Shown: positions 1 to 38,941 of the stretch, in pieces | Position numbering within the stretch: the first letter of the stretch is position 1 | Layout of the letters: every line of letters begins with the position of its first letter | NCBI GenBank assembly: GCA_028708815.1 | Contig: JAQVYB010000015.1 | Coordinates: 1 to 38,941 of the forward strand | Direction of reading: 5' to 3' | From: Kiritimatiellia bacterium | GTDB lineage: Bacteria > Verrucomicrobiota > Kiritimatiellia > RZYC01 | Length of the DNA: 38,941 bases | Program-made: the position numbers and the translations under genes | Notes under the pieces: model-generated | What the model was told of the DNA's origin: nothing | Database searches by the model: none | What the model saw: only the letters and a program-made list of their open reading frames with translations

Positions 1-321
1 AATGATGAAGGCGAGGGCGACGGAAAGAAAGATGCTCCAGGCGGTGGCACGCACGAGGCGTGGAATTTTGTCGAAAAACGTCCCCATTTGGGGGCGTTTA
101 TAAAGATCCATGTTGCGAAAAATAAAGAGAAAGAGAAGAGTGGCGACAGCCCCGCCGTAGAGGTAGAGGGCGGGAGGCGGATAGGCGTCGTGGTGCATGG
201 GAATCCAGCCGGAGAGAAAGCGTATCCAGGTGGCGAGGAGGAAGCCGGCATAGATGGCGCAGGCATCGCCGAGCATGGCGGCGAGACTGGTCAGTGCGTC
301 GAATGTATCGCGCGTGCGCAT
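1..321 (-). CDS. N-terminus of a probable polyprenyl-phosphate sugar transferase (truncated by window edge)
   Basis: The frame is open from an ATG at 321 to the window edge (107 codons, no stop). A strong GAGGAG ribosome binding site lies 9 nt upstream. The start reads MRTRDTFDALTS and is followed by two or more hydrophobic helices (about residues 15-37 and 52-68), then a basic loop with a DLYKRPQMGTF stretch and another hydrophobic segment. This order resembles the N-terminal membrane part of WbaP/WcaJ-like initiating sugar-1-phosphate transferases of exopolysaccharide synthesis. The catalytic C-terminal domain lies outside the window, so the function is an inference from the membrane part alone. 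Confidence 0.55.
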   Translation of the reverse strand, partial: MRTRDTFDALTSLAAMLGDACAIYAGFLLATWIRFLSGWIPMHHDAYPPPALYLYGGAVATLLFLFIFRNMDLYKRPQMGTFFDKIPRLVRATAWSIFLSVALAFII

Positions 322-411
322 GGTTACGGACTCCTCAAAAAGGGTATCTATATACTCCAGCGTAACATCTTGTATATAAAAAACAGAGGTGTAATATTGC
401 GTTGATTTTTG

Positions 412-440
412 TTGAGGTACGGTTTTTACACGCATAAACT
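412..440 (+). promoter_or_regulatory. Possible sigma70-type promoter
   Basis: TTGAGG (412-417) and TAAACT (435-440) are separated by 17 bp in an AT-rich stretch between divergent genes. Each box matches the consensus at four of six positions. It would drive the secreted-protein pair starting at 522. No experimental support. Confidence 0.3.
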
Positions 441-521
441 ACGTTTTCATAACGGGTAGTATGCGGTGGTATTGTAACGACGCGGAAACCAGGGCGTGAC
501 GGCCCAACATGAGGTGGCAAC

Positions 522-1442
522 ATGAAGATTCGTAAATTGGCTTGCTGGTGTGCGGTTCTGCTGGGTTCGGCGGGGTTGGTTCAGGCCCGGGTGGATTCAG
601 ATACAGTGACGATGCTGGTGGTGCCGGCGCATTATTCCGTGGTGCAGGTCTCGATGGATCTGTACCGTTTCTATCCCACGATCCTGGTGAGTTATCAGGC
701 GGGTTCATCGGATGAAGATCCGGTGCTGTATGCGTGGAATGGGCGCGAATGGCTTTATGTTTCCTGTGATGACTATCTCGCCGGGCGCTTCTTCCGCTAT
801 GCGCCGCAGCAGGTGGTGCTGGTGGGCGGCGATGCGGAAATGCCGGCACTGCTGGCCGACGGCCCCGCCTGGACCCCCCTCGTGATCAAGGTGCCGACGT
901 TGAAAACGCCGGAGCTGATCAATGCCATGGGCCGCGTGTATGATTTTGATGGCTACACCTGGAAGTGGTTCGCCAAACGCTACAGCCTCGACCTCGTGGA
1001 TGTAAATGAACCCGAGCGGAAAAAGAGCTGGTACGATGGCACCTTTGTGGAAAAACAAATGCCGGATGGAACCATTCAGAAGGTCTATGTCCCCCCCGAA
1101 GGCGTCGAGGAGGATGTGCTGGATGCCACCATTCTGAAGGTGGAGCAGAAGCGCTCCCTGGTCATTCCGCTCAAGGCGGAGCCTCCGCGTCGCGCTGAAA
1201 CCATCTCAACCGAGGTGGATCGCATCGGCCCGGATGAATATGAAGTGATAGATGAAACCGACGAGGAATTTACGTTCCAGGGCCCGGGCGGCGACCAGGT
1301 GATCGTGGAAGAGGACCACGTTGAACGCAAAACCTTCCGCCTCTCCCCCGAGCCGGCGTATCCCGCCGCTCCGGCGCAGGAAAAATCAGTCTTCTATGAA
1401 TATACCGAAGAGGACATGCAAAACATGGAGCGGGTGAAGTAA
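522..1442 (+). CDS. Secreted protein of unknown function
   Basis: A 306-residue protein that I do not recognise. It has a clear Sec signal peptide (basic MKIRK, hydrophobic core, likely cleavage after LVQA at about residue 22). The mature part is soluble. It has a first half rich in aromatic residues and a VVLVGGD stretch (about residue 97), and an acidic, low-complexity C-terminal half with many Glu, Asp and Pro. A GAGGTGG ribosome binding site precedes the ATG. The stop is one base before the next start, so it is probably co-transcribed with the small lipoprotein-like gene that follows. It may be an envelope protein; no catalytic motif is visible. Confidence 0.8.
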   Translation: MKIRKLACWCAVLLGSAGLVQARVDSDTVTMLVVPAHYSVVQVSMDLYRFYPTILVSYQAGSSDEDPVLYAWNGREWLYVSCDDYLAGRFFRYAPQQVVLVGGDAEMPALLADGPAWTPLVIKVPTLKTPELINAMGRVYDFDGYTWKWFAKRYSLDLVDVNEPERKKSWYDGTFVEKQMPDGTIQKVYVPPEGVEEDVLDATILKVEQKRSLVIPLKAEPPRRAETISTEVDRIGPDEYEVIDETDEEFTFQGPGGDQVIVEEDHVERKTFRLSPEPAYPAAPAQEKSVFYEYTEEDMQNMERVK

Positions 1443-1443
1443 T

Positions 1444-1779
1444 ATGAAAAGAGTGATCGTGTCCGCTTGCCGTGTAAGCTTTCTGCTCTTGGCGGTTGGG
1501 TTTTTCGGATGTGTTTCGGAACGGGTGGCGCAGCCGGCGGAAGGCTCCACCACGCTGATGGTTTCGCGCAGCGGAGATCAAGCCGTGATGCAGTGGAAAT
1601 CCCACCCTGATTATCTCTATACCGTGGTGTATGCGCCGCAGTTGAGCGCCAAAACGGCTTGGCAACCCCTGCCCCAGGCCTTGCGTCTGCGCGGAACCGG
1701 GCGGATGATTACAGTCGAAGACCGCATGAGCCACGGCCAATCGCGCTATTACCGCCTGAATATTGAATCGGCACGCTAA
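1444..1779 (+). CDS. Small putative lipoprotein of unknown function
   Basis: A 111-residue protein with a basic N-terminus, a hydrophobic stretch and a Cys in the context FFGC at residue 23. This fits a loose lipobox, so lipid anchoring is likely but not certain. The remaining 88 residues look like one beta-rich domain ending in YYRLNI, a type of ending often seen in secreted proteins of this bacterial group. The start is one base after the stop of the upstream secreted protein, suggesting translational coupling and a joint role in the envelope. Confidence 0.75.
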   Translation: MKRVIVSACRVSFLLLAVGFFGCVSERVAQPAEGSTTLMVSRSGDQAVMQWKSHPDYLYTVVYAPQLSAKTAWQPLPQALRLRGTGRMITVEDRMSHGQSRYYRLNIESAR

Positions 1780-1817
1780 CGTACTTCTTTTACGGTCCCT
1801 ACGGGAACTCTCCGCTT

Positions 1818-3506
1818 ATGATCAGTGTGCTGCGAATTAAAAATTTAGCCCTGGCGGATAACACCACCGTGGAACTCGGCGCCGGCCTCAATGTGATCAC
1901 CGGGGAAACCGGTGCGGGCAAATCCATGCTGATTGGTGCGCTGGGTTTGTTGCTCGGGAACCGGGCCGACAAAGGGATGATACGTACCGGCGAAGAGGCC
2001 TGTGGCGCCGAAGCGGTCTTTTCGCTGAAAGATACCGACGCGCTCAATGATGTGCTGGTCGAGTGCGGGGCCGAACCCTGTGTGGACGGCGAGTTGGTGA
2101 TCCGCCGCGTGGTACGCGCCGAAGGCGCGGGCCAGAACTGGGTGAATGGTTCTCCGGTAGCGCTGCAGGTGCTCAAACGAATCGGCGACCTGCTTGTGGA
2201 TATCCACGGCCCGCACGACCATCAGTCACTCCTTGTCCCGGAATCACAACAGGACATTGTTGATTCCTATGGGCATCTGTGGAAGGAGCGCGAAGCCTAT
2301 GAATTGTTGTATGACCGCCTGCGTGAAACAGACCGCCGGATCGAGGAACTCAGTGGCGATGAACGGGAGCTTACGTCTCAGATTGACAACCTGGCTTATC
2401 GGGTGAAGGAAATCCGCGATGCGGAACTCCGGGAAGAGGAAGAAGAGGACCTGCAGCAGGAGCATATGCTGCTTGGGCATGCGCAGCGCATTCAGGAACT
2501 CGGCGGAGAAATCATCGGGGCGCTGACCGAACAGGGACCTTCCGCCTTTGACCAGCTCGCTGCCGCCCGGCAGGCGCTGCATCACCTGGAACCCATCCTG
2601 CCCGAAGCCTCCGACTGGCTGAACGAACTGGACGCCATCATCCGCCAGACCCAGGAGCTGAGCCTGATCATGAACCGCCGCCTTTCCGATATTGAACACA
2701 ATCCGGAACGGCTGGCCTGGCTGGATGAACGCCTCGCGCTCTATCAGCGGTTGAAGCGAAAATACGGTCCGACCGTGGCCGAGGTGCTTGAAACCTATCG
2801 CACCGACGGAGAGCGTCTCGAACTGCTGGAATCACGCGGAGAACAGCTCGCTCTGCTCGAAAAAGAGCGGGAAGAAATCATGAAACGACTGCGCGCCGCC
2901 GCCGCCACCCTCACAAAAAACAGAAAAACTTCCGGCGCCAAAATGAGCAAGACCATTGAAAAGGAATTGCAGGCACTCGGCCTGAAGCACGGCGCGTTCA
3001 GCGTACGCTTCGAACCCGCCGAACCACGGCCAAGCGGAATGGATCTGCTCGAATTTGAATTCGCCCCTAATGCCGGCGAACAGAAACAGGCCCTGCGCCT
3101 CATCGCCTCAAGCGGCGAAATGTCGCGCGTGATGCTGGCAATCAAAACCGTGCTCGCAGCGCACGACCGCATCCCCGTGCTGGTCTTTGATGAAATCGAC
3201 AGTAACGTCGGCGGCGAAACCGCCAAGGCCGTCGGCTCCAAGCTGGCCGAAGTGGCCGTCAACCATCAGGTGTTGTGCATCACCCACTTTCCGCAGGTGG
3301 CCGTTTTCGGTGCTCACCACCTGGCCGTTGAAAAGGTCGAACGCGAGGGACGCACCTATTCCTCGGCCCGCAAACTCAACGAAGAAGACCGCGTGGAGGA
3401 AATCGCACGCATGCTGGGCGGACGCGACCTCACCAGCATGACGCTCGATCACGCACGCGAAATGCTGTCCACCGCTGCAACCCGTCGTTTGTTTCCTCTT
3501 GACTAA
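1818..3506 (+). CDS. recN: DNA repair protein RecN
   Basis: An SMC-like ATPase of 562 residues, the usual length for RecN, which acts at DNA double-strand breaks. The N-terminus starts with the typical MISVLRIKNLAL. Walker A is GETGAGKS at residues 29-36. A long coiled-coil middle follows (about 150-370). Near the C-terminus a LIASSGEMSRVMLAIK signature precedes Walker B, VLVFDEIDSNVGG, with Asp458 and Glu459. The ribosome binding site is weak. No obvious LexA-like box is seen in the 38 bp upstream. Its last codons overlap the likely promoter of the next operon. Confidence 0.97.
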   Translation: MISVLRIKNLALADNTTVELGAGLNVITGETGAGKSMLIGALGLLLGNRADKGMIRTGEEACGAEAVFSLKDTDALNDVLVECGAEPCVDGELVIRRVVRAEGAGQNWVNGSPVALQVLKRIGDLLVDIHGPHDHQSLLVPESQQDIVDSYGHLWKEREAYELLYDRLRETDRRIEELSGDERELTSQIDNLAYRVKEIRDAELREEEEEDLQQEHMLLGHAQRIQELGGEIIGALTEQGPSAFDQLAAARQALHHLEPILPEASDWLNELDAIIRQTQELSLIMNRRLSDIEHNPERLAWLDERLALYQRLKRKYGPTVAEVLETYRTDGERLELLESRGEQLALLEKEREEIMKRLRAAAATLTKNRKTSGAKMSKTIEKELQALGLKHGAFSVRFEPAEPRPSGMDLLEFEFAPNAGEQKQALRLIASSGEMSRVMLAIKTVLAAHDRIPVLVFDEIDSNVGGETAKAVGSKLAEVAVNHQVLCITHFPQVAVFGAHHLAVEKVEREGRTYSSARKLNEEDRVEEIARMLGGRDLTSMTLDHAREMLSTAATRRLFPLD

Positions 3507-3525
3507 ACCGTCCAGACGGTATAGC
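3499..3525 (+). promoter_or_regulatory. Promoter with internal palindromic operator for the TetR-controlled efflux operon
   Basis: A perfect palindrome ACCGTC-CA-GACGGT (3507-3520) extends after one mismatch per side to CTA...TAG (3503-3524). It lies between a TTGACT -35 box (3499-3504, overlapping the end of recN) and a TATAGC -10-like box (3520-3525, spacer 15 bp). The repressor gene starts at 3534. An operator placed between the two boxes suggests that the TetR protein represses its own operon. Confidence 0.6.
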
Positions 3526-3533
3526 TAAGAAAC

Positions 3534-4103
3534 ATGAAACAGAAACGATCAACCAATTCACGGGAAGTCATTCTGGATGCGGCGGAGGCGGTTGTGCAGG
3601 GGCGCGGAGCCCTCGGCTTGACGCTCGATGCGGTGGCTGCGAGGGCCGGCGTCAGCAAGGGTGGGCTGCTCTATCATTTCCCATCCAAAGATGCGCTGCT
3701 CGAGGCCATGGTCGCCCGCATCGCACGGATGGCGCGACAACATTTTACGGAGGAGCTGGCAAAGGAACCAGAAGGCAGGGGGCGTCACGCGCATGTGTTT
3801 CTGCGTATGCTGCTGGGTGGAAAGGGCAGCTTTTTTCCCCTTCTCCAACGTATGGCGACGCCGCTTTTTGTGGCCATTGCCGGCAATCCGGAATTGCTGG
3901 CCCCCATGCGCGCGGCGTATGGCGAGTTGCATCAGGCCATGATCCAGGATGGCCTTCCGCCCGAACGTGCCTGGCTGATTCTTTCGGCGCTGGATGGCAT
4001 TAAATTCTGGCGGATTCTACAGTTTATGGAGCCATCAGGGCTTGAATTGAAGCGGTTACGCATTCTTCTGGAGAGGCTTATTGACGGAGAGGAAGTAGTA
4101 TGA
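3534..4103 (+). CDS. TetR-family transcriptional repressor of the adjoining ABC efflux operon
   Basis: A 189-residue regulator. Residues about 8-55 form the TetR helix-turn-helix domain, with the recognition-helix region GVSKGGLLYHFPSKDALL. The C-terminal ligand-binding part is short and helical. Its stop overlaps the start of the HlyD gene (ATGA), so the two are translationally coupled. The layout regulator, adaptor, double ATPase, permease, permease matches E. coli cecR-ybhGFSR, although CecR itself is somewhat longer. The palindrome just upstream is the likely operator. The inducer cannot be read from the sequence. Confidence 0.92.
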   Translation: MKQKRSTNSREVILDAAEAVVQGRGALGLTLDAVAARAGVSKGGLLYHFPSKDALLEAMVARIARMARQHFTEELAKEPEGRGRHAHVFLRMLLGGKGSFFPLLQRMATPLFVAIAGNPELLAPMRAAYGELHQAMIQDGLPPERAWLILSALDGIKFWRILQFMEPSGLELKRLRILLERLIDGEEVV

Positions 4104-5113
4104 AAACAAAAAAAGAGCGTTTGAAACGAGTAATTCCGGTTGTGGCATTATTGATTCTGGCCGGCGTGGGTTGCTGGATTTTCCGAAAAGAACAGGAGCA
4201 GCACGACAAGCTGCTCTTTTACGGCAATGTGGATATACGCCAAGTGCGTATGGCATTCTTCGCCACCGGACGTATCCAGTCGTTGGCGGTCCGCGAGGGC
4301 GACACGGTAGAGACCGGGCAGTTGGTGGCCGAGTTGAATGCGGCACGTCATGAATCAGCGGTGGCGCAGGCCGAGGCGCAGGTGGCCGCGCAAAGCCAGG
4401 TGGTGCAGCGGTATCAGGCGGGAAGCCGGCCCGAGGAAATTGCCGAGGCGCAGGCCCGGGTGCGCGCAGCACAGGCGGCCCTGACGGATGCCACGCAACA
4501 CAAAACCCGCCTTCTGGAGCTGGAAGGAAAACAGTTTGTATCGAAACAGCAACTCGACAATGCGGAGTCTGCCGTGGATATGGCCACGGCCAATCTGGAG
4601 GCACTGCAGCAGGCGGCGGCCCTGGCGGTGGAAGGACCTCGCAAAGAGGATATCGCCGCCGCAGAGGCTCAGTTGAAGGCGTATCAGGCGGCCCTGGAAC
4701 TGGCCCGACTGGAACTGGCCGATACCAAACTCTACGCGCCCACCAACGGCATCATCCAAAATCGCATTCTCGAGCCGGGCGACATGGCCTCACCGCAACT
4801 TCCCGTGTTTACGCTCGCGCTGAACGACCCGGTTTGGGTGCGTGCCTACGTGCCGGAGCCTCAGCTCGGACAACTGGCCGAAGGCATGGCCGCCGAGGTC
4901 ACGACCGACAGCTTTCCCGGAAAAAAATATGCGGGCTGGATCGGGTTCATTTCGCCCACGGCGGAATTCACACCAAAGCAGGTGCAAACCACCGACCTGC
5001 GCACGCGCCTGGTCTACCAGATGCGCATCTATGTCAAAAACCCGCAGAATGAACTGCGTCTGGGCATGCCGGCCTCCGTACGTATTCTTCCGGGCGCGGC
5101 ACAGGAGAAGTAA
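4100..5113 (+). CDS. HlyD/RND-type periplasmic adaptor subunit of an ABC exporter (YbhG-like)
   Basis: A 337-residue membrane-fusion protein. It has a basic start, one N-terminal membrane segment (about residues 10-26) and then a lipoyl-like beta domain (GRIQSLAVREGDTVETGQLVAEL). Long alpha-helical hairpins rich in Ala and Gln follow (about 85-205). The second lipoyl half comes next (KLYAPTNGIIQNRILEPGDM), followed by a beta-barrel domain. Adaptors of this type bridge inner-membrane pumps to the outer membrane. It overlaps the repressor gene by 4 bp and lies 3 bp before the ATPase gene. YbhG of E. coli has nearly the same size and the same neighbours. Confidence 0.93.
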   Translation: MKTKKERLKRVIPVVALLILAGVGCWIFRKEQEQHDKLLFYGNVDIRQVRMAFFATGRIQSLAVREGDTVETGQLVAELNAARHESAVAQAEAQVAAQSQVVQRYQAGSRPEEIAEAQARVRAAQAALTDATQHKTRLLELEGKQFVSKQQLDNAESAVDMATANLEALQQAAALAVEGPRKEDIAAAEAQLKAYQAALELARLELADTKLYAPTNGIIQNRILEPGDMASPQLPVFTLALNDPVWVRAYVPEPQLGQLAEGMAAEVTTDSFPGKKYAGWIGFISPTAEFTPKQVQTTDLRTRLVYQMRIYVKNPQNELRLGMPASVRILPGAAQEK

Positions 5114-5116
5114 AAC

Positions 5117-6886
5117 GTGTCCGAGCGGTTCGACATATCCGGTGATGCCAAGTCGGCCTTGACCATACGTGGCCTCTCGAAACGCTTTGTCGCCAATAAA
5201 CAGACGGTCGAGGCACTGCGGGGGATCGAGCTGCAGGTACGTCCGGGCACGGTCACCGGACTGATCGGCCCCGACGGCGCGGGCAAAACCACCCTGATGC
5301 GCCTGATTGCCGGACTGCTCCTGCCCGACGAAGGGTGCATCTCGATCCTCGGCAGAGAGGTGGTTGCCGATCCGCTTTCCGCCCAGCGCATCATCGGTTA
5401 CATGCCGCAGCATTTCGGGCTGTATGAAGATCTCACGGTGGCGGAAAACATGAATCTTTATGCCGATTTGCAGGGGCTGCCCGTTTCGGAACGGACCGCA
5501 CGCTATGAAGAACTCACGCATCTGACCGGTCTTGCGCCGTTTGCCAAACGTCTCGCCGGCAAGCTCTCGGGGGGGATGAAACAGAAGCTCGGACTGGCCT
5601 GCGTACTGGTGCGTCCGCCCCGCCTGCTGCTGCTCGATGAACCGACTGTCGGTGTCGATCCGGTTTCTCGCAGGGAGCTGTGGTCGATTGTTTACCGACT
5701 GGTCCGCGAGGGGGAGATGACCGCGTTGCTGAGTACGGCCTATCTGGATGAAGCAGAGCGGTGCGCCGAAGTCATTCTGCTGCACAAGGGGGTCAAGCTG
5801 GGACAGGGCGCGCCGGATGAGTTCAGCCGTCCGATGAGCGGGCGCTGTTTTCAGGTCACACTGCCGAACATGAACAAACGTATACTGCAAGGTCGGCTCG
5901 CGCTCCTGCCGGGGGTGATTGATGCCACCATTCAACGCACCGGCGTGCGCCTGGTGATGCGTGAATCCTCGCCGCCCGATCTCTCCGGCCTGCCGGACGG
6001 CATTCGCCTGGAACCGGTCGCCCCGCGTTTCGAGGATGGTTTTATCAGCATGCTGCGCGAACGGGACGGACATACGCCTCCGGCAACGCTTTCCCTTGAT
6101 CGCCCGACCGCGCCGAAATCCGTCGATCAGGCGATGATCACCGTGAATCATCTGAGCCGGAATTTTGGATCGTTTCAGGCCGTGAAGGAGATCAGCTTTT
6201 CCGTGAAGCAGGGCGAGGTGTTTGGCCTGCTCGGTGCGAATGGGGCGGGCAAATCCACCACGTTTCGGATGTTGTGCGGTCTTCTGCCCGCCAGCGGAGG
6301 TACCTTGAGCGTAGCCGGACTTGATCTGCGGAACGCCCCCGCCAAGGCCCGCGCGCGCATCGGCTACATGGCCCAGAAATTCTCGCTCTACGGCGATCTC
6401 TCGGTGCTTGAAAACCTGCGCTTTTTCGCACGCGCCTATGGGTTGCGCAATCCCGAACGCGGTAGGCGCATTGACTGGGCCCTCCAGGAATTCGAGCTGG
6501 CCGACCATGCGGACGGGGCAAGCAAGGAACTGCCCCTGGGCTACAAGCAGCGGCTCGCTATGGCGGCGGCCCTGATGCACCACCCCGACATTCTCTTTCT
6601 CGATGAACCCACCTCGGGCGTCGACCCCCTCGCCCGACGCGAATTCTGGCACCGGATTTCTTCGCTGACCGCCGAGGAAGGCGTCACCGTACTGGTGACC
6701 ACCCATTTCATGGAGGAAGCGGAATACTGCGACCGGCTGGTCATTATGGCCGAAGGCGCCATCCTGGCCGAGGGTACGCCCGACCAAATGCGCGCGCGCG
6801 TTCAATCGTCCGAGCGCCCCGATCCGACCATGGAGGATGCCTTTATCCACCTGATTGAAGAGCACGAAAAGAAGGGGGGCGGCTGA
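5117..6886 (+). CDS. ABC transporter with two fused ATPase domains (YbhF-like)
   Basis: A 589-residue protein with two complete nucleotide-binding domains in tandem. Domain one: Walker A GPDGAGKTT (51-59), signature LSGGMKQKL (from 150), Walker B LLLLDEP (Asp174, Glu175). Domain two: Walker A GANGAGKST (373-381), a variant signature LPLGYKQRL (from 472) and Walker B with Asp496 and Glu497. The start is GTG at 5117 with AGGAG about 9 nt upstream. It supplies energy to the two permeases encoded next. Domain two departs from the usual LSGG, as is common in this subfamily. Confidence 0.95.
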   Translation: MSERFDISGDAKSALTIRGLSKRFVANKQTVEALRGIELQVRPGTVTGLIGPDGAGKTTLMRLIAGLLLPDEGCISILGREVVADPLSAQRIIGYMPQHFGLYEDLTVAENMNLYADLQGLPVSERTARYEELTHLTGLAPFAKRLAGKLSGGMKQKLGLACVLVRPPRLLLLDEPTVGVDPVSRRELWSIVYRLVREGEMTALLSTAYLDEAERCAEVILLHKGVKLGQGAPDEFSRPMSGRCFQVTLPNMNKRILQGRLALLPGVIDATIQRTGVRLVMRESSPPDLSGLPDGIRLEPVAPRFEDGFISMLRERDGHTPPATLSLDRPTAPKSVDQAMITVNHLSRNFGSFQAVKEISFSVKQGEVFGLLGANGAGKSTTFRMLCGLLPASGGTLSVAGLDLRNAPAKARARIGYMAQKFSLYGDLSVLENLRFFARAYGLRNPERGRRIDWALQEFELADHADGASKELPLGYKQRLAMAAALMHHPDILFLDEPTSGVDPLARREFWHRISSLTAEEGVTVLVTTHFMEEAEYCDRLVIMAEGAILAEGTPDQMRARVQSSERPDPTMEDAFIHLIEEHEKKGGG

Positions 6887-8016
6887 TGAATGAACGCCAG
6901 GCCGCCCGAATGCGCATGCGCGGCATGCTGCGCAAGGAGTTTCTCCAGATACTGCGTGATCCCTCGAGCATCGCCATTGCCTTTGTCATGCCGCTGTTTC
7001 TTCTTTTTCTCTTCGGCTACGGCATTTCGCTCGATGCCAAACATGTCCCGCTGGGTATTGTGATCGAAGGGAGCTCGCCCGAGGCCGCTTCCTTCGCCGC
7101 CTCGTTTGAGCACTCGGACTATTTTATCCCGCACACATACCGTACGGTTCAGGAGGCGGAAGCAGCAGTGGTACGTCAGGAAATCAAGGGACTGGTCTGG
7201 TTGCGCAGCGATTTTGAAGAGAACCTGCTTTCGCAAAACGTTGCGCCGATCGGCGTCATGCTGAACGGAGTGGACGCCAACACGGCCCGCATCGTGCAGG
7301 GCTATGTTCAGAGCGTCTGGAACACCTGGAATCAGCAACGCTCCGAATGGGACGGCTCCGAGTTTTCCATGCCGGTGGGCCTCGAACAGCGGGTCTGGTA
7401 CAACCCCGAAATGCGCAGCCGTAACTACCTGATTCCCGGGTTGATCGCCGTCATCATGACATTGATCGGCGCGCTGCTGACTGCACTGGTGGTCGCCCGC
7501 GAATGGGAACGCGGCACGATGGAAGCACTGATGGTCACTCCGGTGACGGCGAAGGAAATACTGTTGGGCAAGCTGCTTCCCTACTTTGCGCTCGGGATGG
7601 GCGGGCTGGTCCTCTCGGTGATGATGGCGGTCTTTCTTTTCGGCGTACCGCTACGCGGCTCACTGCTCCCGCTGTTTCTCTGCTCGGCCCTCTTTCTGGT
7701 GGCGGCACTGGGCATGGGGCTTTCGATTTCCTCGACCGTCCGTAATCAGTTTGTGGCGGGACAGATTGCCATCGTCGCCACCTTTCTACCCGCCTTCATG
7801 CTTTCCGGTTTTATCTTCGACATCAACAGCATGCCGGGGCCCATACGCCTGCTCACGCACCTGATCGCGGCACGCTACTACGTGGCCATTCTCCAAACCC
7901 TGTTTCTCGCGGGAGACGTGTGGCGTGTGGTGCTGGCCAATTCCCTGGCGCTTCTGGTGTTCTGCGCCTTTTTTCTCATCATAGCCCGTCGGCGCACTGT
8001 AAAACGATTGGAGTGA
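6886..8016 (+). CDS. ABC-2 type permease subunit (YbhS-like)
   Basis: A 376-residue membrane protein. One N-terminal membrane helix (about 25-45) is followed by a large extracytoplasmic domain and then about five more helices from residue 180 onward. The VVAREWERGTMEALMVTPV stretch is the coupling motif typical of ABC-2 permeases. The start overlaps the ATPase stop by one base (TGATG). A second in-frame ATG follows directly. With the next gene it should form a heterodimeric membrane channel for export. The substrate is not evident; YbhFSR homologues are linked to drug and cation export. Confidence 0.93.
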   Translation: MNERQAARMRMRGMLRKEFLQILRDPSSIAIAFVMPLFLLFLFGYGISLDAKHVPLGIVIEGSSPEAASFAASFEHSDYFIPHTYRTVQEAEAAVVRQEIKGLVWLRSDFEENLLSQNVAPIGVMLNGVDANTARIVQGYVQSVWNTWNQQRSEWDGSEFSMPVGLEQRVWYNPEMRSRNYLIPGLIAVIMTLIGALLTALVVAREWERGTMEALMVTPVTAKEILLGKLLPYFALGMGGLVLSVMMAVFLFGVPLRGSLLPLFLCSALFLVAALGMGLSISSTVRNQFVAGQIAIVATFLPAFMLSGFIFDINSMPGPIRLLTHLIAARYYVAILQTLFLAGDVWRVVLANSLALLVFCAFFLIIARRRTVKRLE

Positions 8017-8023
8017 AAGGCGT

Positions 8024-9130
8024 ATGGGAATCCATCTTGCAGGATTGATCGTCAAAGAGTTGCTGGCGCTGCTCAAGGATAAAAAAAGCCGGGTCGTATT
8101 GATCGCGCCGCCGCTGATCCAACTGATTGTATTCGGGTATGCGGCCAGTTTCGACCTCAACCGAATTCCGTACGCCGTGCTCAATGAAGACACCGGCGCC
8201 GCCTCGCGCGAACTGCTTTCACGCTTCGAGCAAAACAACACGTTCGAGTGTGTTGAGCACCTCGAAAGCGACGGACAGATCAAGCCGGTCGTGGACAACA
8301 AAGAGGCCCTTCTCGTCCTGCGCATTCCTTCCGACTTCAGTCGCCGCCTCCTCTCGAAGCAAACCGGACCGGTTCAGGCCAACGTGGATGGACGTAACTC
8401 GAACAGTGCCATGGCCGCGCTCAATTACGTGCAGGTCATTCTCTCCGAATTCAATGCCGACTGGATCGAGGCGCACGGGGGGCGGCTCCCCTCGAAGCTC
8501 GTCGTGCGTGCCTGGTACAACCCGAATCTGGTCAGCCGCTGGTTTATTGTGCCGGGGATTGTCGGCATACTGACTCTGCTGGTCACCCTGCTGATCACGG
8601 CTCTTTCCGTTGCACGCGAGCGGGAGGCGGGCACCTTCGATCAATTGCTGGTCACGCCGTTGCAACCCGTGGAGATCCTGTTGGGAAAAGCTATACCTGC
8701 CGTCCTGCTTGGATTGCTGGAGGCCGGCGTAATTGTGGTGGTCGGCCTCTTCTGGTTCGAGGTTCCACTGACCGGGAGTCTGGCCGCGCTGTACCTCGGG
8801 CTTCTTCTCTTTCTGCTTTCATGCATCGGCATCGGGCTGATGATTTCATCAATGGCGGCCACGCAGCAGCAGGGACTTCTCGGAGCGTTTCTCTTCATGG
8901 TGCCTGCCATTACCCTTTCCGGTTTTGCCACGCCCATCGAAAACATGCCCGAACCGATACAATGGTTCACCTGCCTCATCCCGCTGCGGTATTTTCTGAT
9001 CATCTCGCGCCGCGTCTTTCTGGAAGGCGCCACCGCGGAACTGCTGATCCCGCAATACTGGCCAATGGCCCTCATCGGCATCGTCTGCCTCTTCGCCGCC
9101 GCTTTCCTCTTCCGCCGCCGCCTCAGTTGA
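8024..9130 (+). CDS. ABC-2 type permease subunit (YbhR-like)
   Basis: A 368-residue paralogue of the preceding permease with the same plan: an N-terminal helix, an external domain, then a cluster of helices. The family motif SVAREREAGTFDQLLVTPL is present at about residue 200. It starts 7 bp after the preceding stop and closes the operon. No clear Rho-independent terminator is seen downstream. The close length match to E. coli YbhR (about 368 residues) and the conserved gene order support the assignment. Confidence 0.93.
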   Translation: MGIHLAGLIVKELLALLKDKKSRVVLIAPPLIQLIVFGYAASFDLNRIPYAVLNEDTGAASRELLSRFEQNNTFECVEHLESDGQIKPVVDNKEALLVLRIPSDFSRRLLSKQTGPVQANVDGRNSNSAMAALNYVQVILSEFNADWIEAHGGRLPSKLVVRAWYNPNLVSRWFIVPGIVGILTLLVTLLITALSVAREREAGTFDQLLVTPLQPVEILLGKAIPAVLLGLLEAGVIVVVGLFWFEVPLTGSLAALYLGLLLFLLSCIGIGLMISSMAATQQQGLLGAFLFMVPAITLSGFATPIENMPEPIQWFTCLIPLRYFLIISRRVFLEGATAELLIPQYWPMALIGIVCLFAAAFLFRRRLS

Positions 9131-9548
9131 TTCTGAAGCGGGCGGCTTGGCCTCATGCATTATTTTTTCGGATGGTTGATTTGTACCCGGAACAGCCCGC
9201 AGTAAAAAAATGCCATACACAGATTTCACCGATTGCCTTGAATTACGGCTTGAATCAGTCTTGCGTGACAGGCTATGTCTGGAATCATGATTTCTAAACA
9301 AAACGGTTCGTCACCGATGAACTCTACCTCTGTCGATCGTGAACGGACTAAACAGGAGATTGAAGCGTTGATCCCTGGGAAGGAGTCAAAGCCAACGCGG
9401 TTCAGACCTTCAAGGCGCGCAACAAGAGCACCGAGACGGCGACCGTATTTAGAACCGTTTAAGGGCGGGGGAGGATTCAGTTGTTCGAAAAATTCGAATA
9501 ACTCCGCCGGGCACATACAGCTTATGAAAATGAAGAGGGGAACCACGG
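9131..9548. other. Gene-free stretch at the left edge of the accessory region
   Basis: No convincing gene is seen in these 418 bp on either strand. Short open frames exist but match no family I recognise and lack ribosome binding sites. The stretch separates the ordered efflux operon from the defence genes and may hold the left boundary of an inserted segment. No copy of the tRNA-Pro 3' end was found here. Confidence 0.5.
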
Positions 9549-9570
9549 ATGAACACGGATAAACACGGAT
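9544..9570 (+). repeat. Three 10-bp direct repeats (CACGGATRAA type)
   Basis: CACGGAT occurs at 9544, 9554 and 9564, an exact 10-bp period, with the third copy diverging after the core. The start codon of the DNA-binding partner of the toxin lies inside the array. One-turn spacing could suit autoregulatory binding, but similar short arrays also occur as dispersed intergenic repeats. Confidence 0.6.
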
Positions 9571-10601
9571 TGGATACACGCAAAGATTTGACGGTTTCTG
9601 CCGTGGATCGGCAGAATATTCTCAATAATCCATACGCCTTGCAGGAGATCGAAAAGGCGGCTGAAATCAAGGGAATCGCGTTCGAGGGGCGGAGGGTCGT
9701 TCTCAAGGAACAGGTGGCGTCGTTTTTTGAGGTGGATGTTCGCACGATTGAGAATTATCTTTCGAGGCACGCTGAGGAACTGGCCCAAAACGGGTACGAG
9801 GTGATTCGCGGCAAGCGGTTGAAAGAGTTCAAGATGCGCATTGCTGAGAATGATGTTCCCGAAACGATTTTCGGGAACATATCCAAGACCCCTCAATTGG
9901 GCATCTTCGACTCGCGGGCCTTCCTGAACCTGGCCATGCTGATGACGGAGAGCGAGCGAGCCCGGGTTTTGCGACAGGTCATGCTGGATATCGTCATTGA
10001 CACGATCAACGCGCGTACGGGAGGCGGGACCAAATACATCAATCAGCGGGACGAAGACTTCGTTGTCTCGTATTTCGAGGAAGAGAATTACCGCAAGGAG
10101 TTCACTGATGCGTTGCGTGACTGCGTGGACATGGGGCAGGCGAAGTACCCTATCTATACCGATAAGATATACGTAAGCATTTTTCGAGAGAATGCGCAGG
10201 AATACCGGCGGATTCTGCGTTTGCACACCAAGGACAAGGTGCGGGATACGCTATACTCCGAGGTTCTGGACCTAGTGGCGTCCTACGAATACGGTTTTGG
10301 CAGAAAACTGCGCACCGAATTCGAGAAGGTCGGCAGGAAGCTTACCCCATGGGAAGCCGATCATTTGTTTGCTGCATTTGAAAAGGAACCGCATTGGACG
10401 CCCTTGGTGGAGAAAGCCCGCAATAAAATGGCCAGCCGGGATCTTGCTTTTCGCGATGCGTTGCATCATCAACTCAAGGAATACGTGTCGCCTGTGAAAC
10501 GAGATGATTTTGAGCGATTTCTGGGCGAGAAGAGCAAGGAACTATCGGAACGTTTGGAGGAGGCAAAGGATGTCATGAAGCGGTTGAAGGAGCGTGAATA
10601 A
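9549..10601 (+). CDS. DNA-binding protein paired with a Doc/Fic toxin (probable antitoxin or regulator)
   Basis: A 350-residue protein of the type commonly found directly upstream of death-on-curing toxins. The N-terminal part (about 15-80) carries a helix-turn-helix-like segment (VASFFEVDVRTIENYLSRH). A conserved central part reads GIFDSRAFLNLAMLM and GGGTKYINQRDEDF. The C-terminus is a helical, charged region (about 300-350). A GAGGGG sequence lies 8 nt before the ATG. The stop overlaps the toxin start (TAATG), so the two are translationally coupled. It probably neutralises the toxin and may bind the 10-bp repeats at its own start. That role is an inference. Confidence 0.8.
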   Translation: MNTDKHGLDTRKDLTVSAVDRQNILNNPYALQEIEKAAEIKGIAFEGRRVVLKEQVASFFEVDVRTIENYLSRHAEELAQNGYEVIRGKRLKEFKMRIAENDVPETIFGNISKTPQLGIFDSRAFLNLAMLMTESERARVLRQVMLDIVIDTINARTGGGTKYINQRDEDFVVSYFEEENYRKEFTDALRDCVDMGQAKYPIYTDKIYVSIFRENAQEYRRILRLHTKDKVRDTLYSEVLDLVASYEYGFGRKLRTEFEKVGRKLTPWEADHLFAAFEKEPHWTPLVEKARNKMASRDLAFRDALHHQLKEYVSPVKRDDFERFLGEKSKELSERLEEAKDVMKRLKERE

Positions 10602-11068
10602 TGCCGCTGATCTACATCAATCTTGAGCAGGCGATTGAAACACACCGCAAAACGGTCGAGGTCAGCGGCGGCGGCGCTATGGGGCCTCTTGACCTGGGGC
10701 GGCTGGAAAGCGTATTGGAACACATTCAAAACGACCTGTACTACCCGGAGTTTGAGGATAAACTTACGCATCTCTTCTTCAGCGCCAACAAGCTCCATTG
10801 TTTTCAGGATGGCAACAAACGGATCGCTATTTCGCTGGGGGCGCAGTTTCTCTTGTTGAACGGCTATGTCTTTGCCGCAACCCGATTTCTGCGCGAAATG
10901 GAAAACATCAGCTACCATGTTGCTGCAGGGCGGATTGACAAGGATTTGCTCAAGGAAATCATTTCAGCGGTCATTGAGGACCGTACGGAAGATGAGGCTT
11001 TGAAAATGAAGATACTTCACGCGATCAGCCGTGAACGCATCCTGGAGAACGTGCAGCGCGTTCAGTAA
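10601..11068 (+). CDS. Doc/Fic-family toxin (death-on-curing)
   Basis: A 155-residue protein with the family core motif HCFQDGNKR at residues 66-74, a Doc-like version of HxFx(D/G)xNK/R. Doc of phage P1 phosphorylates EF-Tu, whereas many Fic proteins transfer AMP. The D-G-N-K-R form is closer to Doc. It is coupled by a one-base overlap to the upstream DNA-binding gene, giving a toxin-antitoxin pair. All core residues are present, so it is probably active. The reading frame of a restriction-helicase remnant begins immediately after its stop. Confidence 0.9.
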   Translation: MPLIYINLEQAIETHRKTVEVSGGGAMGPLDLGRLESVLEHIQNDLYYPEFEDKLTHLFFSANKLHCFQDGNKRIAISLGAQFLLLNGYVFAATRFLREMENISYHVAAGRIDKDLLKEIISAVIEDRTEDEALKMKILHAISRERILENVQRVQ

Positions 11069-11269
11069 GGGAACGACATTCCGAAGTCGTCCAAATTGCT
11101 TGAGGATTATCTCATAAGGGCCGAAGCAGATGATCCGAAAACAACGGTCTATTCCTTCCCGAATTTCTCCGTCGAAATGGAGACCGGCACGGGAAAGACG
11201 CATGTCTATTTGCGGACGATCTTCGACCTGAACGCGAAGACTCATGCGGAGAGCGAATTTGAGAAGTAA
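11069..11269 (+). pseudogene. Remnant of a type III restriction enzyme (Res helicase) subunit
   Basis: An open frame directly after the toxin stop, about 66 codons to a TAA at 11267. It contains the characteristic Res block FPNFSVEMETGTGKT (Walker A TGTGKT) followed by HVYLRTIFDLN. This is motif I of type III restriction helicases, which are normally around 900 residues. No start codon with a ribosome binding site is visible, and the rest of the helicase and the methyltransferase are absent, so this is a decayed fragment. It shows that the locus once carried another defence gene. Confidence 0.8.
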
Positions 11270-11756
11270 TGCATTATGCAGGATCAGCTCTTCGGAAGTG
11301 ATTTCGAAAAGCCCTTAAACAACTGATGGAAGTGAAGAAAGAATATACCGCGAACAGACGCGAATAAACGCCCATGCAATGAAATGATTCACCTGATTTC
11401 TGTAAGCGAATCTTCGATCAGCAACAAAACAACTTGAATGCTCTGGCGACAATACCATGACCATCCGAAGTGCTCGATAATCTTTCTGTGGTTCAGATCA
11501 ATGAATCTAAAACTCGTCCCATGTCTACCGAAAAAGCACCCTTCTTCCTACCGGACATCACCATGCGCGAGCGATGAGTTATACTCCTATAAACATCAAC
11601 TCTCTCGCATTGTTCTTATATGATCCCATAGCTTATCTTCATAAGGGTCATCCTCGATTATTGCAAAATACCAGACAATATTGCAGACTCTTTTTCGGGA
11701 TGGAAAACTTATATATTAATAGTATGGCGTCCTGATCAGATGCTTGGAGATCAACA
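11270..11756. other. AT-richer gene-free stretch before the STAND gene
   Basis: No gene is supported here. A short MQDQLFGSDFEKPLNN frame (from 11278) may be a second fragment of the restriction locus. At about 11348-11370 there is a degenerate CGCGAA-type repeat resembling the array at 9544. The last 60 bp are AT-rich with TATATT at 11712-11717, a likely -10 region for the next gene, but no good -35 box is seen. Confidence 0.45.
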
Positions 11757-14700
11757 ATGTCGGAGTGCAACGATAAGCAGGGAGCCGCTCTTTTAACACC
11801 TCTTCTGGAGATCGGAAAGCGCTGGCAGGAGGTCAATCCGGCCCGGGCCATGGGAGGCATCTGGGCTGCAAGCGGTTTCCAATATCAGTTCGACGTCTTG
11901 CTAAGCCGTGTATGCGACGCTTTCGGACGTGAGCATGAAACCAGCCGCCTCCCGACATCCGCAGGCCCGGTCTTCAGCGAAATCCTTAGCGACGTTCTCG
12001 AATCCGACGTCAAGGGCGGTTGCGCATACGTTGTGCAGGTCAAGCATACAGTGAGGGCAGCACAGCTTCGTGCTGCGTTTGAGGAGTTTCTGTCGGTAGC
12101 GCACTTCATCAATGTAGAGGCCCCCGACTGGCTTCCTCTTCTACGGTTCCAGGTGGCAACGCAATCATGCGAAGTCGCAGATACCACCTCGCTCGTGGAT
12201 TCATGGATGCGCAAGATTACCGGGTTCCCGGAGCCCATAAGGCAGGCCCTCAGCGGCATCTCTGTACTGGAAGTGCCTGATCCTGTGGACGAGATTGTCA
12301 CGTTCCTCATCAATAGGCTTTTCTGTGCGCAACCCTACGATACGCTTTCAGAACTGCGCGGCATGATCATTGGCAAGGCGGCAGATCCCGTCTCCGGGCT
12401 CCATGATGTTTGGCAGCAGCTCACGGCTATTGCCCGGAATGCGGAACCGTCAGGCGTCGTGCATTGGGTCAGTGACGATGACCGCCCCCCAAAGGCCGTG
12501 AAGCTCGGTGCAGTGCTGGTGGGCGAGAACCCGCATTTCCCGCATCTCCGGGCTGGCTGCTTCGCGCTTCGCCCACAATACGAGATTCTTACTTCACGTT
12601 TCCTCGACTTCATCGGCAAGGAAGCGGGCGAGGAGGCCAAACAGCCGCTGTTCTGGATCGGCGGTCGATCCGGCGCCGGAAAGAGCGTCGCCCTTCTACA
12701 CCTGCTTGCGCATGTAAAGCAGACACAAAACATGGACATTCTATATCTTCGGGGCCAATCCGGCCTGCCTGAAGCATTGCGAATGGCACTTAAAGGGACC
12801 AAGGGCGGCCGGCGCGTGATTATCGGCGTCGATGATCCCTTCGCTCCGGGCGAAACAGGATTGCAGAGATGGGAGCAAGCACTTCGGGTTACGTCCTCAT
12901 TGCAGGAAAGGAGTGACTCTCCGAACTATCCGATACTCGTCTGCTGTGGGCCTGCGGAACAGCGGCTGCGATTGGAAGCCGCGTTTATGGAACTCGTAAC
13001 TATCGGCGGATGGGATGTTCCAAATGCGACGGTGGAAGATGTTGAGGGATTACGAACCTGGTATTTAGCGAGAACCGGACGACTTGCTCCGGAGATCGAC
13101 GGCGAGAACCTGTTGCTCGTGCAGCTCTTTTTCGAGTGGCGGACAGGAAAGAGGATTCCGGAGTTCGCCTCGCGCTTGCGGAGGCGATTGGAGGCACTGA
13201 AGCCAAAGGCTTTCTATGTCGTCGCGCGCGCCCTGTCAGCAAATCGTCTATACTTGGACTACCCTACGCGGGCCCTACAGGATCTTCGGCTTACGCCCCA
13301 GGAACGGGACTCGCTCAATATCCTGCTGCGTGAGCACCACATGGAGCCTTCATTCGCAGAGGGAGAGCATGTGCGCATCGCGCACCCTCACCTTGCCAAT
13401 GCAGTTTACGAGACATGGTTTCCGTCGGACGGTACTGCCGAGGAAACTCGGGCGGATCATGTCAGCCGTTTGCTCAGCGCGTATGTCGAACCGGCGGGAG
13501 AGCCTGGAGGGCAAACAGCCCCCATCTGGGGGCTTTGCCACAGCTTGCGTTCCTCGGCCGCCTCAACCGTGAGGAGCAGACTAACGGAGGCGGATATTCA
13601 TGCTCCCCTCTGCGCTGCATACAAGGCAACGGCAATGCCGGTAAAGAGCGGCCCAGACCTAATTCCCTTGCTTCCTGCCTGGATTGAGCTTTCCTCGCTC
13701 CTGCAGCAGTTGCCCTTGGCACCTCCTCCCGCCAGTCTGGCAATGGCCCTTCTCCGAGATGCTGCGGTGCCGTGCCGCGGGACGCGTCTTGTGTGCCACA
13801 AGCTTATGGAATTTATGAGCACATTAGGGCTCCCCACGGAGGTGAAAGAAACAGTTGTTTCTGTGTTGCGGCGCTTTCCGGATTGGCATGAGTGGCCATA
13901 TGTTGCCGTGGACCTCCTTCAACGGCTTCCCGAAGACGGCGAAGTCCTGAAGCTTTGCTCGGACTGGCTGGGAGTTCAAACGCATGCTACGCGAGGCATG
14001 GCACAACTGCTGACGGAATTGATTGCTGTCCGGCCGGGCGACCGGCGCGTTCTTGCCTTGGCCGTCGGATCTCCGTGCATGCGATCACCGTACGAAGGGC
14101 GCGTGGTCGCCGCGGCCTGTCGCAACTCAGCCCCGGCGGCAGGCGAGATGTTCGAATCCTGGCTGCGGGACCATTCACGGGAAGCACAAGCGGCACGAAC
14201 GCTTGGTCAAGGAATCCTTGGTGGTCTGCCCGGCGCGATTCAGGCAGGAACCAAATGGTGTGAGCGCTGGCATGCGGAAGACAATGCAACATGGGTTCTT
14301 GAACCGCTTCTTGACTTGGGGCCTGATCCAGACCTTTGCCGCAAGTGGGCTCTGATATGGCTATCAACCCACGGCGGGCCCGCAGCCAGTTATGTCGTGG
14401 AACGTTTGCTCAGGCAGCACCCAGGTAGCAGAGAGGTCCTGGACGCCGCACACCGATGGCTGGAGGCCGAGTCCCCGGAGCTTCCGCACTGGTTGCCCGT
14501 CTGGCTCACCACTTCGCGGCAGGAGACGAGGGCGTTGTCGGCGCTCATCAGTCTTGGCATGGAGGGACTACGGGATGCACCCATCACGACACGACACTGG
14601 GCACCCGCTTGGCGACAGCTCTGGCGAATCGCCCATGGCGACCCATCTCTCCTTGACCTCGCCGTCGAGAAGCTCTCACAGGCGCAAGCGCTTCAAAGCA

Positions 14701-16067
14701 ATCGCACTTGGCTGCGCGCTTGGCTCACGGTGTTCCGGGAAAGCAGTGCGGAGCGGAGGATAACAGATCTTGGTATTCAATGGCTAAATGCGCGCTTGAC
14801 CACTCGAAGGTGGGCGATGACTTGGACGGCAATCGCTGACGTCAGAAGAGAGGATGATGTGGTCATTGACTGCGCAATTCGTTGGTTGGCACACAACACC
14901 GGTACGTGGCGAGTGTGGGCCGCTATCTGGCTGCGTTGTCACGAGATGGCAAAACAGAAGTCTCATGAGTTGCGTCTGGTTGCCGCTGCACGCGAATGGT
15001 TGCCCAAGGTGCCTTGGACGGAAATACCTGCGTGGACGACAATATGGCAGAAGACGGCCAAGGGCGGGGACACGACGGAAGGCATTGCGGACGTTGCCCA
15101 CGACTGGCTTGTAGATGATGATCACTGGGGTGTGGGTGATTGGGACAAGATATGGAGCATTCTTTGGCACGCCGAAAGTCATAGCGACCTTCGCGACATG
15201 GGCCTCGTGTGGTTGCGAGAGGGTGTTGCGGAATTTTCGACATGGCCAACGGTCTGGGGTCAAATTTGGCAAGGGGAGAAAGATGGCGAACTCCCCTGTC
15301 TTGCTATCCGGTGGCTCAAACAGCGCCATCGTTATAAGCACGGTTCCTGGGTTCGTGTCCTCCGTGATCTCGTAAATGCTGGCGCTTTCACGGACGACCT
15401 AGCCGACATCGGCATTGCGTGGCTGAAGAGTGCTCCGTCGCGTTCTAATTGGTGGGCGGATGTGTGGACGACGACAGCGCGCCCGTTCGATCCGCTGCCC
15501 AGAGAACTGGTGCATCTTGGAAACAGATGGCTCGATCAGAGCCAGCCGAGTAGTAACGCCTGGGGCAAGGTTGCGAGTCGGCTACTGAGCAACAAGACGC
15601 TCCACGCCTCTGTCGCGAAGCATCTCCGACGTTTTCTTGATGAGCAACCAACCGCAAATCAATGGGGAAGCCTGTGGCGGATATACTGCTCAATGCCCGA
15701 GGCCGTTGAACCCATGGCTCTCGGTCGCAGGTGGCTGACGATGGTGTTGAAGCGGAATCCGAGCAACACAACCTGGCACATGGTCTGGCAGGATATGATA
15801 GAGCGAGAAAATGGGACCCCCGCTACTGAACTATGCGATCTTGGTAAGCAATGGCTTGCCGTTGTCCCGGCCAAGATTACGGCATGGCCGAATGTCTGGA
15901 TACGGCTTTGGGAAATGGATCCGTCCATCGAGCTTCGGGAATTGGGGCAGGGGTGGATTGAGAAGGGCTATGACCGGAATCCGACGTATGAGCGTGTGGT
16001 TATCGCATTGCGTGGATTGCCAATTGGACGGGAGGGAAAACCCCATAAAACAAATACGACAGAATAA
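11757..16067 (+). CDS. Avs-like STAND NTPase: nuclease-like domain, P-loop ATPase and 14 Trp-rich repeats
   Basis: A 1436-residue protein with GGAG 7 nt before its ATG. The N-terminal domain (about 30-130) has G40-F-Q-Y-Q44, Asp84 and then Q94-V-K96-H. This spacing fits PD-(D/E)xK nucleases of the DUF4297/Cap4 kind. The ATPase has Walker A GGRSGAGKS (302-310) and Walker B VIIGVDDP (Asp359, Asp360). A winged-helix-like segment near residue 555 reads HVRIAHPHLANAV. The C-terminus (911-1409) is 14 tandem repeats of 33-41 residues, pattern W..VW..(L/I)W...L..LG..WL. Avs proteins share this order of effector, STAND ATPase and helical sensor. By analogy the repeats would detect a phage protein and the nuclease would degrade DNA. 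The target is unknown, and I do not recognise this repeat type as TPR or ankyrin. Confidence 0.82.
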   Translation: MSECNDKQGAALLTPLLEIGKRWQEVNPARAMGGIWAASGFQYQFDVLLSRVCDAFGREHETSRLPTSAGPVFSEILSDVLESDVKGGCAYVVQVKHTVRAAQLRAAFEEFLSVAHFINVEAPDWLPLLRFQVATQSCEVADTTSLVDSWMRKITGFPEPIRQALSGISVLEVPDPVDEIVTFLINRLFCAQPYDTLSELRGMIIGKAADPVSGLHDVWQQLTAIARNAEPSGVVHWVSDDDRPPKAVKLGAVLVGENPHFPHLRAGCFALRPQYEILTSRFLDFIGKEAGEEAKQPLFWIGGRSGAGKSVALLHLLAHVKQTQNMDILYLRGQSGLPEALRMALKGTKGGRRVIIGVDDPFAPGETGLQRWEQALRVTSSLQERSDSPNYPILVCCGPAEQRLRLEAAFMELVTIGGWDVPNATVEDVEGLRTWYLARTGRLAPEIDGENLLLVQLFFEWRTGKRIPEFASRLRRRLEALKPKAFYVVARALSANRLYLDYPTRALQDLRLTPQERDSLNILLREHHMEPSFAEGEHVRIAHPHLANAVYETWFPSDGTAEETRADHVSRLLSAYVEPAGEPGGQTAPIWGLCHSLRSSAASTVRSRLTEADIHAPLCAAYKATAMPVKSGPDLIPLLPAWIELSSLLQQLPLAPPPASLAMALLRDAAVPCRGTRLVCHKLMEFMSTLGLPTEVKETVVSVLRRFPDWHEWPYVAVDLLQRLPEDGEVLKLCSDWLGVQTHATRGMAQLLTELIAVRPGDRRVLALAVGSPCMRSPYEGRVVAAACRNSAPAAGEMFESWLRDHSREAQAARTLGQGILGGLPGAIQAGTKWCERWHAEDNATWVLEPLLDLGPDPDLCRKWALIWLSTHGGPAASYVVERLLRQHPGSREVLDAAHRWLEAESPELPHWLPVWLTTSRQETRALSALISLGMEGLRDAPITTRHWAPAWRQLWRIAHGDPSLLDLAVEKLSQAQALQSNRTWLRAWLTVFRESSAERRITDLGIQWLNARLTTRRWAMTWTAIADVRREDDVVIDCAIRWLAHNTGTWRVWAAIWLRCHEMAKQKSHELRLVAAAREWLPKVPWTEIPAWTTIWQKTAKGGDTTEGIADVAHDWLVDDDHWGVGDWDKIWSILWHAESHSDLRDMGLVWLREGVAEFSTWPTVWGQIWQGEKDGELPCLAIRWLKQRHRYKHGSWVRVLRDLVNAGAFTDDLADIGIAWLKSAPSRSNWWADVWTTTARPFDPLPRELVHLGNRWLDQSQPSSNAWGKVASRLLSNKTLHASVAKHLRRFLDEQPTANQWGSLWRIYCSMPEAVEPMALGRRWLTMVLKRNPSNTTWHMVWQDMIERENGTPATELCDLGKQWLAVVPAKITAWPNVWIRLWEMDPSIELRELGQGWIEKGYDRNPTYERVVIALRGLPIGREGKPHKTNTTE
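14487..15983 (+). repeat. Region encoding 14 tandem Trp-rich helical repeats
   Basis: Codons 911-1409 of the STAND protein. Units begin at residues 911, 947, 984, 1018, 1051, 1092, 1128, 1162, 1197, 1231, 1267, 1301, 1338 and 1375. Most units have two Trp in the first helix and LGxxWL in the second. The DNA copies have diverged, so this is old duplication rather than a recent expansion. The stretch before residue 911 (about 850-910) contains weaker units. Confidence 0.8.
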
Positions 16068-16233
16068 CTTGTGAGATAGTGGTGACGCTTGAGGCAGTGA
16101 TAATGGCCGTGAGTATTACTGCTGATAGTCGCCTGTAGTGAGCTTACTGATGATTGAAAGAACAAAGAAGACGAATTCTCGACGAACCTTCGTTTATTAT
16201 TGGTTCAGGATGAAAGTTTAATTACTTTTCGCA

Positions 16234-16485
16234 TCATAGGCGTTTTTTAGCAATAGCACGACCAGAGGCGGTCTTGAGATAGCGTTCAAATTCGAGCGCT
16301 TGCAAGCGATCCGTGAATGCAATGGCGGTTTTGATGCGCCAGGGACGGAATTTGGCCGTGTGTGGATCGCCGCCGCCATTGTGGTGTTTGACACGCTGAT
16401 CGAGGTTCTCGGTGAACCCCGTGTAGAAGTGTTCTGGATCGTTTGTGGATTGAAGAATATAGACATAATAGAAAGGTTGTTTCAT
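16234..16485 (-). CDS. Solo GIY-YIG nuclease domain protein
   Basis: An 83-residue single-domain protein. It opens with YYVYILQS, then HFYTGFTENLDQRVKHHN (the GIY-YIG core with the catalytic Arg) and ends with YLKTASGRAIAKKRL, as in the UPF0213/YhbQ group. GGAG lies 5 nt before the ATG. Such small nucleases may act on DNA, but their role is poorly known. It lies on the same strand as the tRNA-Pro, just beyond a duplicated tRNA 3' end, which suggests insertion next to the tRNA gene. It could be a small mobile nuclease or merely a passenger. Confidence 0.9.
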   Translation of the reverse strand: MKQPFYYVYILQSTNDPEHFYTGFTENLDQRVKHHNGGGDPHTAKFRPWRIKTAIAFTDRLQALEFERYLKTASGRAIAKKRL

Positions 16486-16563
16486 CTATTCTCCGGCGTG
16501 CCGAGCCGTAGCTCACGAAGCTGGAATGCTGAAAAGCCCGCCTGCGTTTTCACTTCGGCGCGG

Positions 16564-16599
16564 CAGCCTTCGCTATCACTCCGTGCTGAGCGAAGGCTG
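16564..16599. repeat. 11-bp perfect inverted repeat with 14-nt loop
   Basis: CAGCCTTCGCT (16564-16574) is repeated inverted as AGCGAAGGCTG (16589-16599). It abuts the duplicated tRNA 3' end and lies between it and the GIY-YIG gene. It could end transcription of the tRNA region or mark an inserted element. There is no T-run after it on either strand. Confidence 0.65.
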
Positions 16600-16657
16600 G
16601 TCGGGGTGACTGGATTTGAACCAGCGACTTTCCCGACATCCGTCGGGACGCTCTGCC
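16598..16657 (-). pseudogene. Partial tRNA-Pro copy (3' half with altered anticodon arm)
   Basis: Positions 16598-16630 are identical to the last 33 nt of the tRNA-Pro gene at 16677-16709, including the T arm, the acceptor strand and CCA. Further 5' the similarity continues only as GGCAGAGCG of the D arm. The anticodon arm is replaced by a palindrome TCCCGA-n6-TCGGGA (16631-16648). The 5' acceptor strand is missing, so it cannot be a working tRNA. It may be a relic of insertion at the tRNA 3' end. Confidence 0.65.
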
Positions 16658-16676
16658 GAATCGCTTTGTTCAAAAA

Positions 16677-16753
16677 TGGTCGGGGTGACTGGATTTGAAC
16701 CAGCGACTTCTTGGTCCCGAACCAAGCGCTCTACCAGGCTGAGCCACACCCCG
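16677..16753 (-). tRNA. tRNA-Pro (anticodon CGG)
   Basis: On the minus strand it folds into a complete cloverleaf. The acceptor stem CGGGGTG pairs with CACCCCG. The D arm is GCTC/GAGC. The anticodon stem CTTGG/CCAAG encloses the loop TTCGGGA with anticodon CGG, and the T arm loop is TTCAAAT. The discriminator A is followed by an encoded CCA. It stands alone, with its 3' end facing the accessory region, a common target for integration. Confidence 0.95.
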
Positions 16754-16803
16754 AATTCAGGAAGGAAAGGCCGCACGTTAGTGCAGTTGCTTCACGGCGT
16801 CAA

Positions 16804-17502
16804 TTACTCTTTGATAAAAAACAATTCGCCGGTGGATTCTTCTTTGAGCTGACCGTAGGAGTAGTCGGCGGGCTTGTCTTTCATGCCTTCGTTAAAGATA
16901 TAGACGATGTAAAGGGTATCGGCGAGGGCCCGGTGAAAGACATCGGTATTGATTTTCAGGGCCTCGGTCAGGTTGCCGATGGTGTGCGAGGGAAGATCGG
17001 GCCACCAGGTGCGGAAAAGCCGCATGGAGTCGAGTGTGGGTTCCTGCGCCACATCGAGTTTATTGCGTTCAATCTCTTCCCGGATGAAGCCGACATCAAA
17101 GCGGGCATTGTGGGCAAAAAGGACGCAGCCTTTGGTGAATTCCGCAAATTCGGCATACACTTCGGGGAACAAGGCACAGCTGGCGAGTTCTTCGTTGGAG
17201 ATACCGTGGGCCTCGCGCGCCCAGTAGGCGATGCGCTGCTCGGGATTGATCAGCCAGGATTTTTCTTCCAGGACCTCGCCATTAAGAAATTTGACGGCGC
17301 CGATTTCGAGGATGCGGTTTTTATAGGGGCTGAAACCGGTGGTTTCGGTGTCATAGGCGACAAAGACAATATCCGAGACCTTGGTGCTGTCTTTCGGAGG
17401 GCAGGGGTTGTTTTCGGTTTTTGCTGCTTGAACAAGTGTGGCACCTGCGAGGGATAGGATGATGGCAATGCGTGCGATGGTGTTTTGGGTGTCTGTCGTC
17501 AT
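16804..17502 (-). CDS. DEDDh 3'-5' exonuclease with an N-terminal export signal
   Basis: A 232-residue DnaQ-type exonuclease. The catalytic set is complete: Asp51 and Glu53 in AYDTETTGF, Asp136 in FAHNARFDVGFI, and His190 with Asp195 in HRALAD. Unusually, residues 1-27 look like a Sec signal peptide (hydrophobic IAIILSLAGATLV, then AQA-like cleavage site). The start is secure because AAGGAG lies 6 nt upstream. The protein is therefore probably periplasmic or membrane-anchored and may degrade nucleic acids there rather than proofread. A 7-bp hairpin (CGACACG/CGTGTCG, 17523-17542) lies in its upstream region. It diverges from cysS. Confidence 0.88.
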   Translation of the reverse strand: MTTDTQNTIARIAIILSLAGATLVQAAKTENNPCPPKDSTKVSDIVFVAYDTETTGFSPYKNRILEIGAVKFLNGEVLEEKSWLINPEQRIAYWAREAHGISNEELASCALFPEVYAEFAEFTKGCVLFAHNARFDVGFIREEIERNKLDVAQEPTLDSMRLFRTWWPDLPSHTIGNLTEALKINTDVFHRALADTLYIVYIFNEGMKDKPADYSYGQLKEESTGELFFIKE

Positions 17503-17569
17503 GGTGGGCTCCTTCTATTGCGCGACACGGCGTTGCGTGTCGAATAAGGGGGTCATTATACACAGCACA

Positions 17570-17599
17570 TTGATTGTGTATGGTTATTTCTCACATTAT
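17570..17599 (+). promoter_or_regulatory. Possible promoter of the cysS-tmk-holB operon
   Basis: TTGATT (17570-17575) and CATTAT (17594-17599) are 18 bp apart in AT-rich DNA upstream of cysS. Both boxes are only partial consensus matches, so the call is tentative. Confidence 0.3.
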
Positions 17600-17710
17600 T
17601 TGGCCGTTGAATTCTTTGCTTTGGGGTTTGAATGACGGGGCTGAATGATTATAATGCCACATTCTTCAGAGCCCGAGGGATTCGTATATATTATTGATGG
17701 AGAGTTGGTT

Positions 17711-19117
17711 ATGGGATTTCGCGTGTATAACACCCTGTCGAGAAAGACGGAGGATTTTGCGCCGTTGAAGGAGGGGGAGGTCGGCCTGTATACGTGTGGC
17801 CCAACGGTCTATAATTACGCACATATCGGCAATTTCCGGGCGTATATCTTCGAAGATTTACTGCGCCGCCACCTTCAGTTCGCCGGATACCGGGTGAATC
17901 AGGTAATGAATCTGACGGATGTGGACGACAAAACCATTCGCGGCGCGCGCGAACAGGGCCTGCCCCTGCAGGACTTTACCGCCATCTATAAAAAGGCCTT
18001 TTTCGATGATCTGAAAACGTTGAATATCGAGCCGGCTGAACAGTATCCGGCGGCGACAGACCATGTGCCGGAAATGATCGAGCTGATCCGCATCCTGGAA
18101 GAAAAGGGGTATGCATACCGCTCGGAGGATGGGTCGGTTTATTTCAGCATTGCGAAATTCAAGGACTACGGGAAGTTGGCTCATTTGGATATGTCGGGGT
18201 TGCAGGCGGGCGCGCGAGTGGCGCAGGATGAATACGAGAAGGAAAATCTGGCGGACTTTGCCCTCTGGAAGGCGTGGGACGAGGCCGATGGCGAGGTGTT
18301 CTGGGATTCCCCGTGGGGGCGCGGACGCCCCGGCTGGCACATCGAGTGTTCTGCCATGAGCATGAAGTACCTCGGAGAGAGCTTCGACATTCACACGGGC
18401 GGCGTCGATAATATTTTCCCGCACCACGAAGATGAAATTGCACAGAGCGAGGCTGTGACCGGAAAGCCTTTTGCGAAATACTGGATGCACTGTGCACACC
18501 TTGGGGTCGAGGGGCGCAAGATGTCGAAATCCCTCGGTAATTTCTACACCCTGCGTGATCTGCTCGATCGGGGGTTTACCGGACGCGAAATTCGCTACGC
18601 CCTGATTCTCACGCATTACCGGCAAGGCCTGAATTTCAGTTTCGAGGCACTGCTCGGGGCACGTGCGGCCCTGGCCCGCGTGGATGAATTCCGTTCACGC
18701 ATGCGCAGCACCGCCGAATCGGATCGGATTTCTCCGGCGGAAGCGCCGGATTGGGTGGCCTCGGCGCTAAAGACGTTCAGCGAAGCGCTGAATGATGACC
18801 TGAACATTTCCAAGGCGCTGGCAGCGCTGTTTGAATTGATTCACGACGGAAACAAGCGGATGGATATAGGCAGCGTTACACCCGCAGAAGCCGCTTCCGT
18901 GGAGGCTTGTCTGAACGAGATGGATCGCGTACTGGCTCTTCTGGAGCCGGTGGAAGCGGCGCTGGATCAGGAGCTGCTGGATTTGGCCCGACAACGGCAG
19001 GAGGCGCGGAAAAACAAAAACTGGGCGGAGGCCGACCGGATACGCGATGAACTGGCCGACCGGGGTTGGGAAGTACAGGACACGGCGGAAGGCCCGAAGT
19101 TAAAAAGGAAAAATTAA
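17711..19117 (+). CDS. cysS: Cysteinyl-tRNA synthetase
   Basis: A class I aminoacyl-tRNA synthetase of 468 residues that charges tRNA-Cys. It opens with MGFRVYNTLSRKTEDF. The HIGH-type motif is in YNYAHIGNFRAY. Zn ligands include Cys29 (TCGPTVY) and the WHIECSAM and HHEDEIAQ segments. The KMSKS loop is GRKMSKSLGNFY. The ATG at 17711 was chosen because the family starts here and GGAGAG precedes it; an in-frame ATG at 17645 would add 22 unlikely residues. It heads an operon with tmk and holB. Confidence 0.97.
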   Translation: MGFRVYNTLSRKTEDFAPLKEGEVGLYTCGPTVYNYAHIGNFRAYIFEDLLRRHLQFAGYRVNQVMNLTDVDDKTIRGAREQGLPLQDFTAIYKKAFFDDLKTLNIEPAEQYPAATDHVPEMIELIRILEEKGYAYRSEDGSVYFSIAKFKDYGKLAHLDMSGLQAGARVAQDEYEKENLADFALWKAWDEADGEVFWDSPWGRGRPGWHIECSAMSMKYLGESFDIHTGGVDNIFPHHEDEIAQSEAVTGKPFAKYWMHCAHLGVEGRKMSKSLGNFYTLRDLLDRGFTGREIRYALILTHYRQGLNFSFEALLGARAALARVDEFRSRMRSTAESDRISPAEAPDWVASALKTFSEALNDDLNISKALAALFELIHDGNKRMDIGSVTPAEAASVEACLNEMDRVLALLEPVEAALDQELLDLARQRQEARKNKNWAEADRIRDELADRGWEVQDTAEGPKLKRKN

Positions 19118-19149
19118 ACCGGGCTCACTCACCCGGGCGGGGAAGAACC

Positions 19150-19788
19150 ATGCGAGGCACATTTATTACGTTTGAAGGACCGGAAGGCAGCGGAAAAACC
19201 ACGCAGGCCAAACGGCTTGTGGAGCGCCTGCAAGGCGAAGGGCGCGACGTGGTATACACCCGCGAGCCGGGCGGAACGAAAACCGGCGAGGCCATTCGCG
19301 AAATTCTTCAGTACGATGCCGCCGGCGAACCCATTGCCGATGAATGCGAAGTGCTGCTCTTTGCGGCCAGTCGCGCCCAGTTGGTGCGCGCGGTGATTCT
19401 GCCGGCCCTCGAGCGCGGGGCCTGGGTGATCTCGGACCGCTTTGCGGATTCGACCACCGTCTATCAGGGATACGGGCGCGGCTTCTCGGTGGAGGATATG
19501 CTGAGCATCAATGCCTTTGCCATTGGGCAGGCCATCCCCGATCTCACCATCCTGCTCGATGTGACCGTGGCCTCCGGATTCGCCCGTTTGGCCAAACGAA
19601 CCAAACAGCAAAACACCAAAAAAGACCGAATTGAACAGGAAGCGCGCGCCTTTCACGAGCGGGTGCGGCAAGGCTACCTGGACCTGGCGGCCCGATGGCC
19701 CGAACGGTTCCAACGGCTGGATGGCTCGGGACCGGCCGACGATGTGGAGGCACGGGTCTGGGAGTGCGTACAACATGTCCACGGCTGA
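19150..19788 (+). CDS. tmk: Thymidylate kinase
   Basis: A 212-residue enzyme that phosphorylates dTMP to dTDP. The P-loop FEGPEGSGKTTQ covers residues 8-19. The DRFADSTTVYQGYGRG motif follows at about residue 97, as in bacterial Tmk. The ATG at 19150 is preceded by GGGGAAG and gives the standard MRGTFITFEG start; earlier in-frame codons belong to the end of cysS. The C-terminus overlaps the start of the next gene. A small CCGGG/CCCGG hairpin lies in the 32-bp gap after cysS. Confidence 0.97.
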   Translation: MRGTFITFEGPEGSGKTTQAKRLVERLQGEGRDVVYTREPGGTKTGEAIREILQYDAAGEPIADECEVLLFAASRAQLVRAVILPALERGAWVISDRFADSTTVYQGYGRGFSVEDMLSINAFAIGQAIPDLTILLDVTVASGFARLAKRTKQQNTKKDRIEQEARAFHERVRQGYLDLAARWPERFQRLDGSGPADDVEARVWECVQHVHG

Positions 19789-20746
19789 CAGCTTGGAACA
19801 ATGGCTGAGCATTTTTCGGCGCAGCGCGAAAGCGGGCCGACTGGCTCATGCCTATCTCGTATGCGGAAATCCGGAGGGCGTGGCCCGCACCTATGCCGAT
19901 CAGGTGGCGTCTTACCTGCTTTGCACGGCGACGGAAGGCCGCCCCTGCGGGATTTGCAAGTCCTGCATCCGGGTACCCGCTGGACGCCATCCGGACGTCT
20001 TCCACATCGAGCCGGAAAAGAAAAGCCGGGTCATCGGGGTCGAGGCCATGCGGACGTTCATCCGCAACCTTCAGCAAAGCGCCTACGAAGGCGACTGGAA
20101 GATCGGCCTCATGCTGCATGCCGATCGACTCAACGAAAACGCCGCCAACGCCTTTCTGAAAACGCTGGAAGAACCCCCGCCGCGCACCCTGATGCTGCTG
20201 CTGACCGACTCGCCGCAAACGATGCTGCGCACCGTCATTTCCCGCTGTCAGCGCGTGAACCTGCCCGAACCCGAACGCAAAAAAACCGAGGATTGGACTC
20301 CGGTGGTGGATGGCATTCTCCAGACCAGTCTCTCGAATGATCCGTTGGTGCATGCCGCCTGCGCGCACCGCCTGAACGATCTGCTCGATGAAACCAAGAC
20401 GCGTATTCTGGCAGAAGAAAAGAAACGCGCAAAAGATACGGAAGCCGAAGAGGAAGTGCTGGATGCGCGCGCGGAGGCACGACTGAAAAAGGTACGTGCC
20501 GCCATCTTTCAGTCGCTGCTGCACTGGCAACGCGATCTGCTGCTGCTCGTGAATGGATGCGATGAGGGCCTGCTGTTTCACGCGGAACACATCGAGGTGC
20601 TGCGCGGGCAGGCCGCCCAGCTTGACGTCGCCACCGCTTTTCGGCGTGTGCGTGCCATCCAGGAGATGGATACCCGCCTCGCCCGCATTTCACGTCCCGC
20701 CCTACCCGTGCTCGAATCCGGGTTCGCCCGGATGGGATTGTCCTAG
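19775..20746 (+). CDS. holB: DNA polymerase III delta' subunit (clamp loader)
   Basis: A 323-residue AAA+ protein of the clamp loader. It lacks a Walker A motif, as expected for delta'. It has a zinc cluster, Cys50, Cys58, Cys61 and Cys64, in CGICKSC, and the LNENAANAFLKTLEEPPP stretch typical of the family. An SRC motif occurs at residues 156-158 in VISRCQRV. The start overlaps the end of tmk by 14 bp, the common tmk-holB arrangement. A charged insert (about 205-240) is rich in Lys and Glu. Confidence 0.93.
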   Translation: MSTADSLEQWLSIFRRSAKAGRLAHAYLVCGNPEGVARTYADQVASYLLCTATEGRPCGICKSCIRVPAGRHPDVFHIEPEKKSRVIGVEAMRTFIRNLQQSAYEGDWKIGLMLHADRLNENAANAFLKTLEEPPPRTLMLLLTDSPQTMLRTVISRCQRVNLPEPERKKTEDWTPVVDGILQTSLSNDPLVHAACAHRLNDLLDETKTRILAEEKKRAKDTEAEEEVLDARAEARLKKVRAAIFQSLLHWQRDLLLLVNGCDEGLLFHAEHIEVLRGQAAQLDVATAFRRVRAIQEMDTRLARISRPALPVLESGFARMGLS

Positions 20747-20837
20747 CAATCCGTCGGACTTCAGGTACTCTTATACCCGACCACGCTGCTCAACAGTAGT
20801 GATTTCGATACTATTCGGGACATCATGACGGATTGCT
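20745..20837. repeat. 93-bp element bounded by 11-bp inverted repeats
   Basis: AGCAATCCGTC (20745-20755) recurs inverted as GACGGATTGCT (20827-20837). The left arm overlaps the holB stop codon. Nothing inside is coding. It could be a small non-autonomous element or a long-looped terminator structure. Confidence 0.5.
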
Positions 20838-20841
20838 TAAT

Positions 20842-20857
20842 GCAAACAATAGTTTGC
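20842..20857. repeat. Palindrome GCAAAC-AATA-GTTTGC
   Basis: A 16-nt hairpin-forming palindrome. A copy with a single base change in the loop lies at 21141-21156. Together they frame the transposase remnant. Confidence 0.6.
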
Positions 20858-20922
20858 GCAGGACGCGTTAAACAAAAGACACACCAAAAACGGATGCACG
20901 CCGCATGGGCGGGTGAGAGTTG

Positions 20923-21015
20923 TCAAATTCCTGCGAATTTCAGGTTGAACAGTCGTTTCATATTGTAGCTCAGGGCAACAAGGTCCCATTCCCCCTGAAC
21001 TGCCGCGAGACCTCC
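20923..21015 (-). pseudogene. C-terminal fragment of a DDE transposase
   Basis: Thirty codons before a TGA encode a stretch with VQGEWDLVALSYNMKRLFNL, the typical end of IS1182-like and related DDE transposases. A stop codon lies immediately upstream in frame, and the rest of the gene is missing. This is an insertion-sequence relic with no catalytic part left. Confidence 0.7.
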
Positions 21016-21140
21016 TCAAATCCTTTGTTAAAAAGCTATGCGTTTACACTATCGACTGAACTCGTTCGTGCCAAGCCACAACAGCGTATCCGCTGTTGTT
21101 AGCTAGCAGGATGGCGGGCCAAAGCCCGACAGCCTGCCAG

Positions 21141-21156
21141 GCAAACAATCGTTTGC
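21141..21156. repeat. Palindrome GCAAAC-AATC-GTTTGC
   Basis: The second copy of the palindrome at 20842, extended by one base pair on each side (GG...CC). Just upstream, 21107-21137 forms an imperfect GC-rich hairpin. No gene is seen from 21016 to 21262. Confidence 0.6.
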
Positions 21157-21262
21157 CGGAAGACCGTACCCTTTAATTTTTCGACTGTTGCCCCGGATCT
21201 GAACTGGCATTGCACAAGCAAACGGACTATAAGTTCCTTTATTCTCAGATTGGAGGCGGCTT

Positions 21263-22426
21263 ATGCAGGATCGATGTACGGGGATCTTTTTTTTGCTGTT
21301 TGCAGCCCTGGCTTTCCCCCTGGAGGGCGCTCCCCCGACCGATGCGCTGAATCAGCGCCCGAGCGATCTGGACGACGTGGTGTTTATTCATCATTCCTGT
21401 GGCGCGAACTGGCTCTCCAGCGGCCTGCATTCCGCTCTGCTTGCGAAGAATTACATCAACGAACGCAACGACATTACCTATGGAACCGACCTGGCCCCCG
21501 ATTCCGGACGGCCTGATTCGCTGGCCTCCACGCCTGGAGATCATACCGATATGAATCACTGGATTCTTTGGTTCAACGACTATTTTCAAGGGGTGCTTCG
21601 GCACGGCTGTGCCGATGGAACCAACCGCATTATCCTGTTCAAGAGCTGTTATCCCATCAGTGGCGTCGGCAGTGCGGGAACCGAGCCGGGCGATCCCTTT
21701 TCCTCCTCCAAAACCCTGGCCAATTACAAGGCGCTCTACAGGCATCCCGGAGGACCGGGCGGAAGCTATACCAACAGTGGCCTGCTCTATAAACCGCTCG
21801 AAGATATTTTCGCCGAGCATCCGGACATTCTTTTTATACCCGTCACCGCGCCTCCCCTGTGCAATACATGCACCACCGATGCCGACGGACACCGCGCACG
21901 AGAGTTCAACAACTGGCTCAAAACCGAATGGTATGCCGATTACACCACCCGCTATCCCAACCACAAAAATGTGGCGGTGTTCGACTGGTTTGACGTGCTG
22001 GCCAATGCCGATGAAGCGGGAAGCCTGCCCAACCGGCTCAAAACGGCGTATGGCGGATCCTCTTCGGATTCACATCCCAACAGCACGGCGAACACCACCT
22101 CCACCTGGTTCTTCGCCACCCGTTCCGGAAATTTCCTGGATACGGCCTGGAATGCCTTTTGTCCGGTCTGGACGCAGCAAACCTTTCGGCTGAACGCCGT
22201 GGCCCTGACCAACAGCGTGGTGCTGCGCTGGAATGATCCGACGGCCTGCGGTTACACCTCTTCCCTGGTGCACGTGCGCTACGACACCTCCGATTATCCT
22301 TCCAACACAACCAATGGTACGGAAATCTATTCGGGCACGGAAACCGTACTCGTCCACAGCAACCGGACCATCGGTCAAACCTGCTACTATACCGTTTGGC
22401 CCGATGAGGAATACCGCGCCGACTGA
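21263..22426 (+). CDS. Secreted SGNH-like hydrolase with a C-terminal Fn3-like domain
   Basis: A 387-residue protein with a signal peptide (hydrophobic FFLLFAALAF, cleavage near residue 23). The N-terminal block VVFIHHSCGANWL places a possible nucleophile at Ser45. Asp269-Ser-His271 in SDSHPN would supply the acid and base of an SGNH/GDSL-type esterase triad. The last 90 or so residues (about 308-387) look like a beta-sandwich. GGAGG lies 6 nt before the ATG. A polysaccharide deacetylase-like or esterase role in the periplasm or outside is plausible but inferred. It faces the thioesterase gene convergently. Confidence 0.6.
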   Translation: MQDRCTGIFFLLFAALAFPLEGAPPTDALNQRPSDLDDVVFIHHSCGANWLSSGLHSALLAKNYINERNDITYGTDLAPDSGRPDSLASTPGDHTDMNHWILWFNDYFQGVLRHGCADGTNRIILFKSCYPISGVGSAGTEPGDPFSSSKTLANYKALYRHPGGPGGSYTNSGLLYKPLEDIFAEHPDILFIPVTAPPLCNTCTTDADGHRAREFNNWLKTEWYADYTTRYPNHKNVAVFDWFDVLANADEAGSLPNRLKTAYGGSSSDSHPNSTANTTSTWFFATRSGNFLDTAWNAFCPVWTQQTFRLNAVALTNSVVLRWNDPTACGYTSSLVHVRYDTSDYPSNTTNGTEIYSGTETVLVHSNRTIGQTCYYTVWPDEEYRAD

Positions 22427-22453
22427 GTTCTCTCCAGCCCGCGGTCCCTCCAT

Positions 22454-22864
22454 TTATTCTGTTTTGTACAGGATCCGAATCAGTTCGGGGGATGGGCGCA
22501 GGGGGCGTCCTTCCGGACTCATGCAGACATGCTCGGTGTGCCCCGTGGCCAGAAGCAGCTCGCCGCGCAGCACTTCATATTCAATGTGCAGGCGGCTTTT
22601 TCGGAAGGGATGACAGGTGGTTTTGACGGTGATGAGATCTTCGTAGCGCGCGGGTTGTTTGTAGTCCACGTGGGCTTGAAGCACGGGAAGCATGACCCCC
22701 ATTTTCTCGAGCCGGCCATACGAAAAGCCCAGATCACGCAACATGGCCGAGCGGGCCATTTCAAAATAGACCAGATAGTTGGCGTAATATACGAACCCCA
22801 TCTGATCGATATCGGCGTAGGGTACGTAATGTTGAAATACATGGGTTTTCATGGGGGCCGTCAT
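22454..22864 (-). CDS. Acyl-CoA thioesterase, YbgC/4-hydroxybenzoyl-CoA thioesterase family
   Basis: A hot-dog-fold protein of 136 residues. The family motif YADIDQMGFVYYANYLVYFEMAR, with Asp18 and Asp20, holds the catalytic acid. It hydrolyses short or aromatic acyl-CoA thioesters. The start is either ATG 22864, 4 bp after the dnaE stop, or ATG 22852; neither has a good ribosome binding site, so coupling to dnaE translation is likely. E. coli YbgC has 134 residues. Confidence 0.88.
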   Translation of the reverse strand: MTAPMKTHVFQHYVPYADIDQMGFVYYANYLVYFEMARSAMLRDLGFSYGRLEKMGVMLPVLQAHVDYKQPARYEDLITVKTTCHPFRKSRLHIEYEVLRGELLLATGHTEHVCMSPEGRPLRPSPELIRILYKTE

Positions 22865-22868
22865 TTCA

Positions 22869-25800
22869 TCAGGCGGGCGCGGGGGGACGCCGGCTGTGGT
22901 TCCATTTTTTCTTTTTCGGCTCATGCAGGCAGGCCTTCTGGAGCACATCAACATACACGCTGTCCTCCCCGAGGACCTGATTCACCGCATGAACAAATTT
23001 TCCGTTTGGACGAACGCGATAGGTGCCGGCCGTATCCACAAAGACCTTTTCTCCGCCGGGAAATACCAGACAGATATTGATTTCGGTGTTTCCGGCATGC
23101 GCGATGAAAATCTTTTTCAGCTTACCGTACAGTTCCGGAGTGATCCGGTGCTCCGGGATATGGATATAGACCAGCCGGGCAAACGTGTCCGGCGCCTCCG
23201 CCAGATCGTACAATTCCTGTGCCTTGAGCTTAACCTCTTCACCCTTGTCGAGAAGGCCGCACACCATGACGGCGGCGTCCTCCTGCAGGAATCGCCCATA
23301 CGTTTCGTAGGCGTCCGGAAAGACCACCACATCAAGCGCTCCTTCGAGCCCTTCCAAACGGAACGAGGCCATTGGACGCTGTTCTTTTTTGGTGAACCGC
23401 TTCTTGACCTGCGTCACGAGCCCACCCACGCGGGTCATGGCACCCGACTCCAGTTGCGACGCCACGCTGACGCGCGCCTGAGCAAAATGATTCAGTGTCC
23501 ATTCATGTACGGTGAGGGGATGCCCTGAAATGTAGAATCCAAGCAGCTCTTTTTCTCCTGCGAGCATGGTATGTTCTGACCAGCGCGGCGCCTCCGGGAG
23601 TTCTTGATCGCCCTGCTCCACCTTCGTCTCTTCCGCCTCGGCAAACATAGAGAAAAGCGTGGTCTGGCCGCTCTGTTTGTCACGCTGTTCGGCGGCGGCC
23701 CGGTTCATGGCAAAATCCACCCCGGCATGCAGACGACCCCTGCACAGATGCGTGAAATCAAAGGCGCCACAGGTCACCAGACTTTCCAAAACCTTCTTAT
23801 TGGCCACGCGCCCGTCCACGCGCCGGCAGAAATCCGTCAGCCCCTTGTAGGGGCCGTTGTTTTCCCTCTCCTGCACCAGCGCGGTCACGGCGGCCTCGCC
23901 CACGTTTTTCACGCCAACCAGTCCAAAGCGAATGTGACCATCGATCGGTCGGAAATTGACCGAACTCTGATTCACGCAGGGCGGCAGCACTTCAATCTCC
24001 ATTTCGAGCGCCTCCGCAATCATCCCCTGGAGTTTTTCGGCATTACCCATTTCAAGCGTCATATTGGCGGCCATGAATTCGATGGGGTAATGCGCTTTGA
24101 GCCAGGCGGTCTGATAGGAGATCACGCCGTAGGCGGCGCTATGCGATTTATTGAAGCCGTAGCCCGCAAATTTTTCGATGCGGTCAAAGATATCGCCTGC
24201 CTGTCTTTCCGGAATGTGGTTGGTTTTTTTGCATCCTTCGATGAATTTGGCGCGCTGCTTAACCATTTCTTCGGGCTTCTTTTTTCCCATGGCGCGGCGC
24301 AGGATATCGCCTTCGCCGAGCGAGTACCCGGCCAGGGCGCGCGAGGCGAATTGGACCTGCTCCTGATAGACCATGACGCCGTAGGTTTCTTTGAGGATGG
24401 GTTCGAGCAGGGGGTGATCATATTCGATGCTCACCTTGCCGTGCTTGCGGGCGATAAAGTTGGGGATCATATCCATCGGGCCGGGACGGTAGAGCGCAAT
24501 CAGGGCGATCAGGTCCTGAATGCAGGTGGGACCGAGGTTGCGCAGCAGTTCACGCATACCCTTGCTTTCCAACTGAAACACACACACGGCATCGCCCCGG
24601 CAGAGCATCTCAAAGGTGGGTGCATCATCCGGCGGAATGGTGTCGATGTCGATTTCCACGCCGCAGGTTTCGCGGATGTTGCTGATGGTTTCCTGAATAA
24701 TGCTGAGGGTACGCAATCCGAGAAAGTCCATCTTGAGCAGGCCGGTGGCCTCCATATTGTTCTTCTCAAACTGGGTGATCGGCTCACCGGATTTATCCCG
24801 GCTAAGCGGAAGAATTTCGATGAGGGGTTTTTCACCGATCACCACGCCGGCAGCGTGCATGCCGGGCTGACGCGGAAGCCCCTCGAGCACGCGTGCATAT
24901 TTCATGATGCGCTGTGCGTTTGGATCGTGCTCCGCCATCTGACGAAACTCCGGGCTGTCCTTCATCGCCTTTTCCAGGGGAATTTTGGGATCATCCGGAA
25001 CGAGCTTGGCGAATTTATCGCATTCGGGCAGGGGTATTTCCAATACGCGCCCAATATCGCGGATAACGGTCTTGGCGCCGAGGGTTCCGAACGTCACGAC
25101 CTGAGCCACGTTTTCGGCGCCGTATTTTCGTTTTACGTAATCAATCACTTCGCCCCGTCGCGTCTGGCAGAAATCAATGTCGAAATCCGGGGGCGAGACG
25201 CGCTCGGGATTGAGAAACCGCTCGAAAATCAGGTCGAAATAAAGCGGGTCGATTCCGGTGATTCCGAGGGCGTAGGCCAGGATACTGCCTGCGCCTGATC
25301 CGCGCCCCGGCCCGACCGGGATATTCTGCTCCTTGGCATAGGCGATAAAATCCTGCACCACGAGAAAGTAGTTGATGAAGCCGGTTTTTTCGATGATGCC
25401 CAGCTCATAGAAAAAACGATCGGCGATGGACTTTTCGCGGTCATCCTTCGGTTGTTTCAGATCGTCCACCCCGTAGCGTTTTTTGAGTCCCTGCGCACCA
25501 AGGAGGGTGAGATATTCCTTGGCCGTCCGTATTTCCGGCGGCAGCGGAAAGACTGGAAAATGAATTTCCTCCATATTGAGTTTCATTTCCACATTGCAGC
25601 GGCGGGCGATATCCACCGTGTTTTCGAGGGCGGAGGGTATTTCGCCGAAGAGCGCCCACATTTCTTCCGGGCTTTTCAGATAGAACTGATTGCTGGGGTA
25701 GCGCATGCGCCTCGGGTCGGTGAAGGTGGACTGCGTTTGCAGGCAAAGCAGCACATCGTGCGCTTCGGCGTGTTCCTTGAGCAGGTAATGCGAATCGTTC

Positions 25801-26426
25801 GTGGCCACGAGACCCAGGCCGGTTCGTTTGGCCACTTCGGGCATCCAGCGGTTCACTTCGCGCTGCTCGGGAATGCCGTGATCCTCCATTTCAAGAAAGA
25901 AGTGATCCTTGCCCATAATGTCGGCAAACTCGCCCGCCACGCGCACCGCTTCATCGAGCTTACCCCGTACAATGCATTCCGACACCTCGCCTTGCAGACA
26001 GGCCGAAAGCCCGATCAGCCCATCGTGATATTCGCTGAGCAGTTGCTTGTCGATCCGCGGCTTGTAGTAAAAACCCTCGAGGTGCGAGAGTGAAATCAGC
26101 CGGACCAGATTGTAGTAGCCAACCTCGTTTTCTGCGAGAAGGACAAAGTGATTCGCGATTTTTTTGTCGTCACGCCGTTCTTTTTCGCGCCGGTCACCGA
26201 ACGCGATATAGGTTTCGCAACCGATAATGGGCTTGAGTCCCTTGGCCTTTGCCGTTTTGTAGAATTCGGCAATGCCGTAGAGCACGCCGTGATCGGTGAT
26301 GGCCAGCGCGTTCATCTTCAGTTCGAGCGCCCGCTCGACCGAGCCCTTGATGGGCGACGCACCATCCAACAGGCTGTACGCCGTATGATTATGCAGATGA
26401 ACAAAAGGTTTTGTGCTGCCGCTCAC
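22869..26426 (-). CDS. dnaE: DNA polymerase III alpha subunit
   Basis: The replicative polymerase, 1185 residues, full length for DnaE1. The PHP domain starts with FVHLHNHTAYSLL (His10, His12). The catalytic aspartates are Asp416 and Asp418 in PDFDIDFC and Asp567 in KMDFLGLRTL. The tandem helix-hairpin-helix and OB-fold parts follow. The start is a GTG: 26426 has GGAAGG 8 nt upstream, whereas the GTG at 26435 directly abuts that site, so 26426 is preferred. An array of five palindromes lies 45 bp upstream. Confidence 0.97.
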   Translation of the reverse strand: MSGSTKPFVHLHNHTAYSLLDGASPIKGSVERALELKMNALAITDHGVLYGIAEFYKTAKAKGLKPIIGCETYIAFGDRREKERRDDKKIANHFVLLAENEVGYYNLVRLISLSHLEGFYYKPRIDKQLLSEYHDGLIGLSACLQGEVSECIVRGKLDEAVRVAGEFADIMGKDHFFLEMEDHGIPEQREVNRWMPEVAKRTGLGLVATNDSHYLLKEHAEAHDVLLCLQTQSTFTDPRRMRYPSNQFYLKSPEEMWALFGEIPSALENTVDIARRCNVEMKLNMEEIHFPVFPLPPEIRTAKEYLTLLGAQGLKKRYGVDDLKQPKDDREKSIADRFFYELGIIEKTGFINYFLVVQDFIAYAKEQNIPVGPGRGSGAGSILAYALGITGIDPLYFDLIFERFLNPERVSPPDFDIDFCQTRRGEVIDYVKRKYGAENVAQVVTFGTLGAKTVIRDIGRVLEIPLPECDKFAKLVPDDPKIPLEKAMKDSPEFRQMAEHDPNAQRIMKYARVLEGLPRQPGMHAAGVVIGEKPLIEILPLSRDKSGEPITQFEKNNMEATGLLKMDFLGLRTLSIIQETISNIRETCGVEIDIDTIPPDDAPTFEMLCRGDAVCVFQLESKGMRELLRNLGPTCIQDLIALIALYRPGPMDMIPNFIARKHGKVSIEYDHPLLEPILKETYGVMVYQEQVQFASRALAGYSLGEGDILRRAMGKKKPEEMVKQRAKFIEGCKKTNHIPERQAGDIFDRIEKFAGYGFNKSHSAAYGVISYQTAWLKAHYPIEFMAANMTLEMGNAEKLQGMIAEALEMEIEVLPPCVNQSSVNFRPIDGHIRFGLVGVKNVGEAAVTALVQERENNGPYKGLTDFCRRVDGRVANKKVLESLVTCGAFDFTHLCRGRLHAGVDFAMNRAAAEQRDKQSGQTTLFSMFAEAEETKVEQGDQELPEAPRWSEHTMLAGEKELLGFYISGHPLTVHEWTLNHFAQARVSVASQLESGAMTRVGGLVTQVKKRFTKKEQRPMASFRLEGLEGALDVVVFPDAYETYGRFLQEDAAVMVCGLLDKGEEVKLKAQELYDLAEAPDTFARLVYIHIPEHRITPELYGKLKKIFIAHAGNTEINICLVFPGGEKVFVDTAGTYRVRPNGKFVHAVNQVLGEDSVYVDVLQKACLHEPKKKKWNHSRRPPAPA

Positions 26427-26470
26427 GTGTTGCACCTTCCCGTCGTGTTGATTTCAGTCGAAAATGATTT

Positions 26471-26611
26471 TTTCCAATGGTTGGAAAATCACCCGAAAAA
26501 GTTTCCAATGATTGGAAAAACGACCTTTCTTTTTTCCAACGATTGGAAAAAACGTCCAAAAAGTTTCCAATGATTGGAAAAAACGTAACGGATTTTTCCA
26601 ATGGTTGGAAA
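26471..26611. repeat. Five 17-bp palindromes with exact 31-bp period
   Basis: Units TTTCCAAYGRTTGGAAA start at 26471, 26502, 26533, 26564 and 26595. All five keep both 7-bp arms perfectly; the centres are TGG, TGA, CGA, TGA and TGG. The four spacers are all 14 bp but differ in sequence. The period is close to three helical turns, which puts all centres on one face of the DNA. It lies upstream of dnaE. It could be an operator array for a dimeric protein or a dispersed chromosomal mark. Confidence 0.92.
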
Positions 26612-26718
26612 CTTATTAGTTGCCCATTTCCCAAGGTGTTGGGGGGCAGAGGCTGGAGACGGAAGGGTGGAGGCCGGAGGGCGGAGAGAAAGAGACGATG
26701 CATTCCGCCGCCCACCCA
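26612..26718. other. Purine-rich tract between dnaE array and terminator
   Basis: No gene is present. From about 26638 to 26698 the plus strand is almost all purine, with loose GGAGG/GGAGAC repetitions. It separates the palindrome array from the terminator-like hairpin. Confidence 0.4.
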
Positions 26719-26747
26719 CCGTCCGCTCGGTGAGCGGACGGATTTTT
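26719..26747 (+). terminator. Rho-independent terminator-like hairpin reading rightward
   Basis: CCGTCCGCTC (26719-26728), a GGT loop, and GAGCGGACGG (26732-26741) form a perfect 10-bp stem followed by ATTTTT on the plus strand. Both flanking genes are on the minus strand, where no T-run follows. It would stop rightward transcription before it runs antisense into oadB, and it may also act weakly after oadB. Confidence 0.65.
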
Positions 26748-26759
26748 CGCGTCATTGTA

Positions 26760-28109
26760 TCAGCCGCACAGGGCGAGCAGTACGCCGGCCGCCACGGCGG
26801 AGCCGATCACGCCGGCCACATTCGGACCCATCGCATGCATGAGCAGAAAGTTCTGCGGGTTGTAAGACAGGCCCACCTTGTTGGTGACACGTGCCGCCAT
26901 CGGCACGGCGGAAACACCGGCCGAGCCAAGCAGCGGATTGATTTTTTCTTTGCTGAATACGTTCATCAGTTTGGCCAGCAGGATACCCGAAGCGGTGCCG
27001 ATTCCGAAGGCCACCATGCCGAGAATCAGAATGCCAAGCGTTTCGCCGTTCAGAAATTTATCCGCGGCCAGTTTCGAGCCGACGGAGAGCCCGAGCATAA
27101 TGGTGACAATGTTGACCAGCGCATTCTGCATGGTGTCGGAGAGGCGCTGCACCACGCCGCATTCGCGGGCCAGATTGCCGAACATCAGCGCACCAATCAA
27201 CGGCGCAGCCGAGGGAAGCAGCAGTGCGCAAAGCAGCAGGACCATCAGCGGGAAGCAGATCTTCTCGACCTTGGAAACGTGCCGAAGCTGTTTCATCTCG
27301 ATCTGGCGCTCTGCCGAGGTGGTCAGCAGCCGCATGATCGGGGGCTGAATGATCGGCACCAGGGCCATATAGGAATAGGCGGCCACGGCAATGGAGCCAA
27401 GGAGTCGCGGGGAAAGTTTCGATGCCAGAAAGATGGCCGTCGGACCATCGGCTCCACCGATGATACCGATGGAGGCGGCGTCCTGAAGGTTGAAGTGAAT
27501 GCCGGGGAAGACATGGCTGAGTGCCAGAGCACCGATCAGCGTGGTAAAAATACCAAACTGGGCCGCTGCACCGAGCAGGGCCGTTTTCGGATTGGCCAGA
27601 AGCGGGCCGAAGTCCGTCATGGCGCCCACCCCCATAAAGATGATCAGCGGGAACAATCCGGTTTGAATGCCGAACTGATAGATCAGGAAGAGAAATCCGC
27701 CCGGCTCGGCAATGCCCGCAAAGGGGATGTTGGCCAGCAGGCCTCCAAAACCGATCGGGAGCAGCAGCAGCGGCTCGAATTGCTTGGCAATGGCCAGATA
27801 AATCAGGCCCAGCCCCACCAGAATCATCACCAACTGACCAAGCCCCCGCGGAAGCAGGCCCTTGGAATGAGACGGATCCGAGTCCCCCACGTTCTCTTTT
27901 TGCAGAAAACCGTACAGGCCGGTTCCCTCCCAGATCTGCGCGAGCTTCTCTCCGAAGGTGGTGGTACGCGCAGCAGAAGCGGAGGCCTCCTGCACGGCGA
28001 TGCCCTCACTGGCCGGCTCCGCCGCCAGGACGGACGTCCATCCGCCCGTAATCGGCAACAGAATCGCCGCGAGGATGCATAGGACACGAACGTTTAAAAT
28101 GACTTTCAC
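26760..28109 (-). CDS. oadB: Sodium-translocating decarboxylase, beta subunit
   Basis: An integral membrane protein of 449 residues that decarboxylates carboxybiotin and exports sodium ions. The core from about residue 90 has the family segments [39 protein letters not shown] and [14 protein letters not shown]. Residues 1-90 are an extension with a signal-like hydrophobic start, as in some family members. The start is GTG with AAGGAG 8 nt upstream. It is the last gene of oadG-oadA-oadB. Confidence 0.95.
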
Positions 28110-28129
28110 GAGGCGCTCTCCTTGATGAA

Positions 28130-29944
28130 TTAGTTGAGGTAGGCCAATACGGCGCCAGACTGAACCTGGTCACCCACGCCCACGGCCATGGATGATACCA
28201 CGCCGGCAGACGGGGCCTTGACTTCGACTTCCATTTTCATGGCTTCCAGCACAAGCAGGACGGCACCCGCCTGCACGCTGTCGCCCACGGAAACGGGAAT
28301 GCGGATCACCGCGCCGGGCATGGGCGCCTTGATGGATTTGGCATCCTGCGTGGCGGCGCCTTCTTTGCCGGAGGGCGTCGCACCCTGAACGGAAACGCCT
28401 TCCTGAACGTTCACCGAATAGGTCTTGCCGTTCACCGTGGCCTGATCGCCGTTCATCACGACGGAGTAGGGCTTGCCATTTATCGCCACGGTATAACCGG
28501 AGGAAGCGGGCTTGGCCTCGCCGCCTTTATCGGCCTTTTTGGCATTTTTGCGGACGTTGACCTTGGCTTCGCCCTTGAGGAAGGCCACGCCTTTGTCGCC
28601 GCAGGCGGCGGCAATAAAGATGTTTTCGTCCGTTTCGATGATGCCTGCGGCTTGCAGCAGTTTCTTCGCCGCCGCAATGCCTTTTTTCGGATTTTTGTCG
28701 TTCAGATCAATGGGGTCTTCTTTTGTGGGCTCCATTTTCAATTGATCGGCGGCGAGTTTGATCACTTCGGGATCGGGATCGCAGGGGGTCTTGCCGAAGT
28801 AACCGAGGACCATCTTGCCGTAGCCTTCCGCAATCTTTTTCCAGGGGCCAAACATGACGTTGTTGAAGGCCTGCTGGAAGTAGAACTGGGAAACGGGTGT
28901 CACGGAGGTACCGAATCCGCCCTTGCGAACCACCTCGCCCATGGCGTGGATACATTCGGGATAGCGGTCCATGATATTGTTGTCGCGCATCATCTGCGTG
29001 TTGGCGGTGAGTGCGCCTCCGGGCATGGGCGCCCAGGGAATCATGGGCTCGACGGCCAGCGCTTCGGGCGGCATGAAGTAGTCTTTCATACAGTCTTTAT
29101 AGACTTCCTCGGCCACCATGACTTTATCGATGTCCACATCGAGTTCAAAATCGGTACCGCGCAGGGCGTGCCAGAGGGTCGCGATGTCGGGCTGGCAGGT
29201 GCCGCCGGAGGTGGGGGCCATGGCGCAGTCCACCTGATCGGCGCCCGCTTCAATGGCGGCTTTGTAGCAGACCGTGCCGATGCCGGCCGTTTCGTGCGAG
29301 TGAAAGACCAGCTTGATGCCCTCGGGCAGCATCTTTTTCGCGCGCTTGATGGTTTCAAAGACGGTGGACGGAACCGCGGTGCCGGAGGCATCCTTGAAAC
29401 ACACCGAGTCATACGGAATGCCCGCATCCAGAATCGTGCGCAGCGTTTTCTCGTAAAAATCAGGATTGTGCGCCCCTTCGCAACCCGGAGGCAATTCCAT
29501 CATGGTGACGACCACTTCGTGCCGCAGCCCGGCATCCTTGATGCACTGACCGCTGAAGATGAGGTTGTTCACGTCGTTGAGCGCATCGAAATTGCGGATG
29601 GTGGTAATGCCGTGCTTTTTGAAGAGTTCCGCGTGCAGCTTGATGACGTCGCGCGACTGCGATTCCAGTCCGACCACGTTGATACCACGTGCCAGGGTTT
29701 GCAGATCCGCCTCGGGTCCCGCCACTTTGCGGAATTTGTCCATCATCGCAAAAGCATCTTCATTGCAATAGAAATAGAGCGACTGAAAGCGCGCGCCGCC
29801 GCCCGCTTCAAAATGGGTGATTCCCGCCTCAATGCACGCCTCCACGGCAGGCAGGAAGTCTTCGGTCAGCACCCGCGCGCCGAAGGCCGACTGAAAGCCG
29901 TCGCGGAACGAGGTGTTCATCAGGTGAATTGTTTTTTTAGCCAT
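28130..29944 (-). CDS. oadA: Decarboxylase alpha subunit (carboxyltransferase with biotin domain)
   Basis: A 604-residue protein. The N-terminal carboxyltransferase TIM barrel opens with [16 protein letters not shown] and contains the metal-binding HSHETAG and MAPTSGG segments. A linker rich in Lys, Ala and Gly follows. The C-terminal biotinyl domain has EAMKME with Lys570, 34 residues from the end, as the biotin site. The start at 29944 ([10 protein letters not shown]) has AAAGGA 8 nt upstream; the longer frame to 30013 runs into oadG. Oxaloacetate is the most likely substrate, but methylmalonyl- or other decarboxylases share this architecture. Confidence 0.93.
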
Positions 29945-29957
29945 AAGGGTTTCCTTT

Positions 29958-30176
29958 CTATTTAATAAAAGCCTGGACTGCGGCGATCGCCACGGCGACA
30001 TCCGCATGGTCACTGGAAATCTTTTTCAGATTGCCTGTATTTTGTTCCTCCGGGAAGAAATGGGCGAATTTCTTGAAGAAATTTGCGGAAATCATCATGC
30101 ACCAGACCAGTATCACTAAAAAAGAAAATACCACGCACATGCCTACGAGCATCAGCACAAATCCCTGAGCTATCAT
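29958..30176 (-). CDS. oadG: Decarboxylase gamma subunit (small membrane anchor)
   Basis: A 72-residue protein with one membrane helix (about 5-30, FVLMLVGMCVVFSFLVILVW) and a short polar tail, as in OadG, which helps assemble alpha with beta. The start at 30176 is preferred because GGAGG lies 7 nt before it; an ATG at 30182 is only 1 nt from that site. It lies 13 bp upstream of oadA. Confidence 0.88.
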   Translation of the reverse strand: MIAQGFVLMLVGMCVVFSFLVILVWCMMISANFFKKFAHFFPEEQNTGNLKKISSDHADVAVAIAAVQAFIK

Positions 30177-30300
30177 ATCCATTCCTCCATTCCGTTATCC
30201 GTCCGTATTCCGGGATGCAGCCGAGGCTGTCGCTCCTGCGAACCTGCCATCCGTTGTTGACCGAGAAAGATACCTTCGGCCCCCGGCTTTTCGTGCGCAT

Positions 30301-30328
30301 ACATTAGGGGGGGGGGACGTTTTAGCAA
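30301..30328 (-). promoter_or_regulatory. Possible oadGAB promoter with a ten-base homopolymer spacer
   Basis: On the minus strand TTGCTA (30323-30328) and TAATGT (30301-30306) flank a 16-nt spacer that ends in ten C (plus strand G at 30307-30316). The boxes are weak. Slippage in the homopolymer would change the spacer length. The remaining 30177-30483 region holds no gene and no recognisable riboswitch. Confidence 0.3.
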
Positions 30329-30483
30329 GGAAAAAACCCGAAATTCGCTTGTCGGTCGAAAGGAGAGGAGAAGAAGTGCTTTGAGGCGCGTAAACCACAA
30401 AAACCCGGACGGTGAAAGAGATTGCTTTGCCCCATTTTTTACTTATGGTGGAATACAGCTATTCGAGCATGCGGAGGTACACA

Positions 30484-31869
30484 GTGAGTGAAGAACCTGA
30501 AGATCAAGTGGTGTCCGAGCCGGAACTGTTGTATCCCCTGAATGCCCGCCCGCCGTTTGTGCCGGCCCTTTTAGCCGCCTTTCAGCACCTGATGGCCATT
30601 TTTGTGGGCATTATCACGCCCTCGATCATTATTGGCGGGATACTCGGACTGGGCCATGAAACGGCGTATCTGGTGAGCATGTCGCTGTTGATTTCAGGGG
30701 TAGCCACCTTCATCCAGTGCAGACGCTTCGGTCCGGTCGGATCGGGATTGCTCAGCATTCAAGGGACGAGTTTTTCCTTTTTAGGGGCGGTGGTGGTGGC
30801 CGGAGGCATTGCCAAAAGCCGGGGCGCGGATGAAGCCGGCATGCTGGCGATGATTTTCGGCGTCTGTTTTGTCGGCTCGGTGATTGAAATGGTGTTGAGC
30901 CGCTTTCTGCATCTGCTGCGCAAAATCATCACGCCGACGGTCACCGGCATCGTCGTGACACTGATCGGATTCAACCTGATCGGCGTGGCGCTCAAGGATA
31001 TCGGCGGCGGGGCCTGGCTGCTTCAAAACCATCCGGAGCAATTCGGTTCCTGGCAGAACCTGGCGCTTGGCGGGTTTGTTTTCCTTCTGATCATCGCACT
31101 CAACCGGAGCCGCAATCCCTACGTGCGCATGGGGTCGATCATGATCGGCCTGCTGGTTGGCTACGGCATTGCCGTCCTGCGCGGCATGGTGGATTTCAGC
31201 CAACTGGCCGGAATCGCCGTGGTGACTGCACCCGTCCCCTTCAAATATGGATTCGCCTTTTCGATGGAAGCCTTCATTCCGGTGGCCTTTATTTATCTGA
31301 TTACAACAATCGAAACCATCGGTGATCTCACCGCCACCTCGGTGGTCTCCAACGAACCCATCACCGGCGATCTCTACCTGCGCCGCATCAAAGGCGGAGT
31401 GCTGGGCGATGGCGTTAATTCCATGCTCGCTGCCGCTTTCAACACCTTTCCCAACACCACCTTCAGCCAAAATAACGGGGTCATTCAGCTCACCGGCGTG
31501 GCTTCCCGCTATGTCGGCTACTATATTGCCGCCCTCCTGGCCCTGTTGGGGCTTTTTCCCGTGATCGGCGGTGTTTTTCAGGGCCTGCCCAAGCCCGTAC
31601 TCGGCGGCGCCACGCTGGTCATGTTCGGCACCGTAGCCGCCGCCGGCATACGCATCATCGCCTCTGCGCCGGTAGACCGGCGCGCCATGCTGATCCTGGC
31701 CGTTTCCTATGGCCTCGGCATCGGCGTGCTCTGCGTACCCGAAACACTCGCCCACGCCCCGACTGCCGTACGCAACATCTTCTCCTCCCCCATCACCACC
31801 GGCGGCCTCGCCGCCCTTCTCACAAGCGCCCTTCTCCCGCGCGAAAAAAAGCAAACCGCCCAACCCTGA
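30484..31869 (+). CDS. NCS2-family purine (xanthine/urate) permease
   Basis: A 461-residue transporter with about 14 membrane segments. The NCS2 signature QNNGVIQLTG is at residues 329-338, the form found in xanthine/urate permeases rather than uracil ones. The start is GTG 30484, with GGAGG 6 nt upstream. It gives a length close to E. coli XanP/XanQ; an earlier in-frame ATG at 30412 lacks a ribosome binding site. It diverges from oadGAB. Other purine-catabolism genes are absent, so it may serve salvage. Confidence 0.9.
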   Translation: MSEEPEDQVVSEPELLYPLNARPPFVPALLAAFQHLMAIFVGIITPSIIIGGILGLGHETAYLVSMSLLISGVATFIQCRRFGPVGSGLLSIQGTSFSFLGAVVVAGGIAKSRGADEAGMLAMIFGVCFVGSVIEMVLSRFLHLLRKIITPTVTGIVVTLIGFNLIGVALKDIGGGAWLLQNHPEQFGSWQNLALGGFVFLLIIALNRSRNPYVRMGSIMIGLLVGYGIAVLRGMVDFSQLAGIAVVTAPVPFKYGFAFSMEAFIPVAFIYLITTIETIGDLTATSVVSNEPITGDLYLRRIKGGVLGDGVNSMLAAAFNTFPNTTFSQNNGVIQLTGVASRYVGYYIAALLALLGLFPVIGGVFQGLPKPVLGGATLVMFGTVAAAGIRIIASAPVDRRAMLILAVSYGLGIGVLCVPETLAHAPTAVRNIFSSPITTGGLAALLTSALLPREKKQTAQP

Positions 31870-32059
31870 GCCGCATGATGCCTTCACGGCTCGCAGGACG
31901 CCCCTTCGCCGGCCTCTGATCAGCACCGGGCACATTTCAGACAGAAAACAGGGCCCTCTTTTCGCTGGCCACATCCGGGAATCTGCCCTACAGTACGATT
32001 TCAGCGGGCATGGCAGCATGGCGCAGCTTTCGGGTAAACCATATCCCGCGGGAGAGAAT

Positions 32060-33718
32060 ATGTGGATGGGTGAAGGGATGATAGTATGGATAACAGGCAC
32101 GGCGGCACTTTCCGTCGGCGTGCTCGTTGTTGTTCTGATTCAATTCCATCGCTTCCGGCGGACGGTACGGCGTGAACGGGAGACCCAAGACCTGCTCCTG
32201 CATTCCCTGAAAACTCAACTGGCCTTTCAAACCGAGGTGAACGGGCGCCTCCCCGTCGGGCTCTGGGTCAAACGAGTGGAAAACCACAAAACCTACTACG
32301 TGCTCTGGAATCAGACCATGGCCGAACTGAGCGGGCTTTCCGCCGACAATGTGCTCGGAAAAGAGGACCGGGAAATCTACCCCGCCGAACAAGCCGCAAT
32401 GTATGTGAAATCCGACTTCGAACTCATGCAGACCCGCCAAACCCGAAAAACCCGAATGGACGAAACGCTCGATGCCAACGGGCAACACCGCTATATTCAG
32501 GTCACCAAGATTCCGCTTGTCGATTCATCGGGGGAGATCACAGCCATCATCGGGCTTGTGGAGGATCTGACCGGGCGCGTCAAGGCCATTGAAAGTCTGC
32601 GGGCAAGCGAAACCCGACTCCGCCAGGTGCTGGATGCCGCGCCCATCGGCATTTGCCAGACCACCCGCAAGGGCGACCGCCTGCTCTACGCCAATCCCAC
32701 CGCCGCCTGGCTCTTCGGTTTTCAAAACGTGGAAGATCTCCAAACCGCTACAGCTGAAATCGGCGTCAAAGACCTTTTCTACGCCTATCCGGACGACCAT
32801 GCGCGCCTGGTGTCCGAATTTCTACAGTCCGGCAAGCCCTGGGCCTCCTTCAACACCACCCTGCGCCGAAAAGACGCCCAACCGTTTGACGCACACCTCA
32901 ACCTGTGCCTTCGTGAAAGCGGTATCCCCGGCAACGAACACTACTACTCCTTCATAGAAGACGTCACCGATCAGCGCAAAACAGAGGAAGAAAACACCCT
33001 CCTGCACCGGGAACTCGAACATGTCGCGCGTGTCAACACCATGGGACAGCTCGCCGCATCCATCGCCCATGAAATCAACCAACCCCTCGCCGCCATCCTG
33101 GCCAATGCCCAGGCCGCACGGCGCCTGATACAACAGGGAGAGACCGACCTCGGCGAAATGGACCCGATTCTCCAGGATATTATCCAGGATGACCGCCGCG
33201 CAGGAGACGTTATCCACAAACTCCGCGTACTCCTTCAGCGTAAAATTGTGGATATCGTTCCCGTGGATATCAACCCGCTGGTCGTCAACGTGACCGGGTT
33301 CATTCAGGGTGAACTCGAAAGCAACCGGATTGAATTGCGACTCGGGCTGGATGAGAGCATTCCCTCCGTAGGCGGCGATCCCATACAGCTTCAGCAAGTC
33401 CTCCTAAACCTTATGACCAACGCCTTGGAAAGCATGCGCGAAACCCCGCCGCCGCAACGCATCCTGTCCATTACCTCCTGCGCCTCGATGGGTATGGTTG
33501 AACTCCGTGTGACCGACACCGGCCAAGGACTCCCCTGCGGGAAAACCGACCAGGTTTTCGACCCGTTCTTCACCACCAAGGAAAATGGACTCGGCATGGG
33601 GCTGGCCATCAATAAAACCATTCTCCGCGCGCTCGGTGGGCAACTCGATGTCCAGCCAAACCCCGAACGGGGCGTGACCTTCTTTGTCCGTATCCCCGTT
33701 TTCCGCCCTGCGCTCTGA
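32060..33718 (+). CDS. Orphan PAS/PAS sensor histidine kinase
   Basis: A 552-residue kinase. One N-terminal membrane helix (about 6-28) is followed by two PAS domains (about 60-180 and 190-310), each ending in a PAC-like stretch such as IIGLVEDLTGR and YSFIEDVTDQR. The H-box SIAHEINQPLAAI has the phospho-acceptor His337. The ATPase N-box carries Asn454, and VTDTGQGL plus GLGMGLAI complete it. This is the FixL/DctB-type kinase group. No response regulator lies next to it. The ATG at 32060 has GGGAG 5 nt upstream; the longer open frame overlaps the permease gene. Confidence 0.92.
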   Translation: MWMGEGMIVWITGTAALSVGVLVVVLIQFHRFRRTVRRERETQDLLLHSLKTQLAFQTEVNGRLPVGLWVKRVENHKTYYVLWNQTMAELSGLSADNVLGKEDREIYPAEQAAMYVKSDFELMQTRQTRKTRMDETLDANGQHRYIQVTKIPLVDSSGEITAIIGLVEDLTGRVKAIESLRASETRLRQVLDAAPIGICQTTRKGDRLLYANPTAAWLFGFQNVEDLQTATAEIGVKDLFYAYPDDHARLVSEFLQSGKPWASFNTTLRRKDAQPFDAHLNLCLRESGIPGNEHYYSFIEDVTDQRKTEEENTLLHRELEHVARVNTMGQLAASIAHEINQPLAAILANAQAARRLIQQGETDLGEMDPILQDIIQDDRRAGDVIHKLRVLLQRKIVDIVPVDINPLVVNVTGFIQGELESNRIELRLGLDESIPSVGGDPIQLQQVLLNLMTNALESMRETPPPQRILSITSCASMGMVELRVTDTGQGLPCGKTDQVFDPFFTTKENGLGMGLAINKTILRALGGQLDVQPNPERGVTFFVRIPVFRPAL

Positions 33719-34040
33719 AAAACCCGGGCCCCGCCGACCAGAACGGCGCCTGCGAGTCACTCCCAATGCCGGAAGCGGTTATCCCGGGGTTCGCAAAGTC
33801 TGGCCTTTTTCACCGGTACATCTGCCCTTTTAATGATCCTTCTTACCGATATACAACTTCCCAGGGAACTCTTTACCTTACTTCAATATCTGGGCGAGAG
33901 AATCCATATGCGAAGGGCTCAAAACGTCGGGGTAGGACTGTTCCGAGGAGATTGGATGATGGTCGCGGCTTAAAACGGACAGGCCATGGAATCCAGAATC
34001 CTGCACCTCATCCGTTGAACGGAAACACTTCGCCTGCGCA
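33719..34040. other. Gene-free stretch between the kinase and the S1/P1 nuclease gene
   Basis: No gene, repeat or clear terminator is seen in these 322 bp. Short frames on both strands match no family I know. A response regulator partner for the kinase is not present. Confidence 0.5.
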
Positions 34041-34973
34041 TCATTTTTCGGCGGGCGGGGCAGGTGGTTGGTATTCGGGGTCGAGAGCCTCATTCAAGAG
34101 GCGGGCAAGCCGTATGCCGCCCTTTTTCAACTGCTCGCCAACGAATGGAAGCTTGGAAGCTATATAATTGTCCATCGTCAGATCCATGCCGGGGAGCGCC
34201 CACTTGAAGGGCACCGGGTCACCATTCGTCCAGCGATAAGCCTGCTTGCGCGCGATCCAGTAGCTCTCCGTCGCCCAGTCGAAAGCATCACCCTGCGACC
34301 AGTTTTGCAGGTTATCGCGTTTGATTTCTTTTCTCAGTTTGCGGGCGGTGGTTTTAACGCGTTGTTTGCCCATGAGCTCAAGCACGAGCGAGGAATCCCA
34401 GACACTGTGAAGGCTGGGCGGGTAGTCCATGGGAGTCTCGGCATCGAAGGAATAGTTGCTGCCCAGGAAAGAGTGCACCGGGAGCATGTTTCCGCCCATA
34501 TCATTGTAGCGGTAGGCGCAATGCAGGGGCTGGTGCAGGTCGCCCACGAAGTGGACCAAAAAGCGAAGGGCGTCGAGTTTTTGCCGCGGGGAGGAATCCG
34601 GATCGGCCAGCTCCTTCTGCCAACGGACCACCTGATCGACGACGTTATCTTTTCCTTCAGGCATTTTCAGGCTGAATTCGTTGGTATAGCGCAGCGAAGC
34701 ATCGAAGTCGATATAGTGCCACAGGCCGTTTTTCGGGTATATTTCATCGTATTCTTTGGTTCCCCGGATGATGTCCGGCCAGCAGGCGATTTCCGGGGTG
34801 CCGAGGTGGTCGTCCTCCAGCAGTTCTTCGATTTTTTCGCGCGTGGTGGGAGTCAGGTAGCGATCGGCAATGACGCCGATAATGCCGTGACCTTCGGGGC
34901 CCCAGGCCTGTACCGAGCCGTTGAGACCAAGCACAACAAGAAGAATGATGATTGGGATGCGGGTGCGAATCAT
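34041..34973 (-). CDS. Exported S1/P1-type nuclease
   Basis: A 310-residue zinc-dependent nuclease that cuts single-stranded DNA and RNA. A signal peptide ends at SVQA (residue 23), so the mature protein begins with Trp24, which co-ordinates zinc in this family. His29 in GHGIIG, WPD near residue 65, WHYIDFD and LVHFVGDLHQPLH with NDMGGN supply the remaining ligands. AAAGGAG lies upstream of the ATG. It probably breaks down nucleic acids outside the cytoplasm for phosphate or purines. Confidence 0.95.
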   Translation of the reverse strand: MIRTRIPIIILLVVLGLNGSVQAWGPEGHGIIGVIADRYLTPTTREKIEELLEDDHLGTPEIACWPDIIRGTKEYDEIYPKNGLWHYIDFDASLRYTNEFSLKMPEGKDNVVDQVVRWQKELADPDSSPRQKLDALRFLVHFVGDLHQPLHCAYRYNDMGGNMLPVHSFLGSNYSFDAETPMDYPPSLHSVWDSSLVLELMGKQRVKTTARKLRKEIKRDNLQNWSQGDAFDWATESYWIARKQAYRWTNGDPVPFKWALPGMDLTMDNYIASKLPFVGEQLKKGGIRLARLLNEALDPEYQPPAPPAEK

Positions 34974-35022
34974 GGTTGCTCCTTTTTGGAACAGAAGAGG
35001 TTACACGACCGAGGCGGGTTTG

Positions 35023-36735
35023 TTAAGGCGCACGGACCGTGAAGAGATTCCAGCGAAAATCGTCGTCCTCGAAAGGTCCAAGCCATTTCCAGCCTTCGGA
35101 TTGGGGCGTGATGCGCGTGGAATCCTCGGAGACGAGCAGGAAGAACGCCGGGTTTTCACGGCGCAGCTCTTCCAGATGGTCCGTGGTCACGGGACGTATA
35201 ATTTTAAAGGAGTAAATGGCGAAGCCCATTTCCGGTTTGGGCGGATTTTCGCGGTCAGCCTCATAGAGAAAATAGGCCGGGGCATCGCCGGTGATTTGGG
35301 CAAACTGTTCAGCCTGCGCCTGCCAGGGATAGGCCTGATGCCCGGCGAGGGAATAGCCGTAATAGCCGAAGGTGCCCAGGGTCACCATCCAGACACCCAC
35401 CAGCAAAAAACTCATTGGGCGCAACGGAACAGCGCTGAAACGGATGCCCGCCGAACAAATCAGCAGTAACAACGCCAGTCCAAACAGGCTGCCGAGTGTG
35501 GAAATGCCCTCGATATACGGCTCATCAAGCACTCCCTGCGCCATCAGCCAGGGCTGAAGAAGAATCAACACGGATACGAGAAACGAAATCAGAATGGCTA
35601 TTACCCAAAAAATACGCAGCAGGCGGGCCGGATTTTTCTGGAATGACACTTCATGCAGCACCTGGTCCAGATAAACCGCGCACATCAAACCCGCCGACGG
35701 CAGGGAGGGCACCAGGTAGCGTGCATTCCGCATCGGCCACGCGCTCACAAAAAGAAAGGGCAGCAGAAACCAGATCAACGGGAAAAAACGGGCCCGCCCC
35801 CCTTCCTTGCGGCGGAATGGATGGATCAACGAGCCGATCCACCAGAAGGTCCACGGAAAAACAAATGCCACGATGCCGGCGTAATAATAAAGTGGGCGGA
35901 ACTGATCGGTATCCACCGGCTTGTATTCATCGGCCAGGGAGGACAGGGCGAGTGATTGCAGGTCGAGCGTGTGCAGAGTCCACGGCAGCAAAATCAGCGT
36001 GCCGATCACCACGGCCAGACAGAGGCCTGCCGCATCGCGCACGGGGCGGCGCGAAAGCAACGCGATGGCTGTCGCGAGCGGGGCCAGCACCCAGACGGCA
36101 CCCACCGGGCCCTTGGTCATCAGCGTGGCGCCAAGGGCAATGCCGGCAAGCCCCCAGAAAAACCACGACCACACCGCCCGCTCCTCCGGGTTGCGCTCAT
36201 ACACCGCACGCACACCGAGCGCCACTGCCAGGGTGGCCCAGCCCATAAGCTGCGCGTCGTAGGTGGCGTAGTGCGTTTGTTTGATCAGCAGAAAGGTGCT
36301 TCCCGTGGCGAGAGCCGCCAGCAGGCCTGTATTACGGTTGCGCAGTTGAACCCCGATCCAGAAAACGGAGGCCAGGCCGATCAGCACCACCAGAATGGTC
36401 ACCAGGCGCGAGCCGAAGGCCAATTGTTCCATCGTGACGGTCTCCGGCGTATGGCCGCTCCACGCCAGCAGATTTAACCAGACAAGCAGAGGCGGCTTTT
36501 CGATGCGTATGACGCCTCCATCCCATGTCGGATTCCACCAGGCCATCGGCTCGCCCGCCTCTGCACGAAGCCAGGTTTCGAGGCTGGTTTGCATGCAGAT
36601 GGTTTCCATCGAACGAACCGGCGAGGGACGCCCCATGAAGACCACGTAGGGCGGAAGAACAAAAAGCAGTACCGCGCAAAGAATGAAAACAGTCCGTATT
36701 CCGTGTGGATTCGTTGTTGTTTTTTCGCTATGCAT
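35023..36735 (-). CDS. ArnT/PMT-like GT-C glycosyltransferase
   Basis: A 570-residue membrane protein with about 12 helices. The first periplasmic loop contains SLETWLR and a PTWDGGVIRIEKPPLLVW segment, like the acidic and EKPPL region of ArnT, which moves sugars from polyprenyl-phosphate donors. The ATG at 36735 was chosen because residues before it overlap the divergent neighbour and are not membrane-like. The ribosome binding site is weak. It is a paralogue of the next gene and diverges from it over 93 bp. Confidence 0.85.
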   Translation of the reverse strand: MHSEKTTTNPHGIRTVFILCAVLLFVLPPYVVFMGRPSPVRSMETICMQTSLETWLRAEAGEPMAWWNPTWDGGVIRIEKPPLLVWLNLLAWSGHTPETVTMEQLAFGSRLVTILVVLIGLASVFWIGVQLRNRNTGLLAALATGSTFLLIKQTHYATYDAQLMGWATLAVALGVRAVYERNPEERAVWSWFFWGLAGIALGATLMTKGPVGAVWVLAPLATAIALLSRRPVRDAAGLCLAVVIGTLILLPWTLHTLDLQSLALSSLADEYKPVDTDQFRPLYYYAGIVAFVFPWTFWWIGSLIHPFRRKEGGRARFFPLIWFLLPFLFVSAWPMRNARYLVPSLPSAGLMCAVYLDQVLHEVSFQKNPARLLRIFWVIAILISFLVSVLILLQPWLMAQGVLDEPYIEGISTLGSLFGLALLLLICSAGIRFSAVPLRPMSFLLVGVWMVTLGTFGYYGYSLAGHQAYPWQAQAEQFAQITGDAPAYFLYEADRENPPKPEMGFAIYSFKIIRPVTTDHLEELRRENPAFFLLVSEDSTRITPQSEGWKWLGPFEDDDFRWNLFTVRAP

Positions 36736-36828
36736 AAACCGTGTTTTCCACCTGCGGCCATTCACCGTGTGGACCGTGGTGTAGCATGGGACACCCCGGG
36801 ATACCAACGAAAAATCATTGTGAACAAG

Positions 36829-38559
36829 ATGATGCGAACCAGACGAAACCTGCTTTTGTTTATCCTTTTTCTGGCGGCCGGCGCCCTGCCGCTGCTGGTG
36901 CATTACGATACCTCCGGACCGGCACGCATCATGGAAAACCTCAGCATCATGTCGAGTCAGGAGACCTGGCTGCGTATGCAGCAGGGCGAAGAGCAGGCCT
37001 GGCTGGTGCCGACGTGGAACGGGCGGCCGCGCGTAAACAAGCCACCGATGCTGGTCTGGTTGAACCTGCTGGTCTGGCGTTTGGCGCCTGCCGATGCCTC
37101 CGTGGATTTGCTAATCGGGTGGGCTCGTCTGCTGGCGGCGGGGTTCGCCCTACTCGCCCTGGCTTCCACTTACTTAATCACAGCACGGCTGGCCAATCAC
37201 CGTCTGGCACGGCTCGCCATGCTTCTGGTCGGAAGCAGTTTTCTGTTTATCCGGCAGGGACGTTTTGCAACCTATGACACGCATCTGCTCGGTTGGAGTA
37301 TGTTGGCGGTGGCGATGGGTTGCCTCGCCCTGATCGGACGGCGCACGAAAAGTAGCACCTGGTGGTTTCTGCCGTGCGGGCTGGCGCTGGGTGGCGCACT
37401 GTTAACGAAAGGTCCCGTCGCTCTGCTTTTTGTTTTGCCTCCTTTGGTCCTGTTTGCGGCAACGTGGCGTCCACGCCGCCGAACCGCTCTCGCGGGTCTT
37501 GTATCCGCTACGCTGCTGGGGCTGCTGCTCTTTGGGAGCTGGTATGTCTACATCTTTCTTCATCATCCCAATGCCTGGGCCTGGGTCATTCGCGAATACC
37601 GTTTTCCGGCCCGGGCCGAGGCGTCGCCTTTCTGGTATTACGCCGGCCTGGTTCCGCTGCTGTTCCCTTGGTCGGTTTGGTTTCTGGTCGCGCTGTTTCT
37701 TCCGTTTCGCGCGAAGACCTTTGCATCGCGCCGAATCTTTTTTCCTCCATGGCTTTGGCTGGTGTCTGTGCTCACGCTGCTTTCCCTTTCGCACGCCAAG
37801 AATGCACGCTACATACTTCCGCTGGTCCCTGCGGCAGGCATTATGACGGCACTATACTTCGGCGTACTCGAAAAGCGTTTTGCCGTTCTGCATAGGCGCG
37901 GCGCAATACGAATGGGGGCCATCATTCACTGGACCGCGCTGGGGACGGCCTGCCTGGCGCTGCCGGCGGCTGTTTTGCTTCAATCCCGCTTTGCGGTTGA
38001 TGGTTCTCATCCTCTGAAGTATTTTCCGCATTTGCCGGGCGTTGCGTCCTGGGTGGCCTGGTTGCTGGGAATGCTGTTGCCTGCCGGCTGGGTCATGTCC
38101 CTGCGGGCTTTTCAGCGGGGCGCGGTCATCCGATCCGCCTGCATCACGGCGTTCATGCTGCTGGCCGCCTCCTCCGTCGGCTATTACGCCTATGCCGTTT
38201 CCGAAGACAACGGCTCTTATCCGCAACGCGCCGATGCCGAACGTCTGGCGGCCTATTGCGCCGATCAGCCCCTTCACTATTACTCCATTATCCCCGATGA
38301 AAAACGGATTGATCCCTTCTGCCTACCCAAACCAGATCGTGATCCCGATAAGGAATTCCTGATTTATTACCGGGGCATCATTTCATCGCGAACACCTGAA
38401 GCCATACGGGACGGGGCGCTTCGCGGCATTGCGAGCCGGGTCTGCGTGCGGGATATGCCGCAGCGCACCCAACTGCTGGAATCATGGGGCTTCCAGTATG
38501 TCTTTACCTTTGAGGACGGCACGGCACCCGCATGGAAGTTGTACGAATTTCTTCCGTAG
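36829..38559 (+). CDS. ArnT/PMT-like GT-C glycosyltransferase (paralogue)
   Basis: A 576-residue membrane protein. Its first loop, SSQETWLR then PTWNGRPRVNKPPMLVW, aligns directly with that of the divergent gene, and both have LTKGPV and NARYL/NARYI segments later on. This points to duplication. ATG at 36829 or 36832, or GTG at 36820, could be the start; none has a good ribosome binding site. Likely function is transfer of a sugar from a lipid donor to an envelope glycan or lipid. Confidence 0.85.
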   Translation: MMRTRRNLLLFILFLAAGALPLLVHYDTSGPARIMENLSIMSSQETWLRMQQGEEQAWLVPTWNGRPRVNKPPMLVWLNLLVWRLAPADASVDLLIGWARLLAAGFALLALASTYLITARLANHRLARLAMLLVGSSFLFIRQGRFATYDTHLLGWSMLAVAMGCLALIGRRTKSSTWWFLPCGLALGGALLTKGPVALLFVLPPLVLFAATWRPRRRTALAGLVSATLLGLLLFGSWYVYIFLHHPNAWAWVIREYRFPARAEASPFWYYAGLVPLLFPWSVWFLVALFLPFRAKTFASRRIFFPPWLWLVSVLTLLSLSHAKNARYILPLVPAAGIMTALYFGVLEKRFAVLHRRGAIRMGAIIHWTALGTACLALPAAVLLQSRFAVDGSHPLKYFPHLPGVASWVAWLLGMLLPAGWVMSLRAFQRGAVIRSACITAFMLLAASSVGYYAYAVSEDNGSYPQRADAERLAAYCADQPLHYYSIIPDEKRIDPFCLPKPDRDPDKEFLIYYRGIISSRTPEAIRDGALRGIASRVCVRDMPQRTQLLESWGFQYVFTFEDGTAPAWKLYEFLP

Positions 38560-38609
38560 TGCCGTACATTCCTGTATAACATCCCGCCAGAACAGGGAGG
38601 GATTCAACG

Positions 38610-38941
38610 ATGACAACCAGCCCATACAGCAAGCCGATCCGCCTGGGACTCTACGCCCTGATCGGCGGAGCTTTTCTACTCTTCATCGTGCGCAATCTCC
38701 CCTGGCATCTGGATAATTATGATCAGGCGCGTCAGGCATACGCCGCGCTGGACATCGTGCAAAACGGTCACTGGCTTTTTCAGGAACTGCCCTACGGCGG
38801 GTACGCCACCAAACCTCCACTCACGGCCTGGCTTCAAGCGGCCTGCCACGCCATCCCGGGCGTAGGCTGGGATGTCGCCCTGCGCCTTCCCCCGTTTGCC
38901 GCCGCCGTAGCCCTGCTCCTGCTGATCTACCGCTGCGGCCT
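38610..38941 (+). CDS. N-terminus of a third ArnT/PMT-like glycosyltransferase (truncated by window edge)
   Basis: The frame is open from ATG 38610 to the window end (110 codons), with GGAGG 9 nt upstream. After one membrane helix it has DNYDQARQAYA, NGHWLFQ and YATKPPLTAWLQ. This matches the ArnT-type loop and is closer to the standard form than its two neighbours. It lies 50 bp after the preceding gene on the same strand and may be co-transcribed. Confidence 0.8.
   Translation, partial: MTTSPYSKPIRLGLYALIGGAFLLFIVRNLPWHLDNYDQARQAYAALDIVQNGHWLFQELPYGGYATKPPLTAWLQAACHAIPGVGWDVALRLPPFAAAVALLLLIYRCG

Follow-up and report, generated by a model that had tools for sequence, protein, structure and literature searches.

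The nearest described counterpart of the locus considered here is SegB of the phages T4 and T6, a free-standing GIY-YIG endonuclease encoded among tRNA genes (PMC2988022, PMC13096335). It cuts within tRNA genes, with RAWTSGAAC as the motif of its strong site (PMC13096335), and drives the tandem amplification of tRNA and segB genes (PMC2988022, PMC13096335). By our reading, this motif would correspond to the reverse complement of the T-loop sequence GTTCSAWTY. Partial parallels are also offered by integrase-bearing genomic islands, which commonly leave tRNA 3' fragments (PMC9897764), and by the REP/REPIN repeats with their RAYT transposases (PMC3733652, PMC3116915), which are short imperfect palindromes with a GTAG-like tetranucleotide that occur as tandem and non-autonomous copies. 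The locus that invites these comparisons lies in a 38,941-nucleotide stretch (the window: contig JAQVYB010000015.1 of the Kiritimatiellia bacterium assembly GCA_028708815.1). We consider it likely that two small mobile units are stacked here, both of a kind directed at tRNA and tmRNA 3' ends and each coding for no more than a minimal GIY-YIG nuclease.

All components of the locus are on the minus strand. The host gene is an intact tRNA-Pro(CGG) with an encoded CCA (16677..16753), the sole tRNA detected at the locus by ARAGORN and Rfam (read as 16753..16677). It is followed by a 79-bp unit without a nuclease (16598..16676), delineated from its sequence and from nuclease-bearing relatives, one of which is found on contig C114 of the same genome. 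This unit comprises a linker ending in a D-arm-like remnant (CGGCAGAGCG; linker at 16649..16676), an 18-nt hairpin, TCCCGAC-GGAT-GTCGGGA, that occupies the position of the anticodon arm (TCCCGACggatGTCGGGA; 16631..16648), and a partial copy of tRNA-Pro covering tRNA positions 45-77 (16598..16630) that matches the intact tRNA at 33/33 positions. On the minus strand the outer copy reads TTTTTGAACAAAGCGATTCGGCAGAGCG-TCCCGACGGATGTCGGGA-AAGTCGCTGGTTCAAATCCAGTCACCCCGACCA, i.e. D-arm-like remnant, hairpin and tRNA positions 45-77. An earlier note on this DNA had described a 33-bp direct repeat (16598-16630 and 16677-16709) whose outer copy lacks a 5' half and has a replaced anticodon arm. The repeat is indeed exact, with a spacing of 79 bp and the tRNA-Pro 3' end as its inner copy, and the replacement is the 18-nt hairpin. 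Such a 33-nt identity at 79 bp spacing is far beyond chance expectation: the next-longest direct repeats in the 2.5 kb searched are at most 17 nt.

Directly beyond the partial copy is a second element of ~364 bp (16234..16597), hereafter type 1, which consists of a palindromic block and a GIY-YIG ORF and extends from the first base 3' of the CCA to the stop codon. The block opens with a left arm, A (GCCTTCGCT; 16589..16597), directly 3' of the CCA. Its partner, A' (AGCGAAGGC; 16564..16574), is followed by a near-invariant TG able to pair with the CA of the CCA. A' together with a hairpin, H2 (TGCCGCGCCGAAG..CGCAGGCGGGC; 16536..16572), matches our covariance model R1 with 50.3 bits, and a further segment, B (GAGCTACGGCTCGGCACGCC; 16495..16514), lies 3' of H2. 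The 11-bp inverted repeat noticed previously is present (16564-16574 / 16589-16599) and includes, as two of its bases, the CA from the CCA of the outer copy. The solo GIY-YIG gene that had been noticed alongside it is an intact ORF of 83 aa (16234..16485, read as 16485..16234; Pfam PF01541, E=1.6e-13) with conserved catalytic residues: Y9, Y21, G23, R31 and E67 are invariant among 23 homologues. The nearest solved relatives of this nuclease, as judged by sequence, are UPF0213 BH0048 and SLX1 (PDB 1zg2, 7cq2), which have the same minimal catalytic domain. Searches with Rfam of the window stretch and 15 related loci recovered nothing but tRNA, the sub-threshold matches having the appearance of chance or tRNA overlap, and yielded no group I intron match around the nuclease gene.

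Comparison with related loci separates the two components. In the sister loci L005-L008, the GIY-YIG unit is placed directly on tRNA-Pro and the partial copy is absent between them. Thus, the proposal of a small mobile unit at tRNA 3' ends stands with respect to the link to tRNAs and tmRNAs and the movement between tRNA genes described below, and fails with respect to there being one unit: of two different, stacked units, one ends in the partial tRNA copy and the other includes the GIY-YIG gene. In the simplest history, type 1 would first have been located directly on tRNA-Pro, as in L005-L008. A nuclease-less unit of a second kind, type 2, would later have entered the 3' part of the tRNA, leaving tRNA-Pro complete and shifting type 1 outwards by 79 bp. 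The exonuclease gene neighbouring the window site was not found in the short flanks of four related tRNA-Pro units, and hence the orthology of those four insertions with the window site is unproven. The hairpin pattern TCCCGACnnATGTCGGGA with the tRNA bases that follow it has five occurrences in the window genome and none outside it among 388 genomes searched, and accordingly the combination of hairpin and tRNA half was nowhere encountered in relatives without the GIY-YIG gene. Apart from the gene in the window, a single convincing GIY-YIG match to the window protein, 33% identical to it, is present in this genome, and that gene too is situated 3' of a tRNA-Pro, past three tandem 69-bp units (the C114 array) that each combine a hairpin with a tRNA 3' half, the last of them diverged.

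We collected 170 distinct homologues of the nuclease from 388 genomes of the phylum and from a genome-wide contig scan, of which 159 loci with at least 300 nt upstream were used for counting associations. A T-arm with CCA in the sense orientation is present upstream of the GIY-YIG gene in 142/159 loci, as opposed to 7/159 in antisense upstream, 5/158 in sense downstream and 1/158 in antisense downstream at the same loci, and no complete tRNA was detected antisense upstream of the nuclease among these loci. This bears out the association of such genes with tRNA 3' ends that the earlier note had suggested looking for in related genomes. The hosts among the 142 are 102 complete tRNAs, representing at least 15 amino-acid types, and about 34 tmRNAs. 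Since the T-arm and acceptor end are common to tRNAs and tmRNA, the target is most simply that part of the molecule. The host 3' ends stay intact or are restored, as had been supposed for the unit in the window. Many of the loci come from metagenome-assembled genomes (MAGs), against whose assembly errors the Bradyrhizobium genomes and the single-contig genomes are the best guards. Searches with the units returned no match in 50,697 phage records and one distant match in plasmids. In many bacterial phyla, such units occur precisely at tRNA and tmRNA 3' ends, and they appear to form an undescribed class of mobile elements. The tmRNA hosts are frequent, with L064, L066, L067, L102, L123, L242 and others as examples. 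Separately, the nucleases of L063 and L064, from deltaproteobacterial MAGs, are 72-73% identical to that of the window, as close as those from the window's own class, which suggests transfer between phyla.

The type-1 block shows a characteristic anatomy. Arm A, with the consensus NYCTTCGC, is found directly 3' of the CCA, and in 87/102 units its 7 leading nucleotides pair, allowing one mismatch, with an A' that precedes TG, as against a mean of 1.7 in shuffled sequences. The TG is nearly always part of TGYC; as candidates for A' with TG behind them were preferred in the search, the TG alone does not constitute independent evidence. Position 1 of A forms with A' the pairs GC (67), TA (10) and CG (4), and position 2 the pairs CG (58), TA (12), GC (7) and AT (3). 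This covariation of both positions with A' indicates that the unit starts at the first base 3' of the CCA. A' continues into H2, giving the overall pattern TGYC-n-CGSC-GWA-[stem]-GWA-GSCG-GRC, in which GWAG, often in the form GAAG, sits inside the internal loop of H2. In H2, 98.9% of cells are paired, and 60 two-sided changes are seen versus 15 in shuffles. Segment B (~GAGCTWCGGCTnGGCAnGCC) precedes A' in some units and follows H2 in others, the window among them. We read the block as approximating two inverted copies of one motif, such that A..B on the other strand would resemble H2. At the right end, similarity between copies at different sites usually stops within ~10 nt of the nuclease stop codon, which therefore marks the end of type 1. 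Wobble pairs are nearly absent: they occupy 2/471 cells in H2, and the A/A' helix has 12 G-T and 7 A-C pairs as against 870 Watson-Crick pairs. We considered an RNA function for the block in view of the strong covariation; however, the scarcity of G-U pairs argues, short of proof, for a DNA rather than an RNA structure. In several type-1 blocks a small palindrome (~GACTTGTCnCGCCGTAG..CGAAGGCGGAAGC) is inserted inside H2 (L017, L077, L104, L142, L155; L219, L223, L227, L228), and the same palindrome also stands alone in Bradyrhizobium.

The block is not confined to nuclease-bearing units. A scan with R1, which models A' and H2 and was built without any tRNA information, gave strong matches in 52/388 genomes. 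A close GIY-YIG gene is present in 44 of these 52, as compared to 82 of the 336 others (p=7e-17). At the level of loci, 25/29 strong blocks are directly 3' of a tRNA or tmRNA and 12/29 lack a nuclease; likewise, most strong R1 matches in Bradyrhizobium are 3' of tRNAs and usually nuclease-less. Thus, block-only copies are common. An alternative is that the block is no more than a REP-like repeat of the ordinary kind, dispersed by a Y1 (RAYT) transposase, with the GIY-YIG gene a passenger in repeat-rich tRNA trailers. The GWAG-flanked hairpins of the block do resemble GTAG-tagged REPs, similar hairpins exist away from tRNAs in the window genome, and Y1 transposases are encoded in 20/24 carriers and are present in the window's own genome. 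Nevertheless, none was detected (E<=1e-5) in G361, G389, G390 and G391, all of which have strong blocks, most of the checked ones at tRNAs. Moreover, the blocks are fixed behind the CCA, starting at the first base 3' of it, and co-occur with the nuclease, and the type-2 units differ in their hairpin and yet have a like target and likewise contain a GIY-YIG gene. We accordingly regard the REP-like repeat as an unlikely account. In the window genome (G000), about a dozen REP-like repeats, flanked by sequences of the type GTCCACAGACGTGTCGCGCCGWAG-hairpin-CGAAGGCGGATT, share the H2 hairpin and lie away from tRNAs, on C227, C180, C172, C40, C174 and C15 (L182, L183, L186, L190, L192, L193). The same genome has solo type-1 left ends after ACCA with no tRNA (L042 on C125 and L043 on C123), as if the unit were able to insert at, or carry, a CCA elsewhere.

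Type 2 is defined by a second GIY-YIG subfamily and another unit architecture. In G068, a tRNA-Pro is followed by two tandem 493-bp units, each made of a nuclease, a hairpin and tRNA positions 18-74, and in G248, a tRNA-Thr is followed by three tandem ~350-bp units of a nuclease, a D-arm remnant, a hairpin and tRNA positions 44-76. Further cases are found at tRNA-Pro, Asp, Ser, Met and Thr. The hairpin is located in, or replaces, the anticodon arm, or is located in the T-arm, and in G068 it is in front of the displaced tRNA part; outside the window genome its sequences are different. The 79-bp unit of the window and the C114 array belong to this kind. Stacks comparable to that in the window are seen at L014, L128, L136 and L252, while at L066, a tmRNA, the type-1 unit is followed by a decayed tmRNA 3' end 694 bp on and then by a terminator-like hairpin. 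Among type-1 loci, a distal duplicate of the tRNA 3' end accompanies a few (L014, L066, L136) and is missing from most. Displaced 3' copies of tRNA or tmRNA, as observed in the window, L002, L066, L128, L252 and the type-2 loci, are what would be expected if ordinary integrase-type islands at tRNA 3' ends had decayed to fragments retaining a nuclease gene. The 3' end as target and the retention by type-2 units of a complete tRNA with a displaced 3' fragment are features shared with such islands. However, the present units, of 79 to about 690 bp, have no integrase and are too short for one, the GIY-YIG gene being their sole long ORF, and copies that are complete and nearly identical measure no more than 350-500 bp, their ends being fixed and their content constant. 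Further, the displaced copy usually has an added hairpin and is missing at most type-1 loci, where the unit starts after the CCA. Hence, an origin as island remnants seems quite improbable.

Evidence for mobility comes from comparisons between loci. In two genera of one family, the units of L143 and L060 share 94% identity over 471 bp, a span that runs from the first base 3' of the CCA to the stop codon. L143 is at a tRNA-Ala(GGC) and L060 at a tRNA-Val(CAC), tRNAs that are 62% identical, and the downstream flanks show no similarity, the upstream flank of L143 being too short for comparison. A tree of 97 nucleases, though poorly resolved, implies 44 changes of host tRNA versus a shuffled mean of 53, which points to frequent, though not free, host switching; on this same poorly resolved tree the lineage of the window's nuclease stays with tRNA-Pro. 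At an orthologous tRNA-Ala(GGC) site of Bradyrhizobium with flanks 87-92% identical, G394 has a different block, and its nuclease is 53-56% identical to those of its neighbours. Between G396 and G389 the upstream sequence is 98.4% identical, and the nuclease ORFs differ at 42/234 nt. At tRNA-Val(GAC) of Bradyrhizobium, the site is empty in two related genomes whose upstream flanks match; other genomes have one or two tandem blocks there, and G389 has a different block. By codon position, the nuclease differences number 4/2/34, 11/5/48 and 7/2/33, indicating purifying selection on the protein. Sequence comparison thus shows the site specificity, the ends, the covarying palindromes, the presence of one unit at different tRNAs, the replacement and empty sites, and the selection.

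The same comparisons bear on the possibility that vertical inheritance explains the block, as a trailer or terminator at tRNA 3' ends, and that the nuclease serves the host in tRNA maturation. Such a role would suit the strict position and orientation behind tRNA and tmRNA and the terminator-like hairpin enclosed in some blocks (e.g. L028, L145). It is at odds with the patchy distribution (52/388 genomes), the absence or replacement of the block at orthologous tRNAs of related species, the nearly identical copies at different tRNAs and the near lack of wobble pairs, and we hold it to be highly improbable. The enclosed hairpin, which ends in a T-run, is found in the A-B loop of L028, L029, L145, L146, L151 and L155, and through it the unit may supply the terminator of the tRNA.

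These observations lead to a proposal in which both architectures are propagated by the nuclease, the sole protein common to full-length units of both types. A type-1 unit starts with its palindromic block at the first base 3' of the CCA and ends with the stop codon of the nuclease ORF behind the block. A type-2 unit would insert inside the tRNA gene, leaving a complete tRNA on the left; in full-length copies the nuclease ORF comes next, and on the right lies the displaced 3' portion of the tRNA, in which a hairpin replaces or interrupts the anticodon arm or T-loop. We infer that the nuclease is the mover: like SegB in tRNA genes, it would cut the conserved T-arm/acceptor end of any tRNA or tmRNA, whereupon host repair from an occupied locus would copy the unit in, with the palindromes acting as end signals. 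Such cutting and repair would explain the range of targets, the occurrence of units in tandem and the finding of replaced units at orthologous sites, and with tRNA function preserved, insertion would cost little. It leaves unaccounted for the entry into a tRNA without a matching right flank, for which the palindromes may serve as end signals. As most type-1 loci have no displaced tRNA fragment to their right, their insertion is not the simple duplication seen in type 2. Speaking against the model, the intact upstream tRNA retains its T-arm, and how an occupied site would escape cutting is not accounted for. Further, the block-only copies and the eight block genomes without a close nuclease allow for another mover acting on the palindromes.

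With SegB the units share a solo GIY-YIG gene by tRNA genes, and its amplification recalls the tandem arrays in G068 and G248. However, SegB is phage-borne and has been studied in allelic inheritance, whereas the present units are chromosomal, with defined palindromic ends, nuclease-less copies and unrelated tRNA and tmRNA hosts. Considered as homing endonuclease genes more generally, the site replacement in Bradyrhizobium fits allelic copying, but the 471-bp unit at unrelated loci with different tRNAs is not explained by allelic copying alone. No description of such units was found in the open-access literature. Given their presence at unrelated tRNAs, beyond allelic homing, together with the transposon-like palindromic ends and nuclease-less copies, the class is, as judged against that literature, apparently new in kind, and probably works in part like a free-standing homing endonuclease. 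We lean, at somewhat better than even confidence, towards a class of elements of up to ~0.5 kb in many phyla, whose sole protein, a GIY-YIG nuclease of ~80 aa, would insert or copy itself at tRNA/tmRNA 3' ends, with the target recognized via the T-arm/CCA and the palindromes acting as folded DNA, without a recombinase, in two stacking architectures and with non-autonomous derivatives moved in trans.

Genomes commonly contain small GIY-YIG proteins as well as partial tRNA copies, two features that have not been linked in the open-access literature searched. The family would account for many of the solo GIY-YIG genes in annotations, and for many tRNA fragments and palindromes 3' of tRNAs, and would rank among the smallest protein-coding mobile elements, with a nuclease reaching safe genomic sites without a recombinase. 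In Bradyrhizobium and its relatives, a given tRNA site can be empty, occupied or replaced, which renders the mechanism directly testable.

Just beyond the unit in the window (9549-16067), the other strand encodes a 350-aa protein without a Pfam match and a Fic/DOC protein (10601-11068), and, in the same neighbourhood and on the same strand as the latter, a 1436-aa protein with a weak match to nSTAND NTPases; these genes possibly form a defence-like cluster.
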